Shown here: one piece after another, positions 1-64,000 of the stretch
How the letters are laid out: every line of letters starts with the position of its first letter
Position numbering within the stretch: position 1 is the first letter of the stretch
Assembly (NCBI GenBank): GCA_017444825.1
Contig: JAFSVU010000016.1
Coordinates: 1-64,000, forward strand
DNA length: 64,000 bases
Direction: 5' to 3'
Origin: Clostridia bacterium
GTDB lineage: Bacteria; Bacillota; Clostridia; UBA1212
Translations under genes and position numbers: made by a program
Notes under the pieces: model-generated
What the model saw: the letters and a program-made list of their open reading frames with translations, nothing else
Databases searched by the model: none
Told to the model about the DNA's origin: nothing

Positions 1-198
1 AACTTGATAAGTTGAAGAGTCGAAAACTGATTAAAAAGTAACTGATAAATGTGCCGAGAGCGGGGAGGAAAAACATCCGTCCCCGCTCTCAAAATATATG
101 TTTTAGCACTAGTTTTAACCTTGAACTCCTAAAGTCAGGTTGTATACGAATTTTCATTTTTTGTCAATACAATCAGCTTAATCTTTTTTTCTTAATAA

Positions 199-303
199 TG
201 CTTGCATTTATGCCGCTTATCGTTGCTTATCGTCATCTTTTTAATACTCATCGTAACAATCAATGAAGTTATAAATAGAAATAACCGCCTGCTTCTGTTT
301 TAG
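199..303 (+). pseudogene. Decayed type I toxin (Fst/Hol_Tox-like), copy 1
   Basis: This is a frameshifted remnant of a short membrane toxin. An ATG at 199 opens a hydrophobic frame (MLAFMPLIV). The typical toxin C-terminus (LILIVTINEVINRNNR) lies in another frame and runs into the terminator stem. A tandem 10-base duplication (gcttatcgt at 215-223 and again at 225-233) separates the two frames. Removing one copy gives a continuous peptide of 31 residues ending at TAG 301-303. No ribosome binding site precedes the ATG. The antisense promoter expected past the terminator (about 340-375) is degraded compared with the copies at 7.4 and 11.26 kb. The family call rests on peptide character and on the shared terminator. 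Confidence 0.6.
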
Positions 304-314
304 GCGGTTATTTC
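278..314. terminator. Terminator stem of decayed toxin locus
   Basis: Perfect 13-bp stem (gaaataaccgcct / aggcggttatttc) with an 11-base loop. The same stem-loop design occurs at 7356-7392 and 11177-11214, always at the 3' end of a toxin or toxin remnant. Confidence 0.75.
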
Positions 315-424
315 TTAATCGAAGCCAGAGCAACCATCATGGGTGGTCACTCGTCATTATTGTCCTTGAAATCTTTCTTTCTGTAAATAAATATAATGCT
401 TTATAGCGTCTGCTCAAATGTAAG

Positions 425-3130
425 TTACTTGATAATAAGCTTGTATAGCTTATGGCTGCCACAACCGTAGTATAAATTACCGTTATAATATGAAATGAAT
501 TCAGGTTCGGATTTATATGCATCCAATCTATCAACACCAATGTATACCAGTTCCTTCTTTAAATCAGGGTCTATTACACGAATTCCCGGGGCCCCGGACA
601 GCCCTTCGAGAGAATAGATCAATCCGTTTGCGATAGTAACGCCTTGCATTTTGTTCATGTAAGTAGTTGTCCAACTGTCGAGAACGTCCGCATAGTAGAG
701 ATAATAAACGTTACCTTCTGAATTTGAAGCAGTGGGATCGGGAAGGTTAAACTTAAACCATTTCGTCACATTGTTGTGTATATCCATTACGTATACGTAC
801 AATAAATCATTCTGCTCGTCAATTACAAAGTTTCCGTAAGGCCTTTCGTCGTTGTTTTGTTGCTGGCTTGGCTGAGGCCATTTGTCGGAGTCATTAATAA
901 AACTAATCTTAATTATTTGAACTAAAGTACTTGTGCTGTTTAAATCGGTTTCATAAACACAGCATTCTCCCATTCTTTTATCAGTACTGTTTGCATAGGA
1001 ATTATAAATGTTTGAGTAGATATAATGCTGTGACCCGACAGTCCTTAGGTGAACTGAATTGCCGTGAACCTTATTGGTTGACCAGGTATCGTAAGCAATG
1101 CTTCCTGAGAGTGTACCATCACTTAAGCTGACGATCTTAACAGTATTGTCTCCAGAGTTGCTAACGTAGACTTTTTCGTCATATATGAATCCGTCTTGAC
1201 TTGAATCAGGGAAAAAGCTATCTCCATGAACTTCTTCAAGGTTAAAATACCCGTAGACTTGATCTTCTGCTCCGCTAATAACAGAACTGACCTTGCTAAC
1301 TTTTGAATTATTATACGTTGTTTCAGGCATATAGCTGATTCGAATAACATCTTCAAGTATGATATCGTCTACACTTTGATAATTGGTTGAATCAGCGTTT
1401 GTGTGTCTAAACTGCATTCCGTAGTAACCATCTTCCAATATTTGAAGAGCTGCTCCATTGTTTTTCCACTCATTTTTTCCGCCAACAAAGAAACTATCGC
1501 TTACAGAAGCGCTTCCTGTGTTTTCAGAACTGTCGCTTGTGGTGTTTACTATATTGAAATCACAACCATCGCCAACTATTTGAATTACGGTTCCTCTAAG
1601 GAAGCGATAGTTCTTCTTAGTGGAAAGTCTGTAGTAGGCTGTACGTTTAGCTGTACCTGCAAATTTCGCTCCCCATCTCATTTCCGGATCGACTTCAGCA
1701 TAAACAGTAGCGTATTTGACATATTTGTTTTCACCAACAGACCTGTAAAAGACAGCCTCTGCCATTCCATAGTGTTTGATAGTATCGTTAGCGTTATTCA
1801 GCACCAACGTTCCGCCTATCGTACGTATCATGACGTCATCCTTGGCGGACTCACCACCGACATACTTGACCGTGATAGCGCTCGCCTTTTTGCCTGCATC
1901 AAACCCTACACTGACTTCAAACGTAGAGACCCCGGAGCCAATCCAGTAAATAGAATAGGTTTGAGTTGATGGCATCGACGAATAGATTTTCCATAGGCGG
2001 TAGTCTCCTGCATCAAGTGCCCCGGAAACTTCTGCGGCGTATTTAACTGTATTGGCGTCAAGGTAACAGAACACGTCGTGGACCTGGTCCCAGAGGATAT
2101 TGTCTTCTGCAGTTGCCCGGATCCTTGCGATGCTGTAGCCTGCTGCCTCGACTGCGGTGAGTGCGTCTGACATGGTGTTGTGTGTACTGCCCGACAGAAT
2201 CTGGTTGAGCGTTGTCACAAGTTCCAGCGCAGCTTCCTCGCCAACGAAAGGCTCCAGAGCCACATTTCCTGTGTTGGTGGTGTCACTGGCGCCGTAGGCA
2301 TTAGTTATTTCGCCGCCGTTATTGTCGAGAACGACCAGATCGCCGTCAAACGAAACAACTGTTATTACGCTACCGCCTTCTTCGATCACGACGTGGCCGC
2401 TGTTGGCGTTGATGCGGGTCACATTGCCGAACTCATGGTACGAGTTATTGCCTGCATCGTAAATGGTTACGATCCCTGCGCTGTCATAGTGCTTGACAGT
2501 GTCGCAGGTAGTTGTGTCGTTAAAAACGGTAACGTTGAGCGCCGTGCTGTCGGAATTGGTCCGGAGAAGAACATCCTCCTTGGCCGGTGACACACCTGTG
2601 TAAGTTACAGATGCAATGCCATCAGCCTTGCCGACGTCAAAGCCAACGTTAACCTCAAAATCAGTCTCGCCGGTCCCGTTCCAGTAGATTGAAAAAGTCT
2701 GCTGATCAGGCATTTTGTCATAGATCTTCCAAAGAAGGTGAGAAGGGCTCGTGCCCCATGTCAGCGGGTTTTCGGCAATACTTTCCGGCACGTACTCAAG
2801 CATATCACCGTTCAGGTAGCAGAATGCGTCGTTCTGCTGGTCCCAAAGGATCTCATTGCCGTCGACAGACGGAGCAATGTTGTCCGCCTTATAACCAATG
2901 CTCTCAACCGCGGCAATCGCCTCGCTCATGTTGCGGTGATTCCGGTTGTTGCTTGAGGCCCTGTCTGCAACGAGAGCCGTGTTAAGATTTCTGATGAGCT
3001 GGGTGTCTTTAGAGATGTTCGCATTCCTGATGACCCGTGCAAATGTGGGAATCAGTACGGCGGCCAGAATCGCGACAACTGCAAGAACGATAACCAGCTC
3101 GACTATTGTAAAAGCTTTGTTGTTTTTCAT
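425..3130 (-). CDS. Giant prepilin-signal protein (901 aa)
   Basis: Probable surface protein with a type IV prepilin (class III) signal. The N-terminus is short and basic, then AFTIVELVIVLAVVAILAA and a long hydrophobic stalk. The residue before the Phe is Ala, not the usual Gly. A domain of about 170 residues is present twice (about 40-230 and 310-490): both copies carry an SIYW-like string, a VGFD stretch, an RT and a KHY. The second half (about 640-901) has strings such as YVSNSGDNTVKIV that suggest a beta-propeller. True pseudopilins are usually under 200 residues. The start has GGAGG 5 bases upstream. It is last in a minus-strand run with the genes at 3195 and 6598. No pilus assembly genes lie in the window. 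The ligand is unknown. Confidence 0.8.
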   Translation of the reverse strand: MKNNKAFTIVELVIVLAVVAILAAVLIPTFARVIRNANISKDTQLIRNLNTALVADRASSNNRNHRNMSEAIAAVESIGYKADNIAPSVDGNEILWDQQNDAFCYLNGDMLEYVPESIAENPLTWGTSPSHLLWKIYDKMPDQQTFSIYWNGTGETDFEVNVGFDVGKADGIASVTYTGVSPAKEDVLLRTNSDSTALNVTVFNDTTTCDTVKHYDSAGIVTIYDAGNNSYHEFGNVTRINANSGHVVIEEGGSVITVVSFDGDLVVLDNNGGEITNAYGASDTTNTGNVALEPFVGEEAALELVTTLNQILSGSTHNTMSDALTAVEAAGYSIARIRATAEDNILWDQVHDVFCYLDANTVKYAAEVSGALDAGDYRLWKIYSSMPSTQTYSIYWIGSGVSTFEVSVGFDAGKKASAITVKYVGGESAKDDVMIRTIGGTLVLNNANDTIKHYGMAEAVFYRSVGENKYVKYATVYAEVDPEMRWGAKFAGTAKRTAYYRLSTKKNYRFLRGTVIQIVGDGCDFNIVNTTSDSSENTGSASVSDSFFVGGKNEWKNNGAALQILEDGYYGMQFRHTNADSTNYQSVDDIILEDVIRISYMPETTYNNSKVSKVSSVISGAEDQVYGYFNLEEVHGDSFFPDSSQDGFIYDEKVYVSNSGDNTVKIVSLSDGTLSGSIAYDTWSTNKVHGNSVHLRTVGSQHYIYSNIYNSYANSTDKRMGECCVYETDLNSTSTLVQIIKISFINDSDKWPQPSQQQNNDERPYGNFVIDEQNDLLYVYVMDIHNNVTKWFKFNLPDPTASNSEGNVYYLYYADVLDSWTTTYMNKMQGVTIANGLIYSLEGLSGAPGIRVIDPDLKKELVYIGVDRLDAYKSEPEFISYYNGNLYYGCGSHKLYKLIIK

Positions 3131-3194
3131 TGTTCCTCCGATGAAACGGTAAAAATTAGGATGTTTTTCTTTTCAATAATGCGTTATCATTTGG

Positions 3195-6100
3195 TTAATC
3201 TTTTACATATACAATCGACTGAGATCCTGTTGATTTGTCCATGCTTATCTTAAAGTAAAGGATTGGACTTGAATCGGTGATAAAATCTGTCAGATCAATT
3301 TCATATGTATAGAAACCGCCAATCGCAGTAACATTTTTATCAATTTTAGATGTGTTGTTTAGTGTTATGTATTTGATTTTGCTGACAGAGTTGTTATCTA
3401 CCTCAGTCGCAATAGCCAAACGATCATTATTTCTGTCTAATGCTGATTTTGTCTTTAAGTAATAAATGTATATCGGTTGGTTGTTTGCGTCATATTGAAC
3501 AGGGATAAAACCTGTTGAATAATCACTTGAATTTGGAGTACTTCTCTGTTTTTCCCAGGAGCCATTTCTTAGATCTTCTGTGATGTAATAATACTGTCTC
3601 CAAACAGATTTGCCGCTATCATCTGGATAGTACAGCTCATTTACGTTTTCTCCTTTTACGGCAAACTGGACCAGATCAACTACCGGCATTTCGTTCAATC
3701 CTGCACTTGCAACAAGTTTCCCGTCTTTAAAAGCAGAAATATTAATTTTCCCGGGTTTTCCTCTGTACATAGACGAACCTAATTCGTACGGGTCTTCATT
3801 GAAATAATAGAATCCGTCAGCAACAGTTATTGAATTAGAATATTCGACAATATCATTATCATTTGTAGAAAAGCTAATTGATTCAGATGGAGCATTCACG
3901 TTGTTTGCCGTGAGCCACTTGTTGTCAACAAAGTTCAAGTTCTTGATTTGTGTGGTATACTTGTTGGTTGTTTCAAAGACTGAAGCATCAATCTTTTCCG
4001 AAACGGTCAATACTTTGGTTGAACCACCGTTCGCGGCATAAGTCTTTATAGTGACGAGGTAATAATCAACAGAACGTGTTGCTTTAGTTATTTCGAGGGT
4101 CCCGTTTGTTTTTTGAACCAATGACATTGTTTGATCTGGCTGCAGTTTTACAAAATGACTACTTGAATCATAGTTTTCTCCAGGCATGGTTGGATATGTA
4201 TGTGTTAATAGCCTGGTTCCTGACCATAACTGACTTTGACCTTTTGTTTGCTGCATACCAATAATGTTAACATTATCAATATTTAACTCTGCGATTTGAT
4301 CGTTAGTCAAACCAAGCGTTTTAACATAAGAGATGCCATCAATGTTAATCTGCTTTATCATTTGAACATTCGAAGACATAAAATGATTATATGGCCTATA
4401 CTCTCCGTTTATTGGATCGCTCTTTGTCCAGATAATTGTACCTTCGTTACGACAATTGATTATATTTAGTACAATGTTTGAGTCGGGGCCGCCATACTCA
4501 TGCCCTTGTTTTGCAGCGTTTGCAATAAATAACGTGGCATCTCCCGCTACCAGATACCCCTTATTGTTACAATTGTTGAAGGTAAAAATGCACTCGTGTG
4601 AATTAGGAACATTGTAACCGACGAAAATGGCGATGTTATTGCTTTCTGTTCCTTCAGAAGTTATTTCTCCATAAAAATCGCAATCTTTGAAGGAGATACC
4701 GTCTCCATAGCTGTAAATGACATACGCACCATAATTGTTTTCGGCAAATATCAATCCATAGACATCGACATTATCAAATGTTGGTATCGATGATGTCTGG
4801 GCGGTTTTCCTCACTACAACACCGTGATTAGTGAATTCAACATCAAGATTTTTAATGGTTCCGCTTAACTCACTTATAATTTGAACCGGAATATCTTTAT
4901 CGGAATCATACAAATCCGGCAATACTAACCTATGTCCTGCGCCATCTAATGATCCGCTAAGTTCTTCGATCAAATAATACGATGTCCCGTTCGAATCAGT
5001 TGTATTGCTAAAATCAGCTTCGACGATTGGTATGTTTGCAACTATTCTGAAATGCTTGTCGGTAAGGTCCCCGGTTATATTCTTAAACTGCGATCCCTTC
5101 GAGATAAGGTACGGGTTGTTGACCGTTCCGGTACCGCCTGCAAAGAGCGCATTTGAACCGTATGTGTTTGCAATCGATGCGTATGTGTCCTTGGGGTAAA
5201 CGTCGATATTTGGCGCGTCGACATCGTAACCGCCTGCTGTGGGGACGTTTGCGATCTGGATCGCTGCGGTTTTGGAATCGGAATTGGCGATGCTGTCGGT
5301 TCCTTTAACGAAGGTTGCATTGTCGTCAGCGGAGGAAGTAATCGGATCCGTACCGCTTATTGTCCCCAATAATGTGCCATCCGGGACCTTGGCTTTGGAG
5401 GTTACGATCTGCTCCTCAACGCCTGACTTGTAAAGATAAATGTAGTCGTAATTGCCCGCCGTGTAGCCGGAACCGGTTGTAACCACGTCTTCCTCGACTT
5501 TAAGGACAAGCATGCCTCCTCCGGGTATGCTGACGGCGGTTCTGTCAAGGGCGGGGAGGAGAGCGCCGACTGCTGCGGCCACGATGATCTCTGCAAAGGA
5601 CTGTTCGTCAGGGTTGCAGATAAGGAACAGGTTCACGATGCCTGCCGGAACCGTGGTACCGTCTGCCAGCGTAACTGTGCCTGCTTCGTTGACGACGCGG
5701 CCTGTCCTGATCTGTGCCTGAAGCACATAACCAAACTCATGGTAAGATGCGGTGCCGACTGCAATGACATCCAGGAATATAGCTACGCCGTAGTGGTGAA
5801 CTGTAAACTTCGGGGCATCGATCTCAAGAAGCCCGTCGGTGGTGCGGATCACGACCGGGGGAACGTAAGCGGAGGTATTGGTGTCGGGTGCTCCGCTGTT
5901 TTTAAATGCCACTTTCACAATAGAATCGGTGTCACCCGTGTCGACGCCTGCATTGGTTTCGATCTCAGTCACACCATCGGGCACTGTCACCAGGTAGCAG
6001 GACCAGCCCATTCCATCTGTGCCGCAGCTCAGGGTGGATTTTCCGTTTTCATCGGGTGCGGTGAAAGCTGTTGAAACGTTTTTTTCATTGATTATGCGCC

Positions 6101-6491
6101 AATATGCGCAGGACGTCGTGTCGAGCTCGATCTCATGCTGACTCTCGGGAATGTAGCTGACACTTCCGCCGTCTCTGCTGTCGAAGTAGCAGAAAACTTC
6201 GTTGACGCTGTCGTAAAGGATCTCGTTGCCCACGCAGGACGCATTGATCTTGCTTACGTCGTAACCGAAGCCAAACGCAGCCTTGAGGGCATCGTGAAGA
6301 GTGGGGTGGGATTTGTGGTCGGCCGCAAGTGCGGTGTTGAGATTTCTGATAAGCTGGTTGTCGCTGCTGACCTGGGCTGTGCGTATGATGGACGCAAACG
6401 TGGGTATCAGGACAGCGGCAAGTATGCCAATAATGGCTAGCACAATAATGAGCTCTACGACGGTAAAGCCCTTTTTATTCTTAAAATGCAT
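3195..6491 (-). CDS. Giant prepilin-signal protein with beta-helix-like region (1098 aa)
   Basis: Surface protein with a class III signal: NKKGFTVVELIIVLAIIG and a hydrophobic stalk, processed by prepilin peptidase in known families. I start at the ATG at 6491, with ACGGAGG 7 bases upstream; an in-frame ATG lies 36 bases further up without such a site. After the stalk comes QLIRNLNTALAAD, shared with the other two prepilin-type proteins here. A conserved region follows (FGFGYDVSKINASC, ILYDS, FCYFD), closely matching the + strand protein at 8288. From about residue 440, strings such as LFAGGTGTVNNPYLIS and LDGAGHRLVLP indicate a GLUG-like right-handed beta-helix. The C-terminus is beta-rich and unassigned. 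Probably an adhesin or surface sensor, by inference. Confidence 0.8.
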   Translation of the reverse strand: MHFKNKKGFTVVELIIVLAIIGILAAVLIPTFASIIRTAQVSSDNQLIRNLNTALAADHKSHPTLHDALKAAFGFGYDVSKINASCVGNEILYDSVNEVFCYFDSRDGGSVSYIPESQHEIELDTTSCAYWRIINEKNVSTAFTAPDENGKSTLSCGTDGMGWSCYLVTVPDGVTEIETNAGVDTGDTDSIVKVAFKNSGAPDTNTSAYVPPVVIRTTDGLLEIDAPKFTVHHYGVAIFLDVIAVGTASYHEFGYVLQAQIRTGRVVNEAGTVTLADGTTVPAGIVNLFLICNPDEQSFAEIIVAAAVGALLPALDRTAVSIPGGGMLVLKVEEDVVTTGSGYTAGNYDYIYLYKSGVEEQIVTSKAKVPDGTLLGTISGTDPITSSADDNATFVKGTDSIANSDSKTAAIQIANVPTAGGYDVDAPNIDVYPKDTYASIANTYGSNALFAGGTGTVNNPYLISKGSQFKNITGDLTDKHFRIVANIPIVEADFSNTTDSNGTSYYLIEELSGSLDGAGHRLVLPDLYDSDKDIPVQIISELSGTIKNLDVEFTNHGVVVRKTAQTSSIPTFDNVDVYGLIFAENNYGAYVIYSYGDGISFKDCDFYGEITSEGTESNNIAIFVGYNVPNSHECIFTFNNCNNKGYLVAGDATLFIANAAKQGHEYGGPDSNIVLNIINCRNEGTIIWTKSDPINGEYRPYNHFMSSNVQMIKQINIDGISYVKTLGLTNDQIAELNIDNVNIIGMQQTKGQSQLWSGTRLLTHTYPTMPGENYDSSSHFVKLQPDQTMSLVQKTNGTLEITKATRSVDYYLVTIKTYAANGGSTKVLTVSEKIDASVFETTNKYTTQIKNLNFVDNKWLTANNVNAPSESISFSTNDNDIVEYSNSITVADGFYYFNEDPYELGSSMYRGKPGKINISAFKDGKLVASAGLNEMPVVDLVQFAVKGENVNELYYPDDSGKSVWRQYYYITEDLRNGSWEKQRSTPNSSDYSTGFIPVQYDANNQPIYIYYLKTKSALDRNNDRLAIATEVDNNSVSKIKYITLNNTSKIDKNVTAIGGFYTYEIDLTDFITDSSPILYFKISMDKSTGSQSIVYVKD

Positions 6492-6597
6492 AGTTATCCT
6501 CCGTAAGATACAATAATTGCATAACATAAACAGCGTTTGAGCATAGAGTTAGGGCTAAACGCATTGGTTACAGTTTTTGTTATTCTTACGAGGGAAT

Positions 6598-7083
6598 TTA
6601 ATTCAGATAGTGCTCGATGAGTTTGTATTTGTACCTGTGACTGGGCTCGGAGGCCGTAAACGATTCCGCAGTGAATAAAGGTTTTACGGTTCGGGTATCC
6701 GCCTGGGATTTTGAACTGACGAGCTCGACCAGGTTCAAAAAGATGGATATGGTGGCGATGACTGAGGCAAGTATCGCAAAAAGAGACACGATCACCGAGA
6801 CGATGGTCACAGACTTCATAAAGAAGAAGGGCGCCGTGATGATCGATGAAAGCAGATATTCAAAGGATTTTTTGAACACCTCGTCAGGGAAGATGCGGCC
6901 CGACATTAGAAGCATCCCATTTCCGCCGAAATAGAAGGGAATGTAGAACAGAAGGAGCCCGAACAGTACGCGGAACAACGCCAATGCGACTCTGAGATTG
7001 AACCGCTTCAGCGTATTATGAATAACAATGCCAGATATGACAAACAAAACGCATATGATGATGTTTTGTCCGATGCCGGTCAT
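6598..7083 (-). CDS. Small 3-TM membrane protein paired with pseudopilin
   Basis: Hypothetical membrane protein of 161 residues. Hydrophobic segments lie near residues 6-25, 31-53 and 95-125, followed by a polar tail ending in KYKLIEHYLN. A clear paralog lies on the + strand at 7659: both begin with GIGQN or MIGQN, share TLKRFN early on, an FYIPF string in TM2, and an R(Y/R)xYKL near the C-terminus. GGAGG lies about 10 bases upstream of the start. It precedes the giant prepilin-type genes at 6491 and 3130, as its paralog precedes the one at 8288, so the two kinds of protein may work together. I recognise no named family. Confidence 0.75.
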   Translation of the reverse strand: MTGIGQNIIICVLFVISGIVIHNTLKRFNLRVALALFRVLFGLLLFYIPFYFGGNGMLLMSGRIFPDEVFKKSFEYLLSSIITAPFFFMKSVTIVSVIVSLFAILASVIATISIFLNLVELVSSKSQADTRTVKPLFTAESFTASEPSHRYKYKLIEHYLN

Positions 7084-7123
7084 TCCGCCGCTCCCTCCAA
7101 AAAATTGGATTTTAAATATGATA

Positions 7124-7321
7124 CATAATTACACTTATGTTTCACCAAACCCCTATATTATCTTTAAAATTAATAAGTATGGTTATCTGATTTTACATTT
7201 AAACCTTAAGCAAGTGCGTTAATCAAGTGCGGCAAAAAATGCGATTGACTTTAAATAGAGTATTACTTATAATGATTTCATCTGATCGAAACGAAGAATG
7301 GGTAACATAAGTGTAATTATG
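7124..7321. repeat. Inverted-repeat-bounded segment, MITE-like
   Basis: A perfect 17-bp inverted repeat (cataattacacttatgt at 7124-7140; its complement at 7305-7321) bounds about 165 bases of AT-rich DNA with no open frame. The right arm ends just before the truncated toxin remnant. I cannot identify target-site duplications with confidence. It could be a miniature element or only the arms of a regulatory hairpin. Confidence 0.45.
7245..7273 (+). promoter_or_regulatory. Sigma-A promoter inside MITE-like segment
   Basis: TTGACT (7245-7250), 17-base spacer, TATAAT (7268-7273), pointing at the truncated toxin remnant and its terminator. This may be the original toxin promoter, now driving only a short non-coding transcript. 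Confidence 0.6.
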
Positions 7322-7322
7322 A

Positions 7323-7376
7323 AGTATATTTCACATCGTAACAATTATAAAAAAAGAAATAACCGCCTGCTTCTGA
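7323..7376 (+). pseudogene. Truncated toxin remnant, copy 2
   Basis: Only the C-terminal end of a toxin-like peptide remains (frame reading IVTIIKKEITACF, stop at 7374-7376). An in-frame stop lies just upstream and there is no start codon. Base similarity to copy 1 begins at catcgtaacaat and continues through the terminator stem. The 5' half is missing where the right arm of the inverted-repeat segment lies. Confidence 0.5.
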
Positions 7377-7428
7377 CTTAGGCGGTTATTTCATAACACA
7401 AGTCAGAGCAACCGTCATCGGTGCCCTC
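7350..7428 (-). ncRNA. Orphan antitoxin-like antisense RNA
   Basis: A leftward transcript is predicted from the promoter at 7435-7463. It starts near 7428 and ends in the U-tract made by the A-run before the stem at 7356-7392. Its 5' part (gggcaccgatgacggttgctc) is nearly the same as that of the antitoxin RNA of the intact locus at 11.25 kb. There is no toxin frame left opposite it. Ends are estimated. Confidence 0.5.
7356..7392. terminator. Terminator stem, toxin-antitoxin copy 2
   Basis: Perfect 13-bp stem gaaataaccgcct / aggcggttatttc, 11-base loop, with seven A on the left flank that give a U-tract to leftward transcripts. Confidence 0.75.
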
Positions 7429-7434
7429 GTCATT

Positions 7435-7463
7435 ATATTACCCGAAATTACACTTTTTGTCAA
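7435..7463 (-). promoter_or_regulatory. Sigma-A promoter for orphan antisense RNA
   Basis: Read on the minus strand: TTGACA (7463-7458), 17-base spacer, TAATAT (7440-7435). Same elements and spacing as the antitoxin promoter at 11262-11290. Confidence 0.65.
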
Positions 7464-7538
7464 AGCTATCTTTGATACGAGGCTTACCCTCCAACCCTTA
7501 AACTGTGCTTTAAACCGGGCGCCCGAGGCCCAAATCAT

Positions 7539-7567
7539 TTGACTTTCCAAACATTTTTACCTATAAT
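7539..7567 (+). promoter_or_regulatory. Sigma-A promoter for + strand pseudopilin module
   Basis: TTGACT (7539-7544), 17-base spacer, TATAAT (7562-7567), about 90 bases before the start of the membrane protein gene. An iterated CATTGGTT word lies in the leader at 7622. Confidence 0.7.
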
Positions 7568-7658
7568 GCCAGCGTGCAGAAAAACTCCTGCCTTTTGGAA
7601 CGCTACCCGGAAAGGCTGCGGCATTGGTTATTTCTGCGAGAAAGAAGAAAAATCGTCA

Positions 7659-8144
7659 ATGGGTATGATCGGTCAGAACGTTATACTTTGTGTTGTTTTT
7701 GTGCTTTCGGGCATCGTCATTGGCCATACTCTCAAAAGGTTTAATTTCAGGTTGGCATCGAAACTGTTTTACGTGCTTTTTTGCGTGCTTCTTTTTTACA
7801 TTCCCTTCTTTTTCGGCTGCAATATGATGAGACTTCTGTCCGGGCAGCTCATGGGACACGTTGATTACGCCAAGACCTTTGACTATTTTCTTTCGAACAT
7901 CGTTTCGGCTCCGTTCCTCTTCATGCGGTCCGTTACCGTGGTTGCTGCGGTGGTCTCGATCTTCGCGATAGTTGCGACTGTTATCTCAGCCATCACCATA
8001 ATGGTAAAGATCGTAGACTTCATCTCTTCCGGGTCGAGCGCAAAAACTGCGGGGCCTGCAGGGCTTTTCAAGACGTTCAAGACCTGCGATCCGACTGAGA
8101 GCAGGAGATATCAATACAAACTTCTCGAGTGTTTTCTGAATTAA
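7659..8144 (+). CDS. Small 3-TM membrane protein paired with pseudopilin, paralog
   Basis: Hypothetical membrane protein of 161 residues, paralog of the minus-strand gene at 6598-7083 (shared GQN start, TLKRFN, FYIPFFFG, YQYKL near the end). Three hydrophobic stretches are visible at about 5-24, 30-53 and 92-122. The ATG at 7659 matches the paralog's start; the frame is open 120 bases further up, but that part is not membrane-like and overlaps the promoter. The ribosome site is weak (gaaagaag). The prepilin-type gene at 8288 follows, so order and pairing are the same on both strands. Function unknown. Confidence 0.75.
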   Translation: MGMIGQNVILCVVFVLSGIVIGHTLKRFNFRLASKLFYVLFCVLLFYIPFFFGCNMMRLLSGQLMGHVDYAKTFDYFLSNIVSAPFLFMRSVTVVAAVVSIFAIVATVISAITIMVKIVDFISSGSSAKTAGPAGLFKTFKTCDPTESRRYQYKLLECFLN

Positions 8145-8287
8145 AGATTTCCCGATAATAACCAATATCAAAAATAACCAATTTCACACGTGTTTTGACG
8201 CGTTTGGCCATTTTTTTGCCACAAAATCAAAAAAATCAGGCCCGGCGCTCTTATCCTGTGCACTTTTTGCACATTACGGAGGTAAAA

Positions 8288-10696
8288 ATGACAAAAAATA
8301 TCAAAAAAGGTTTTACGGTTGTCGAACTGATAATCGTAATAATGATCATCGGTATCCTTGCCGCTGTGCTGATTCCGACATTCTCGTCGCTGCTCAGAAC
8401 TGCCAGAGTGAATGCCGACGTACAGCTTATAAGAAATCTCAATTCCGCGGTGGCTGCAGACCGCGCGACCAAGAGCTTTGACGTACACGAAACGATGCAT
8501 GATGCTCTTGGCGCTGCCATTGGTTTCGGTTACGACGTCAGTAAGATCAACGCTTCCTGCACCGGCAACGAGATCCTCTACGACAGCGAAAATGGCGTGT
8601 TCTGCTACTTCGACACAAAGGACAGCAAGGTCCACTACATCCCGGAGACACAGCTGAAAACCAATTCCAAGGTGGAAGACCATCCGGAATCCCACCTTTA
8701 CTGGCGCATAATCAACGCGAAAAACGTGTCGGCGGCATTCACGGCTCCCGACGCGAAAGGAAGATCCACCCTTAGCTGCGGCATCGAAGGTATGAACTGG
8801 TCCTGCTACCTTGCGGCAATTCCGGATGGCGTGACTGAGATTACCACTGACACAGGCGTTGACCTTGGCGATACACAAGTGATCACAGCCGTAAACTACG
8901 TAAACACAGGATCCACAGCCCGCGAAGACGTGGTTATAAGGACCAATGGCGAAGGGACAGTGCTCACAGTTTACGCACCCCACGACTCCATCCATCACTA
9001 CGATTTCCTTGATACTCTTAAGATCACCGCAGTCGCAGGCGCTTCATACCACGAGCACGGCACTGTCATCGGCAATGCATTTATCGCTTCGGGCCATTTT
9101 GTGGCTGAGCAGAAGGCGGTCATCGGCGCAATTATCGCAGACAGCTCGCTTAAGGGAGAGGGCGCAACAGCAGCTCCCACGGTAAAAGTTGAAGGCAAGG
9201 CCACAGTCGGAACCATCGTCGTCAACACAGCGGACGAAGGCACCAAGGTTGAAAAAGCGGACGACGCCAATGTCGGCACCATCGCAGCGGGCACTCAGGA
9301 CGCAAAAGCCGCAATGGACACCATTGCAAAAGGCACGACCGTCAGCGAAAACCTGATCGACACCACAAATTCTGCTCTCTTTGCCGGCGGTCTCGGAACC
9401 GAAGCAAGCCCCTTCCTCGTAAGCAACAAGGCTCAGTTCGAAAAAATCAACAATTTCAGCGACGAGATGGGTCAGGGCACCGCTTATTATTTCAAACAGA
9501 TTGCAGACATCGACCTCGGCACCTACGACGATATCGACTACGTTATCGGCAATTTCTGCGGTGTTTATGACGGCGCCGACCACTCACTCACTGCACCTAA
9601 CGGGTTGAATCCTAATGAAGTGGAGAAGTTCCGCAGGATCATCTGCCGAACCCTTGGCACAACAGTGCTGAAGAATATCAAATTCCGCCTTCAGGATGAC
9701 CTTGTATATATAACCAACGGAACAGCCGCAGGCTGTGATCTGACTCTCGACAACGTTGACGTTTACGGCAAAGCCGGCGTGACATATGACCCGCTTATGA
9801 GGAACACAGGTTTCTTCTTCCAGTCCGTTGGATGCGACTACAGTCTGGAAAACGTGATGAGCTGGATCGATAACGGCGACAATGTTTCAGTCACGATCAA
9901 AAACTGTGACGTAGACGCCAATATGACTACTAAACTAGATTACAATGCTATTTTCGTAGGCGGAACGAGCAGTTACACTGATCTTTTGATCGACAACTGC
10001 ACATACACGGGAACCTTCGTAGGAAATAAGGTATCCTTCGCCATCGGTAATTCTGTTAATTGGGGTGGCCATATGGTGGTCAAAAACTGCAAAAACCTCG
10101 GAACAATCATAGGCTTTGAGAGAGCCGCCTTTGTGATAGCCAGCGACGATGAATCAACCGCAGATCTTACGACTGAGAACAACACAGAGGGCACTATTGC
10201 ATTGGTTTCGGACGATGCTTTAGACATCACCGTGGATGACAGCGGGTATTTTAATATCAAACAGGGCCAGACAAGCGGCGCTTCCTACTCCATCCAGCTC
10301 GTGGGCGGAACAAGATTCGTGCCTGGCGGAGAAAACTCGGCGTTCTCGTTTACCATCGATCTTGAAAACGTCAGCTTTACCGAAGGCTTCTGCCTGACAA
10401 ACATCCCCGCAAACGGAAAACTCGCGACCGTTGAGCAGTACAAAAAGCTTGTTGATTCCGGCAAAAACTTCTCGTCAGAGACTCAGTACACCACCTCATC
10501 CGGCGACAGGTTCTACATTGTTACAAAGGACGGCGTCGTGTACTTCGTGTTTGATGTTGGCGGCAATCCGAACATATTCTTCGGAATAAAAGAAAACCGT
10601 AAAGCCGTATCAAAGATCGTCGACATAAACGTTGCATACGTATACGAGATCGCCGACGGAACCATCAAGGGTACTAAGTCCTGCCCGGCAAAATAA
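8288..10696 (+). CDS. Giant prepilin-signal protein with beta-helix-like region (802 aa)
   Basis: Surface protein with a class III signal (IKKGFTVVELIIVIMIIG). The start at 8288 has ACGGAGG 6 bases upstream. It is a close paralog of the minus-strand protein at 3195-6491: QLIRNLNSAVAAD, IGFGYDVSKINASC, GNEILYDS and FTAPD occur in the same order. After about residue 355, LFAGGLGTEASPFLVS opens a GLUG-like beta-helix with Asn/Asp-rich repeats. It follows the 3-TM protein gene and is followed by a terminator. No helper peptidase or pilus ATPase is near, so it would rely on machinery encoded elsewhere. Adhesion or surface display is inference. Confidence 0.8.
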   Translation: MTKNIKKGFTVVELIIVIMIIGILAAVLIPTFSSLLRTARVNADVQLIRNLNSAVAADRATKSFDVHETMHDALGAAIGFGYDVSKINASCTGNEILYDSENGVFCYFDTKDSKVHYIPETQLKTNSKVEDHPESHLYWRIINAKNVSAAFTAPDAKGRSTLSCGIEGMNWSCYLAAIPDGVTEITTDTGVDLGDTQVITAVNYVNTGSTAREDVVIRTNGEGTVLTVYAPHDSIHHYDFLDTLKITAVAGASYHEHGTVIGNAFIASGHFVAEQKAVIGAIIADSSLKGEGATAAPTVKVEGKATVGTIVVNTADEGTKVEKADDANVGTIAAGTQDAKAAMDTIAKGTTVSENLIDTTNSALFAGGLGTEASPFLVSNKAQFEKINNFSDEMGQGTAYYFKQIADIDLGTYDDIDYVIGNFCGVYDGADHSLTAPNGLNPNEVEKFRRIICRTLGTTVLKNIKFRLQDDLVYITNGTAAGCDLTLDNVDVYGKAGVTYDPLMRNTGFFFQSVGCDYSLENVMSWIDNGDNVSVTIKNCDVDANMTTKLDYNAIFVGGTSSYTDLLIDNCTYTGTFVGNKVSFAIGNSVNWGGHMVVKNCKNLGTIIGFERAAFVIASDDESTADLTTENNTEGTIALVSDDALDITVDDSGYFNIKQGQTSGASYSIQLVGGTRFVPGGENSAFSFTIDLENVSFTEGFCLTNIPANGKLATVEQYKKLVDSGKNFSSETQYTTSSGDRFYIVTKDGVVYFVFDVGGNPNIFFGIKENRKAVSKIVDINVAYVYEIADGTIKGTKSCPAK

Positions 10697-10717
10697 AGAC
10701 GTAATTTAATGAAACAC

Positions 10718-10755
10718 GCCAATGAATCTCGGGCCGGAAACCCGGTTTCATTGGC
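10718..10755 (+). repeat. Hairpin built from two copies of the iterated word
   Basis: gccaatgaa at 10718-10726 pairs with ttcattggc at 10747-10755, so the stem is made of the overrepresented CCAATG/CATTGG word in both orientations. It lies just before the terminator of the prepilin-type gene. Confidence 0.6.
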
Positions 10756-10760
10756 AACGG

Positions 10761-10798
10761 CAGCCCTGCGGAAGAAGTGCTTTTGCGGGGCTGTTTTT
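10761..10798 (+). terminator. Rho-independent terminator after giant pseudopilin
   Basis: cagccctgc (10761-10769) pairs with gcggggctg (10785-10793), with one G-U pair, followed by TTTTT. Confidence 0.8.
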
Positions 10799-10903
10799 AA
10801 CGTTATAACTAATATAGTTATAGCTATTAAAATAAAAATAAATTATACCTATATTTAGGAAATTCAATAAATTAAAAAATGAGAGTTTTCGGGTGTTTTT
10901 ATC

Positions 10904-10932
10904 TTGATTTCAGACCGGTGAAATGGTATAAT
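10904..10932 (+). promoter_or_regulatory. Toxin mRNA promoter
   Basis: TTGATT (10904-10909), 17-base spacer, TATAAT (10927-10932). The leader is about 115 bases long. It holds a hairpin of caccataacggtg type and a second stem (ccactcgttcataag-like arms around 10983-11025), as expected for a toxin mRNA with delayed translation. Confidence 0.75.
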
Positions 10933-11054
10933 AACTATGGTCGCAAATGCGGCCCGGGGGACACCATAACGGTGGCGGTTGCTCCACTTATGAACGAGTG
11001 GAGTTATAGCTTTTTCCCTCCACTCGATTTTTTTCGAGAAAGGAGGCGGTGCCT

Positions 11055-11183
11055 ATGAATATAATCAAATGCACCGAAGCTTTCATGGTTTCACTTATGG
11101 AGTTGCTGGAATTATTGAACCTTTTGGTCAATATTATAGCATTATCTGTAAAGATAGCCGACAAGAAGCAAAAAAAGAACTAA
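11055..11183 (+). CDS. Type I toxin, Fst/Hol_Tox-like small membrane peptide
   Basis: 42-residue peptide with acidic and polar residues early (KCTEAF), a hydrophobic helix (about 11-33, with LLELLNLLVNIIAL) and a basic tail (DKKQKKN). This is the build of Fst/TxpA/Hol_Tox toxins, which damage the membrane when overproduced. The start has AAAGGAGG 8 bases upstream. The stop codon lies inside the 5' arm of a 13-bp terminator stem, as in known Hol_Tox loci. A convergent promoter beyond the terminator (11262-11290) fits an antisense antitoxin RNA sharing the terminator. The family is inferred from architecture, since the peptide is too short for firm homology by eye. Confidence 0.75.
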   Translation: MNIIKCTEAFMVSLMELLELLNLLVNIIALSVKIADKKQKKN

Positions 11184-11255
11184 CCGCCTGCTCTCCAAAT
11201 TAGGCGGTTAGTTCATCTAACTGAAAATTAGGAGCAACCGTCATCGGTGTCCCTC
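11170..11255 (-). ncRNA. Antitoxin antisense RNA
   Basis: Predicted leftward RNA of about 85 bases from the promoter at 11262-11290, ending at the terminator it shares with the toxin mRNA. It is complementary to the toxin 3' end. Its 5' part (gggacaccgatgacggttgc) resembles the toxin mRNA leader (gggacaccataacggtgg), so both RNAs can form similar near-palindromic hairpins. Ends are estimated from the promoter. Confidence 0.65.
11177..11214. terminator. Shared terminator of toxin and antitoxin RNAs
   Basis: Perfect 13-bp stem (gaactaaccgcct / aggcggttagttc) with a 12-base loop. Six A on the left give the leftward RNA a U-tract. The toxin stop codon is inside the left arm. Confidence 0.8.
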
Positions 11256-11261
11256 GTCATT

Positions 11262-11290
11262 ATATTACCCCAAACTATACTTTTTGTCAA
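11262..11290 (-). promoter_or_regulatory. Antitoxin RNA promoter
   Basis: On the minus strand: TTGACA (11290-11285), 17-base spacer, TAATAT (11267-11262). It is closer to consensus than the toxin promoter, as expected for an abundant antitoxin RNA. Confidence 0.75.
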
Positions 11291-11319
11291 GACGTCACCC
11301 CTTCTTACTTATTACCTTG

Positions 11320-11515
11320 CCCTTATTATTTTGAGCGGCACTCCCTCAAACTATTACTTATTACCTGGGCGGCACCCCTTAAACTATTACTTATTACCTG
11401 GGCGTCACCCCTTAAACTATTACTTATTACCTGAGCGGCACCCCTCAAACTATTACTTATTATTCTGGGCGGCACCCCTCAAACTATTACTTATTACCTA
11501 AGCGGCACCCCTTAC
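11320..11515 (-). repeat. Intergenic repeat array A (33-bp period)
   Basis: Tandem units beginning ctattacttattacctgggc start at 11351, 11384, 11417, 11450 and 11484 (periods 33, 33, 33, 34), each ending in a ggcaccccttaaa-like stretch. The period is a multiple of three and leaves an open frame, but no start or ribosome site supports translation. The same words occur in four other arrays in the window. Confidence 0.8.
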
Positions 11516-11527
11516 ACTGGTGTTTTA

Positions 11528-11556
11528 TTGACTGCGACCTCCTTAAGTTGTATAAT
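11528..11556 (+). promoter_or_regulatory. Sigma-A promoter of rfbA
   Basis: TTGACT (11528-11533), 17-base spacer, TATAAT (11551-11556), about 60 bases before the rfbA start. Confidence 0.75.
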
Positions 11557-11614
11557 ATTTTCGAAGAAAGACCGGCTTTTGGCCCGGTGGTTGAAGATTT
11601 CCGGAGGTAGTTTT

Positions 11615-12490
11615 ATGAAAGGCATCATCCTTGCAGGAGGGCGCGGCACCCGCATGTATCCGGTGACGAAGGCTGTCACAAAGCAGCTTCTTCCTGTGTA
11701 CGACAAACCGATGATCTACTACCCCCTGTCAGTACTGCTTCTCGGCGGAATCAGAGAGATCCTGATTATTTCCGATAAGGACAACGTACCGCTTTTCAAG
11801 GCGCTTCTCGGGGACGGCAGCGATATTGGCGTAAGCCTTTCTTATGCGGTCCAGGACAGGCCCGGCGGCATTGCCGAGAGCTTTGTTATCGGGAAGGAGT
11901 TCATTGGCGATGACGATGTTTGCCTTATTTTAGGGGACAACATATTCTACGGCCAGGACCTCACCGCGAAGTTTGAGGAATCGAAGCGATTGATAGAGAA
12001 GGGCGAGTGCGAAGCAGTGGTGTTCGGCTACCCGGTCAAAAATCCCGGAGAATTCGGCGTGGTGGAGTTTGATCCGTCGGGCAAAGTTTTATCCATCGAG
12101 GAAAAGCCCGAAAAGCCGAGGTCTGATTATGCGGTGCCGGGGCTTTATTTTTACAGCAGCAGCGTAGTTGAGATCGCGTCTGGAATCAAACCCTCAAAGC
12201 GGGGCGAAAAGGAGATCACCGCGGTGAACGAAGCATATCTAAGGCGCGGGACACTCAGGTGTACGAGGCTCTACAGGGGCTTTGCCTGGCTGGACACCGG
12301 GACGCCGGAGAGACTTCTTAAGGCCGCTGAATTTATTTCAACCGTTCAAAAGACCCAGGGGTTTTATGTCGCCTGCATCGAGGAGATCGCCTGGCGCCGG
12401 GGCTTTATAACCAAAGAAAAACTGAAGGAACTGGGGGCAAAGCTCAAGGACACCGAGTACGGCAGCTACCTTCTTTCCATGGAAGACTGA
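11615..12490 (+). CDS. rfbA: Glucose-1-phosphate thymidylyltransferase
   Basis: Makes dTDP-glucose from dTTP and glucose-1-phosphate, the first step to dTDP-rhamnose and related wall sugars, in the cytoplasm. The 291 residues are the usual RmlA length. The N-terminal nucleotide-binding signature is [19 protein letters not shown], followed by [17 protein letters not shown] and [17 protein letters not shown] lies in the second half. The start at 11615 has GGAGG 7 bases upstream. Other dTDP-rhamnose genes (rfbB, C, D) are not in the window. It stands alone between the repeat array and a surface glycosidase gene. Confidence 0.93.
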
Positions 12491-12571
12491 ATCGATCGTT
12501 GTGACGGCAATGTCAACCCGGCGTTGCCGCTTTTGCATATAAAAATACCTGCTTATCAGGGGGACGTTGTT

Positions 12572-14704
12572 TTGAAAAAAGTAATTGTTTTTATAGCGGC
12601 AGTGTTTGTGGCTGCCCTTGCTTTTGCCTGCGTTATCGAGTCTTTTGCGATTCCGGACACTTTGTTCGACGGCGAGACCTCGAGAACCGTAACCGAAAAC
12701 TATTCGGGCGTCGTAACGACCCACATAACCCTTGGCTCGGGCTCAAAATACGGCCGGCAGTCCTTCTGGGTCACGGAATTCGACCCGAGGCGGTCTGACC
12801 TCACCATTGACGTAACCAATAAAGGCACCTGGCTCAACAGCCGTGTCACCACTAAAAACACAATGACCAAGGTGGCGGAGGAGTCCCTTGGCGTGAAAGA
12901 ACCCATTGTCGGCGTCAACGGCGACCTGTGGACGGTAAGCTATGCCCACTCGAGAGTTGAAGGCAAGGGCACTTCCTACGGAGGCTATTCCGACGCGGTG
13001 GTGACCAAGGTCCTTGAGGTGCCGAGAGGCGTTTCGATATATAACGGCGAGATCGTTTCCAGCATGCACACTTCGGCTGAGACCCCGTATGAAGGGCCTT
13101 TTGACTGCTTTGGCTTCACTGCCGACGGAAGGACAGTTATGGGGCAGGTGCTGGTGAGGATGAAGATCCACAATCTCACGAACACGTCTATGGCGGCCTA
13201 CGACATAACAGGCCTCAACAGGCTTCCTGCGAACAATGCGCTTATGCTTTACTCCGACAAGGGACCGGGCGACCATTACCCGCTCAGCGACGCCTACGAA
13301 GTCATTATAGATTGTGATTACGACTACTGCATTAAGCAGGGCGCCGAGATCGTGGGAAAAGTGGTGGCCATAAGCAAGCCCGGTGAGACCCGCCAGATGA
13401 TCAAGGAAAACCGTCTGATCCTTTGCGCCAGAGGTTCATCCATCAATATTGCAAGCAAGTACAAAATAGGCGATCAGGTGAAGATCACCGTAACCCTCCA
13501 GGGCCCCTCAAAGGACAACGCGGTCTGGCAGGAAGTTGTCAATGCCGTTGGCGGACATATGCCTATCGTCAGGAACGGCGTCAGCACAAATCTTACAGAC
13601 AACACCAGATACCCCACTTCCATCATTGGCAACAAGGCCGACGGAACCTGCGTGTTCATCACCATGGATGGCCGCCAGAGCGGTTATGCCGTTGGTTTTA
13701 AGATCAGCGACATGGATGACATACTCCTGCAGCTGGGCGTCGCCAATGCGTTCCTCCTCGACGGAGGCGGCAGCGCAGACATGGTGGCGAAGAGCGGCAG
13801 CGGATATGCGGTGGTAAACAAACCCAGCGACGGCTCCGCAAGAGCGGTCGTCAATTCGATCATACTCTCGGTGGTGCACCCCAAGGAGGGAACATACATG
13901 AGGGATAGAATTTTCGGTTACAAAAAGGGCGAAAAAGTAAATCTTGTAAACCAGGGCGGCATTGACGAGGTGGTCAATGCGGGCACCGTGGACGGAGCGG
14001 TCTATGAGACATTGGGCCTTTTCGGCTGGGTGGCCACAAATGAGGGCCTTGGCCGCATCAGATCTTTCGGCTACAGCGTGGACGGCGGCTCCATCGTCTG
14101 GTCCGAAGGCTATAAGGTAATTAGTACGGATGCCGCGCAGGTGAGGGCGGCTGCGGACGCCCTCCAGGGAAAGAGCTCCGATGCCTCAAGATTTGAGATC
14201 GCTGTGCCACTCCGGAACGGCACTCACACGGTAACCGTCTACGTAAAGACTTCAAACGGCGGGGACAAGTCCTTCTGGACCGTCACGTACGAGGGGCAGA
14301 ATGCCGGTGTTGCGCTCGCCACTCCGACCCCGACTCCTACACCGACGCCGACTCCTACACCGACGCCGACTCCCACACCCACACCGACTGCGACTCCCAC
14401 GGAAACTCCCACCGAGACACCGACGCCGACTCCCGATCCGACAGACACTCCCGAGCCAACTGAGGCTCCCACCGATACGCCTGAGCCCGAGCCCACCGTA
14501 ACGGAGACGGAGGCTCCCACCGAAACTCCGGAGATCACGGAGAGTCCCGATGAGACAAAAACTCCTGAGGAAGAGCCTACTCCGACGGAGGAAGCCGAAA
14601 AGAAGGAAAAGGGCTGCGGAGAGGTTTTCGGCCTTGGAGGCCTTGGAGCATTGGTTATTTCATTTGCGGTGATCACACCTTTGGTCCGGAAAAAGAAGGA
14701 ATGA
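12572..14704 (+). CDS. Wall-anchored NAGPA-type phosphodiester glycosidase
   Basis: Secreted protein with an NAGPA (phosphodiester glycosidase) domain; the family cleaves sugar phosphodiesters. The signal peptide begins KKVIVFIAAVFVAALAF. I chose the TTG at 12572 because the signal starts there and GGGGG precedes it; an in-frame ATG at 12524 would add 16 residues without a clear site. NAGPA signatures: GVNGDLW (about 112), TMDGRQSGY (about 362) and LLDGGGSADM (about 394). After about residue 580 comes a Thr-Pro linker of about 95 residues. The C-terminus has a Gly-rich hydrophobic helix and RKKKE, without LPXTG, suggesting membrane tethering. The substrate, perhaps a wall or mucin phosphodiester, is unknown. 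Confidence 0.85.
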   Translation: MKKVIVFIAAVFVAALAFACVIESFAIPDTLFDGETSRTVTENYSGVVTTHITLGSGSKYGRQSFWVTEFDPRRSDLTIDVTNKGTWLNSRVTTKNTMTKVAEESLGVKEPIVGVNGDLWTVSYAHSRVEGKGTSYGGYSDAVVTKVLEVPRGVSIYNGEIVSSMHTSAETPYEGPFDCFGFTADGRTVMGQVLVRMKIHNLTNTSMAAYDITGLNRLPANNALMLYSDKGPGDHYPLSDAYEVIIDCDYDYCIKQGAEIVGKVVAISKPGETRQMIKENRLILCARGSSINIASKYKIGDQVKITVTLQGPSKDNAVWQEVVNAVGGHMPIVRNGVSTNLTDNTRYPTSIIGNKADGTCVFITMDGRQSGYAVGFKISDMDDILLQLGVANAFLLDGGGSADMVAKSGSGYAVVNKPSDGSARAVVNSIILSVVHPKEGTYMRDRIFGYKKGEKVNLVNQGGIDEVVNAGTVDGAVYETLGLFGWVATNEGLGRIRSFGYSVDGGSIVWSEGYKVISTDAAQVRAAADALQGKSSDASRFEIAVPLRNGTHTVTVYVKTSNGGDKSFWTVTYEGQNAGVALATPTPTPTPTPTPTPTPTPTPTPTATPTETPTETPTPTPDPTDTPEPTEAPTDTPEPEPTVTETEAPTETPEITESPDETKTPEEEPTPTEEAEKKEKGCGEVFGLGGLGALVISFAVITPLVRKKKE

Positions 14705-14705
14705 T

Positions 14706-14734
14706 TTGACCGGTATCCGCTGAATTTGTATAAT
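14706..14734 (+). promoter_or_regulatory. Sigma-A promoter of lipoprotein gene
   Basis: TTGACC (14706-14711), 17-base spacer, TATAAT (14729-14734). It overlaps the end of the upstream gene by a few bases and leads to the gene at 14794. Confidence 0.7.
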
Positions 14735-14793
14735 CAGAGCATGCTGAAGAGCGTGTCAAAGCATATTAAAATTTATTAAGGAGGCAGAACGTT

Positions 14794-16296
14794 ATGTCAA
14801 AAAAGATGTTTGCGCTCATTGCGGCTTTGCTGACAATGGTGCTTTTATTTGCTGCTTGCACTCCGGGCACTCCAGCGGAACAGCCCACAGCCGAACCGGT
14901 ACAGGTGACGGATGCGCCCACGGAAGAGCCTGAGGTGACCGACACCCCTGAGCCCACCGCGACTCCGGAACCGAAGCCGAAGCTCGATTACAGCGGCAAT
15001 GCGATCCTCATTGATTTTGACGACGACAGCTGCATAAGCGCTTCCTGCTGCACCTACGAGATAAGAAGCGGCGAGCCCTGGCTGACAGTGCTTACGGAAG
15101 CCGGAGACAACAACATCACGTTTGCTTTCGATGAGGTGTTCCTTACCGAGGATTATCCTATAATTGCTTTCAAATACCGCGTAGGCTACGGTCAGTCCAT
15201 CCGCGGAACGAACCACTTCTACTCCATCACCGGCGCCGGCGGCCCCAGCGTTCAGGAGGGAACCTGGGCGGATCTTGATTTCATGACAGACCTCGACTGG
15301 CACATTGGCGTTTTTCACCTCACCGAAGATTTCCCTCAGGCTGCGTCCGACTGGTCTGCTCTGAGATGCCCGACTGTGGACACGGTGGGCGGCGACCTTG
15401 CTTTTGCCTGGTTCGGAGCTTTCGAGAGCGAAGAGGACCTGGCGGCATACGACAAGGCATTCAACGACGTCTACGGCGAAAAGCTTGTGAAGGCGGAGAA
15501 GCCGAAGGAGGAGAAGACGGAAAGAGTTCCGGACGTGCTTCTCGATGAGTTTGAAAACATCGTCCTCGATTTTGAGGACGCATCGGACGGCGATCTGCTG
15601 AGCGGCTACTATGCGGGCGATGAGTGGATCGGCAAGTTCGGTCTTAACAGCTCTAAATTTGTTCAGGAGGGCGACTCCGTTGCGCTCAACCTCACTTTCG
15701 ACGCTTTATACCACAACAGCCTTGTGAAGAGCGATAAAGGCTTCACCGCCAAATTCGACTTCAGGGACAACGGCAATGGCAGCGGAAACTTCGGCGGCTT
15801 CATATTCGGCTTCGGAGACGAGAACAATGACCGCGACTTCTATGAGAACGCCTACGGAAAAGACGGGGTCAACTCCCTTGTGGGAAAGAGTGGCATTGGC
15901 GTCACCTTCCACGGTGATAATAAGATATATATTTACCTCAGATACTGGAACGCCGACAAATCGAAGATCGACATTCTGGGCGCGGAATACGAGGCTCCGG
16001 TCAATTTCAATGAAAAGATGGTAAGCTTTGTTATCGACGACGACGGGACGTCCAAAATCACCATCACCGCCGACGGACATCTTCTTTTCACTGTTAATTA
16101 CAGCGATCCGGGTGTAGTTGCAGACGCTGTGGGATATTACGAGCAGTACTTCAGGAACGTTTCGATCACAGACGGCGCAGGCAACGAGGTGATAAAGAGC
16201 GATCAGTCACTGCTTTCAATCTACGACAGCTTCGGCTTCGGCGCGAGAGCCCGCGACCTTATCATCGACAATATCGAAGTCGTTACGAAAAAATAA
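14794..16296 (+). CDS. Surface lipoprotein with beta-sandwich domains
   Basis: Lipoprotein of 500 residues with lipobox LLFAAC (lipidated Cys22) and then a Thr/Pro/Glu linker to about residue 62. The rest looks like two extracytoplasmic beta-sandwich regions. The first (about 66-235) starts AILIDFDDDS. The second (about 252-498) starts NIVLDFEDASDG and resembles laminin-G/concanavalin-like or carbohydrate-binding folds (GFIFGFGDEN). No catalytic motif is visible. AAGGAGG lies 9 bases upstream of the start. Glycan binding at the cell surface is likely but not shown. Confidence 0.8.
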   Translation: MSKKMFALIAALLTMVLLFAACTPGTPAEQPTAEPVQVTDAPTEEPEVTDTPEPTATPEPKPKLDYSGNAILIDFDDDSCISASCCTYEIRSGEPWLTVLTEAGDNNITFAFDEVFLTEDYPIIAFKYRVGYGQSIRGTNHFYSITGAGGPSVQEGTWADLDFMTDLDWHIGVFHLTEDFPQAASDWSALRCPTVDTVGGDLAFAWFGAFESEEDLAAYDKAFNDVYGEKLVKAEKPKEEKTERVPDVLLDEFENIVLDFEDASDGDLLSGYYAGDEWIGKFGLNSSKFVQEGDSVALNLTFDALYHNSLVKSDKGFTAKFDFRDNGNGSGNFGGFIFGFGDENNDRDFYENAYGKDGVNSLVGKSGIGVTFHGDNKIYIYLRYWNADKSKIDILGAEYEAPVNFNEKMVSFVIDDDGTSKITITADGHLLFTVNYSDPGVVADAVGYYEQYFRNVSITDGAGNEVIKSDQSLLSIYDSFGFGARARDLIIDNIEVVTKK

Positions 16297-16346
16297 AACG
16301 CTGCAAATTCTGCAGTGCATAATTGCCATGCCCGGGGAGGTGCAGT

Positions 16347-16637
16347 ATGACAGACGAAAAGAAATATCCGGACAAGTTTGAAGGCCAGACACCGCCGCCC
16401 TTTGATCCGAACGATACCCAGAGGATGATGTGCGTGTATGCGGGACCCGAATTCTGGAATCCCGGGCCGAATCCCCCTGCGGGGGATTTTGCACCGGCTA
16501 ACGTTGAGAAAGCTCAGGACCGGATATTCTGCCCCTTCTGCGGTAGTCCGGTGAAAAAAGAGGACAGATTCTGCAATGAGTGCGGTGAAAAGCTTCAGAA
16601 AACACCGGATGATACGGACAAGACTGCCCGGATCTAA
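16347..16637 (+). CDS. Small zinc-ribbon protein
   Basis: 96-residue protein. The first 60 residues are rich in Pro, Asp and Asn (GQTPPPFDPND, NPGPNPPAGD). A zinc ribbon follows: CPFCGSPVKKEDRFCNECG, two CxxC knuckles. The start at 16347 has GGGGAGG 6 bases upstream. There is no signal peptide or TM segment. It lies between a lipoprotein gene and an amidase gene on the same strand. The function is unknown. Confidence 0.75.
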   Translation: MTDEKKYPDKFEGQTPPPFDPNDTQRMMCVYAGPEFWNPGPNPPAGDFAPANVEKAQDRIFCPFCGSPVKKEDRFCNECGEKLQKTPDDTDKTARI

Positions 16638-16725
16638 AGGCACCGGCAGATAATGAAAGGTATAACCAATATCAGGCAGGGAAGCTTTTTCGGAAGGCTT
16701 CCCTGCTTTCGAGGTTAAGAAAGCT

Positions 16726-17661
16726 ATGAAAAGAGTTTTGACAGTCACAGTTTTTATGACACTTGCGCTCATGATATTTACGGGGTGCTTCATTTTTTTC
16801 GAGCCGGATGGCCCTTCGGAAAATACGCCTGAAGCAGTGATAATAGGCGGAGAGACAGAGGAACCGCAAAACAGCGAAGAAGCGGGCATCGCAACACCTG
16901 AGGGCGGAGATATACCCACTGAGGAACCTTTTGAGAGCACCACGGAAGAGCCTTCCCCAACAAAGGAGCAACCCACTGAAGAGCAACCTCTCAAGGGCCT
17001 TGTCATTGGCATTGACCCGGGACATCAGGCTGTGGGAAATTTCGAAAAGGAACCCTGCGCTCCGTGGGGACCCGACAAAAATGCCACCGTAAACAATGAA
17101 GTGATGAAGACGAAAACTTCGTCAGGCACAGAGGGCAGGTTCTCGAAAAAAGAGGAATACGTACTGACTCTTGAGATATCGCTTAAGATCAGGGACAAGC
17201 TGGAAAAGCTGGGAGCTAAGGTGGTCATGACCCGTGAGACCCACGACGTTAACCTCTCAAATATCGACAGAGCCGTGATCGGAAATGAAGCGGGCTGCGA
17301 CATGATGCTGAGAATTCATGCCAATGGCATCGACAACGAATCCGTAAATGGTGTTGAGACCTGGGTGAGGGGCAGAGGCGACGGCTCGGAGGAGTACATT
17401 GCCCTTGGTGAGTACGAAAAAAAGCTTTCGGAAGAACTGCTGGACTGCTTCGTGCGGGCAACCGGCGCCAAGAGAAGATACGCAAACACCAGCGATAATT
17501 ACACCGGGCTCAACTGGTCCACGGTGCCCTCTATAATACTCGAGTGCGGATTCATGTCCAACGAGATCGAGGACCTGAACATGTCGAAACCGGAATATCA
17601 GGAAAAGATCGCGGAGGCTGTGGCGGAATGGCTCAAAACCTCCTCGGTACTCAAACGCTGA
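16726..17661 (+). CDS. N-acetylmuramoyl-L-alanine amidase, lipoprotein (Amidase_3)
   Basis: Zinc amidase that cuts the bond between MurNAc and the L-Ala of the stem peptide. The signal ends in lipobox IFTGC (Cys21); a Glu/Pro/Thr linker runs to about residue 88. The Amidase_3 domain shows GIDPGHQ (zinc His, about 93), SKKEEYVLTLEI (zinc Glu), RIHANG (zinc His, about 196) and ILECGFMSN (catalytic Glu, about 273). The 311 residues suit one domain plus linker. No SH3 or LysM wall-binding domain is seen, so the lipid anchor would place it at the membrane face of the wall. Likely role: cell separation or turnover. Confidence 0.9.
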   Translation: MKRVLTVTVFMTLALMIFTGCFIFFEPDGPSENTPEAVIIGGETEEPQNSEEAGIATPEGGDIPTEEPFESTTEEPSPTKEQPTEEQPLKGLVIGIDPGHQAVGNFEKEPCAPWGPDKNATVNNEVMKTKTSSGTEGRFSKKEEYVLTLEISLKIRDKLEKLGAKVVMTRETHDVNLSNIDRAVIGNEAGCDMMLRIHANGIDNESVNGVETWVRGRGDGSEEYIALGEYEKKLSEELLDCFVRATGAKRRYANTSDNYTGLNWSTVPSIILECGFMSNEIEDLNMSKPEYQEKIAEAVAEWLKTSSVLKR

Positions 17662-17663
17662 TG

Positions 17664-17692
17664 TTGAAAAAGAGAGCCCGATATTGTAAAAT
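17664..17692 (+). promoter_or_regulatory. Sigma-A promoter of DUF4091 lipoprotein gene
   Basis: TTGAAA (17664-17669), 17-base spacer, TAAAAT (17687-17692), starting right after the amidase stop codon. Confidence 0.65.
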
Positions 17693-17772
17693 CCCATGGT
17701 AAATTGCCGCACAGGCTTTTTAAGAATATTTCATGCATAAATTTTTAGGAATTTATTGAGGAAGGGACAAAA

Positions 17773-20451
17773 ATGAAAAGATTATTTGCGTTTTTGGTAA
17801 TACTCACTATGTTTGTGACTCTCCTCGCGGGCTGTACTCCGAACGATCCCGCAACGCCGACCGAAAAGCCGGCTGAGGAAACGTCTGTCACAGATGCCAC
17901 GAATGCTCCCGGAGACCCTACGGATACTCCGGACGTCACAGAAACGCCCACAGGCGCGCCTGAGGATACTGTGAACCCCACGGACGGACCTACCGCCACA
18001 CCGGACGGATCCGAGGCTCCGACTGAAGCGGCTACTCTCGATCCCGAGGATACTTCGTCACCGGAAGCAACAGCGACGGCAGAAGGAAACACTCCTACTC
18101 CGACTCCGGTGGCCACACCTACGCCTACTCCCACTCCCACACCCACACCGGCTCCTGCAAAAGGACCGAAGTCCAGCACGGAAGTCATTTTGAACGGCGA
18201 CAATGTCCTCAGCTTCTTCATCGGCGGAAATAACGTTAACGCTACCCTTGCCGATGACGCGGATTACGGAAAGGTCGTAAAGCTGTCGACAAAATCCGCA
18301 ACCAACGACCCGTATATCACGTTCAAACTTGAAAGCTATCTGCAGACCTACGGGTTCTCGGCCCCCTCTGCAAACACGTACAAGGTTCTGGTTATGAAAG
18401 TTCGCCAGGAAAACTGCACGAACACCAGTTGTGAGCTTTTCTACATGGTGGGAAGCATTGTCGGCCCAACCGGCGGATACAGCCGCACCAAGAGCTTCAA
18501 TAACGGCGAAGACGGCTGGCAGTACATTGTTTATGATTTCAGCGGCGCCGCAAGCTGGAGCGGAAACATCCACGGCTTCAGAATGGACTACATGTTCGTG
18601 GCTCAGGGCGCAGGCGAGAGTCTTTACATCGGCGAGATGCTGTTCGCAAAGAATCTGGATGAGGTCAAGAACCTTATCGGCGGCGGAGAGGATCTCCATG
18701 CGCTTACAGCTTCCGAGCAGCAGCAGGCTCAGACCCTTATCAACAATGCAGCCGAGGTGGCTCCCTCTGTAAGCAATGCAAAGCTCAATGCGGCAAGCGA
18801 AGACAACGACATCAAACTCTGGTTTGACGACGCTTTCGCAAAGACTCCCAAAACAAACGTCACGTCCACCGGAAAGAACACTTACCAGATACGCATGGCG
18901 AAGAACGAGATCGAAGGATGCCAGTTCCTGCTTGCCTCCACAAAGGCAAAATCCGGCCTGACAGCTTCCCTCTCAATGTTCACGGGCCCCGGCGGAGCAA
19001 CATTGAAGCATACTATCTGCCTTGGTTATTATTTCAACAATGTGGAGGGCGCTTCCATCGTTGACCCGATCCCCGAACTTAAGGGCAGCTTCGATCTTGA
19101 AGCCAACAAGAGCCAGATGTTCCTGATCAAGGTCTACACTGATAAGACCTCTCCCGCAGGCCAGTATTCCGCTGTTCTCACCATCAAGGATTCCGGCGGA
19201 AACGAGATCAAAAAAGCAAACGTATACGTATACGTCTGGAACTTCCAGCTCCCCGAAGCTTCGAACTGTAAGATCCTTGCCGACCTTAGCTGGTGGAACA
19301 TCTACTCCTACAACCCTCCGTTCATGTACAGCGGCGACGACGGTCTGACATACGCGAAGTACTACGAGTTCCTGCTTGAGAACAAAGTTAACTGCTACAA
19401 TCTGCCATACCTCAACACGGACAAGGATTCCTCAAATCCGTTCTCTGACGACAGGGTAAACAAGTACCTCAACGATCCGAGAGTACAGGCATTCAACCCC
19501 GTTGGTTTCGGTACGGATAAAGTAACCAATGCCAGGATCCAGGGCGCTTACAACTACTTAAAGAGCAATCCTGAGTGGCTTAAAAAGGCCTATTGGTACC
19601 CCATCGATGAGCCCAAGAACGTGAACGAACTCAACAATATCAGGTACTACGCCACCAACATCAAAAACGTGTTCGGAAACTCGGCCAAGATCATTGCTCC
19701 GATGCACATCAATGCGGCCATCGACAAGGATTCCACCGAAGACTACTTCAAGTACGTTGAGGGCTACGTCAACATCTGGTGCCCGAAGACTTACTTCTTC
19801 AACACTATGGCGGACGCGAAGAACAACCCGCTGCTGATGACCCAGTACTACACTTCTCTCTTTGAGAAGAATCTGGGAACCTTCCAGGACAGAATGGCTC
19901 AGGCACAGAGCAAGGGCGAAGAGGTCTGGTGGTACGTAACCAGATTCCCTCATCATCCGGAAATCACTCTTTCCATCAGCGACACCGAGATCGAGCACAG
20001 ACTTCTCTTCTGGCAGCAGAAGCTCTACAACGTGGACGGATTCCTCTATTACATGGTGAACGACTGGAACCACGGCGACGACAAACCCTGGGCTGAGAAG
20101 CACGAGGTGGACAACTCCTACCCCTACAACGTATACGGCAACGGCGTTCTCGTCTACAACGGTTTTGAAGACTCGGAGGGCCAGCCTTACCGGAGCAGAG
20201 AACGCTACAATGAGCTCGCCGACAAGTCCTTCACCGCATATCCGGTAGGATCCTTAAGGCTCGAGTCGGTACGTGACGGTGCTGAAGATTACGACTACTT
20301 CACGATCCTCGATTCTCTCTACGGAGAGGGCACGTCGGATCTGATAATCAAGCAGATAACCACGTCTCTCGGAAACTACAAGACCGATGCGGACCTCTAC
20401 AGAAATCTCCGCATTGCCGTCGGAAACCTAATCGCCGCCAAGAAAGGCTGA
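17773..20451 (+). CDS. DUF4091 glycoside-hydrolase-like lipoprotein
   Basis: Surface lipoprotein of 892 residues. Lipobox LLAGC (Cys21), then a Thr/Pro/Glu linker to about residue 135 ending in a TPTPTP run. A beta-sandwich follows (about 140-300), then a TIM-barrel-like region with SWWNIYSY, WYPIDEPKN (possible acid pair, about 615) and NIWCPKTYF. The C-terminal DUF4091 signature is SLRLESVRDGAEDYDYF. DUF4091 proteins are thought to be glycoside hydrolases. Few of the iterated words occur here and codons look optimised, suggesting strong expression. A terminator follows at 20463. Confidence 0.85.
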   Translation: MKRLFAFLVILTMFVTLLAGCTPNDPATPTEKPAEETSVTDATNAPGDPTDTPDVTETPTGAPEDTVNPTDGPTATPDGSEAPTEAATLDPEDTSSPEATATAEGNTPTPTPVATPTPTPTPTPTPAPAKGPKSSTEVILNGDNVLSFFIGGNNVNATLADDADYGKVVKLSTKSATNDPYITFKLESYLQTYGFSAPSANTYKVLVMKVRQENCTNTSCELFYMVGSIVGPTGGYSRTKSFNNGEDGWQYIVYDFSGAASWSGNIHGFRMDYMFVAQGAGESLYIGEMLFAKNLDEVKNLIGGGEDLHALTASEQQQAQTLINNAAEVAPSVSNAKLNAASEDNDIKLWFDDAFAKTPKTNVTSTGKNTYQIRMAKNEIEGCQFLLASTKAKSGLTASLSMFTGPGGATLKHTICLGYYFNNVEGASIVDPIPELKGSFDLEANKSQMFLIKVYTDKTSPAGQYSAVLTIKDSGGNEIKKANVYVYVWNFQLPEASNCKILADLSWWNIYSYNPPFMYSGDDGLTYAKYYEFLLENKVNCYNLPYLNTDKDSSNPFSDDRVNKYLNDPRVQAFNPVGFGTDKVTNARIQGAYNYLKSNPEWLKKAYWYPIDEPKNVNELNNIRYYATNIKNVFGNSAKIIAPMHINAAIDKDSTEDYFKYVEGYVNIWCPKTYFFNTMADAKNNPLLMTQYYTSLFEKNLGTFQDRMAQAQSKGEEVWWYVTRFPHHPEITLSISDTEIEHRLLFWQQKLYNVDGFLYYMVNDWNHGDDKPWAEKHEVDNSYPYNVYGNGVLVYNGFEDSEGQPYRSRERYNELADKSFTAYPVGSLRLESVRDGAEDYDYFTILDSLYGEGTSDLIIKQITTSLGNYKTDADLYRNLRIAVGNLIAAKKG

Positions 20452-20462
20452 TCTTAAACCAC

Positions 20463-20489
20463 AGCCGTGCCGCAAGGCGCGGCTTTTTT
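20463..20489 (+). terminator. Rho-independent terminator after DUF4091 gene
   Basis: agccgtgcc / ggcgcggct stem (one G-U pair), GCAA tetraloop, then six T. The next gene's ribosome site follows at once. Confidence 0.88.
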
Positions 20490-20498
20490 GGAGGAAAT

Positions 20499-20753
20499 AT
20501 GAGATACACTTACACTACAAAGGGCGTCTGCTCCCGCTCAATAAGCTTTGACATAAACGATAACGTCATAACCAATGTGTCCTTCGTCGGCGGCTGCGAC
20601 GGAAACCTCAAGGCAGTCTCGAAACTGGTCAACGGCATGACCGTAGATCAGATCGAATCGATCCTCCGCGGAAACCTTTGCGGCTATAAAAACACTTCAT
20701 GTGCGGACCAATTGGCGATAGCGGTGCGTGAAGCCGCGGAATCGCAAAAGTAG
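20499..20753 (+). CDS. TSCPD domain protein (TIGR03905 type)
   Basis: 84-residue protein matching the small stand-alone TSCPD family, related to the C-terminal domain of class II ribonucleotide reductases. It shows GVCSRSISFDI, FVGGCDGNLKAVSKL and LCGYKNTSCADQLA with the conserved cysteines. GGAGG lies 6 bases upstream of the start. It sits just after a terminator and before the dfx promoter. The role is not known for the family; metal or nucleotide binding is possible. Confidence 0.85.
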   Translation: MRYTYTTKGVCSRSISFDINDNVITNVSFVGGCDGNLKAVSKLVNGMTVDQIESILRGNLCGYKNTSCADQLAIAVREAAESQK

Positions 20754-20782
20754 TTGACCGCCTTTAGCTTTTCTAGTAAAAT
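20754..20782 (+). promoter_or_regulatory. Sigma-A promoter of dfx
   Basis: TTGACC (20754-20759), 17-base spacer, TAAAAT (20777-20782). Confidence 0.65.
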
Positions 20783-20832
20783 AAGGAGAGGGTCTGAACC
20801 CGAAGATTGAATATGAATACGGAGGTATTATT

Positions 20833-21207
20833 ATGGAAATGGTATTTTATCGTTGCGAGATCTGCGGGAAGATCATTGCCGTTGTAAAAGACACTAAAGC
20901 GCCTACTTTCTGCTGCGGAAAACCGATGCAGAAGATCGAGCCCGGCACCACCGACGCCGCTGTTGAAAAGCACGTGCCGGTATATGAAGTAAAGGATAAC
21001 AAGGTTTACGTTACGGTCGGCTCGGTGCTTCATCCCATGACGGAGCCCCATTATATCGAGTGGATCGCCGTCTGCACAAAGAACGGAAACCAGCGCAAGG
21101 TGCTGAAACCCACCGACGAACCGAAGGCCTGCTTTGCCATCTGCGAAGGGGACGAGGTCGTGGCGGTATACGCATACTGCAATCTGCACAGCCTATGGAA
21201 GGCCTGA
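20833..21207 (+). CDS. dfx: Desulfoferrodoxin (superoxide reductase)
   Basis: Reduces superoxide to hydrogen peroxide in anaerobes, in the cytoplasm. The N-terminal desulforedoxin-like part has CEICG and CCGKPM (four Cys for the FeCys4 site). The C-terminal part has the Fe(His)4Cys site: EKHVPV, HPMTEPHYIEW and CNLHSLWK. The 124 residues are full length. The start has CGGAGG 7 bases upstream and a promoter at 20754. Rubrerythrin follows, which would remove the peroxide formed, so the two make a short detoxification pathway. Confidence 0.93.
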   Translation: MEMVFYRCEICGKIIAVVKDTKAPTFCCGKPMQKIEPGTTDAAVEKHVPVYEVKDNKVYVTVGSVLHPMTEPHYIEWIAVCTKNGNQRKVLKPTDEPKACFAICEGDEVVAVYAYCNLHSLWKA

Positions 21208-21264
21208 AAACTTAACCGGACATGAGGCCTCTTAAAGGCCGTACAAATATTTTGGAGGTATGTT

Positions 21265-21930
21265 ATGACATATAAATGCATTATTTGCGGCGAAATTTTT
21301 GAAGTAGCCGAAGGCGAAGAGCCGGTCTGCCCGCTGTGCGGTGCCACCGGAGACGATCTTGAGCTTGTGGGCTCGGGTGATACGAAAGCAAAGAAAAAAC
21401 CATACGAGGGCACACAGACCGAAAAGAATCTGCAGGCAGCTTTTGCAGGCGAGTCCCAGGCCAGAAACAAGTATACGTATTTTGCTTCCAAGGCTAAAAA
21501 AGAGGGCTTTGAGCAGATCGCCGAGCTGTTCCTGAAGACTGCAGACAACGAGAAAGAGCATGCGAAGCTCTGGTTCAAAGAGTTGAACGGCATCGGAACC
21601 ACCGAGGAGAACCTCCTTGCCGCTGCAGAGGGCGAGAATTTCGAGTGGACCGACATGTATGACGATTTCGCAAAGACAGCCGAGAAGGAAGGCTTCCCGG
21701 AGCTGGCCGCTAAATTCCGCGGCGTGGCTGCCATCGAGAAAGCTCACGAAGAGAGATACAGGGCGCTCCTCGATAACGTGGAGACCCGCAAGGTATTCGA
21801 GAAGAGCGAGGTCAAGGTTTGGGAATGCAGAAACTGCGGACACCTGGTGGTCGGCACAAAGGCTCCCGACGTATGCCCCGTATGCGCTCATCCTCAGAGC
21901 TACTTTGAGGTAAGAAAAGAGAACTACTGA
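21265..21930 (+). CDS. rbr: Rubrerythrin with rubredoxin-like domains at both ends
   Basis: Peroxide-reducing di-iron protein of 221 residues. Order: N-terminal rubredoxin-like knuckles CIICG and CPLCG (about 5-26), a ferritin-like four-helix domain (about 46-180) with [19 protein letters not shown] and EKAHEERY, and a C-terminal rubredoxin-like domain CRNCG and [13 protein letters not shown]. Many rubrerythrins have only one rubredoxin domain. GGAGG lies 6 bases upstream of the start. It follows dfx on the same strand. Confidence 0.92.
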
Positions 21931-22029
21931 TCAAGTGTTAGAGACATTTAATCTTGTGACAATGCATTTTAAACAGCTCCGGCCGTTTGAAATGCATTGT
22001 CGGCTATTGGCGAGTTTTTGAGGAATAAT

Positions 22030-22758
22030 ATGAAAAAACCTATCGTTGCAGTCACTCCTTCAACGGAAAACAACGGAAGATACCATGTTTCTGTGCCTTA
22101 CTTTGACGTGCTTGAAAAAGCCGGCGTGCTTCCGGTGCTTCTCCCCATGCATCCCGGAGACACCGATTTTAATGATATTGTGACTTTGTTTGACGGCTTT
22201 CTCTTTGCGGGCGGATGTGACGTTTCTCCTGCGGAATTCGGGGAGGAGATACTGCCTGAGTGCGGCGAGATACAGCCGGATAGGGACCGCCTTGAGATAT
22301 TGCTTTTCAGAGAGGTGATAAAGCAGAAGAAGCCCTGTTTTGCGATATGCAGAGGAGTCCAGGTGATAAACGTGGCTGCGGGCGGAAGTCTTTTCCAGGA
22401 CATCCCCGCGCAGTACAAACATTATTCCGGAAATGAGCCTCTTAAACACAGTCAGGACGTTTCCCTGACGGAACCCACCCACCACGTAAGCGTAAAAGAA
22501 GGCACAAAGCTCTTTGATATAACGGGTTCGTCAGATCTTTTCGTAAACAGCCATCACCACCAGTCTGTTAAGGACGTGGCGGATATGTTCAAGGTCACGG
22601 CGGTAAGTGACGACGGTGTGATCGAAGCGGTGGAGAGCGACGAAATGCCTTTCTGCGTGGGGGTACAATGGCATCCGGAGCAGCTTGCGGTTTCAAGGCC
22701 CGAGCAAATGAAACTGTTTGAAGCTTTCGCAAAGGCCTGCGGAAGAAGGGAACGGTAA
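22030..22758 (+). CDS. Gamma-glutamyl-gamma-aminobutyrate hydrolase family (peptidase C26)
   Basis: Class I glutamine amidotransferase-like hydrolase of gamma-glutamyl bonds, 242 residues. It shows PVLLPMHPGD, GFLFAGGCDVSP, the nucleophile elbow CFAICRGVQVINVAAGG and the catalytic His in QWHPEQ. The start at 22030 has GAGGA 6 bases upstream; the in-frame ATG at 21997 lacks a site. The substrate cannot be fixed from sequence. It ends one base before the stop of the convergent transporter gene. Confidence 0.88.
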   Translation: MKKPIVAVTPSTENNGRYHVSVPYFDVLEKAGVLPVLLPMHPGDTDFNDIVTLFDGFLFAGGCDVSPAEFGEEILPECGEIQPDRDRLEILLFREVIKQKKPCFAICRGVQVINVAAGGSLFQDIPAQYKHYSGNEPLKHSQDVSLTEPTHHVSVKEGTKLFDITGSSDLFVNSHHHQSVKDVADMFKVTAVSDDGVIEAVESDEMPFCVGVQWHPEQLAVSRPEQMKLFEAFAKACGRRER

Positions 22759-22759
22759 A

Positions 22760-23725
22760 TCAGAAAATAGTGAACACGATGCCCGCTATGGCAAGGCCGA
22801 TACCTGCAAGGTCTCCTTTAGAAGGCTTCTCTTTAAAGCACACGAGACCTATAAGTGCGGTAAAAATGATGCATGCAGCGGAAATGATGGGAAACTGAAG
22901 AGAAGCGTCCATTGTCGCGGCACATTTCAGACTGAATATGTTTCCGGCGCCGTTCAGCACTGCGTAAAAGAAACTGAACATGAAAAGGATCAGGAATGCT
23001 TTAAGACCTACCGCTGAGTTCGTCCGGGGGTCCACCGGAAGAGGTGATCTTGATCTTTTTTTCAGTATAAGCGGCACAAGAATGACTGCGGAGCAAACGA
23101 TCCTGATAAGTGTTCCCAGGAGCAGAAAATCATTGGAACCAATGGGCTCATCTATCCTTGTAGCGGCGCTTGTCGCGATGCTTATTAGGCCGTTGGTTAT
23201 GAACACAATAGCGCAGCATATCCCGGCTTTGAGCTTTCCCTTAGGGCCGGTCTTTTCTTTTTCCTCCGGTTGAGATTTTTGAACGCCGGTTTTTTTGGCG
23301 GAAGAAAGATTGATGACATAAGGGACCACGGCGGCGAGAACCAGAAGAGCGGCTCCTGTCCAGCGGAAGGGGGACGGTTTTTCGCCAAGGAATAAAATCC
23401 CGTAAAAGAAGGGCAAAACAACACCGCCAAGAAGAGTGTAGAGAGATATCACCGCGACCGAGGTGGACGCCATTCCGATAAGAGATGCGCCTGTGCAGAC
23501 AATGCTGCAGAAAGCATACAGAGACGCCAATGCCGCGGAGGGCCAGTTAAATCCGATCCTGAAGCCGTTCATTATGAAGACTATTGCGAACATGGAGAGG
23601 CCGCTCAGAATGCTGCTCCACATCGAGGCGTGTATGGTACCGTCGGTGCGCTGCTGAAACAGCTTGGAAAATATGAACTGCATCGAAAAACAGATGCATG
23701 CGGCTGCTAGGAAAACGTACTCCAT
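22760..23725 (-). CDS. EamA/DMT family transporter
   Basis: Membrane protein of 321 residues with about ten hydrophobic helices in two halves, typical of the drug/metabolite transporter superfamily (two EamA repeats). The N-terminus reads FLAAACICFSMQFIFSKLFQ. A polar loop (SSAKKTGVQKSQPEEKEK) separates the halves. The last part, LIGLVCFKEKPSKGDLAGI, is a usual EamA end. The family moves amino acids, sugars or drugs; the substrate cannot be told. The start has AGGGG 8 bases upstream. Confidence 0.85.
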   Translation of the reverse strand: MEYVFLAAACICFSMQFIFSKLFQQRTDGTIHASMWSSILSGLSMFAIVFIMNGFRIGFNWPSAALASLYAFCSIVCTGASLIGMASTSVAVISLYTLLGGVVLPFFYGILFLGEKPSPFRWTGAALLVLAAVVPYVINLSSAKKTGVQKSQPEEKEKTGPKGKLKAGICCAIVFITNGLISIATSAATRIDEPIGSNDFLLLGTLIRIVCSAVILVPLILKKRSRSPLPVDPRTNSAVGLKAFLILFMFSFFYAVLNGAGNIFSLKCAATMDASLQFPIISAACIIFTALIGLVCFKEKPSKGDLAGIGLAIAGIVFTIF

Positions 23726-23829
23726 TGACGTGCCCCTTTACGGATCGGTTTTGCACTTCCGGGAAATGCGACCATACTTTACAAAAAAACCAATGCTTTT
23801 TCAAGGACTGAATGTGATAAAAAAAGTGC

Positions 23830-23858
23830 TTGACAGCATTTCGCCTTTTTGTTATCAT
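23830..23858 (+). promoter_or_regulatory. Sigma-A promoter of tRNA-Lys
   Basis: TTGACA (23830-23835), 17-base spacer, TATCAT (23853-23858), 22 bases before the tRNA. Confidence 0.75.
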
Positions 23859-23880
23859 AATGCGGCGCCTGAGAGCGTAT

Positions 23881-23956
23881 GACTCATTAGCTCAGTCGGT
23901 AGAGCACCTGGCTTTTAATCAGGGTGTCCGGAGTTCGAGCCTCCGATGAGTCACCA
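23881..23956 (+). tRNA. tRNA-Lys (UUU)
   Basis: 76 bases with encoded CCA. The acceptor stem is GACTCAT / ATGAGTC. The T-arm reads CCGGAGTTCGAGCCTCCG. The anticodon loop is CTTTTAA, with TTT at positions 34-36. Confidence 0.96.
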
Positions 23957-23985
23957 AACCCCGATCGATAAGGTTGGGGTTTTTT
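23957..23985 (+). terminator. Terminator after tRNA-Lys
   Basis: AACCCC / GGGGTT stem directly after CCA, followed by TTTTT. Confidence 0.85.
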
Positions 23986-24076
23986 GGTTTAAATAAGTGT
24001 TTCGTTTTGACTGCGAAAAATGTATAATGACAGGGCGGCAGATAATGTGCCGCGAGCTAATATACGGAGGATCGTT

Positions 24077-25414
24077 ATGAGTGATTCGTCTACAGGGAAA
24101 AAACAGATAATAAACCCGTCTCTTCCTTCGGGCTTCAATGAATATCTGCCTTCCGATCAGATACTGTTTAATAAGATGATCGAGACCATAAGAAAGTCTT
24201 ATGAGAGCTTTGGTTTTGTGCCCATCGATACGCCGGTTATCGAGCGTTCGGACGTTCTTCTGGCAAAGAGCGGCGGGGACACGGAAAAGCAGGTATACAG
24301 ATTCACCAAGGGCGACAGCGACCTTGCCATGCGCTTTGATCTCACTGTGCCTCTTGCCAGATACGTGAGCATGCATTACGGCGAGCTGACGTTCCCCTTC
24401 AGAAGATATCACATCGGACGTGTGTACAGGGGAGAGAGGCCTCAGAAGGGCAGATACAGGGAGTTTTACCAGTGCGACATCGATATCGTGGGAAACGGAA
24501 CGTTGTCCATTCTGAACGATGCCGAGATCGTTGGCGTTATATATAATACTTTCAAGGCTTTAGACCTTGGCGGCTTTACCATAATGATCAACAACAGGAA
24601 GCTTCTTGGCGGTTTCTTCGAGTCTTTCGGCGTGGAGTGCATCACCGAAGTGCTAAGAGCTGTTGACAGACTGGACAAGGCGGGCGCTGCGGCAGTTTCG
24701 AAAGAGCTTTCGGAGCTTGGCATTTCTTCTGAGTGCATTGACGCGACGCTTAAGCTTGCAGGACTTTGCGGGAAGCCTTCGGAGGTGCTTTCTGAGGTCA
24801 GGACCTGGAATATCGCCAATGACAATTTCAAGGCCGGCATCGACGAACTTGAGACGGTTTGCGGCGCGGTGGGGGCCTACGGGGTGCCTGAGGACGCGAT
24901 AAAAGTCAATCTCAGGATCGCAAGAGGTCTTGACTACTACACGGGCACGGTCTACGAGACCTTCCTCAACGAACATCCGGAACTTGGAAGTATATGCTCC
25001 GGCGGAAGATATGACGAGCTCGCATCCAACTACACTAACCAAAAGCTCCCGGGCGTGGGCATTGCCATTGGTTTGTCAAGACTTTTCGGTCAGCTCAAGG
25101 AGTCGGGCCTTCTGAAGGATGAGGGCAGGGCTTCAATGTCGGGAATCCTTGTGGTTCCGATGGATGACAGCATCGAATATGCCATTAAAGTGGCGGCGGC
25201 CATGAGGTCGAGGGGCATTCCCACGGAAACATATCTCAACGGCGGCAAGATGGCAAAGAAAATGGGCTATGCAGACAAGCTTGGAATACCCTACGTTTTC
25301 GTGTGCGGTGAAACGGAGCGTGAAACGAGTACAGTCACCGTGAAAAACATGAAGACAGGCGAGCAGCAGACATTGCCGATGGATCTTGAAAAGGGCATTG
25401 AGCTGGGCTTTTGA
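24077..25414 (+). CDS. hisS: Histidyl-tRNA synthetase
   Basis: Charges tRNA-His; class II synthetase. The 445 residues are usual length. Motif 2 appears as YHIGRVYRGERPQKGRYREF, the HisA motif as GLDYYTGTVYET, and a Gly-rich GSICSGGRYD follows. The C-terminal anticodon-binding domain is present (ILVVPMDDS). The start at 24077 has GGAGG 6 bases upstream; an upstream ATG at 24020 overlaps the promoter-like region. It follows tRNA-Lys. Confidence 0.95.
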   Translation: MSDSSTGKKQIINPSLPSGFNEYLPSDQILFNKMIETIRKSYESFGFVPIDTPVIERSDVLLAKSGGDTEKQVYRFTKGDSDLAMRFDLTVPLARYVSMHYGELTFPFRRYHIGRVYRGERPQKGRYREFYQCDIDIVGNGTLSILNDAEIVGVIYNTFKALDLGGFTIMINNRKLLGGFFESFGVECITEVLRAVDRLDKAGAAAVSKELSELGISSECIDATLKLAGLCGKPSEVLSEVRTWNIANDNFKAGIDELETVCGAVGAYGVPEDAIKVNLRIARGLDYYTGTVYETFLNEHPELGSICSGGRYDELASNYTNQKLPGVGIAIGLSRLFGQLKESGLLKDEGRASMSGILVVPMDDSIEYAIKVAAAMRSRGIPTETYLNGGKMAKKMGYADKLGIPYVFVCGETERETSTVTVKNMKTGEQQTLPMDLEKGIELGF

Positions 25415-25591
25415 GAAACAGACACTGTTTTTGAGCGGATGTGACGCCAATGCCGGTTTTTTCGGATTTAATCCTGTATTTTAAGCGAAATTTAAACATT
25501 AATTGTTATTATTACAAGGGATTGTGAACGAGAGATTTGGTTTGCAGTTTTTTGATTTTGCGAGTTTAAGGAAAGAGGCTTTACGAATTAT

Positions 25592-26077
25592 ATGAAGTTC
25601 AGAAATCTCATAACAAATATCCTGTACGTCGTGATCCTGTTTGCCCTTGTGGGGTTCCTCCTGGTCGAGTTCCAGGTTTTCGGATTCGACGACGGTATCA
25701 AGAGAGTGGTCGCGACTGTTTTCCTTTTACTTGCTGTCATCGGCGTCTCTGTCATAGAAATCGTCCTCCCTATTGTTGCTAACAGAGACATGCTGAGGAA
25801 CAAGAAGTTCATTATAAAGGCGCTGGTGAAGACCGTTCTGTTCCTTGCCGCGTCCATCGTGCTTTTCCTCTACGAGCCCTTCGGCGTAATAAAGGACGTG
25901 GTCTTGGCGCTGGTTCTCTTCGTGGTGTTCTACTTCCTGCAGTTCTTCATTAATCTTGAACCTCAGAGAGTGAAAAAGAGTGCGAAGAAGGCAAGAGAAA
26001 TGTCACCCGCAGCCGAGCGCAGACGCGCGGAATTAGAGTCTGAAGAAAAAGCGGCTGAGGAAAATGAAAACAAATGA
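25592..26077 (+). CDS. Hypothetical membrane protein (3-4 TM)
   Basis: 161-residue protein with hydrophobic segments at about 8-27, 37-62, 77-97 and 102-120, then a charged, probably cytoplasmic tail rich in Lys, Arg, Glu and Ala (SPAAERRRAELESEEKAAEE) that could form a coiled coil. I recognise no family. A purine-rich GAAAGAGG lies 13 bases upstream of the start. A terminator follows at 26103, so it is a single-gene unit. Confidence 0.7.
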   Translation: MKFRNLITNILYVVILFALVGFLLVEFQVFGFDDGIKRVVATVFLLLAVIGVSVIEIVLPIVANRDMLRNKKFIIKALVKTVLFLAASIVLFLYEPFGVIKDVVLALVLFVVFYFLQFFINLEPQRVKKSAKKAREMSPAAERRRAELESEEKAAEENENK

Positions 26078-26102
26078 AATATAGGCTTATAACTGAAGGA
26101 TG

Positions 26103-26142
26103 CCCGTACTTCTGAACCGATGGTCATGAGTACGGGTTTTTT
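26103..26142 (+). terminator. Rho-independent terminator
   Basis: cccgtact (26103-26110) pairs with agtacggg (26129-26136), followed by six T. Confidence 0.88.
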
Positions 26143-26263
26143 ATTGGCGCCGGGGAGAATTCCTTGCGCATTTATAGAATCTATCTTATAATAAGGAAGC
26201 CAAAAGGCGGGCGGCATTGGTTATGGTGCCGTGACTTAAAATCATCAGATCAAGGAGGCTTTT

Positions 26264-26728
26264 ATGGCCATCAGAAATGTCAGAACAGACGGTAATCCGG
26301 TGCTGAGAGAGGTTTGCAAGCCTGTTGCAGTCGTAAACGACGGGATCAGAAAGATACTCGACGATATGCTGGAAACAATGTACGAGAAGGACGGCGTGGG
26401 GCTTGCGGCGCCGCAGATCGGTATTCCGAAAAGAATGGCCGTTATCGACGACAGGGACGGTCACATACTGAAGCTTGTCAATCCTAAAATCGTGAAGAGC
26501 GAGGGCGAGCAGATATCCACAGAGGGGTGTCTCAGTGTGCCGGGCTACAGAGGTAAGTGCAAGAGGCCCATGAAGGTTTGGGTGGAGGCGCTTAACGAGA
26601 ACGGCGAGGAGATATCCTTTGAGGCCGAGGGTTTCCTGGCGGTCATATGCTGCCATGAGTTCGACCATCTGGACGGGATACTGTATAAGGATAAGGCTGT
26701 TGAGTTTGAGAGGGCAGAAGAAAGTTAG
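26264..26728 (+). CDS. def: Peptide deformylase
   Basis: Removes the formyl group from the N-terminal Met of new proteins. All three motifs are present: GVGLAAPQIG, EGCLSVPG (Cys ligand) and CCHEFDHLDG (HExxH metal site). The 154 residues are typical. The start has AAGGAGG 9 bases upstream. It is followed by a repeat array and then fmt and rlmN, a common grouping with the enzyme that adds the formyl group. Confidence 0.95.
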   Translation: MAIRNVRTDGNPVLREVCKPVAVVNDGIRKILDDMLETMYEKDGVGLAAPQIGIPKRMAVIDDRDGHILKLVNPKIVKSEGEQISTEGCLSVPGYRGKCKRPMKVWVEALNENGEEISFEAEGFLAVICCHEFDHLDGILYKDKAVEFERAEES

Positions 26729-26850
26729 AGCGGTGCCGCTTAAGTTTGAGCGGTGCCGGACAAAGTAATAAGTAAAAGGTAACAGGTAAAAGGTAATAGT
26801 TACAAGGTAAAAAGGTAAAAGGTAATAGGTACAAGGTAAAAAGGTAAACA
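26727..26850 (+). repeat. Intergenic repeat array B
   Basis: Begins at the def stop with gagcggtgccgcttaagttt and gagcggtgccggacaaagta, then degenerate runs of aaaggtaataggta. It lies between def and fmt and carries the words shared by arrays A, C, D and E. Confidence 0.75.
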
Positions 26851-26863
26851 AGTAGGTTTGCTT

Positions 26864-27799
26864 ATGGATTATAAAACAGTTAAGATCGTTTTTATGGGGA
26901 CGCCGGAGTTTGCAGTGCCGGTTCTTGAGGCGCTGCACGAAAATTTCGACATCATTTGTGCTGTGACCAAGGCTGACAAGCCGAAGGGCAGGGGCGGAAA
27001 GATGAGTGCCTGTGAGGTAAAGGAGAAGGCTATAAGCCTTGGCATTCCGGTACTTTCGCCCGAAAAGATAAGGACCCCTGAGTTTTATGATGAGCTTTCG
27101 CGGTTTGAGGCCGACTTTTTTGTGACGTGCGCCTACGGGAAGATACTTCCCGAGGAGATACTTTCGATGCCGAAGTACGGGACAGTTAACGTTCATGCAA
27201 GCCTGCTTCCGAAATACCGCGGCGCCAATCCCATCCAGCGGGCGATCCTGGACGGCGAGACCGTGACGGGCGTCACCACTATGATGACAGATATCGGCAT
27301 GGATACCGGAGACATGCTTCTTAAGGAAGAAGTTCAGATCGGCGACGATATGACGATGACCGAGCTCAGCTCGAGACTGTCCGGCATAGGTGCTGAACTA
27401 ATTGTTCGTACCTTAAAAGGTCTTCTCGAGGGCTCCGTCAGGAGGGTGAAGCAGAACGAAGACGAGGCCACTTTTTCGCCAATGCTCGAAAAAAGCGACG
27501 AGGCCATCGACTGGTCAAAGGATGCGGCGTGCATCAAAAATCAGGTGAGAAGCCTTGACGAGAAGCCGGGGGCCTATTCCGTCTTCGGCGGGCAGAAGAT
27601 AAAAATATTCAATGCTAAAGCCCTGGAGGATGACAGCGGGGCGGAGCCCGGGACTGTCATTGGTTTGTCTAAAAAGTCATTTACCGTAAAGTGCGGGAAG
27701 GGCGCATTGGAGGTCTTTGAGATACAGCCGGAGAATTCGAAGAGGATGGACGTACGGTCTTATCTTAACGGGCATAAGATCGAGGGCAGATTTGAGTGA
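26864..27799 (+). CDS. fmt: Methionyl-tRNA formyltransferase
   Basis: Formylates initiator Met-tRNA using 10-formyl-tetrahydrofolate. It shows IVFMGTPEFAVPVL, the folate-site NVHASLLPKYRGANPIQ and DIGMDTGDML. The 311 residues are typical. I use the ATG at 26864; a TTG two codons earlier is also possible. The ribosome site is poor (aagtagg), which may reflect the repeat array directly upstream. Its stop codon overlaps the GTG start of rlmN. Confidence 0.95.
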   Translation: MDYKTVKIVFMGTPEFAVPVLEALHENFDIICAVTKADKPKGRGGKMSACEVKEKAISLGIPVLSPEKIRTPEFYDELSRFEADFFVTCAYGKILPEEILSMPKYGTVNVHASLLPKYRGANPIQRAILDGETVTGVTTMMTDIGMDTGDMLLKEEVQIGDDMTMTELSSRLSGIGAELIVRTLKGLLEGSVRRVKQNEDEATFSPMLEKSDEAIDWSKDAACIKNQVRSLDEKPGAYSVFGGQKIKIFNAKALEDDSGAEPGTVIGLSKKSFTVKCGKGALEVFEIQPENSKRMDVRSYLNGHKIEGRFE

Positions 27800-28911
27800 G
27801 CGGGAACGAAAAAACCGGAGTTTTAGGGATGGACGGAGAGAAAAAGATCAGACTGCTTGACCTTCGGACAGGGGAGATCGCTTCCTTTGTGAAGGAACTT
27901 GGCATGCCCGAATACAGGGCAAAACAGATAATGGGCAGGCTGCTTTTAGGGGATGACATTGGCGATATGACCTCGCTTTCGAAGGCCGACAGGGAGAAGA
28001 TCTCTTCGGTCGCGGTTTCGGGGATACCGGAGATCGTGCTGGTGCGGCAGTCGAAGCTGGATGAGACCGCAAAGTTTCTTTTTAAGCTTGACGACGGGGT
28101 GCTTGTTGAGGCGGTGCTGATGAAATATTCCTACGGGTATTCCGTGTGCGTGTCCTCCCAGGCCGGGTGCAGGATGGGGTGCAGGTTCTGTGCATCTTCC
28201 GGTATTGCTTTTTCAAGAAATCTTACGCCGGGGGAGATATTGGGGCAGATCGTTGCCGTGAACAAGTACAAGGACATTAAGATCGGGCACGTGGTGATCA
28301 TGGGCATTGGCGAGCCCCTTGACAATTATGACAACATCGTCAAGTTTTTGCGGCTTGTGACGTCGCCGGAGGGACTTAACATAAGCGCCAGGAAGGTATC
28401 GCTATCCACCTGCGGAATAGTGCCGAATATCAGGAGACTGGCGGAGGAGAACATACCGCTCACGCTTTCGGTATCGCTCCACAACCCCTTTGACAGCGAG
28501 CGCTCGGAGATCATGCCGGTCAACAAAATATATCCGCTTGATGAGCTTTTTAAAGCCTGCAGGGATTACGTAAAGACGACGGGCAGGCGGGTGACCTTCG
28601 AATACTCGCTGATATCAGGCGTCAATGACTCAAAAAGGCATGCGGAGGAGCTTGCAAGAAGGCTTTCCCATATGCAATGCCACGTTAACCTCATCCCGGT
28701 CAACAAGGTCAAAGGCACCGGTTTTGAAAGGCCTGACAGGACATCCATCGAAAGATTTGCCGGGTATCTGGAAGAAAAAGGCGTGCCTGCGACGGTGAGA
28801 AGAGAGCTGGGACGGGATATTTCGGCGGCTTGCGGACAGCTTCGGAAGAGCATGACAGACGAGGCGGGGAACCCGGCAGTGATTCATGACGGCAACCCCG
28901 GCAATGCTTAA
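27796..28911 (+). CDS. rlmN: 23S rRNA/tRNA adenine-C2 methyltransferase (radical SAM)
   Basis: Methylates A2503 of 23S rRNA and A37 of some tRNAs. The radical SAM cluster motif is CRMGCRFCASS, with VSSQAG just before it; GIGEPLDN and LAVSLH-like TLSVSLHNPF are typical. The 371-residue form starts with the GTG at 27796, which overlaps the fmt stop (GTGA), suggesting coupled translation. An ATG at 27829 would give 360 residues. Confidence 0.94.
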   Translation: MSGNEKTGVLGMDGEKKIRLLDLRTGEIASFVKELGMPEYRAKQIMGRLLLGDDIGDMTSLSKADREKISSVAVSGIPEIVLVRQSKLDETAKFLFKLDDGVLVEAVLMKYSYGYSVCVSSQAGCRMGCRFCASSGIAFSRNLTPGEILGQIVAVNKYKDIKIGHVVIMGIGEPLDNYDNIVKFLRLVTSPEGLNISARKVSLSTCGIVPNIRRLAEENIPLTLSVSLHNPFDSERSEIMPVNKIYPLDELFKACRDYVKTTGRRVTFEYSLISGVNDSKRHAEELARRLSHMQCHVNLIPVNKVKGTGFERPDRTSIERFAGYLEEKGVPATVRRELGRDISAACGQLRKSMTDEAGNPAVIHDGNPGNA

Positions 28912-28926
28912 AATTAATTGATTTTA

Positions 28927-28954
28927 TTGAAATAAGGGAGATTTGTTGTATAAT
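28927..28954 (+). promoter_or_regulatory. Sigma-A promoter of prpC-prkC-rsgA-rpe run
   Basis: TTGAAA (28927-28932), 16-base spacer, TATAAT (28949-28954), about 48 bases before prpC. Confidence 0.7.
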
Positions 28955-29001
28955 TAAGAGGCCTGCATAGGTTATGTGACCGTGAATGACAGAGAGAGGA
29001 G

Positions 29002-29757
29002 ATGGCCGTGGAAAGCTATGCGATCAGCCGCGTTGGTTACGGTAAAAGGGTCAACGAAGATTTCTTCGGGGCCTGCCTTTCTGCGGACAGAAACGTGAGG
29101 TTCAGCATACTTGCGGACGGTATGGGCGGTCATGCGGCAGGAAATGTGGCCGGCAGGATGGCTGTGAACGGCTTCAAAGAGGCTGCGGAAAAATATACGT
29201 ACAAAGGGATATATGAACTGACCAAGTTCCTCAGAGACACCACTGTTGAGGTCAGCAGAATGATCGAGAGAGTGGCGACGGAAAATCCCGCGTACAACGG
29301 AATGGGCTCTACCATCGTGATACTTGCGATCGTGGAGAACGAGAACAAGGCGGCGCTTTGCAACGTGGGCGACAGCAGGGCGTACTGCTTCAGAAGCGGG
29401 ATACTCTCGCAGATTACCAAAGATCATTCGATTGCCCAACTGATGCTCGACAAGGGCTATACACGGGAGGAGATCAAGCGATATCTCGCCCAGAATACCA
29501 TAACCAAGGCCATGGGTTTTATCTCGGGAGTGGGTCCCGGAGGATTGCCGGACACTTATGTGACCGAGGCGCTTCGGGGGGACATTTTTATGTTGTGCAG
29601 CGACGGATTGTCGTCGGCGGTCAGCGATTTTGAACTCAGCGAGATATTCCACAGGAACGCCACGAAGACATCTAAGACACTGTGCAAGGAGTTTGTGCGG
29701 TGTGCCCTTGGTTACGGCAGTGAGGATGATATCACGACACTTCTTGTTCGTGTTTGA
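29002..29757 (+). CDS. prpC: PP2C-type Ser/Thr protein phosphatase
   Basis: Reverses the action of the neighbouring PASTA kinase. The 251 residues carry the PP2C metal motifs: NEDFF, ADGMGGHAAG, GMGSTIV, NVGDSRAY, SDGLSSAV and EDDIT. Cytoplasmic, no TM segment. GAGGAGA lies about 6 bases upstream of the start. Followed 35 bases later by the kinase gene, the standard Firmicute order. Confidence 0.94.
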   Translation: MAVESYAISRVGYGKRVNEDFFGACLSADRNVRFSILADGMGGHAAGNVAGRMAVNGFKEAAEKYTYKGIYELTKFLRDTTVEVSRMIERVATENPAYNGMGSTIVILAIVENENKAALCNVGDSRAYCFRSGILSQITKDHSIAQLMLDKGYTREEIKRYLAQNTITKAMGFISGVGPGGLPDTYVTEALRGDIFMLCSDGLSSAVSDFELSEIFHRNATKTSKTLCKEFVRCALGYGSEDDITTLLVRV

Positions 29758-29792
29758 CCGGATAAGCGGGTGCGGAACCCGGAAATGGTGAA

Positions 29793-32306
29793 ATGGACAG
29801 AACTGATTTGATCCCGGAGGGGACAATACTTAATAACAGATATGAGGTCAAAGCCTTCCTTGGCATGGGAGGCATGTCTGTCGTTTACGAGGCGAGAGAC
29901 CTGGAGCTTAATATCGACGTTGCGCTGAAGGTGCTGAAGAGCGAATTCTCCGGCAGTGCGGAGCATATTGAGAGACTTGAAAGAGAAGCTTCCAACGTCA
30001 GCGGGCTGAGGCACCCGAATATCGTAAAGGTCTACGGACTTGGGCACTTCAACGGAAAGCATTACATCGCGATGGAAAAGATCAACGGTGTAAACGTGGA
30101 TGACCTCATAAGACAGGGCGGAGCGCTCGACTGGAAAGACTGCACCGAGATAATGAAGCAGGTGCTGGAGGCTCTGTGCTACGTGCATTCGAGGGGTGTC
30201 ATCCATAAGGACATCAAGCCTCAGAACATACTGGTCGACGAGAACAAGCATGTGACGCTCACCGATTTCGGCATCGCAAAAACCAATCGCCCCGACTCCT
30301 TTACAAGGACAGCCGGCGACAGGGACGGGTCCGTATACTACATGGCTCCCGAGCAGGAAGAGGAAGGCACCACCGACAAGAGAACCGATATTTTCTCCCT
30401 TGGCGTCACTTTCTACGAGATGCTCATTGGCGCTGTGCCTTTCGACGGTGATTCCGCAGGCTCCGTGGCTATTAAACGCAACAAAAACAACGTCATTCCT
30501 CCGTGTACCATTGACGAGCTCATACCGAGAGCCGTCAGCGACGTGGTGGTGAAAGCCACTATGAAGAAGCCGGAGGACAGGTTCCAGAGCGCAGAAGAGA
30601 TGCTGGAGGCCCTTGTGATGGCCGAAAAAGCGCCTGACATACCCATAGTTTCGGCACAGTACATGCTCGACAAGGGGATAATCGATGAGGATTCGGAGCT
30701 GGCCGTTGCCGAGGGAGCGAAGAAGAAAACTCCTTCCGAGGAGCTCAATCAGAACGCCGGAAATGACGACGAAGCGGGGCAGGGACCTCAGTTTGACAGA
30801 GCAGCGCAGGATCAGCCTTTGAGGGGACCCAGATACATCGCCAATGCCGAGTCCTCCGTTGAATACGCCGACAGGCCCAGAAACGGTGGAAAGCGGTTCG
30901 TCGCAATAATTGTTATCGTGTTTTCGATTATACTTGCGGCCGCATTGGTTTGGTTCTACGTCGACTACTACATCGATAATAGGCCCGTAAACGAGGAGGG
31001 CGAGATCGAAAAGCAGTTCAAGGTGATGGACTACAGAGGCCATTATGCCAAAGACGTTATCGAGATGCTCGCCGCCAATGGCATAAACACTTCGGTAAAC
31101 AAGGTCGAGTCCGACGAATACCCGTCAGGCTACATCCTTTCACAGAACAAGGTGGCGGGAATGCTGCTGAAGAAAGGCGACATTATTACGCTTAACGTGA
31201 TCCTGGAGAAGGACAGCGAGATCCTTGACAATTACGTCGGAAAATCCATCCAGACATACGAGAGCGTCCTGAAAAACAAGGGACTCAATATAAAGACAGT
31301 GGAAGTCAGCGGCAACGCATCCGCAGGAACGATCCTCAGCATGAGTCCGCCCGCAGGCGATACCGTGAAGAGAGGCGACACGATCACCATCTACATCTCT
31401 AAGGGCAACTACGGAAACACCGTGATAATGCCTGACTTTATAGCCGATCTTGAAAAAAATCCGGTATCCTACGAAGAAGCGGTGAAGGCGCTTGAACTCG
31501 TCGGGTTGAAGCTTAAGGCCGCATATCCGGATCCCGATGTGGACCTCACGATCTATTTCATGACGCCTACACCGGCACCCACTCCTTCACCGGAGCCCAC
31601 GGACACGCCTACGCCTTCTCCTACGCCCACCGTGACGCCGACCAATACCCCAAAACCTACGGATACCGCTACTCCCGAGCCCACTCCGGAGGACGAGACG
31701 CCCACTCCGACGCCTACGCCTACGGATACGCCCACGCCCACTCCGACACCTACCCCGACGCCCACACCGTCTCCTACGCCGACCGCGACGCCCACACCGT
31801 CGCCTACGCCTACGATCACGCCTGTGCCGACGGCGACACCTGAGCCCACGAAACCGCCTTACCAGTCCTACAAATACGTGGTGGGACAGTACCCGGCTCC
31901 CGGTACGGAAGTGCTTTGGGGATCTGAAGTCACTCTCTATTTTTACGAGAAAGAAGAGCTTGACAGAGTCTCGCTTCCCGTGATCGAGTTTATCGAGTGG
32001 CCGTCGAACCTGAAGGGCGAAGAGATATCGATCATAAAGATCGACTTCATCTCAAAGAGCGGCGAGCGCAAGGTATTCTCAAAGAGCAACGTTAAGAAGG
32101 ACGAGTTCCCGCTTCCCATTGACGTACCCTTCAACTGGGGCGACACCGAAACCACCATGAAGGTCTACATCAACGATCTGGACAACATCTACTACATGAA
32201 GAAGGTCACCAGAACTCCCGAGCAGATGGTGCCCACGGAGATTCCCGAGGAGTGGTATTATACGCCCGCTCCGGATGAATCGGACAAGACGATCTATGGC
32301 AACTGA
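29793..32306 (+). CDS. prkC: PASTA-domain Ser/Thr kinase with split third PASTA
   Basis: Membrane kinase that senses muropeptides or lipid II. The kinase domain (about 15-280) has [11 protein letters not shown] (ATP loop), [15 protein letters not shown] (catalytic Asp; Lys replaces the common Arg) and DFGIAK. The TM helix is at about 367-390. Two PASTA domains follow (about 408-472 and 473-538). A third begins near 541 ([10 protein letters not shown]) and seems interrupted by a Thr-Pro-rich stretch of about 100 residues (590-688) before [20 protein letters not shown] beta-rich domain ends the protein. At 837 residues it is longer than usual. Its stop overlaps the rsgA start. Confidence 0.93.
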
Positions 32307-33225
32307 CACTGTTTTGAGCCGCGAAAAGCTGCCGTGCGAGGGAAAGATCATACGCGGAATCGGCGGCATATATACGGTGGCCGGGGAAGGAAATCTTTAT
32401 GATGCAAAGCCCCGGGGTATTTTCAGACTCAGATCGGTAAAACCAATGGTGGGCGACAACGTCACCGTGGCGGTGGACCGGGAAGAGGGCAGCGGCTTTG
32501 TGATCACCGAGATCATGCCCCGCAAAAACTCTCTGGTTAGGCCCGCTGTCGCCAATGTTGACTGCGTCCTGTTCATTATAGCTGCCGCAAACCCGAAGCC
32601 GGATCTGGCGCTTCTTGACAAGCTGCTTCTTTCCGTAAGAAAAAAAGGGGCCGCTGTCATGCTGGTCATAAACAAGAGCGACATTGACGGTGCTGCGGCG
32701 GAGAACATTAAAAACGAGTATAAAAACTGTGTGGACGGCGGTGTTTTCGTGGCATCCCTTGAAGGCGATGGCGCAGATGAGACCGCAAAAAACATAAAAG
32801 ACGTGATCCCGAAGGGCGTGACGGTCCTCTGCGGACAGTCGGGCGTCGGAAAATCCACACTTACAAACAGGCTTCTTTCCAGGGACGCCATGCAGACAGG
32901 CGGCCTCAGCGCAAAGACTGAGCGGGGAAAACACACCACGAGACACTCGGAACTTTTCGATGCAGGCGACGGTAAATACCTGATAGATTCACCCGGGTTC
33001 AGTTTCTTCGACGTGTTCGACGTTTCCTTCAGAGAACTTCCGGACTATTACCCGGAATTTGACGGACACGCTCCCTGCAGATTTCAGGACTGCAGCCACA
33101 CAGGCGAGCCCGGCTGCTGCGTAACGGAGCTCCTTTCATCCGGAAAGCTTTCCAAAGGCCGCTACGGGCGTTACAAAGAGATATATGAAGAACTCCTGGA
33201 AAAGGACAAAAACAAGTATAAATGA
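32296..33225 (+). CDS. rsgA: Ribosome small-subunit GTPase RsgA
   Basis: Circularly permuted GTPase for late 30S maturation. Order: N-terminal OB fold ([13 protein letters not shown]), G4 NKSD, G1 [10 protein letters not shown]3 DSPGF, then a zinc site [14 protein letters not shown]. The start at 32296 overlaps the prkC stop by 11 bases; an ATG at 32275 is also possible. Neither has a clear ribosome site, so translation is probably coupled to prkC. The prpC-prkC-rsgA-rpe order is common in Firmicutes. Confidence 0.94.
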
Positions 33226-33250
33226 TCCCGGTATACGGGACGGAGGTTTT

Positions 33251-33898
33251 ATGGCAACAGTTTCGGCTTCAATGCTTTCCTGCGATTTTTCGGCAATGGG
33301 AAGAGACCTTGAAAGAATTCAAATTGCCGGCGCAGACATGGCGCATCTGGATATAATGGACGGTGCATTCGTCCCCAACATCACCTTCGGCGCGCCTGTC
33401 ATTAAAAAGCTCCTCCCGTTCAAAAAGATCCCATTTGAATCCCATCTGATGATCGAAAATCCGGAGAGATACATAAACGACTTCAGGGATGCCGGATCTG
33501 ACATAATCATTGTCCATGCGGAGGCCACAAGGCATCTGGACAGACTTATCAGCCAGATAAAAGAGACGGGGGCAAAGGCCGGTGTGGCGCTAAATCCCGC
33601 AACTCCTCTTTCCGCAGTCTCGGAGGTCCTGGGAAATATCGATATTCTTCTCCTCATGACCGTGAACCCGGGCTTCGGTGGACAGAAGTTTATTTCCTAC
33701 GTCACCGAAAAAGTGTCACAGGCCGCAAAGATCAGAAATGATAAGGGTCTTAGCTTTCTCATAGAGACCGACGGGGGCATTGACGGAACCACGGGACCTG
33801 CCGTGGCGGCACTGGGATGCGACATATTGGTTTCGGGTTCATATATTTTTAGGAGCCCGGACGTTAAAAAGGCCATAGATTCCCTTAAAAACGCTTAA
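33251..33898 (+). CDS. rpe: Ribulose-phosphate 3-epimerase
   Basis: Interconverts ribulose-5-P and xylulose-5-P in the pentose phosphate pathway; TIM barrel. It shows SASMLSCDF (the common form is SILSADF), HLDIMDGAFVPNITFG, MTVNPGFGGQKF, ETDGGI (usual VDGGI) and LVSGSYIF. The 215 residues are typical. The start at 33251 has CGGAGG 6 bases upstream; a longer frame begins inside rsgA but lacks a site. It would link the xylose genes at 42-45 kb to central metabolism. Confidence 0.93.
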   Translation: MATVSASMLSCDFSAMGRDLERIQIAGADMAHLDIMDGAFVPNITFGAPVIKKLLPFKKIPFESHLMIENPERYINDFRDAGSDIIIVHAEATRHLDRLISQIKETGAKAGVALNPATPLSAVSEVLGNIDILLLMTVNPGFGGQKFISYVTEKVSQAAKIRNDKGLSFLIETDGGIDGTTGPAVAALGCDILVSGSYIFRSPDVKKAIDSLKNA

Positions 33899-33919
33899 TT
33901 ATTATCGGAGAGTTATCAT

Positions 33920-34606
33920 ATGATCATCAAATCGAGCATTGCCGGGATCAACACAAAATTTGACACCGACAATAAACACATAATAAAAAACCTTGACGTA
34001 TTCCGCCATGATTTCAGAGGCGAGCCCAGCATATCCGTGAAGGTCAACGACCTGGAGCTTCGGAACTACATGGAAAAATACGGCGGCAATGACGAAAACG
34101 CCGACTACAGGCTCACCGCGGACAGCTTCTTCAATGCTCTCCCTGAGTTCGACGGCTTCGGTATCAAAGCGGCCACTGTGTCCATAAGATCGAAAAATAT
34201 TGTTATTGCGGCAGCCGGAGAGAAGGCAAAACTTGAATATTTAAACGCTCTCCTTTCCTGCGGCCCCGCCGCATCGCTCATTGACGACGCATATTCGGCC
34301 ATCAGGAAGCTGGAAGGCAAGCTCTACGTCTTCGGCACTCCCTGGTCCTCAAAGGTGGAGTCAAACAAAAAGCTGGAACTTTCAGCCATAGTGATCCCTT
34401 CCGACGTTACAAGCATCAAAAAAGCGGAGCGCAAGGAGATTCTCGACCGCATGCTCATATGTCTCACATTGCCAAAGCGCGCCGAGCAGCTGCCATTGGT
34501 TCTTGCAAACGTTGACGGTATCGAGGCTGACGTGCCGGTGCTGCTTGTGCCCGAAAATGATCCTTCCTCGCTCTATTCATATATGGAATTCGGAATTTCG
34601 GGCTGA
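33920..34606 (+). CDS. HPr-kinase/PEPCK-like protein lacking a P-loop
   Basis: 228-residue protein that I do not recognise as a named gene. The middle resembles HprK/PEPCK-fold kinases: IDDAYSAIRKLEGKLYVFGT then PWSSKVESNKKLELSAIVI (about 121-159) matches the usual order DD...G..v.GTPWSGK....N....L.AIV. The position where a Walker A loop would be (about 94-105) reads VIAAAGEKAKLE and lacks GxxxxGK(S/T). It may be catalytically dead, or a sensor or binding version. Purines before the start (cggaga) lie 10 bases away. It sits between rpe and rqcH on the same strand. Confidence 0.5.
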   Translation: MIIKSSIAGINTKFDTDNKHIIKNLDVFRHDFRGEPSISVKVNDLELRNYMEKYGGNDENADYRLTADSFFNALPEFDGFGIKAATVSIRSKNIVIAAAGEKAKLEYLNALLSCGPAASLIDDAYSAIRKLEGKLYVFGTPWSSKVESNKKLELSAIVIPSDVTSIKKAERKEILDRMLICLTLPKRAEQLPLVLANVDGIEADVPVLLVPENDPSSLYSYMEFGISG

Positions 34607-34630
34607 TATTTTAAAACGGAGTATATTGTT

Positions 34631-36376
34631 TTGGCTTTTGACGGCATTGTTGCAAGATGCATAAAGTGGGAACTTGAGGGGATAGCCACCGGCGGAAGAG
34701 TTTCCCGTGTGTTTCAGCCCGAGCGGGACGAGATCGTTCTTGTGATTCGGAACAACGCCGAAAATTTCAGACTTCTCATATCCGCCAATGCGGGCAACTC
34801 GAGACTTGGCATAACCAATGTCTCCAAGGAGAATCCTATGGACGCTCCTTCTTTTTGTATGGCCCTGCGAAAGCATCTTATCGGCGCCGAACTTACCGCA
34901 GTAGAGCAGGTGGACTGCGACCGTATACTGAAGCTTGTTTTTGCCACGAGAAACGAGATGGGAGACCCGGTAACCCGCTGTCTGGTCTGCGAGATAATGG
35001 GCCGCTACAGCAATATCGTGCTCTTAAACGAGAAGGGCGTCATTATCGACTGCATCAAACGTGTGGATGAGCGCACCAGTTCGTACAGAGAGGTGATGCC
35101 CGCAAGGGTGTACAAGCTTCCTCCGCCGCAGGAGCGCATACTGCCCCAGTCTCCCGACGCATTTGAAAAGTTTACCGAGGCGTTTATGAGCGCGGGACCG
35201 GGCGACACTGTATCGGGCTTCCTCCAGAAGAACTTTTCCGGGTTTTCAAAAAGGATCGCAGAAGCGGCTTCAAGGGCCTCCGGCGTTGACCCGAATATGA
35301 AAACAGAGCTCCTTAATGACGCCAAGGAGCAGCGCTCCTCATTTTTTAACGTGATAAAGGACCTGATAGATGACATTGCCGAAAACAGGTATGCTCCGGC
35401 CATTTTGACCGACGGCAACGGCACCTATTCGGATTTTCACGTCATTGGTTTGTGCAGAGAGGAAAAATATATTCCTTTTTCCACCGCTTCAGGCTGCGTT
35501 GACGAGTTTTTCAAGGGCAGGGATGAGGCGCTCCACCGTAAAAACGCAACTCTTGAGCTTACAAAGGCACTCAAAAACGCTGTTGAGCGCACTGAGCGGA
35601 GGCTTCACGGATACGAGGAGGACCTTTCCGGGTCCCGGGAGTTTGAGGATTACAAGCTGAGAGGCGAGCTTCTCACCGCGAATCTTTATGCTCTTTCGGG
35701 TGGCGAGAGCGAGATAAAAGTCATTAATTATTTCGATGAATCTATGCCTGAGATCACGATACCTCTCGATCCCCACATTTCACCGTCGGCCAACCTGAAG
35801 AACTACTTCCGGATATACAAAAAGAAGAAGGGAAAGGCGGAAAATGCCGCCAAGGGCAAGGTCATTGCCGAGAATGAACTCGAATACCTGGCCTCCGTCC
35901 GCTACGCACTGGAGCACGTTGAGGGTGCCGAGTCGGTCTCCGAGATACGGGAGGAACTGATACAGGGCGGATATTACAAGCCAAGGAAGGAGACCGGAAA
36001 GAAGCGCCCGCCTTCCGTTAAACGCAACAATTTTGAGGAGCTTTCCACAAGCGACGGCGTTCCTGTCTGGGCGGGCCGCAACAATATCCAGAACGACCTT
36101 ATAACGACGAGGCTGGCTGCCCCGAACGATATGTGGTTCCATGTGAAGAACTACCCCGGCGCCCACGTGATACTGAGGCTTTCGCTGACCGGCGGCTCTT
36201 TTACCGCGGCGCAGCTTGTGGAAGCCGCGACCATTGCCGCGAAGAGGAGCGGTTTTACCGACGGAGGCACCTGCGAGGTGGATTATACCAGGGTCAAGCA
36301 TGTGAAGAAGCAGAGCGGGGCGAGGCCGGGGATGGTCAACTATACGGAGTATAAAACTATTGTTGTAAAATTTTAA
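34631..36376 (+). CDS. rqcH: Ribosome quality-control protein RqcH (NFACT)
   Basis: Binds stalled 50S-peptidyl-tRNA complexes and adds alanine tails to truncated peptides. The 581 residues hold the N-terminal NFACT-N domain (FDGIVARCIKWEL, SRLGIT, MGRYSNIVL), a helical or coiled middle region (about 290-430), and the NFACT-R domain (WAGRNNIQND, WFHVKNYPGAHVIL). The start is TTG at 34631 with ACGGAG about 11 bases upstream. A repeat array follows the stop. Confidence 0.92.
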   Translation: MAFDGIVARCIKWELEGIATGGRVSRVFQPERDEIVLVIRNNAENFRLLISANAGNSRLGITNVSKENPMDAPSFCMALRKHLIGAELTAVEQVDCDRILKLVFATRNEMGDPVTRCLVCEIMGRYSNIVLLNEKGVIIDCIKRVDERTSSYREVMPARVYKLPPPQERILPQSPDAFEKFTEAFMSAGPGDTVSGFLQKNFSGFSKRIAEAASRASGVDPNMKTELLNDAKEQRSSFFNVIKDLIDDIAENRYAPAILTDGNGTYSDFHVIGLCREEKYIPFSTASGCVDEFFKGRDEALHRKNATLELTKALKNAVERTERRLHGYEEDLSGSREFEDYKLRGELLTANLYALSGGESEIKVINYFDESMPEITIPLDPHISPSANLKNYFRIYKKKKGKAENAAKGKVIAENELEYLASVRYALEHVEGAESVSEIREELIQGGYYKPRKETGKKRPPSVKRNNFEELSTSDGVPVWAGRNNIQNDLITTRLAAPNDMWFHVKNYPGAHVILRLSLTGGSFTAAQLVEAATIAAKRSGFTDGGTCEVDYTRVKHVKKQSGARPGMVNYTEYKTIVVKF

Positions 36377-36484
36377 AAGTAATAGTTTGAGGGAGTGCCG
36401 CTCATGTAAGAGCGGTGCCGGACAAAGTAATAAGTAAGAGGTAATAGGTTTTTTCGGAAAAAAAGGAATAAGTAAGAGGTGGGT
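36377..36484 (+). repeat. Intergenic repeat array C
   Basis: After the rqcH stop: aagtaatagtttgagggagt, gccgctcatgtaagagcggt, gccggacaaagtaataagta and aggaataagtaagaggtggg. It shares words with arrays A, B, D and E, and ends at the start of the GH20 gene. Confidence 0.75.
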
Positions 36485-36486
36485 TT

Positions 36487-38088
36487 ATGGAGAAAAGCTA
36501 TTTTGACCGGTTTGGCGTGATGATCGACAATTCGAGGAACGCCGTAATGAATGTGGAGTCGGTTAAACGGTACATCGACCTTTTGGCGAAGGTGGGCTGC
36601 GACTTTCTGATGCTCTACACCGAGGATACGTACGAGGTGAACGGCAGGCCCTATTTCGGCCGCTACAGAGGCAGGTACACCAAGGAGGAATTGAAGCTCC
36701 TGGACTCCTATGCGAGGACTAAGGGCGTCGAGCTTTGCCCATGCATTCAGACCCTTGCCCACCTCAACTGCATAATGCGCTGGCCCGAGTTCGGTAGACT
36801 TTCGGACAGCGGGGATACACTCTGTGCAGGCGACGAGGAGGTCTACAGGCTTATCGACGACATTTTTGCGACTCTTAACGAGTGTTTTACGTCAAAGACG
36901 GTGAATATCGGCATGGACGAGGCGGAGAACATTGGTTTGGGCAGATATCTAAGAGAGCACGGCCTCGAGAACCGGATGGACATCCTTGTGAGACACCTTA
37001 GAAGGGTGGCGGAGATCGCGGCTAAGTACGGCTTCAGCCTGCTTATGTGGGGCGATATGTTCTATAAGCTCACGGGAGGGCCTGAGGACAAGGCGGCTTT
37101 TGACAAGAAGCTTTCGGAGAGCATCCCCGAAAACGTAAACCTGATCTATTGGGATTATTATTCACTCGACAAGGCTCATTACGATTCAAGGATCAAAAAC
37201 TACAGGAAGCTCAGGGAGGACGTCTGGTTTGCCGGCGGGCTCTGGACCTGGTCGGGCTTTACTCCACATATCAGTTATGCGCTCAAGGCGACCGAGGCGG
37301 CTGTCAAGGCCTGCATTGATCACAATGTGAAAAACGTTTTCATGACACTCTGGGGCGACAACGGCGGCGAGACCAGCAGATTTTCCGTGCTTCCCGCACT
37401 TTTTGCGGCGGCGGAGTTTTCAAGGGGCAATTTCGACATGGGGCTGATCAAAGAGCGGTTTGAAAAGGAATTCGGCATTGGTTTTGATGATTTCTGCCTG
37501 GTGGAACTTCCGGATACGCCCAACACCGACAATTCCTCCATCAACAATCCCGAAAAATACATGCTCTACTCGGATCCTTTCATGGGTGTTCTCGATTCTC
37601 TGGTCAAAGGGGATGAGGGTGCAAGATACGAGGCTGTCGCGAAAAAGCTTGAAAAGATGACAAGCGGAAACGAGTACGCGCCTGTTTTTGACGTCGCATA
37701 TAAACTCGCCAATGTGATCGCCCTGAAGTATGACCTTGGCGTTAAGACAAGAGCCCTTTACGTGAGCGGCGACAAAGAGGGCCTTAAGAAGATGGTGCCG
37801 GTGTACGATGAGGTCATTGCCCGGATCGGGCTTTTCTACGAGGCTCTCAAAAAGTGGTGGATGATGGAGAACAAGCCCCACGGCTTCGATGTGCAGGACA
37901 TCAGGATAGGCGGCCTTTTGATGCGGGTCAAACACTGCAGAGAGAGGCTGGCGGATTATGCTGCCGGAAAGACAGACCGTATAGAGGAGCTTGAGGAACC
38001 TGAGCTTAATCCGTTCTGCGCGGGAGACGTGAAGGGCGCCGTATGCTACAACTCGTGGTCGTATTCCGCAAGCTGCAACGTTCTCTAA
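36487..38088 (+). CDS. GH20-type beta-N-acetylhexosaminidase
   Basis: Likely removes terminal GlcNAc/GalNAc from glycans. The barrel has FDRFGVMIDNSRN, HLNCIMRWPEFG, the catalytic pair in NIGMDEAENIGLG (Asp-Glu, about 154-155), LLMWGDM and LIYWDYY. The 533 residues have no signal peptide, so it is probably cytoplasmic and acts on imported oligosaccharides. AAGAGG precedes the start by 6 bases, within the repeat array. First in a run with a GH29 fucosidase and a sugar kinase, which points to use of mucin or milk-type glycans. Confidence 0.85.
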   Translation: MEKSYFDRFGVMIDNSRNAVMNVESVKRYIDLLAKVGCDFLMLYTEDTYEVNGRPYFGRYRGRYTKEELKLLDSYARTKGVELCPCIQTLAHLNCIMRWPEFGRLSDSGDTLCAGDEEVYRLIDDIFATLNECFTSKTVNIGMDEAENIGLGRYLREHGLENRMDILVRHLRRVAEIAAKYGFSLLMWGDMFYKLTGGPEDKAAFDKKLSESIPENVNLIYWDYYSLDKAHYDSRIKNYRKLREDVWFAGGLWTWSGFTPHISYALKATEAAVKACIDHNVKNVFMTLWGDNGGETSRFSVLPALFAAAEFSRGNFDMGLIKERFEKEFGIGFDDFCLVELPDTPNTDNSSINNPEKYMLYSDPFMGVLDSLVKGDEGARYEAVAKKLEKMTSGNEYAPVFDVAYKLANVIALKYDLGVKTRALYVSGDKEGLKKMVPVYDEVIARIGLFYEALKKWWMMENKPHGFDVQDIRIGGLLMRVKHCRERLADYAAGKTDRIEELEEPELNPFCAGDVKGAVCYNSWSYSASCNVL

Positions 38089-38107
38089 ACCGTGATGGAG
38101 GTGCCGC

Positions 38108-39355
38108 ATGATAATTAACCAATACATCAGAGATTTTGAAAACCTCGGCCTTGGCATGTTCGTGCATTTCGGTCTTTATTCCATCCTCGGACGGGGGGAG
38201 TGGGTCCGCTCCCTTGAGAATATACCCGCGGAGGAATACGAAAGCCTGACGGACCGGTTTGACCCGAAGGAGGGCTGGGCGGAGGAACTTGCGGAAAATG
38301 CCAAAAATGCGGGCTGCGGGTACATCACCCTGACGGCGCGCCATCATGACGGCTTTTCCCTTTACGACACTTGCGGGCTGACTGATTTTGACGCTCCACA
38401 TGCGCTCTGCGGCCGTGATATAGTGAAGGAGTTCGTTGACGCGTGTAACAAGCGTGGGCTCAAGCCGTTTTTCTACCACACGCTCCTTGACTGGCATGAA
38501 CAAACGTACCGCACCGACTTCAAGGCGTACCTCAAGTACCTTCGGAAGAGCATTGGCGTGTTATGCAAAAATTACGGTAAAATAGGCGGTATCTGGTTTG
38601 ACGGCATGTGGGACAGGCCCGGCGAAGACTGGGAGGAGGACGCGCTTTACGCCACCATCAGAGAGTTTCAGCCGGAGGCCATGATCATAAACAATACGGG
38701 TCTTGACGCAAGAGGAGCCCTTGGCCATATTGAGCTTGACAGTGTGACTTTTGAACGGGGCAATCCGAAACCTATAAACCTTGAAAGCTCCCCAAAATAC
38801 ATCGCTTCCGAGATGTGCGAGGTGATGAACGACTGCTGGGGCATCGGCTTTAACGACCTGAACTACAAGTCGCCGGCAATGCTCATAGAGGAGATGGTGC
38901 TCTGCAGAAGGACACGCGCCAATTTTCTTATGAACACGGGACCAAGGCCGGACGGCAGCCTCAGAACTGTGGACCGGGGCATTTTTGAGCTCATTGGCCG
39001 GTGGATGGAGAAGTTTGGCGACATCTTCAGGTATGCCGTGCCGACGTCCCAAGCCGCGGTCCTGGAAAAGGAAAAGGATTTTATTCTCGAAAAAGACGGC
39101 AAGTTTTATCTTTTCTGCTTTGGTCTTCCCACCGTGGCCGACCCCAATGTCTCCGGCAGGGTGTGGGCAGATTATGACGTGAGAATAAAGCTGAAAGAGC
39201 CTACAACGGGCCGCATTGCCGTCACCGCAATTGACACAGGCGAAAGTCTGCCGTATGATCTTGAGGACGGTATACTCACTGTTCACGGAACACCGTTCAA
39301 ATTCGGCAGCAATCTTGTTGTAAGAGTTATTGAAATTACGATCGGAGGAAAGTAG
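38108..39355 (+). CDS. Alpha-L-fucosidase (GH29)
   Basis: Retaining fucosidase, 415 residues, without a signal peptide. Motifs: LGMFVHFGLYSI, YITLTARHHDGFSLYD, IGGIWFDGMWDRPG (nucleophile Asp) and NFLMNTGPRPDG. Short beta-sandwich C-terminus. GATGGAGG lies 8 bases before the start. It lies 19 bases after the GH20 gene and its TAG stop is one base before the next ATG, so the three genes form an operon. Confidence 0.92.
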   Translation: MIINQYIRDFENLGLGMFVHFGLYSILGRGEWVRSLENIPAEEYESLTDRFDPKEGWAEELAENAKNAGCGYITLTARHHDGFSLYDTCGLTDFDAPHALCGRDIVKEFVDACNKRGLKPFFYHTLLDWHEQTYRTDFKAYLKYLRKSIGVLCKNYGKIGGIWFDGMWDRPGEDWEEDALYATIREFQPEAMIINNTGLDARGALGHIELDSVTFERGNPKPINLESSPKYIASEMCEVMNDCWGIGFNDLNYKSPAMLIEEMVLCRRTRANFLMNTGPRPDGSLRTVDRGIFELIGRWMEKFGDIFRYAVPTSQAAVLEKEKDFILEKDGKFYLFCFGLPTVADPNVSGRVWADYDVRIKLKEPTTGRIAVTAIDTGESLPYDLEDGILTVHGTPFKFGSNLVVRVIEITIGGK

Positions 39356-39356
39356 A

Positions 39357-40337
39357 ATGTCTGATTTCAGAAAAAATGATATAGTTGCGATCGGCGAAGT
39401 GCTCATCGATTTCACCACGGAAAGCAAGGACGCAGGCGGTTACCCGATGCTTCAGGCCCATCCGGGCGGTGCTCCAGCGAACTTTCTTGCCGCTGCCGCA
39501 AAGCTTGGTTTCAACACCGGTTTCATTGGCAAGGTCGGCAACGACGCCTTCGGCCGGCTCCTCCTCAAAACTCTTTCGGAGAAAAACATCGACACTTCCG
39601 GTGTCATCATAACCAATGACGCCTTCACGACTCTCGCATTCGTCACCCTCGACGAGAAGGGCGACCGTGAGTTCTCGTTTGCCCGCAAGCCCGGCGCTGA
39701 CAGCATGCTTACTACCTCCGAGGTCTCCGAGAACATGATCAAAAACGCCTCGATCCTACACATGGGCTCGCTCCTCATGACCACCAAGACCGGAACCGAC
39801 TCGACCTTGAGAGCCTGCGAGATCGCCCGCGAAAACGGCCTGATCATCTCCTACGACCCCAACTACAGACCGCCCCTATGGTCCGACCCCGAGGAGGCCA
39901 AAACCAAGATGCTCCTCGGCGCCCGCCAGGCGGATATAATGAAGATATCCGAGGAGGAGGTCGAATTCATGTTCGGCTTTGACCGCAAAAATGCGGCAGA
40001 AAAGCTCCTCGAGGCCCTCCCTCAGCTTAAGATCGTCATGGTCACTCTCGGCCCCGACGGTGCCATCATCCGTTCCGGCGCCAATGAAGTCAGTATCAAA
40101 GCCCCCAAGGTCACCCCGATCGACACGACCGGTGCAGGCGACATCTGCGGCGGCAGCTTCGCTGCCCAGCTTCTCCGCCTGCCCGAAGAGGCCCGCATCG
40201 CCTACTTCAAAAAGGGCGAGCCCGTTCCAGCCGATGTGCTTGAAAAAGCAGGCACCTATGCAGTCTGGGCCGCAAGCACGTCGACCCAAAAGCACGGGGG
40301 GATGGACAGCGTGCCGGAGGAAAAGGAGTTTGTTTGA
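39357..40337 (+). CDS. PfkB-family carbohydrate kinase (fructokinase-like)
   Basis: Sugar kinase of 326 residues. PfkB signatures: GEVLIDF, HPGGAPANFLAAAAKLG and DTTGAGDICGGSF (anion hole and catalytic Asp). The layout is like fructokinase ScrK, but PfkB kinases vary in substrate. The start at 39357 has CGGAGG 8 bases upstream, within the end of the fucosidase gene. Codons from about 39.6 kb are strongly C-ending. A repeat array follows the stop. Confidence 0.88.
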   Translation: MSDFRKNDIVAIGEVLIDFTTESKDAGGYPMLQAHPGGAPANFLAAAAKLGFNTGFIGKVGNDAFGRLLLKTLSEKNIDTSGVIITNDAFTTLAFVTLDEKGDREFSFARKPGADSMLTTSEVSENMIKNASILHMGSLLMTTKTGTDSTLRACEIARENGLIISYDPNYRPPLWSDPEEAKTKMLLGARQADIMKISEEEVEFMFGFDRKNAAEKLLEALPQLKIVMVTLGPDGAIIRSGANEVSIKAPKVTPIDTTGAGDICGGSFAAQLLRLPEEARIAYFKKGEPVPADVLEKAGTYAVWAASTSTQKHGGMDSVPEEKEFV

Positions 40338-40595
40338 GGGGTGCCGTTTAGGTTAGAGCGGTGCCAGACAAAGTAAAAGTTAAAGGGGTGCCGCCCAAAG
40401 TAAGAAGTAAAAGGTCACTGCGTGAGGGGTGCCGCTCAGGTAATAAGTAATAGCGTAAGGGAGTGCCGCTTAAGTAACAAGTAATAAGTGCTAGGTGCCT
40501 GCGGAAGGGGTGCCGCACAAGGTAATAAGTAATAGTTCAAGGGGTGCCGCCCAAAGTAATAAGTAAGAAGTAAAAGGTAAGAGGTGCTGCGCGGG
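40337..40595 (+). repeat. Intergenic repeat array D
   Basis: At least six units of the type ggggtgccgc(c/t)(c/t)aaagtaataagtaa follow the PfkB stop, at about 40338, 40384, 40426, 40460, 40506 and 40540. Spacing is irregular at 34-46 bases. It forms the left border of the xylose island. Confidence 0.8.
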
Positions 40596-40636
40596 ATTTA
40601 TTCCGGCGATCAATCGATTTGAATATATCATAGTTC

Positions 40637-40664
40637 GGGGCCTTTTTGGGCCCCTTATTTTGTT
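40637..40664 (+). terminator. Hairpin terminator left of xylose island
   Basis: GGGGCC (40637-40642) pairs with GGCCCC (40649-40654), followed by ttattttgtt. From here to 40924 I see only AT-rich sequence and a CG-rich stretch (40840-40910) with no frame or clear element. Confidence 0.65.
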
Positions 40665-40924
40665 ATAAGCATGTTCGAAAGGCTTCGTCAAGGGAGGCAG
40701 AGGCCGCTGAAAATTAAATATTAAAAATATTTTATGACAAATACTTTGCAGAGTTCTCCTGAAACACAAAAAGACGATAATTTCGTTTGCACTTATATTA
40801 TCGTCAATATATAAATAACAGTTTTATCATTTAATCGTGCTCGGTTTCCGCCTCGCACATTACCGTCTCCGCCGCACTTTGTCCTTACAATTGCGTCAGG
40901 ACGGAAAACATTTGCTTAGTGTTG

Positions 40925-42675
40925 CTATTTTTGTATTATTTTATCAAGTTTTAAAAACATGAGGCTGTGACCGTAAAGCGTACTGCTGTCTTGTATCACC
41001 TCAAAATCGTTATTATCAAAGCTGTAATTCTTGACAGTTATCTGCACGCTTGACGTTATTTTACAGTCTTTTACCGATATTCCGCACGGTTCCGCGCATC
41101 TGTTAACTATTGACATATAAAGATAATTACCGTGTTTTGTACACAGCACGTCAAGCGACGGGTCGGCGTCGCATTCGCAGACTACGCCGTCCTTATGTCC
41201 CTGCATAAAATGAAATAGCTCGCCCGTGCTTTCAACTCTGCATCCCGCGCCTTTTACGGTTATCATGCCCTCGTTTACCGGCATGAAAAACGCAGCGCGT
41301 TTTATATGATATTTTTGCCCGCTTTTTGCAAAAAAGTGGAACTGCAGGGCGTTTGAGAAAAACAAAGCGTTATTGCTGTCCTGCCCCCACGCGTAATTCC
41401 ACTCGTCCGCGCAGACTTTTATTTTATCGAAGCGGTCGGGATAAAGCCCGTTTTTGTAGAAATTCAAGCCGTAACTTTCGCCGTCATGAAGATTCGTTTT
41501 GAGCATTTCCGCCGTCGCCATGCCGTTTTTCCCCTGCGTCGGGTCGGGCAGAATGCCGATATAGTCGTGAAAAGAAATGCATTCGTATTCGCTTTCAGCT
41601 GCGGCGACGAAATCGTGACTCCACCTCTGAAGATCCTTCGCCCACGTAAGACCGACGACGGGAACTATGCCGGGGTCGGCTTTTTTCATCGCGGCGATAA
41701 GCTCGTCTGTTCGCTTTGCCGCAAGCGCGCCGTTTTGCTGATATTCGCGCCCGAAAAGTACGCTTCGTTGCCTATATAAAAGAGTTTGACGCCGAATTTA
41801 TCTAATCCGAGAGACTGCCGCACCGCGCCGTATTCCGTATCGGTCCCGCCGTTGCAGTATTCTACTATATCCGCCGCGTCTTTCCCGTCCGATAATAGAA
41901 GACTTACCGTGTATTCCGGCTCGGCGTTAAGCTCTTTACACAGCATCATGAACTCGTTGATACCTATATCGAGGCAGTCCTGATCATACGTGTCACGGAA
42001 CAGAAACCACTTGTCGCCGCCGTGCGCCGGTGTTCTGAATTCAGGCGCTTTAAGGCTTTGCTTCCAGTCGAAATGGTCCGCCGCGCAGCCGCCGGGGAAA
42101 CGGAGCGAAGACGGAGAGATATATTTCAGCGCCTCGATAACGTCGCGCCGCATACCGTAAAAGTTATCGGTCGGTATGAGCGAAGACTCGTAAACTGCTA
42201 TATCACCGTCCGCTTTTACAACAAACTCTCCGTTTTCGATATCGTTTCCGTCAAAATCAAACGACAGTTCGGTATAAGGTTTATCGTTTTGCGGCGCGCC
42301 GAAATGCTTTTCCGATCCTTTTAATCCAAACGTGACCGCCGCGTTATCGGATAACGCTTTTACCCAGATACGCGCCGTGTATTTTTCGCCGCTTTTTGTC
42401 GCGATTACGTCCGACGTCTGGCTCATACAGCCGTTATGCAGTATCACGAAATTACTGCCGCAGAGGCTTTCCTCTTTTTTATCCGTGATATATTCATGGT
42501 TTTCACAATCCCAACCGAAAGGCGCGGCGTCGCCCGCAAATAGTTTTCTGTTGATTATCAATTGCGCCGATAAACCGCCGAAAAAGCCTTTGCGCGTTAT
42601 CTCCGTGTTCACACCGAAAAGCCCGTTTTCATATGCCGATTTCGGTTCGCCGATAATTATTTCCGTTTTTTTCAT
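40925..42675 (-). pseudogene. Frameshifted GH51 alpha-L-arabinofuranosidase
   Basis: One gene broken into two frames. The first part (42675-41686) begins MKKTEIIIGEPKSAYENGLF and includes SLRFPGGCAADHFDW and the acid/base string FYIGNEAYFSG. It leaves frame at about 41746-41752, where GGCGCGAA seems to have lost one C (GGCCGCGAA would restore frame). The other frame continues with REYQQNGALAAKRTDELIAA and MKKADPGIVPVVGLTW, and holds the nucleophile string CADEWNYAW. Total length would be about 583 residues. The start has GAGG 7 bases upstream. It is last in the xylA-xylB run. A sequencing error is possible. Confidence 0.8.
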
Positions 42676-42685
42676 AAATACCTCG

Positions 42686-44089
42686 TTAAAGCAATCTCAG
42701 AGCGGGATACAGTTTTTTGTACGTCTCAAAGCCTTTGTTATATTTTTCATGTATTTTTTTATCGTATTTCACCGCGAGGCGCTTTTTTACCGTCGCTTCG
42801 GCGCAGGCGATGAGATCGGTGTATTCGCCGCAGGCGGTCATGGCGAGCATCGCCGCGCCGAACTGCTCGGTTTCCGTGACATATATGTCAACGCCGAGCA
42901 CGTTTGAAACCGTCGCCTGCCACAGCGGACTTACCGCGCCCCCGCCGCACAAAACTGCGGAATTGACGCTGACGCCGCCCGTCTCGATACAGTCGCGCAA
43001 GGCGTATGCGACGCCCTCGTAAACGGCAAGACACATATCCTCGCGGCTCGTCTCAGCAGACAGCCCGACAAACGCGCCGCGTGCGTTCACATCGTTATGC
43101 GGACAGCGCTCGCCCGTAAGGTAAGGCAGAAAATACACGCCGGTTTCCGCCGCTTTTTCGAGCGTGAATTTGTTATAACCGGTGTCGAGTATCTTTTTTG
43201 TCCACCAGTCGTTTGCGCTTGCGGCGGAGAGGATACAGCCCATCAAATGATATTTGCCGTTAGAATGGCAGAAGTTGTGCAGCACCCTGCCCACGCCGGG
43301 CACGTATTCATCGCACGGCAGAAATACCGTACCGCTCGTGCCGAGCGAAATACTGCAGTCGCCCGGTGAGAGCGTGCCGGTGCCGACGGCGGATGCGGCG
43401 TTGTCGCCCGCGCCCGCGCACATAACAGCGTTTTTAAGCCCGAATTCCGCCTTTATTTTGCCCGTTATCTCATAGCTTTCATAAAGCTTCGGCAGCATTT
43501 CGACGGTGATGCCGCAGATCTCACACATTTTCTCCGACCATTTTTTATGCTCCACATCAAGCAAAAGCATACCCGCAGCGTCCGAATAATCGGTCGAGAA
43601 AACGCCGGTGAGCATATAAGCGAGATAGTCCTTCGGAAGACAGATCTTTGTACATTTTGCAAAGTTTTCCGGCTCGTTTTCTTTCACCCAAAGAATTTTC
43701 GGCGCGGTAAAGCCCGGGAACGCCGTGTTTCCCGTTTCATTGAAAGTATCCTCGATACCGTTTAAATACGCTGTCTGCTTTACGCTTCTTCCGTCGTTCC
43801 AAAGTATCGCCGGGCGTATGACGTTATCGTCCTCGTCAAGCATGACGAGCCCGTGCATCTGCCCGGCTATGCTCACGCCTTTTATATCGTCTTCGATCCC
43901 TTTTGACAAAATTTTCAGTATTTCGACAGCCGCGTTATACCAGTCAGCCGGGTCCTGCTCGCTGTAATTCGGCGCGGGATTGCCTACTCCGTATTTTACG
44001 CTGTGGCTGCCGTAAACTTTTCCGAATTTATCAACCACCGACCCCTTGCACGAGCTCGTCCCGAGGTCTATGCCAATATAATAATTCAT
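42686..44089 (-). CDS. xylB: Xylulokinase
   Basis: Phosphorylates D-xylulose to xylulose-5-phosphate. FGGY kinase of 467 residues: GIDLGTSSCKGSVVD (phosphate loop), SIAGQMHGLV, ILWNDGRS, SLGTSGTVF and LCGGGAVSPLW. GGAGGAGG lies 3 bases upstream of the start, closer than usual. It lies 18 bases downstream of xylA and 10 bases before the GH51 gene. Composition is CpG-rich and unlike the neighbouring housekeeping genes. Confidence 0.93.
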   Translation of the reverse strand: MNYYIGIDLGTSSCKGSVVDKFGKVYGSHSVKYGVGNPAPNYSEQDPADWYNAAVEILKILSKGIEDDIKGVSIAGQMHGLVMLDEDDNVIRPAILWNDGRSVKQTAYLNGIEDTFNETGNTAFPGFTAPKILWVKENEPENFAKCTKICLPKDYLAYMLTGVFSTDYSDAAGMLLLDVEHKKWSEKMCEICGITVEMLPKLYESYEITGKIKAEFGLKNAVMCAGAGDNAASAVGTGTLSPGDCSISLGTSGTVFLPCDEYVPGVGRVLHNFCHSNGKYHLMGCILSAASANDWWTKKILDTGYNKFTLEKAAETGVYFLPYLTGERCPHNDVNARGAFVGLSAETSREDMCLAVYEGVAYALRDCIETGGVSVNSAVLCGGGAVSPLWQATVSNVLGVDIYVTETEQFGAAMLAMTACGEYTDLIACAEATVKKRLAVKYDKKIHEKYNKGFETYKKLYPALRLL

Positions 44090-44107
44090 TTCCTCCTCCG
44101 TTTAAGT

Positions 44108-45409
44108 TTATGAAAAGAGTATATCATTCATCACGGCTTCAAGGTATTCCTGTCTGCCGCTTTGCACCTTTATATCTTTCAGATCGGCGGCGTAGGTGGC
44201 GAGGGATTCGAGGGTTTCTTTGCCGTCGACTATACGTTTGCCTATACCGCTTTCGTATGAAGCGTAACGTTCCTTGATGAACGCGTCAATCCTGCCGTCG
44301 TCTATGATCTGATACGCCTTGATAAGCCCGAGCGCGAACGCGTCCATGCCGGCGATATACGACAAGACCGTATCCTCAAGCGTGTTCGACTGGCGTCTCG
44401 CTTTCGCATCGAAATTCAGACCGCCGTTTGTAAATCCTCCGGCTTTTATGACCTCGTACATTGCAAGCGTCGTTTCGTAAACGTTCGTCGGGAACTGGTC
44501 GGTGTCCCAGCCTAAAAGCAGATCGCCCTGGTTGGCGTCTATACTGCCGAACATACCGTTGACCGCCGTGACGCGCAGCTCGTGGTTGAACGTGTGACCC
44601 GCGAGCGTGGCGTGGTTCGCCTCTATGTTGAGTTTGAAATCAGCTTCAAGCCCGTTTGCGCGCAGGAAATTCGCGCATGTCGCCGCGTCGAAATCGTACT
44701 GATGCTTCGTCGGCTCCTTCGGCTTAGGCTCTATGTAAAAATCGCCGTCAAAGCCGTGGGCGCGTCCGTAATCGCGCGCCATGCGCATGAATCTGCCGAG
44801 ATTGTCAAGCTCCAGCGCCATGTCGGTATTGAGAAGCGTGTCGTAGCCCTCGCGTCCGCCCCAGAAAACGTAGCCCTTTGCGCCGAGCTTAACGGCGGCG
44901 TCTATGCCCGCCTTTACCTTGCCCGCCGCGACGGCGAAAACGTCGGCGTTGGGGCTGCTCGCCGCACCCGCCATATACTTTTTGTCGCCGAACATATTCG
45001 CGGTTACCCAAAGCGGTCTTATACCCGTTTCTTTCTGCTTCAAAAGCAGATAATCGGTCATTACCTCAAGATTTTTGACGCTCTCGGCGAGTGTCTCGCC
45101 CTCCGGAGCGACGTCCACGTCGTGGAAGCAGTAAAAATCTATGCCGAGCTTTTGCATAAGCTCAAACGCGAAATCCGCTTTAGCCTTATACATATCCATG
45201 CCCGACAGATCGAAAGTCTTGCTCATCGTGTCGCCGCCGAATATATCCGTGCCGGAGGCGTTGACGGTATGCCACCAGCTCATGGCGAATTTCAGATGCT
45301 CGCCCATGGTCTTGCCGTGTATTTTTCTGTTCTTATCGTAAAATCTGAAAGAGAAAGGATCTTTGCTCCCCCTGCCTTTGAATTCGATCTGTTCGTTTTT
45401 TATATACAT
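44108..45409 (-). CDS. xylA: Xylose isomerase
   Basis: Converts D-xylose to D-xylulose. The 433 residues are typical for class II XylA. Metal and catalytic motifs: [62 protein letters not shown] and GWDTDQFP. The start at 45409 has GGGAGGGCGG upstream; a frame 9 codons longer exists. It is transcribed away from the AraC gene, and the 178-base gap probably holds the control sites of both. Confidence 0.96.
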
Positions 45410-45533
45410 ATACCGCCCTCCCAAGCTTTTTTTCAATTTTCATTATATTGCCTTTAAGCCGTCCAGCCAAGTCATTTTTATGATCCGATATACTCAAAAT
45501 TCTACTTTTTATGGTTTTTATCAAAAAACATTG

Positions 45534-45561
45534 TTGACTTATACGAATCGCTGGATATAAT
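45534..45561 (+). promoter_or_regulatory. Sigma-A promoter of AraC regulator gene
   Basis: TTGACT (45534-45539), 16-base spacer, TATAAT (45556-45561), 26 bases before the regulator start, in the divergent gap with xylA. Confidence 0.7.
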
Positions 45562-45587
45562 CAATAAAAAGCAAGCGGAGAGGGTAA

Positions 45588-46382
45588 ATGAAATATCAGT
45601 TCGAACACTTTAAAAGCGCCAATTATATAAAAAAAGAAACCGGGGTCGATTTCAGTTTCCCGGCTCATTTGCATCAGAGCTTTGAGCTGATAATTATTAG
45701 ATCCGGCAGTATGACCGTTGAGGTCGATTCAAAGAAATATGAGCTTTCAAAAAACGAAGCCGTTTTGATATTTCCAAATCAGGTGCACTCATTATTTTCT
45801 GTCAAAAGCGAACATACTTTGTTTATTTTTTCTCCTTTTATCATTCAGGCTTATTCATCAAGATTATACGGCTGTGTGCCTGAGGACGGAAAATTCGTTT
45901 TGTCAAAAAATACGATGGAAATGCTTGACGAGCTTGACGACGACTCACTAATAGAAGTAAAAAAAGGCATATTGTATTACATCTGCGGTCAATTCGATAA
46001 AAATGCGGAGTATAAGCTGCGTGACGCAAAAAACGACACCGCGGTTTATAAAATGTTCAGATTCGTAGAAAACAACTATACGAAAAAGTGTACGCTTCAC
46101 GAAGCGGTGAAAGAAATAGGTATGAATTACGCGTACCTTTCGCGTTTATTTAAAAACTGTGTTGGAATCACTTTCAACGAATATGTCAATCTAATGCGCC
46201 TTAACCATACATGTTATCTGATGGACAACACAAATGCACCTATAATCCAATGCGCATATGAAAGCGGTTATAACTCGATTTATACGTTTGAACGTAATTT
46301 CAAGGAAGTATACGGGTCAACACCCATTGAATACAGAAGCAAGGATCAAATATCAGCAAAATCCCCGCTTTTCAGAAAATAA
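45588..46382 (+). CDS. AraC-family transcriptional regulator
   Basis: Probable control gene for the divergent xylose genes. 264 residues: N-terminal cupin-like sugar-sensing domain (about 10-100; FPAHLHQSFELIII, IFPNQVHSLF) and C-terminal double helix-turn-helix (about 160-260; EIGMNYAYLSRLFKNCVGIT and YESGYNSIYTFERNFKEVYG). The start has GGAGAGG 5 bases upstream. It shares the AT-rich, irregular codon use of the island rather than that of the flanking genes. The pentose ligand is inferred from its position. Confidence 0.9.
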   Translation: MKYQFEHFKSANYIKKETGVDFSFPAHLHQSFELIIIRSGSMTVEVDSKKYELSKNEAVLIFPNQVHSLFSVKSEHTLFIFSPFIIQAYSSRLYGCVPEDGKFVLSKNTMEMLDELDDDSLIEVKKGILYYICGQFDKNAEYKLRDAKNDTAVYKMFRFVENNYTKKCTLHEAVKEIGMNYAYLSRLFKNCVGITFNEYVNLMRLNHTCYLMDNTNAPIIQCAYESGYNSIYTFERNFKEVYGSTPIEYRSKDQISAKSPLFRK

Positions 46383-46430
46383 GGGGGCGAAGGCCCCCGA
46401 ATTGTGATGCCGGGCTTTGCCCGGAAATAT
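46383..46430 (+). other. GC-rich hairpins after AraC gene
   Basis: gggggcgaaggccccc directly after the stop, then gccgggctttgcccgg. There is no T-run, so termination is uncertain. Confidence 0.5.
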
Positions 46431-46489
46431 CGCGATGTATAATTAATCTAACGCTGTTAAACTGTTTGGTATTTCAGCAGCGAAATACG

Positions 46490-46885
46490 CAGCACATATT
46501 ACCTGATATCTTTTACTTATTACTTTACCGGCACCGCTCCCGTCTCGCACCTTGCATCTCGTCACTTGACTGCACTTCGTGCAGAATCGCTCCTCGATGA
46601 AACGTGGTCGACGTGGGCCCTTAGCGCAGCACTTCTTACCTTTTACTTCTTACTTATTACTTTGACCGGCACCGCTCTAACAAAGCGGCACTCCCTTATG
46701 CTATTACCTATTACTTTGGGCGGCACCCCTCAAACTATTACTTTGTCCGGCACCGCTCCCGTCTCGCACCTTGCATCTCGTCACTTGGCTGCACTTCGTG
46801 CAGAATCGTTCCTCGATGAAATGTGGTCGACGTGGGCCACCCGTACCTATTACCTCTTACTTATTACCTAAGCGGCACTCCCTTA
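46490..46885 (-). repeat. Intergenic repeat array E with a 92-bp direct repeat
   Basis: Copies of ttacttattac and gcggcac(c/t)cc words in the minus orientation. They enclose two copies of a 92-base unit (46528-46619 and 46747-46838) that differ at three positions by eye. The unit holds the small palindrome ctgcacttcgtgcag. No supported frame. It forms the right border of the xylose island and ends at the stop of the DUF2273 gene. Confidence 0.8.
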
Positions 46886-46890
46886 AGCAG

Positions 46891-47118
46891 TTAACGGTAC
46901 GACCCCGGCGGCAGGATCCTGTCCAGCAGCTTCTTGATGAAGTCTCTGTCCTGCATGAGCTTCTTGCCGATGAAGTAGCCGGCGTAGATGCAGGCGAGGA
47001 TGATGATGGACTTGATGATGCCGAAGAAGACGAACATCAGGCCGGTGATGAGGCCGAGCAGGGCTCCGTTGATGCAATAGTGATATTTGCGGTAGAATTT
47101 GTAAAGTTTGCGTAACAT
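46891..47118 (-). CDS. DUF2273 small membrane protein
   Basis: 75 residues with a long hydrophobic stretch (about 17-50, GALLGLITGLMFVFFGIIK then IIILACIYAGYFIG) forming two TM helices, and a basic tail. It matches DUF2273, which is encoded with Asp23 and AmaP in Firmicutes. It starts 3 bases after the amaP stop and is last in the operon. Confidence 0.88.
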   Translation of the reverse strand: MLRKLYKFYRKYHYCINGALLGLITGLMFVFFGIIKSIIILACIYAGYFIGKKLMQDRDFIKKLLDRILPPGSYR

Positions 47119-47121
47119 TGG

Positions 47122-47661
47122 TTATTCTCCCTGCTGTGAAACGTTCTCAACGTTGACGGTGACGTTCTGAACCTTGATGTCGGTGGATGTTTCGATGGAT
47201 TCCTTGACTCGCTCCTGGATGCCCTTGCAGAGCTCGGGGAGGTTGACGTCGGTGTAGGCCTGGAGTCTGATGGATATCGTCAATGCGTCCTTGCGGAAAA
47301 TCGCCTTGGCTTTTGCGTCCTTGACGCCCTGGAAGCGCCTCGACATGGCGAGGGCGATGTTTTCAATGGATACGGCGGAGATGTTGACCGTGCCGGCGGG
47401 ATTGTCGCGTGAGATGTACTTCGACGAGCCTTTGCCCCTGATGCCGCTGGAGAGGATGGCGATGCTGACCAGCATGAACATGAGGCCGATTATAAAGACG
47501 ATGACGTCGTAGGCATTGGAGTTGTAGAGATTGATCTCGGCACGCTCCAGGATCAGGTTCATCAGTTTTTTCTCGCCAAAGGGTGAGATCATGACCACCG
47601 CGCCGATGATGGTCGATATGAAAGCGTAGATCGCAACTGTAACTCTGAAGAAAGTGTTCAT
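47122..47661 (-). CDS. amaP: AmaP-type alkaline shock membrane anchor protein
   Basis: 179 residues with two N-terminal TM helices (about 5-27 and 55-75), then an Asp23-like cytoplasmic part (YISRDNPAGTVNISAVSIEN, ALTISIRLQAY, VNVENV). AmaP anchors Asp23 to the membrane in staphylococci. The start at 47661 has GGGAGG 6 bases upstream; a longer frame begins 7 codons up. Middle gene of the asp23-amaP-DUF2273 operon. Confidence 0.9.
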   Translation of the reverse strand: MNTFFRVTVAIYAFISTIIGAVVMISPFGEKKLMNLILERAEINLYNSNAYDVIVFIIGLMFMLVSIAILSSGIRGKGSSKYISRDNPAGTVNISAVSIENIALAMSRRFQGVKDAKAKAIFRKDALTISIRLQAYTDVNLPELCKGIQERVKESIETSTDIKVQNVTVNVENVSQQGE

Positions 47662-47706
47662 AAAATCCTCCCGGAAGGGCAATGATCTGCCGGAAACCTA
47701 CGGTTT

Positions 47707-48138
47707 TCAGGCTTTTTTCTTGGGCTTTTGTGAAAAATCAACGCCGGTGATGTGAATGTTTACCGCGTCGACCACAGCGCCTGTCATGTTTTCAACTTCT
47801 TTTTTTACGTTTTCCTGAATGTTCCAGGCGACGTCGGAGATCCTGCTGCCGTACCTGACCACCACGTAGAGGTCGAGTATGACTTTTCCGTCGTCGGTGC
47901 GGACGGTAACGCCTTTGGTGGGGTTCTTGAGGCCCAGAGACTCGGCAATGTTTCCCGCAACGGTGGAGCTCATAGAGGCGACGAAATCGGTGTCGAGAGC
48001 TGCCTGCCCCGCAACGATAGCCACAACTTCATCGGTGATGATGACGTCCTCGGTGCTGTCGTCGTTATCGGCAGTGAAATAAAAATCCAGCGGGTCGCTG
48101 TCCGGTCCGCCGTCGATCTTAAACGATTTTTCGCTCAT
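47707..48138 (-). CDS. Asp23/Gls24 family protein
   Basis: 143 residues: an acidic N-terminus, then the Asp23 domain (VIITDEVVAIVAGQAAL, GVTVRTDDGKVILDLYVVV, VAWNIQENVKKEVENMTG, VNIHITGVDF). In Firmicutes it is a membrane-associated protein linked to envelope stress. The start at 48138 has GGAGGTGA 5 bases upstream. A much longer open frame extends 52 codons upstream but lacks a site and covers the divergent promoter region. Confidence 0.92.
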   Translation of the reverse strand: MSEKSFKIDGGPDSDPLDFYFTADNDDSTEDVIITDEVVAIVAGQAALDTDFVASMSSTVAGNIAESLGLKNPTKGVTVRTDDGKVILDLYVVVRYGSRISDVAWNIQENVKKEVENMTGAVVDAVNIHITGVDFSQKPKKKA

Positions 48139-48254
48139 CAAGTCACCTCCGATCAACCTGTTAACCTGAAAAGAAGGCTCAAATAACCAATGCAAAACGC
48201 CGATCAAAAGTCCTTCTCTGCGAATGTTAGCATAAATCCCGAAAAAAAGCAAAG

Positions 48255-48284
48255 TTGAAATTAAGGGATATTTTGGATTATAAT
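48255..48284 (+). promoter_or_regulatory. Sigma-A promoter of bactofilin-like gene
   Basis: TTGAAA (48255-48260), 18-base spacer, TATAAT (48279-48284), 35 bases before the GTG start. Confidence 0.65.
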
Positions 48285-48318
48285 AAAAACGCATGATTTT
48301 TAACGGAGGAGTCTTTCT

Positions 48319-49083
48319 GTGCCCGACAATTCGCCCAAGAGAATACAGGCTGCTTCTTTTCTGCCCCTTTCGATGATCGACGAAAATGAATCATTCGATG
48401 AGATGAAAGTCGAGGAGGACGGGGAGTTTTTTGAGAAGCTTACGCCGGACAGGCTTACGGTACTGGCGGAGGCGGGCTTCCATGAACAGGTGGACGTGGC
48501 GAGGCTTACCGTAGAAGGCAGAGCGACCTTTACGGATAAGGTCTCCTGCGACTCTTTTTTGTGTGAAGGAGCTTCCACTTTGAAGAGCGGGCTTACGTGC
48601 GAGGAGGCTGTCATACCGGGCGATACGGTGTGCTACGGAAACATGCACTCGGACAAGGTACTTGTCAGGGGAAAGCTCAACGTGATGGGAAAGCTCAGCA
48701 CCATAGACCTTGACGTTGCGGGAAGCATTACGGGTTCGGGAAAGGTAGTGGCCGATGACGTGAATATCACGGGGAGCGGCACCTTCATGAACCTTCTCAG
48801 GGCGATAAACGTGACTTTCAAAGCCAATGGAACCACATCAGAGGCCACATCCATAAAGTGCGAGGTCCTCACGGTCAAAAGCGTGGTAGCGGACCCGGTG
48901 GAGTGCGTGCTGAGGTGTGACCACGTGACCTGTGACTATGCGGACCTGTCCTACTGCGAGATAGACAGGGTGATGTGCGAGGAGGCGGACATAGGCCCGG
49001 GGTGCCGGATCAGGCTTCTTGAAGTGCACGATGATCCGGTTATCGGCGAGGATTCCGTCGTCGAGACCATCGAATATATTTAG
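48319..49083 (+). CDS. Bactofilin-like (polymer-forming) beta-helix protein
   Basis: 254 residues with short repeating beta turns: ARLTVEGRATF, KVSCDSFLCEGASTL, SDKVLVRGKLNVMG, DLDVAGSITGSGKV. The fold is probably a right-handed beta-helix like bactofilins and polymer-forming cytoskeletal proteins. It is unusually rich in Cys in the second half (CEVLT, ECVLRCDHVTCDYA, YCEIDRVMCEE). No signal or TM segment. GTG start with GGAGGA 8 bases upstream. It is divergent from the asp23 operon and 15 bases before the GT-C gene. A scaffold role is inferred. Confidence 0.65.
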   Translation: MPDNSPKRIQAASFLPLSMIDENESFDEMKVEEDGEFFEKLTPDRLTVLAEAGFHEQVDVARLTVEGRATFTDKVSCDSFLCEGASTLKSGLTCEEAVIPGDTVCYGNMHSDKVLVRGKLNVMGKLSTIDLDVAGSITGSGKVVADDVNITGSGTFMNLLRAINVTFKANGTTSEATSIKCEVLTVKSVVADPVECVLRCDHVTCDYADLSYCEIDRVMCEEADIGPGCRIRLLEVHDDPVIGEDSVVETIEYI

Positions 49084-49098
49084 AGGATTTGTTTTAGA

Positions 49099-51405
49099 AT
49101 GAACGCAAAAAAAGGTTTTATTTCAAAAATCAAAACCCGGTTCGAAAAGACGTTCGACACAAAAACCAAGAAAGTCGCCATCTGTGTAGCGGCCGCATTG
49201 GTTCTGTTCGTCATCGTCTACGCGCTGCTTAAGGCTTTCGGCGGCATTGGTTCCGTACTCCTTTCGGAGAATTTTGAGAGCTTCAGCGGCAGCGGATTCT
49301 TTTTCGAAGGGTACACCCCGGGCGTTTCGGAATACTCCGTGGAAAAGGGCGCCGGAAAGGACGGCGGGAGCTGTCTCAAAGTCGTAAGCAGTGAAGAAAA
49401 TGATGCCAGACTCAGCAAAAAGGTCACGCTGAGGGCGGGCAAGATATACAAAATAGAAGCGGACGTAAAGGCGTCGATCGAATCCGGGAAGAAGGGCGCG
49501 AACGTATCGATACTCGAATCCGAAGATTCGTCTTTCACTTTCGTAACCAATGACACCTGGACCCACGTGGTCGACTACGTAACAGTGGGGAAGACTGATT
49601 CCTACACCGTCGCATTGAGGCTTGGATATTACGGCGGTACCGTAAAGGGCGAGGCTTTTTTTGACAATGTGACGGTGACGCAGGTGTCTTCGGTCCCTTC
49701 CGGCGCCAAACTTGTGACAGTGAATTCCGCCCGCGGGAAGGTGACGAGCGACGCACAGTACAACGAAGCCACCTATGCGGACATGAGGATTGTAAGCTGG
49801 CTTATATTGACGTTTGCGTTTATAGGCCTTCTTATCTACGGGCTCTACGTCAGGGCTTACGACAAGCTCGGCGCGGAATACATTCCGGAGGGGGACAGCG
49901 TCAGGGTCTTCCCGAATAAGAGATATGACATTCCGGGGGCACCGCTCAAGACTCTCGGAAATCCGGTGGCAGTTTTCATAGTTGTATTTATGGTTGCGCT
50001 GGGGCTCAGACTCGCTCTTTCGGTGAGCTATTATGAGTGCGGAATAGACGTGGGCCTCTTTAAATACTGGGGCCGGGTCGCCGCGGAAAACGGAATGTCG
50101 CAGCTTTACGTGATAGCCACAAACTGCGATTATCCGCCTCTTTATGCATATTTCCTCGCGGCGGTCACGCATCTCGGGAAGCTCCTTGGCGCGTCGGGCA
50201 CCGGCATGAGCATGATGGTCAAGCTTCCTTCCATACTTGCGGACATTGCCATCGCTTTTATCATTTACTTTGCGGCTGTGAAAAAGCGTTACAGCTTCGG
50301 CAGCGCGCTGTTCTTTGCCTCGATCTGGCTGTTCAACCCCGTGGTGCTTGTGGACGCATCCTGCTGGGGTCAGGTGGATTCCATGCTGGCGCTTCTCGTT
50401 ATACTTTGCTGCATATCCCTCAACGGGAAAAAGTACCTTGCGGCGGGGCTGTTTTTCGGCCTTGGCGTCATGCTGAAGCCTCAGATGATAATATTCCTGC
50501 CTGTGCTGGGCTGCGTTTTCATCGTCGATTTTGTGCTGGACCTGGTGAGAAGAAGGCCGGGGAGAGCTTTCGGGTTCATGGGGAAACTCGTTCTGGGTCT
50601 TGTGACAGGCCTGGTCGTCCCCTGCATACCCTTCTTCGGAATGGGGCTTAAAGAGGTGGAACTCTTCGGAAAGACACTCAATCTTCCCTGGATATTCAGC
50701 CTTTTCCTCGGCACCATCGACCATTATGAGTACGCCACGGTCAACAATTACAATATCTGGTTCCTGGCAGGCCAGAACTGGGTCCAGGACAGCACGCAGG
50801 CAGGGCCTTTTACGATCTACACCTGGGGCATGCTCTTCATCGTTCTGATCAGCCTTGCAACTCTGGCGGTCTATGCGGTAAAACTTGCCAATGCCATAAA
50901 AGGGGCAAAGGCCTTTGCCGCGGAAAAGACCGACACGGTGGAAAAAGCGTTTCACCCGGGGCTCGTATTCCTGGCGGGTGCCCACATGTTTGCAATGGTG
51001 TCCTGTTTCGGCCCCAGAATGCATGAAAGGTATTTCTTCCCGGCGGTTGCACTGGTGCTTCTTGCGGCGATATGCTACCACAGAAAGGGCATGCTCAGCG
51101 CATACGGGCTTGTCAGCGGCATTGGTTTTATAACGGTGCATGAGATCATGCTGGGGCTCCTTGTGGGTGGCTCCATAAGGAGCGTGAAGAACGATTATGC
51201 GCTCTACGGCGACTATTACTGGCCGAAGCTTAACGAGTACAGGGGCTGGCTTGCCGCAATTACCGTGATCGCGGCATTGGCGATATTTGCGATGTTTATG
51301 GCAAACAGGGCTCTCGAACAGAAAAAATTTAGCAGTGAGATGTCGGAACCTGCAGACCTCGGAAAATGGGGCCCCTGCGGCGCAAAAAGAACGGAAAATA
51401 ATTAA
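49099..51405 (+). CDS. GT-C glycosyltransferase-type membrane protein with extracytoplasmic binding module
   Basis: 768 residues. One TM helix (about 27-47), an extracytoplasmic jelly-roll region like a carbohydrate-binding module (about 52-205; NFESFSGSG, FFDNVTVTQV), a second TM (about 230-252), then a multi-TM GT-C core (about 290-745) with YYECGIDVGLFKYWG, NCDYPPLYAYF, WGQVDSMLAL and MLKPQMIIFLP. GT-C enzymes move a sugar from a polyprenyl phosphate carrier outside the membrane. The next gene has the same build with a PMT core. Mannose as the donor sugar is inferred. GAGGA lies 12 bases upstream of the start. Confidence 0.75.
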   Translation: MNAKKGFISKIKTRFEKTFDTKTKKVAICVAAALVLFVIVYALLKAFGGIGSVLLSENFESFSGSGFFFEGYTPGVSEYSVEKGAGKDGGSCLKVVSSEENDARLSKKVTLRAGKIYKIEADVKASIESGKKGANVSILESEDSSFTFVTNDTWTHVVDYVTVGKTDSYTVALRLGYYGGTVKGEAFFDNVTVTQVSSVPSGAKLVTVNSARGKVTSDAQYNEATYADMRIVSWLILTFAFIGLLIYGLYVRAYDKLGAEYIPEGDSVRVFPNKRYDIPGAPLKTLGNPVAVFIVVFMVALGLRLALSVSYYECGIDVGLFKYWGRVAAENGMSQLYVIATNCDYPPLYAYFLAAVTHLGKLLGASGTGMSMMVKLPSILADIAIAFIIYFAAVKKRYSFGSALFFASIWLFNPVVLVDASCWGQVDSMLALLVILCCISLNGKKYLAAGLFFGLGVMLKPQMIIFLPVLGCVFIVDFVLDLVRRRPGRAFGFMGKLVLGLVTGLVVPCIPFFGMGLKEVELFGKTLNLPWIFSLFLGTIDHYEYATVNNYNIWFLAGQNWVQDSTQAGPFTIYTWGMLFIVLISLATLAVYAVKLANAIKGAKAFAAEKTDTVEKAFHPGLVFLAGAHMFAMVSCFGPRMHERYFFPAVALVLLAAICYHRKGMLSAYGLVSGIGFITVHEIMLGLLVGGSIRSVKNDYALYGDYYWPKLNEYRGWLAAITVIAALAIFAMFMANRALEQKKFSSEMSEPADLGKWGPCGAKRTENN

Positions 51406-51420
51406 ACACGGGTGGTAACG

Positions 51421-53991
51421 ATGCAAGATACGCTGATAACCAATACTAATACGAAAGATCCTAAAAAAAGGCGCAATCTGACAATTGCGCTGTGCATTGT
51501 CGCGATTGTGGCCATTGTGGGCGCTGTGGCGGTGTACCTTATCTTAAGGCCGCTGAGCTACTACAAGTGCGACTTTGAGAACATTGACATGAAATCCGGC
51601 TTCGACTGGAAGATATACAACTACAGGGCGGAGCACACGGATGAAAATCCCACTACCATCGAACTGGTGCAGGGCAAGGACGGCTCCGGAAACTGCCTCA
51701 AGATCGAGAACAGCTCGCTGAACGACGCCAGAATACACAAAGAGTTTAAAGTTCAGCCGAATTCGTTCTACAAAGTGACCCTTACGCTGAGGACCGAAAA
51801 CGTGTCCGATGGGGCCGGCGCAAATCTCTCCGGCTACAATATGATGGGAAAGGCATTCTCCACCACGGGAACCACCGACTGGAGAAGCGCTTCCGTATAC
51901 CTTGAGACCACCGAAGATCAGAAAACTATAGATATCAGTCTCGGTCTTGGCGGCTACGGCAGCGAGTGCAGCGGCACCGCTTACTTTGACGACCTGATCA
52001 TCCGGAAGGTCAGCAAATCCGATGTCCCGGAGGGCCACGTTACACTGAAACTGACGCCAACGGGTTCCGACAAGAAAGCTCCGGAGGTCAGCATTTGGTT
52101 CAAGATACTTTTTGCAGTCGTCCTTATAACCGCGATAGCATTCTGCGTTGTGACGGCTCTCCGCTCCGACAAGGCTTCAAGGTCTCCCGAAGACCTCAGA
52201 ATATCTCCCAAGAGGGCGGTCTGGAAACGCGCCGATGTCATAATCGTGTGCGTGATGACGGTCATTACCGCTCTGTTCTCGTTTATCGGTATGGGCAGCA
52301 CTTCGGGAACGCCGAACACCTATTGGAAGCCCGCTCACGGAGGAGAGTCGATAACAGTCTCCTTTGAAGAGGAAAAGGAGATATCGAGGATAGTTTACTT
52401 CGGCGGCATACCCGGCAGCGGCAGTGTCAAAGTGGAATACCTTGACACCGACAATACCTTCCGGACCGGCGGAACGATCACCTACGAGGATATCTCGTTC
52501 TACAAGTGGAACTACAAAGCGGTAGGGTTTAAAACCAAGACCATCCGGGTGGAGGTGACCACGTCGGGGCTCTGGTTAAACGAAATCGGTTTTTACGAGA
52601 ACGTTGACGGGGAACTGATGCCCGTAAAGCTTGACCTCAGCACCATAGAGGCCGACTACGAGGAGACCGACAGATCCGGAAAGGCCGAGTATCTTTTCGA
52701 CGAGCAGTCGGAGCTCCGGCCCGAGAGATCATACCTGGATTCCACCTATTTTGACGAAATATATCACCCCCGCACGGCATATGAGCAGATCCACGGACTG
52801 AGCATTTACGAGCGTACCCATCCGCCTCTCGGAAAGGTCATTATGGAGATCGGAATACTGATCTTCGGCATGAACACTTTCGGCTGGAGATTCTCGGGCG
52901 TTTTCTTTGGCGTGCTTCTCGTTCCGCTGATCTATGCCTTTGCACTCAAAGTGTTCAAGAAGAGCGAATGGGCTTTTGCGGCTTCGTTCCTGATGGCCTT
53001 TGACTTTATGAGGCTGGCCCAGACGAGGCTTGCCACCATCGACACTTACGCCTGCTTCTTCTCGGTGGCGATGATCTACTTCATGTACGACTATTTCGAG
53101 ACCAAGTCCTACGAGAGGGGCTTCGTAAAGTCCCTTGTTCCGTTGGCGCTGAGCGGACTGATGTTCGGACTGGGAGCGGCTTCCAAATGGACCTGTCTCT
53201 ACACCGGAGCGGCTCTCGCGATCCTCTTCTTCATAGCGAAGATCAGAGAGATACTGGACGTGAGATCCGGCAGGGCGTATGACTTTTCGAAGAAGGGCGA
53301 GGAACCGAGGCAGCTCACGATGGAGCGCTATATGCTGAAGAATTTCCTCCCCACCATCGGACTTTGCTTCGTGTTCTTCGTGTTCATTCCCGCGGGAATA
53401 TACGTGCTTTCATACATTCCTTACATGCCCAGCAACCCCGGCAAGTCGCTCATCCAGATAGTGCTTGACAACCAGGTCTACATGTACAACTACCACTCAA
53501 AACTTGACGCCACACACAGCTACAGCTCCATGTGGTACGAGTGGCCGATAATGACGAGACCTATCTGGTACTACGTAGGATACAACGTGCCTGAGGGCAT
53601 GAGGTCCACCATCAGTTCCTTCGGCAATCCCGCCATCTGGTGGCTCGGCATCCCCTGCCTGTTTGCCTCCTGCATCTTCGCATTCAGGAACAAGGATCTC
53701 AAGATGGGCTTCTTTGCTGTGGCATATGCGCTCCAATACGCTCCGTGGATACTTGTAAACAGGGTCTGCTTCATATACCACTATTTCTCGGCTTTCGCTT
53801 TCTCGATATTCTTCATCGTTTACGTTCTGAAGGAACTGACGGAAAAGAAGATTATGCCGAAGTGGGTGAACTTTGTATATCTCGCGATCGTGCTGCTGCT
53901 GTTCATTATGTTCTACCCGGTCCTCACGGGAACTCCCGTTCCTACAGGCTACGTGAACATGCTTAAGTGGTTTGGCTCATGGTCTTTCTGA
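51421..53991 (+). CDS. Protein O-mannosyltransferase-like (PMT, GT39) with two binding modules
   Basis: 856 residues. TM (about 20-42), jelly-roll module (about 45-210; FENIDMKSGFDW, AYFDDLIIRKV), TMs at about 225-245 and 275-295, an F5/8C-like module (about 300-405; ISRIVYFGGIPGSGSVKVEY), then the PMT core. Core motifs: YFDEIYHPRTAYEQIHG (catalytic Asp-Glu, about 444), THPPLGK and LMAFDFMRLAQTRLATIDTY. PMTs add mannose from a polyprenyl carrier to Ser/Thr of exported proteins; the Thr-Pro linkers of this organism would be natural acceptors (inference). I use the ATG at 51421 with GGGTGG 6 bases upstream. It lies 15 bases after its paralog. Confidence 0.88.
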   Translation: MQDTLITNTNTKDPKKRRNLTIALCIVAIVAIVGAVAVYLILRPLSYYKCDFENIDMKSGFDWKIYNYRAEHTDENPTTIELVQGKDGSGNCLKIENSSLNDARIHKEFKVQPNSFYKVTLTLRTENVSDGAGANLSGYNMMGKAFSTTGTTDWRSASVYLETTEDQKTIDISLGLGGYGSECSGTAYFDDLIIRKVSKSDVPEGHVTLKLTPTGSDKKAPEVSIWFKILFAVVLITAIAFCVVTALRSDKASRSPEDLRISPKRAVWKRADVIIVCVMTVITALFSFIGMGSTSGTPNTYWKPAHGGESITVSFEEEKEISRIVYFGGIPGSGSVKVEYLDTDNTFRTGGTITYEDISFYKWNYKAVGFKTKTIRVEVTTSGLWLNEIGFYENVDGELMPVKLDLSTIEADYEETDRSGKAEYLFDEQSELRPERSYLDSTYFDEIYHPRTAYEQIHGLSIYERTHPPLGKVIMEIGILIFGMNTFGWRFSGVFFGVLLVPLIYAFALKVFKKSEWAFAASFLMAFDFMRLAQTRLATIDTYACFFSVAMIYFMYDYFETKSYERGFVKSLVPLALSGLMFGLGAASKWTCLYTGAALAILFFIAKIREILDVRSGRAYDFSKKGEEPRQLTMERYMLKNFLPTIGLCFVFFVFIPAGIYVLSYIPYMPSNPGKSLIQIVLDNQVYMYNYHSKLDATHSYSSMWYEWPIMTRPIWYYVGYNVPEGMRSTISSFGNPAIWWLGIPCLFASCIFAFRNKDLKMGFFAVAYALQYAPWILVNRVCFIYHYFSAFAFSIFFIVYVLKELTEKKIMPKWVNFVYLAIVLLLFIMFYPVLTGTPVPTGYVNMLKWFGSWSF

Positions 53992-54006
53992 CCCGGAGGA
54001 TTTGCT

Positions 54007-55131
54007 TTGAAGGTTCAGGATTTTGTAAATTCAATAGACGCGGATTTTTACACCGGCGTTCCGGACTCGCTGCTGTCGCCTCTCTGTGACTGGCTGTACA
54101 ACACTTACGGCCTTTCGGGAAAGCATATCGTCGCTGCCAACGAGGGAAACGCGGTGGCACTGGCGGCGGGCCACTATATCGCCACCGGAAGGATGGGCCT
54201 TGTCTACATGCAGAACAGCGGCATCGGAAATGCTCTAAACCCCGTTGCCTCACTGACCAATGAGAAGATCTACGGCATCCCAATGGTGTTCGTTGTGGGA
54301 TGGAGGGGAGAGCCCGGTGTTCACGACGAGCCCCAGCATCTTTTCCAGGGAGAGATAACGGTCCCTCTGCTTAAGCTTATGGGACTTGAGGTCATGGTCA
54401 TTGGCGATGACACTGCTCCATCCGACGTAAGATCCTTCCTTGATGGTTTTCGCGATGGGTTTGCATCCGGAAAGTCCGCCGCTCTTGTGGTAAAGAAGGG
54501 CGCTCTCACGTATGATCTCAAAGCTGATTACTACAGCTGCGGAACTCTTACAAGGGAGAGGGCGGTGGAACTGATAGCCGGAAGATTCAAGGACGCGGCA
54601 TTTGTTTCCACCACGGGGAAGACCTCGAGGGAGCTTTATGAGATAAGGGAAAGAAACGGGGAAAGTCACGAAAGTGATTTCCTGACTGTGGGCTCCATGG
54701 GCCACGCATCCTCTGTGGCTCTCAGGATAGCCATGGAAAAGCCTGATCTTAAGGTAGTGCTCCTTGACGGCGACGGAGCTGCAGTTATGCACCTGGGATC
54801 CCTTCTTGTGGAGGCGGAGACTGCCCCGTCAAACCTTATACATTTTGTGATAAATAACGGGGTCCACGATTCGGTGGGAGGCATGCCGACTCCGGCAAAG
54901 GAGAGAAGTCTTTCTGACATAGCGGCGGCCTGCGGATTCGGAAGAGTGATGACAGCGTCGGATGAGGCTTCTCTTGTGAAGATCCTTGACGTTATCGCCT
55001 CCGAAAAAACCGGTGCACATACGTTCGTGGAGGTGATCTCCGCAAGGGGAGCCAGAAAGGACCTGGGAAGGCCATCGACCACCGCGAAAGAGAATATAGA
55101 CAGTTTTCGCGACTTTTTGCGGGGAAAATAA
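54007..55131 (+). CDS. aepY: Phosphonopyruvate decarboxylase
   Basis: Thiamine-diphosphate enzyme that turns phosphonopyruvate into phosphonoacetaldehyde, pulling the unfavourable PEP mutase reaction. 374 residues: FYTGVPDSLLSPLC, NEGNAVALAAGHYIATG, YMQNSGIGNALNP, GWRGEPGVHDEPQH, and the ThDP motif GDGAAVMHLGSL through NNGVHDSVGG. TTG start with CGGAGG 6 bases before it. It lies 15 bases after the PMT gene, suggesting one transcript from 49.1 to 57.2 kb. Confidence 0.93.
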   Translation: MKVQDFVNSIDADFYTGVPDSLLSPLCDWLYNTYGLSGKHIVAANEGNAVALAAGHYIATGRMGLVYMQNSGIGNALNPVASLTNEKIYGIPMVFVVGWRGEPGVHDEPQHLFQGEITVPLLKLMGLEVMVIGDDTAPSDVRSFLDGFRDGFASGKSAALVVKKGALTYDLKADYYSCGTLTRERAVELIAGRFKDAAFVSTTGKTSRELYEIRERNGESHESDFLTVGSMGHASSVALRIAMEKPDLKVVLLDGDGAAVMHLGSLLVEAETAPSNLIHFVINNGVHDSVGGMPTPAKERSLSDIAAACGFGRVMTASDEASLVKILDVIASEKTGAHTFVEVISARGARKDLGRPSTTAKENIDSFRDFLRGK

Positions 55132-55139
55132 ATGCTGAA

Positions 55140-55158
55140 ACGTTCGCACGGTGCGAAC
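55140..55158. other. Short perfect hairpin between aepY and aepX
   Basis: cgttcgcacggtgcgaacg is an inverted repeat with 8-9 bp arms. There is no T-run. It could be an RNA processing or operator site. Confidence 0.5.
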
Positions 55159-55189
55159 GGATGCTCTTGGATAAATGAGGAGTAAGACT

Positions 55190-57205
55190 ATGAAGGCGTT
55201 GATACTTAATTCCGGAATGGGAACAAGGATGGGAGCGCTCACAAGCGAGCAGCCGAAGTGCATGACAGCCATTGGCGGCGGTGACACCATTCTCTCCAGA
55301 CAGCTTAAAATGCTGGCTGATTTCGGCGTGGACGAGGCAGTCATCACCATTGGTTATCTCGGCGGTGCGCTGAAGGAATACGTGGGTTCCCTGGATATTC
55401 CGGTCAGAGTCACTTTCGTTGAGAATCCGGATTACGCCGTAACAAACTATATCTATTCGATATACCTGGCGGCAGATGAGATCAAGGGCAGCGACATCAT
55501 TCTTATGCACGGAGACATGGTCTTCGAAAACAGGGTACTTGAGGCGGTCATTGATTCGGAGACCTCGGTCATGTGCGTTTCGGAGAGCCTCCCTCTTCCG
55601 GAAAAGGACTTCAAGGCTGTTCTTGGCGACGACGGGAGGATCGTTAACATTGGCGTGCCGATGCTCGAAAAGGAGCAGATCGCAGCTCAGCCTCTTTACA
55701 AGCTGAATTCCTGTGACCTTGACGTCTGGCTCGGTGAGATCGCAGCTTTTGTGAGGGCGGAAAACGTGAAGGTCTATGCCGAAAATGCATTCAATGCCGT
55801 TTCTGAAAAACTGGGCGTCAGGCCGTTTGACTTCGGCGACATGCTCTGTGCGGAGATCGATACGGCGGAGGACCTCACTCTGGTTACCGCAAAGCTGAGA
55901 GAAGTGGAAAACAGGACCGTTTACATGTGCTTTGCAACGGATCTTATCCACGGCGGACACATAAAGATCATTAGAAAAGCGGCAAGGCTCGGAAAGCTGA
56001 TCATAGGAGTTCTCAGCGACCGTGCGGTTGCCACGTACAGACGGTATCCGCTGGTGCCCCAGAGTGAGAGAATGAAGCTTTTTACAAGTATCAGCGGCGT
56101 CTGTAAGGTGGTACTTCAGGAGAATCTCAGCTACCGTGAAAACCTGCTCCTTTACAAGCCGGATTATGTCGTACATGGAGACGACTGGGTCACGGGCTTC
56201 CAGAAACCGGTGCGGGACGAGGTCATCGAGGTGCTTAAAAGCTACGGCGGCCGCCTGGTGGAATTTCCCTATTCCAGGGACAACATGTATCTTAAGATCC
56301 AGGAACAGAGCCGCCTGACTCTCGGTATGCCCGACATGCGTAGAAGAAGGTTAAAGCGTCTCCTTGAGATCAAGCCCCTCATCACGGCTATCGAAGCGCA
56401 CAGCGGAATAACGGGTCTCATTGCCGAGAACACCACGGTTTACGAAAACGGCAAGGCGTACCAGTTCGACGCCATGTGGGTCTCTTCTCTTTGCGACTCA
56501 ACCGCCAAGGGAAAACCTGACATTGAACTTGTCGACATGACCAGCAGGCTGAGGACCGTGGACGACATTATGGAGGTCACTACAAAGCCGATAATCCTCG
56601 ACGGGGATACCGGGGGACTTGTGGAGCACTTTGTATACAACGTCAGAACTCTCGAGCGCCTTGGCGTTTCGGCGGTGATCATCGAGGACAAAACGGGACT
56701 CAAAAAGAATTCGCTTTTCGGAACGGAAGTAAAGCAGAGCCAGGCGGACGTGGAAAGCTTCTGCGCGAAAATAAAAGCGGGCAGGGCGGCAAGGAAGACC
56801 GACGACTTTATGATCATCGCACGCATCGAGAGCCTGATCCTCGAGAAGGGGATGGACGACGCGATCGGAAGGGCGTTTGCGTACGTTGAAGCAGGCGCGG
56901 ACGGCATCATGATCCACAGCAGAAAAAAGGATCCCGCCGAGATATTCGAATTCCTGAAATTATTCAGGGAAAAAGACAAGACCACTCCGGTGGTGCTGGT
57001 GCCCACGTCCTACAATTCAGTCACCGAGGACGAACTTCAGGCGGCAGGCGCCAATATCGTCATCTACGCGAACCAGCTCACAAGGAGCGGCTTCCCGGCA
57101 ATGAAGAACGTAGCCGAAAGCATCCTCAAAAATCACAGGTCTCTTGAGGCCGACGACATGTGCATGCCCATCAAGGAGATCATATCCCTGATACCTGAGG
57201 AATAA
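55190..57205 (+). CDS. aepX: PEP mutase fused to two nucleotidyltransferase domains
   Basis: 671 residues in three parts. (1) About 1-235: sugar-nucleotidyltransferase-like (ALILNSGMGTRMGALTSEQP, HGDMVFENRV). (2) About 240-370: cytidylyltransferase-like with the HxGH motif in TDLIHGGHIK and VVHGDDWVTGF, as in TagD/PCT enzymes. (3) About 390-665: PEP mutase with MWVSSLCDS, LDGDTGG and EDKTGLKKNS, matching EDKx5NS. PEP mutase makes the C-P bond; the other domains could activate the phosphonate as a CMP derivative for transfer to a glycan. The start at 55190 has GAGGAG 8 bases upstream. No AEP transaminase is adjacent. Confidence 0.9.
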   Translation: MKALILNSGMGTRMGALTSEQPKCMTAIGGGDTILSRQLKMLADFGVDEAVITIGYLGGALKEYVGSLDIPVRVTFVENPDYAVTNYIYSIYLAADEIKGSDIILMHGDMVFENRVLEAVIDSETSVMCVSESLPLPEKDFKAVLGDDGRIVNIGVPMLEKEQIAAQPLYKLNSCDLDVWLGEIAAFVRAENVKVYAENAFNAVSEKLGVRPFDFGDMLCAEIDTAEDLTLVTAKLREVENRTVYMCFATDLIHGGHIKIIRKAARLGKLIIGVLSDRAVATYRRYPLVPQSERMKLFTSISGVCKVVLQENLSYRENLLLYKPDYVVHGDDWVTGFQKPVRDEVIEVLKSYGGRLVEFPYSRDNMYLKIQEQSRLTLGMPDMRRRRLKRLLEIKPLITAIEAHSGITGLIAENTTVYENGKAYQFDAMWVSSLCDSTAKGKPDIELVDMTSRLRTVDDIMEVTTKPIILDGDTGGLVEHFVYNVRTLERLGVSAVIIEDKTGLKKNSLFGTEVKQSQADVESFCAKIKAGRAARKTDDFMIIARIESLILEKGMDDAIGRAFAYVEAGADGIMIHSRKKDPAEIFEFLKLFREKDKTTPVVLVPTSYNSVTEDELQAAGANIVIYANQLTRSGFPAMKNVAESILKNHRSLEADDMCMPIKEIISLIPEE

Positions 57206-57283
57206 GCTTTTCGCTGTTATTTTTACGGCTTTCCTTAAACGCATCTTAAAAAATACACGTAATATATAGCGGTAAAAATTTGC

Positions 57284-57312
57284 TTGAATTAGAAATTTGA
57301 CTGTGGTATTAT
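57284..57312 (+). promoter_or_regulatory. Sigma-A promoter of first sugar-binding lipoprotein
   Basis: TTGAAT (57284-57289), 17-base spacer, TATTAT (57307-57312). Confidence 0.6.
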
Positions 57313-57400
57313 CATGTTGTCTATTGTGTGCAGGAATGTCCGCACAGAACATCTTCTTAATAACACACACCGGAATCATATACATTGGAGGTTTAATTTC

Positions 57401-58828
57401 ATGAAGACGAATGTAAAAAGTCTTGTCAAAGTGATAGTCGCTCTCTCAATCGCGGTTATCATGACGCTGGCTCTTTTCGGCTGCACTCCTTATGTCGCAA
57501 ATGACGGTACTCTCCCTGAGGGCTATAACCCTGAGCCCAGCGGAAAAGTAAAGCTTCAGTACTATATTGCAAGCACTGAGTCCGACAAGAGATCCGTTAA
57601 CGACTGGGTAGCTGCTTTCCAGAGAAAGTATCCTGATGTTACTGTAAATGCTGACCTTTCAAACGTTGGTAAAGATGTTATAGCAGCTCAGATCGCTTCG
57701 AAGACAGTAGGAGACGTTTTCTTCCTTTGGGAGACTGACGTATACAACTACGCTTCCGTACACAGCGCACTCATGGCTCTCGATTCATACATCGAGGCTT
57801 ACGAGATCGACCTTGCAAACGTTTTCTCGGCCATCAAGGATATGGGAACGGTCGAAGGAAAGCTTTACATGGTAATGCGTGACTATAACCACATAGTCCT
57901 CAGATACAACCGCGACCTTATCAAGGCTGCCCAGCTCAAAGATCCTATCGAGCTCGAAGCTGAGAATGAGTGGACCTGGGATACATTCAAAGATTACTGC
58001 GTACAGCTCACAACTCAGGAAGAGGATGCTGACGTTAAGACCGTCGGATGCTCGCTGAGACTCGGCTACGCTCCTATCTACATTCCGTTCCTCGAAGGCT
58101 GGGGCGGATCCTGGTATGACAAAGAGAATAAGAAAGTTAACTTCGTTTCCGATGAAAATGTTCTTGAAGGTGTAAAAGCGATGGAAGAGCTGGTTCGCAT
58201 GAACTGCTGCGTATATAACGCTGCAGGCGGCGCAGGCGCCATCAAAGAGACTGCCGACCAGAAAGCTTTCAGCGGCTATAACACGGAGAGCAACGTCGTA
58301 TTCAACGACACAGAGTTCCCGAGCTTCGCTTCCGCAGGAAGAACTTATGAAGAAAAAGGTATCGATTGGGATATCGTTTCAATGCCCCGTTTCCCGACAC
58401 ACAAGGTTGGAACCGGTGCTACAGGATTTGCAGTATTCAACGGAACCAGAAATGCCGACGCTGCTGCAGCCCTTTGCCTCTCCCTCTACACCGAGGAAGG
58501 CCAGAGAGCTTACAACGGCCAGGAAGGCGGTTCGGTACCGAACGTAAGAACACTTGCTGACGCCAGCTTCTGGAGAGTTCCTTTCGCAGACAAAGAAGAT
58601 GATCCCGAGACAGGTAAGAACTACTATGCATTCGTTTCATTCCCTGAGGCTGATACATACGGACAGGTAGAGTGCGTCGTTCCTCCGGAAATCGCAACGA
58701 TCGTTAAGAACTACATGAGCGACGTTATTCCGAGAGCTGTGAACGGTGAGAGATCGGTTCAGGATACACTTGCAAAGCTTGAAGCAGAAGCTAATGAAAA
58801 GTGGGATTCACTTTACAACGGTAACTGA
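57401..58828 (+). CDS. Extracellular solute-binding lipoprotein (sugar ABC type), copy 1
   Basis: 475 residues. Signal peptide ending in lipobox ALFGC (Cys28), then a family 1-like solute-binding fold: SGKVKLQYYIAS, NDWVAAFQRKYPDV, GDVFFLWETDVYNY, GATGFAVFNGTRN. Typical ligands are oligosaccharides. A close paralog lies at 61425. No permease or ATPase genes are nearby. The start at 57401 has TTGGAGG 11 bases upstream. Codons are T-ending and regular, and the iterated word is absent inside, both fitting high expression. A terminator follows. Confidence 0.9.
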   Translation: MKTNVKSLVKVIVALSIAVIMTLALFGCTPYVANDGTLPEGYNPEPSGKVKLQYYIASTESDKRSVNDWVAAFQRKYPDVTVNADLSNVGKDVIAAQIASKTVGDVFFLWETDVYNYASVHSALMALDSYIEAYEIDLANVFSAIKDMGTVEGKLYMVMRDYNHIVLRYNRDLIKAAQLKDPIELEAENEWTWDTFKDYCVQLTTQEEDADVKTVGCSLRLGYAPIYIPFLEGWGGSWYDKENKKVNFVSDENVLEGVKAMEELVRMNCCVYNAAGGAGAIKETADQKAFSGYNTESNVVFNDTEFPSFASAGRTYEEKGIDWDIVSMPRFPTHKVGTGATGFAVFNGTRNADAAAALCLSLYTEEGQRAYNGQEGGSVPNVRTLADASFWRVPFADKEDDPETGKNYYAFVSFPEADTYGQVECVVPPEIATIVKNYMSDVIPRAVNGERSVQDTLAKLEAEANEKWDSLYNGN

Positions 58829-58872
58829 TTCAAAGAATAACATAAAAATCTATAAGATTTGATTGAGAAAAT

Positions 58873-58898
58873 GGGGCCGGAAAAACCGGCCCCGTTTT
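58873..58898. terminator. Terminator between convergent genes
   Basis: GGGGCCGG / CCGGCCCC stem with loop AAAAA, followed by GTTTT. It serves the copy 1 lipoprotein gene and perhaps also the convergent aldolase gene. Confidence 0.85.
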
Positions 58899-58943
58899 GA
58901 TGAAAAATTTCGATAAAACAATAGGTTATTGAGCACGGGAGAC

Positions 58944-59795
58944 TTAAAGCCCCGCAAATACCTTCATCGCCTTTTCCACATCTTCTTTCATGGCAAGCTC
59001 CGCTGCGAGAGCCAGGTCGTGGAAAAACGTCACGTCTTCTTTTTCCAGCTTTTCTTTTACAGCCAGCGTCGCGGCTCTTGACATATACGTATAGTAGTTG
59101 ATCTTGCGAAGGCCCATCTTAATGCCTTTCCTGTAGTCATCGTCGCTTACACCGCTGCCGCCGTGCATGACAAGAGGAAGACCTGTCTTTTCGTATATTG
59201 TTCTTACTCTTTCAAAATCCAGCATGGGTTTTGATCTGTATATTCCGTGGGCTGTGCCGAAGCTTGGCGCAAAGGCGTCGATGCCTGAAGCAGAGCAGAA
59301 CAGGACTGCCTCTTCCGGGTCTGTATAGACGGGCATTCCGGATCCGCTGCTTTGGCTGTCGCCGTGGCCTCCTTCTCTTGAGGCGAGGGCGCCGAGCTCC
59401 GCTTCGACTCCGCAATTATAACCCGAGGCTAAATTTACGGCGGCTTTTGTATTGGCGAGGTTTTCTTCGAATGGCAGGCTGCTTCCGTCGTACATCACAC
59501 CCGTGAATCCGATCTTGAGGGCCTCCTCCATATAGCTCATTGTCTCGCAGTGGTCGAGATGGACACATACGGGGACGGAAGATCTTTTCGCTGCCTCGAC
59601 CATAACAGGGCCTATTATCCTTAGGGGTGAAACGCCCTCGTGAAGTTCCGCGTGTGATATTATCACAGGAAGATTTAAGTCTTCTGCGGCGCCGAGGACC
59701 GCATTGAGGCATTCGAGATTTGGCGTGTTGAAAGCGCCGACGGCGATTTTTCGGTCGTCCGCCATCTTAAGTATTTCTTTCAAGTTTACAAGCAT
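58944..59795 (-). CDS. Class II ketose-bisphosphate aldolase
   Basis: Zinc aldolase of 283 residues that splits fructose- or tagatose-bisphosphate-like substrates. Motifs: AVGAFNTPNLEC, VCVHLDHCE (zinc and catalytic Asp), GVEAELGALASREGG, FAPSFGTAHGIY and VMHGGSGVSDDDY. Closest in style to GatY/KbaY/FbaA. The start at 59795 has AAGGAG 7 bases upstream. It directly follows the FGGY kinase gene, so kinase and aldolase probably act in one sugar pathway fed by the neighbouring binding proteins. Confidence 0.9.
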   Translation of the reverse strand: MLVNLKEILKMADDRKIAVGAFNTPNLECLNAVLGAAEDLNLPVIISHAELHEGVSPLRIIGPVMVEAAKRSSVPVCVHLDHCETMSYMEEALKIGFTGVMYDGSSLPFEENLANTKAAVNLASGYNCGVEAELGALASREGGHGDSQSSGSGMPVYTDPEEAVLFCSASGIDAFAPSFGTAHGIYRSKPMLDFERVRTIYEKTGLPLVMHGGSGVSDDDYRKGIKMGLRKINYYTYMSRAATLAVKEKLEKEDVTFFHDLALAAELAMKEDVEKAMKVFAGL

Positions 59796-59805
59796 ATTTT
59801 TCTCC

Positions 59806-61233
59806 TTAGACAAGCGGCCTTATGGCTTTGTAAAGCTCTCTGTACCGTTTGTATACATCCATATATTTTTCATGCATCTCAGGTGATGGCATATACGTGC
59901 CGCATTTTTTCACCATGACCGACGCGGCTTCACGAAGATCCTTGAATATCCCCGCCGCAATTCCTGCTTCCATTGCGCAGCCCACGGTCCCTGCGTCCGA
60001 GGTTTCGAGGGTGGTTATTGGAAGATCCAGCATATCCGCCTTCATCTGCATCCAGACACTGCTTTTGGCTCCGCCTCCCGTGGCACTAAGACTCTTAAAC
60101 CTTATGCCGGTCTTTTTCAGCGTTTCGTAATTTAAGCACATTTCATAGCACACGCCTTCCATGCAGGCCCTGTAGATCTCGGGAGCGGTGGTGCCGGTGG
60201 TGAGTCCTACGATAGCACCCTTTGAGCCCGTATCCATGTAAGGGGTGGCGGCTCCCGCAAAGTGGGGCAGTACGAGAAGGCCTGTTGGGCCGCTTCCTGT
60301 GTATGCATTTTCCAGAGAGACATTGGTTTCGCCTTTCCCGAAGCAGTCAAGGCACCATTTTATGAGGGCTCCGCCTGTGTATGAAAAAGCGTAGGCCGCG
60401 TATTTCCCGGGGATCACGTATGGAACGACGCAATAGTTGTTTTCTGACATGACGCCAATGTCGGGAAGTGTGTCGTAGATAGGCGTGAGACACTGTACCG
60501 TTCCCGCCCCGTCAACTGCCGAGCTTCCGTCAAAAACGCCGGACCCAATGGCGGCGGTGACCTGGTCGTGGCCCGCTACGATAACGTCAATGCCGTTCAT
60601 GCTCCCCGCGACTGTTCCAGGCGGCACAGGCTCAGACATCATGCAAACGTCAATGCCCGCCGCTTTAAAGATATCCTCCGACCAGTTGAGATTTATGATA
60701 TCAAAAGCCATGGTCCTTGCGGCAAGGGAATAGTCTATTTTTCTTTCGCCTGTGAGAACGTAAACGATATAGTCCGAGATCAGAAAAATATGTCTTGCGC
60801 GGTCAAACACATCCGGCATATGGTGCTTAAACCACATTATCTTGGAAATTGAAAACATCTGGTGGGGAGAAAGACCTGTGATGCGAGCGATCCTGTCCGC
60901 CCCGAGCTTCCGGACAAGCTCCGAACATTCCTCTGCTCCCCTGGGATCGGTGTATATAAGGGCGTTGTTTAAAGGCTTTCCTTCGCCGTCGGTCATGACG
61001 AATGCCTCTCCGAAGCTTGTCACGCCAATGCTCTTAATATCCGGATGTGCCGCGACCATCTCGCCAATGGCCGAAAGCACGCCTTCGGTCAGCTTTTTGA
61101 TATCGATCTCACGGGAAAAAGACCCCCTAATTAGGGGATAATCCCTGTACGACCTTCCGACAAAGGCGCCGTTCTCATCAAAGACGGTGACCTTGCACCC
61201 GGTGGTTCCGATGTCAAGTCCGGCTATTTTCAT
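59806..61233 (-). CDS. FGGY-family carbohydrate kinase
   Basis: 475 residues, related to xylulo-, glucono- and glycerol kinases. It shows GLDIGTTGCKVTVFD (phosphate loop), GVTSFGEAFV, DPRG, VAGHDQVTAAIGSG, DGAGTVQCL and ATGGGAKSSVWMQ. The sugar cannot be set from sequence; it is a different subfamily from XylB at 42686. I use the ATG at 61233, with GGAAGG 9 bases upstream; a GTG three codons earlier is possible. The start codon lies inside an iterated AACCAATG word. Divergent from the second binding-protein gene. Confidence 0.88.
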   Translation of the reverse strand: MKIAGLDIGTTGCKVTVFDENGAFVGRSYRDYPLIRGSFSREIDIKKLTEGVLSAIGEMVAAHPDIKSIGVTSFGEAFVMTDGEGKPLNNALIYTDPRGAEECSELVRKLGADRIARITGLSPHQMFSISKIMWFKHHMPDVFDRARHIFLISDYIVYVLTGERKIDYSLAARTMAFDIINLNWSEDIFKAAGIDVCMMSEPVPPGTVAGSMNGIDVIVAGHDQVTAAIGSGVFDGSSAVDGAGTVQCLTPIYDTLPDIGVMSENNYCVVPYVIPGKYAAYAFSYTGGALIKWCLDCFGKGETNVSLENAYTGSGPTGLLVLPHFAGAATPYMDTGSKGAIVGLTTGTTAPEIYRACMEGVCYEMCLNYETLKKTGIRFKSLSATGGGAKSSVWMQMKADMLDLPITTLETSDAGTVGCAMEAGIAAGIFKDLREAASVMVKKCGTYMPSPEMHEKYMDVYKRYRELYKAIRPLV

Positions 61234-61342
61234 TGGTTTCACCTTCCGCAGCAGGATTTTATTGCAAAGCTAATTATATCTTATACGGAAGCTGAAATAC
61301 AGCTTTATTTGACGGGAATAGTGGGACGGGGGCTCAATTTTC

Positions 61343-61372
61343 TTGACAACTAAGACGCTTGGGCAATATAAT
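61343..61372 (+). promoter_or_regulatory. Sigma-A promoter of second sugar-binding lipoprotein
   Basis: TTGACA (61343-61348), 18-base spacer, TATAAT (61367-61372). Confidence 0.7.
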
Positions 61373-61424
61373 TCTCTTAAAGAAACAGATAGAAGAAAGA
61401 ACCAATTTTACCTGGGAGGGATAG

Positions 61425-62834
61425 ATGTTGAATAAAACGAGGCTTATTGTTAAACAGGCGATCGCTGCGGCCATTGTGTTTGTTATGGTGTTCGCTCTTT
61501 TCGGATGCGCAGGCGGCTACGTAAAGGATCAGGGAGTGCTTCCGGAGAACTATGTTCCCACGCCTTCGGGCAAGGTGAAGGTCCAGTACATGTTCGGCAC
61601 CAATGAGGCCGAAAAACGATCTATGAACGACTGGATCAAGGCCTTCAACGCCAAGTACCCCGACGTTAACGTAAACGTCGAATTCAACGTCAATCTTGAG
61701 ATGATAGCGGCACAGGTGGCCTCAAGGACCGTTGGCGACGTATTCTTCCTGGATGAGACCCAGGTGTACAACTACGCGGTGGTCCACGACGCGCTGATGC
61801 CCCTTGATTATTACGTGGAGGCATACGGAATCGATCTTCAGAACATATTCTCCGCCATACTAGGCATGGGTATCTGCGAGGGCAAGCTTTACATGGTCAT
61901 GAGAGACTACAACCACATGTGCCTGAACTACAACAAGGATCTCATAAGAGAAGCCAATCTCATCGACCCTGTGGAGCTTGAGTCAAGGGATGAATGGACC
62001 TGGGAAACCTTCAAAGAGTACTGCCACGTTCTCACAACGCCCGAGGATGCGGATACGAAGGTGGTGGGAGCCACGATGCCCATTGGTTATGCTCCGGTTT
62101 CGGTCATGTTTGTTGAAGGCTGGGGCGGAAAATATTACGACACGGAGAACAAAAAGGTGTTCTTTAAGAGCGACGAGCGGGTAGTGCAGGGAATATCCGA
62201 GGCCTGCAATATAGTCATGGAGAACGTGCTCCGCTACGAAGCCAACGGCGGCAAGGCCATTCAAACCGCTGCCACGTCAAGGGTGGACTTTTCAAGCTAC
62301 CAGCCCGCTTTCAGCACCATGGTGTTTATAAGCCTGGCAAGCACCGGAAGAGCCTATGAGCAGAAGGGCATCGACTGGGACGTGGTGTCAATGCCTGCGA
62401 CTCCAGTCCATAAGGTGGGAACCGGCGCTACGGGGTTTGTGGTGTTTAACGGGACCAAGAACCGCGATGCCGCTGCGGCGCTTGCGCTTTCACTTTACAC
62501 CGAAGAGGGCCAGAAGGCTTACAACGGCCAGGAGGGCGGATCTGTTCCTAACGTGAAATCCCTTGCCGATTCGAGCTTCTGGAGAGTGCCTTTTGCGGAC
62601 AAGAGGGATGACCCCGAGAACGGAAAGAACTACTATGCGTTTATTTCCTACCCCGAGGCCGACACCTACGGCCGTATCGAGTGCGTCCTGCCGCCTGATA
62701 TTGCGAAGATCGTGACCGACGGGCTTAGGGACATAGTTCCGAACGTGGTCAACGGAGCCATGACGCTCGACGATGCCCTCGAAAGGATAGAGTCACAAGC
62801 CAACGCCAAGTGGGAGACGCTTTACTCCGACTGA
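61425..62834 (+). CDS. Extracellular solute-binding lipoprotein (sugar ABC type), copy 2
   Basis: 469 residues. Lipobox ALFGC (Cys28), then a solute-binding fold. It is clearly paralogous to 57401-58828: SGKVKVQYMFGT, GDVFFLDETQVYNY, GKLYMVMRDYNHM, KVGTGATGFVVFNGT and YNGQEGGSVPNV match almost word for word. The binding region differs in places, so the ligands may differ. GGGAGG lies 7 bases upstream of the start. It is divergent from the kinase-aldolase operon. No permease genes nearby. Confidence 0.9.
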   Translation: MLNKTRLIVKQAIAAAIVFVMVFALFGCAGGYVKDQGVLPENYVPTPSGKVKVQYMFGTNEAEKRSMNDWIKAFNAKYPDVNVNVEFNVNLEMIAAQVASRTVGDVFFLDETQVYNYAVVHDALMPLDYYVEAYGIDLQNIFSAILGMGICEGKLYMVMRDYNHMCLNYNKDLIREANLIDPVELESRDEWTWETFKEYCHVLTTPEDADTKVVGATMPIGYAPVSVMFVEGWGGKYYDTENKKVFFKSDERVVQGISEACNIVMENVLRYEANGGKAIQTAATSRVDFSSYQPAFSTMVFISLASTGRAYEQKGIDWDVVSMPATPVHKVGTGATGFVVFNGTKNRDAAAALALSLYTEEGQKAYNGQEGGSVPNVKSLADSSFWRVPFADKRDDPENGKNYYAFISYPEADTYGRIECVLPPDIAKIVTDGLRDIVPNVVNGAMTLDDALERIESQANAKWETLYSD

Positions 62835-62863
62835 TGTGAAGTGATAAGCAATAAATTATTTCT

Positions 62864-62897
62864 GCCGGAGCCGTTTCTTGCAAACTCCGGCTTTTTT
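62864..62897 (+). terminator. Rho-independent terminator
   Basis: gccggag (62864-62870) pairs with ctccggc (62885-62891), followed by six T. Confidence 0.85.
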
Positions 62898-62947
62898 AAT
62901 AAAATAATAAGAAAAACACCAACACCGCTAAAGACCAAAAAATCTGC

Positions 62948-62976
62948 TTGATTTTTAGATTCAGTTGCAGTAAAAT
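62948..62976 (+). promoter_or_regulatory. rpsB: Sigma-A promoter of rpsB
   Basis: TTGATT (62948-62953), 17-base spacer, TAAAAT (62971-62976). Confidence 0.7.
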
Positions 62977-62982
62977 GGCTCG

Positions 62983-63082
62983 GATTGAAATTCACACGGC
63001 CCTGACGAAGCGGCTGTGGGCGGCGAGAGTCGCTCTCCGTATTCGGATGACGGTGCCGGAGGACTAAAACAGGAGGTTTATT
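62983..63082 (+). promoter_or_regulatory. rpsB leader, possible autoregulatory RNA
   Basis: About 100 bases of GC-rich leader between promoter and rpsB, with paired segments such as ggcggcgagagtcgc and cggaggac. Many bacteria control rpsB-tsf by S2 binding in the leader. I cannot match this one to a described class. Confidence 0.4.
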
Positions 63083-63859
63083 ATGGGTGTTATTTCAATG
63101 AAACAGTTACTTGAAGCCGGTGTACATTTCGGACATCAGACCAGGAGATGGAATCCTAAGATGAACGAGTACATTTATATGGAGAGAAACGGTATCCATA
63201 TTATCGATCTTCAGAAGACCGTTAAAAAGATCGATGAAGCTTACGCTTTCGTCCAGGGCGTTTCCACAGAAGGCGGCACGGTCCTTTTCGTTGGAACAAA
63301 GAAACAGGCCAAGGATTCTATTGCCGAGGAAGCTCAGCGCTGCGGTATGTACTACGTAACCAATAGATGGCTTGGCGGTATGCTCACAAACTATCAGACC
63401 ATCAAAGCAAGAATCAGCAGACTGAACGAGCTCTATGAGAAAGAAGAGAACGGTTCATTCGATCTTCTCCCGAAAAAAGAAGTTGCTAAACTGAAGCTTG
63501 AGCGCGATAAGCTCGAGAAGAACCTTGGCGGTATCAGACAGATGGACCGTCTCCCGGCAGCTGTTTTCGTGGTTGACCCCAAGACCGAGAGAAATGCTGT
63601 TCTTGAGTCAAGAAAGCTCGGCATTCCGGTTGTAGGTATAGTTGATACCAACTGCGATCCTGAGGACGTGGACTACGTTATCCCTGCAAATGACGACGCT
63701 ATCCGCGCTATCAAGCTCATCACCGGAAAAATCGCTGACGCCGTTATCGAAGGACGCGAGGGCGCAGAGGCTTTTGCCGCAAAGAAAGCAATGGAAGAAG
63801 CTGAAACAAGCGAAGCTCTTGAAGTTGAAGAGCTGGAGACCATTGTTGCCAATAAGTGA
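63083..63859 (+). CDS. rpsB: 30S ribosomal protein S2
   Basis: 258 residues. It shows [43 protein letters not shown] and [17 protein letters not shown], all typical S2 signatures. The acidic C-terminal tail ([14 protein letters not shown]) is a common extension. AGGAGG lies 7 bases upstream of the start. Followed by tsf, the usual order. Confidence 0.97.
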
Positions 63860-63935
63860 TCTCTTAAGGAGACGGTATTGGTTATTTCGCGGCGGATATA
63901 TTCGCTGATAATTTAACACAGGAGGATTTATTACT

Positions 63936-64000
63936 ATGGCTGTAGATATGAATTTACTTAAAGAACTCAGAGAGAAGACACAGGCCGGTATTGCCGATTG
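63936..64000 (+). CDS. tsf: Elongation factor Ts (partial, runs off window)
   Basis: The first 21 codons are visible: MAVDMNLLKELREKTQAGIAD, close to the EF-Ts N-terminus. AGGAGG lies about 10 bases upstream of the ATG at 63936. EF-Ts recycles EF-Tu. Cut by the window end. An iterated-word variant (ATTGGTTAT) lies between rpsB and this gene. Confidence 0.93.
   Translation, partial: MAVDMNLLKELREKTQAGIAD

What the first reader, a model, noticed from the sequence alone, without database searches (positions are those of the whole stretch)
33920..34606. HPr-kinase/PEPCK-like protein that has lost its P-loop
The string FGTPWSSK and preceding IDD match the kinase fold, while the Walker A position reads AAAGEKAKLE. 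Set between rpe and rqcH, it may be a dead sensor of phosphosugar state or a new enzyme.
Basis: partly seen in the sequence, partly recalled or inferred. Interest (0 to 1): 0.5.

Follow-up and report, generated by a model that had tools for sequence, protein, structure and literature searches.

The report
Dead peptide kinase kept beside rqcH
One genus of uncultured Clostridia keeps a protein with the shape of a peptide-phosphorylating kinase whose ATP-binding site has been erased while its front end became the best-conserved part, so it probably works by binding something and not by phosphorylating it.

Summary
The ORF at 33920-34606 (228 aa) is real and has the HprK/PEPCK fold (model pLDDT 92.7; PEPCK Z 12.0; HprK/PEPCK hits persist when only the six same-genus sequences inform the model). 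GK[S/T] of Walker A, the catalytic His and the second catalytic Asp are gone in 6 of 6 genus members; all 30 other genes that the intact profile found in 31 genomes of the order keep GK[S/T].

The interpretation needs changing. The intact orthologues, in the same slot after rpe in two sister genera (3 genomes), sit with a PqqD/RRE protein and a signal-peptidase-like protein, core parts of lasso/LPP peptide-tailoring clusters, and HPr was found in 0 of 9 genomes of the taxonomic family. The window's genus lost those partners at this locus and the ATP site, yet kept the gene. Conservation moved to residues 1-83 (22 of 28 invariant positions, against 11 of 39, 10 of 46 and 4 of 30 in three sets of intact kinases).

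Best explanation: a pseudokinase retained as a binding protein through its N-terminal lobe (0.6); ligand unknown. Slow decay is the main rival. Adjacency to rqcH looks like a by-product of gene loss. New variant of a known kind; interest 0.45.

The parts
33920..34606 (+). Gene X: HprK/PEPCK-fold pseudokinase, 228 aa, ATG start with GGAG upstream
   Evidence: homologues; fold
33920..34168 (+). Residues 1-83: N-terminal lobe, the best-conserved part in the genus (22 of 28 invariant positions); Lys83 replaces the His of intact kinases
34202..34243 (+). Residues 95-108: erased Walker A (VIAAAGEKAKLEYL where intact members have e.g. LFSAPSGTGKSTHA)
   Evidence: GK[ST] in 0 of 6 genus members
34268..34306 (+). 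Residues 117-129: erased catalytic Asp/Lys motif (LIDDAYSA where intact members have e.g. IINDDKPA); second Asp is A/S/T in 6 of 6
34334..34354 (+). Residues 139-145: GTPWSSK, remnant of GTPWSGK; T140 and P141 invariant in the genus, the second Gly lost
33185..33898 (+). rpe, ribulose-phosphate 3-epimerase, 21 bases upstream of X
34631..36376 (+). rqcH (NFACT family), 24 bases downstream of X, same strand, TTG start
32275..33225 (+). rsgA GTPase, part of the conserved block
29793..32306 (+). PknB-type Ser/Thr kinase with PASTA domains, part of the conserved block

Best explanation
X is a pseudokinase. It descends from an HprK-like kinase of the type that, in lasso-peptide and LPP (linear polyphosphorylated peptide) clusters, phosphorylates a Ser of a peptide presented by a PqqD/RRE protein. 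In an ancestor shared with the sister genera a kinase-PqqD-peptidase set sat directly behind rpe. In the window's genus the PqqD and peptidase genes at this locus were lost, rqcH came to follow X, and the ATP site of X was erased. Shown: homology, fold, locus, loss of the site in six of six members, open frames, fewer amino-acid changes than silent ones, and the shift of conservation to residues 1-83. Inferred: X no longer transfers phosphate and now acts as a non-catalytic binding protein through its N-terminal lobe, which may already have been the substrate- or partner-binding part of the kinase. The invariant Lys83 (for His) and Asp122 (for Asn) may fill or lock the emptied nucleotide pocket. 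The ligand is unknown; an unmodified peptide or protein is my first guess.
For: Fold: model pLDDT 92.7, pTM 0.87; PEPCK Z 12.0, 3.4 A, 207 residues, and HprK 3tqf/1kkl/2qmh among the Foldseek hits. A control model built only from the six genus members finds HprK first, E 1.5e-4, with PEPCK. Dead site: His 0/6, GK[ST] 0/6, second Asp 0/6, Lys125 0/6, against 23/23, 23/23, 23/23 and 22/23 in intact homologues. In the order, 30 of 30 other genes found with profile A2 keep GK[ST]; in the class scan 28 of 28 non-genus loci that were read do (the further rows were not read). Locus: rpe-X in 6 of 6 genus members (G005: end of rpe at E 2.7e-6), PknB-rsgA-rpe-X in 5 of 5 where the contig reaches that far, and in 3 of 3 sister-genus genomes, where X is intact and followed by PqqD (over cut-off 3 of 3) and a signal-peptidase-like gene. 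The six X form one group, 100/100. Selection: X is open in 6 of 6; residues 1-82 are more identical than 83-150 in 15 of 15 genus pairs, and the reverse holds in the 12 of 12 intact pairs that I chose; Fisher p 6e-5, 2e-6 and 8e-7 against three chosen sets of six intact kinases of similar identity; closest pair dN 0.31, dS 2.23.
Against: Constraint is uneven: residues 83-150 are weakly held (pN 0.39-0.56), and in pairs with G005 the last third is nearly unconstrained (pN 0.55-0.60, pS 0.63-0.69). For the closest pair X changes 4.4 and 3.4 times faster than Rpe and RqcH (dN 0.31, 0.07, 0.09), for G000-G002 2.0 and 1.7 times, for G000-G003 1.7 and 1.4 times; three intact pairs give 1.4-2.2 times, so faster evolution after the loss is clear only in the closest pair. 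pS is near or at saturation in most pairs. Foldseek TM-scores are modest (about 0.5 to PEPCK, 0.29-0.39 to HprK, normalised by X). Residues 1-65 are predicted with confidence only when intact homologues are in the alignment. No ligand, partner or expression data. The window protein itself keeps a Lys at the Walker Lys column (1 of 6).
Confidence: 0.6

Rival explanations
1. X is a slowly decaying remnant. After the PqqD and peptidase partners were lost the kinase became useless; what remains is constrained only because the folded protein, or translation through it into rqcH, must not be harmful.
For: Weak constraint in residues 83-150 and in the last third of G005; fast evolution in the closest pair. 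Partners absent beside X in 6 of 6, and not found over threshold in the assemblies of 4 of 6 (G000, G001, G002, G004; G001 is 77% complete).
Against: Open frame in 6 of 6 over distances where silent sites are near saturation; 22 invariant residues in 1-83, ten of them Lys, Arg, Asp, Glu or Asn; His-to-Lys in 6 of 6. Relaxation alone would not make the formerly more variable lobe the best-kept part.
Confidence: 0.22
2. X is an enzyme with a rebuilt active site: Lys83, Asp122 and the retained T-P loop form a new catalytic centre, with or without a nucleotide bound in another way.
For: K83, D122, T140 and P141 are invariant in 6 of 6 at or beside the old active site.
Against: The stretch 83-150 that holds the old P-loop is among the least conserved parts. 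D122 and K83 can equally be a structural salt bridge. I saw no known cofactor motif by eye; none was searched for beyond the family libraries.
Confidence: 0.12
3. One reading: X is a dead sensor of phosphosugar or HPr state.
For: It lies next to rpe and has the HprK fold.
Against: HPr found in 0 of 9 genomes of the taxonomic family; the adjacency to rpe was inherited from a kinase that sat with PqqD and a peptidase.
Confidence: 0.04
4. X is an active kinase with an unusual P-loop.
For: The window protein keeps a Lys at the Walker Lys column; the first Asp column is D or E in 6 of 6.
Against: That Lys is not kept in the other five; His and second Asp, which a review reports as needed in lasso kinases, are gone in 6 of 6.
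Confidence: 0.02

Closest known systems
LppK, HprK-like kinase of linear polyphosphorylated peptide (LPP) clusters (PMC13381572, Nat Commun 2026)
   Same: Intact orthologues of X in the sister genera are followed by a PqqD/RRE-type and a signal-peptidase-like protein; five of 11 more distant regions also have NTP_transf_5: the set LppK-LppB-LppS-LppN.
   Different: X has no ATP site and no RRE or peptidase beside it. No convincing LPP-type precursor motif was seen in 15 regions (one chance match in a 648-codon frame). The MsbA-like transporter was not looked for.
Lasso-peptide Ser kinases PadeK/ThcoK/PsmK (PMC9266682)
   Same: Described as homologous kinases with an essential His-Lys-Asp-Asp set; intact homologues of X keep His, Lys and Asp at what I take to be the matching columns.
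   Different: X lacks the His and second Asp in 6 of 6. No lasso cyclase or B2 protease was seen among the neighbours identified; none was searched for by profile.
SynChlorMet ScmC (TIGR04249), HprK-related kinase A (TIGR04352)
   Same: Intact homologues match these NCBIfam models weakly, below cut-off (best 2.1e-11, 43.7 bits against 125, for ScmC).
   Different: X itself gives no match at E <= 1.
HprK/P (TIGR00679, PF07475) and PEPCK
   Same: Fold.
   Different: No P-loop, HPr not found in the genome, no sequence-level match.

Membership tests
HprK/PEPCK P-loop fold | Overall fold | tested here: met
   control with genus-only alignment (core 66-228, block 141-150 at pLDDT 54)
HprK/PEPCK P-loop fold | Walker A GK[S/T] | tested here: not met
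   0 of 6 genus members against 30 of 30 other genes found in the order
HprK/P (HPr kinase/phosphorylase) | Match to TIGR00679 / PF07475 | tested here: not met
   No match for X
HprK/P (HPr kinase/phosphorylase) | HPr substrate in the genome | tested here: not met
   PF00381 in 0 of 9 genomes at E <= 0.01, 7 of 14 controls ring
Lasso/LPP peptide kinase | His-Lys-Asp-Asp catalytic residues | tested here: not met
   His 0/6, second Asp 0/6, Lys 1/6; motif from passages of PMC9266682, column assignment mine
Lasso/LPP peptide kinase | Adjacent RRE (PqqD-like) and leader peptidase | tested here: not met
   Absent next to X in 6 of 6; present in 3 of 3 sister-genus loci
Lasso/LPP peptide kinase | Common descent with the kinases of such gene sets | tested here: met
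   Homologues and same locus; not compared directly with the LppK or ThcoK sequences
Pseudokinase | Kinase fold with catalytic residues lost, kept under selection | tested here: met
   the selection estimate is rough because pS is near saturation
Pseudokinase | No phosphotransfer in vitro | not testable with these tools
   Needs purified protein

The most novel reading that the evidence does not exclude
A peptide-tailoring kinase was recruited in one bacterial genus as a non-catalytic peptide- or protein-binding factor in a housekeeping gene block (PknB-rsgA-rpe-X-rqcH), possibly serving ribosome-associated quality control or signalling of the PASTA kinase, with a locked nucleotide pocket (Lys83-Asp122).
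Probability: 0.2. Interest if true: 0.7.

Novelty: new variant of a known kind. Interest (0 to 1): 0.45.

Why it matters
Pseudokinases are well known among eukaryotic-type protein kinases (recalled). For the unrelated HprK/PEPCK fold I found none described in three searches of the held library: 'HPr kinase' with 'pseudokinase' (2 papers held the terms, one listed, a phosphorelay review), 'HprK' with 'P-loop' and 'degenerate' (one, on GlmR), and a four-term search (none) (listings only, neither paper was read). Here the before and after states sit at the same locus in sister genera, and the partner genes beside it were lost in the same genus. That is a natural experiment on what a peptide kinase is for once it can no longer phosphorylate. 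It also points to residues 1-83 as a candidate substrate- or partner-binding lobe in the intact kinases.

Tried and rejected
Sequence libraries (Pfam, NCBIfam, PHROGs, PDB sequences) gave nothing useful for X; a near search of plasmids gave no match. The L030 match (G011) lies in a 917-aa frame that I recognise from memory as a carbamoyl-phosphate synthase, so I dropped it; the weak G001:C59 match (E 0.08, 1418-aa frame) was dropped too. A hidden intact X paralogue in the window's genome: not found, the intact profile matches only X. An intact kinase elsewhere as the source of X: G003 and G005 do carry a second, intact kinase with PqqD and peptidase beside a lepA-like gene (lepA label by eye), but the tree places these two among other kinases, away from X. 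The tree does not resolve which intact kinase is the sister of X; that it is the sister-genus one rests on locus and on identity over residues 1-82 (G006 31%, the other 22 at 11-24%). LPP-type precursors in 15 regions: none convincing. Promoter/terminator scan was uninformative: 4 and 4 sites against 2.0 and 2.2 expected. The TAA counted inside the G005 match is that gene's own stop codon. Errors of mine: one search read minus-strand loci on the wrong strand (redone); searches used faulty patterns (redone, the five left over read); the table missed the G003 intact kinase because a longer frame overlapped it (read). The statement that X evolves faster after the loss is now limited to the closest pair.

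Full report
What is there. The ORF 33920-34606 (+, 228 aa) follows rpe by 21 bases and precedes rqcH by 24 bases; upstream lie rsgA and a PknB kinase with PASTA domains. I call it X. No sequence library gives a useful match. The window's genome holds one copy.

Relatives. Of 58 related genomes 30 had a match at E <= 0.01, of which one (L030) is spurious by inspection. The five other genomes of the same genus (G001-G005) carry X at 32-53% identity. A separate scan of GTDB contigs found five loci, whose contig lengths equal those of the five genus genomes; their titles are Clostridia bacterium RGIG10266 and RGIG10301 (both marked yak rumen), 'Mageeibacillus' UBA1243 and UBA1212, and uncultured 'Ruminococcus' RUG12790. 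Outside the genus the homologues read are intact kinases of the pattern HSSAV...GTGKSTH...INDDKP...GTPWSGK.

The lost site. On an alignment of 29 sequences (6 X, 23 intact) the old Walker A and Asp motifs align without internal gaps; the GTPW loop has a one-residue gap in G001 and G004. His83 is present in 23 of 23 intact sequences and is Lys in 6 of 6 X; GK[ST] 23 of 23 against 0 of 6; second Asp 23 of 23 against 0 of 6 (A/S/T); Lys125 22 of 23 against 0 of 6; the Walker Lys column 23 of 23 against 1 of 6, the window. In the order (31 genomes, 27 with a match) profile A2 gave 37 rows: 6 are X, the other 31 rows are 30 genes, and all 30 have GK[ST]; the weakest of these 30 are longer frames that may belong to other HprK-like groups. 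In the class scan with the X profile (391 genomes, 73 with a match) 30 loci were returned; 28 are not of the genus and all 28 have GK[ST]; the remaining rows were not read. Loss of the site is thus confined, as far as read, to this genus, and the six X form one group in the tree (100/100).

Fold. With 21 sequences in the alignment the model has pLDDT 92.7 and pTM 0.87; Foldseek finds PEPCK (best E 1.3e-5, TM about 0.5) and HprK (3tqf, 5.0e-5, TM 0.35), and VIA-align gives Z 12.0 to Thermus PEPCK over 207 residues at 3.4 A. Because intact relatives could impose the fold, I repeated the prediction with the six X alone: mean pLDDT 68.7, residues 1-65 below 50, the rest mostly 75-92 with a dip to 54 at 141-150, and the hits are still HprK first, with PEPCK. 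Strand 92-96 and helix 101-112 flank the former P-loop in both models.

Locus history. In G000-G004 the order is PknB-rsgA-rpe-X-rqcH-GH20-fucosidase-like-sugar-kinase-like (5 of 5); in G005 the contig ends 387 bases upstream of X, where the end of rpe is still recognisable (E 2.7e-6), and downstream the order is the same. In the sister genera (G006, G007, G008) PknB-rsgA-rpe-X is the same, X is intact, and it is followed by a PqqD gene (PF05402 43.1, 28.6 and 37.5 bits, cut-off 23.4) and a signal-peptidase-like gene (below cut-off in all three); rqcH is convergent beyond them. Of 11 regions from more distant genomes, 5 have PqqD over cut-off after the kinase, 6 a separate signal-peptidase-like gene matched below cut-off, one a fused domain of that kind (weak PF00717), one such gene by eye only, 5 have NTP_transf_5 over cut-off, 2 show none of these nearby and one contig ends; window Rpe finds no match in any of the 11. 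PqqD over cut-off and the peptidase are not found in G000, G001, G002 and G004 (G001 is 77% complete; G001 and G004 have sub-cut-off PqqD matches inside larger frames); G003 and G005 have both at another locus together with a second, intact kinase that groups elsewhere in the tree. So X is kept in genomes where no intact kinase of this kind was found.

What the intact kinases do. A 2026 paper (PMC13381572; outline with abstract, passages, and sections 6 and 12 read) describes LPP clusters: HprK-like kinase LppK, RRE LppB, SipW-like leader peptidase LppS, NTP transferase LppN, transporter. LppK puts several phosphates on one Ser of the precursor. A review (PMC9266682, passages only) reports that lasso kinases need His, Lys, Asp, Asp. 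The gene sets around the intact relatives of X resemble this; that they make LPPs is not shown, since no convincing precursor with the published motif was found in 15 regions. A rumen survey (PMC7533575, passages only) reports HPr-kinase-like, PqqD and nucleotidyltransferase genes with lasso clusters in rumen bacteria.

Selection. Identity over residues 1-82 exceeds that over 83-150 in 15 of 15 pairs of X, and the reverse holds in the 12 of 12 intact pairs that I listed. Of 28 invariant positions in X, 22 lie at or before residue 83; in three sets of six intact kinases chosen by me, with mean identity 0.42, 0.45 and 0.39 against 0.40, it is 11 of 39, 10 of 46 and 4 of 30 (Fisher p 6e-5, 2e-6, 8e-7; sequences within a set are related, so p is indicative). 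G006, the nearest intact relative over this part, already has 13 of the 22, including R-x-E-P, so much of the N-lobe conservation predates the loss. pN/pS is 0.36-0.74 across 15 pairs with pS 0.64-0.83; for the closest pair dN is 0.31 and dS 2.23. Against this, in that pair X changes 3.4-4.4 times faster than RqcH and Rpe; other genus pairs such as G000-G002 and G000-G003 give 1.4-2.0 times, and intact pairs G007-G008, G006-G007 and G006-G008 1.4-2.2 times. Residues 83-150, and the last third in pairs with G005, are barely held.

Interpretation. The simplest account of a lost catalytic site, lost neighbours, a kept frame and a moved conservation is a pseudokinase that lives on as a binding protein (0.6). 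Decay in progress is next (0.22). A rebuilt active site (0.12) is kept open by the invariant Lys83 and Asp122. HPr or phosphosugar sensing (0.04) is unlikely because HPr is found in 0 of 9 genomes while 7 of 14 control genomes ring. A role with RqcH is possible, but adjacency alone does not argue for it.

Noticed in passing
L084 8547-10226 (G008); G007:C2 near 26489: About 5 kb past the kinase-PqqD-peptidase set, the sister genus carries a second PqqD gene (over cut-off); in G008 it is followed by a short peptidase-like ORF and a radical-SAM-like ORF (labels by eye): a second possible peptide-modification cassette.
   Followed up: partly
L082 5206-7190 (G005) and G003:C5:8872-10245: Two members of the window's genus carry an intact HprK-like kinase with PqqD and signal-peptidase-like genes beside a lepA-like gene, in addition to the dead copy behind rpe.
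   Followed up: yes
L005 (G003 X): This copy of X has a Glu/Pro-rich C-terminal tail of about 75 residues that the other five lack.
   Followed up: no
window, about 31590-31860: The PknB-PASTA kinase has a long Pro-Thr repeat linker (TPTPTP...) before its last part.
   Followed up: no
G000-G008: HPr (PF00381) was found in 0 of 9 genomes of the taxonomic family, so the PTS phosphorelay may be missing from the group (five of the nine assemblies are incomplete or contaminated).
   Followed up: partly
window 36487-40337: A GH20, a fucosidase-like and a sugar-kinase-like gene (the last two named by eye) follow rqcH in the same order in all six genus members.
   Followed up: no
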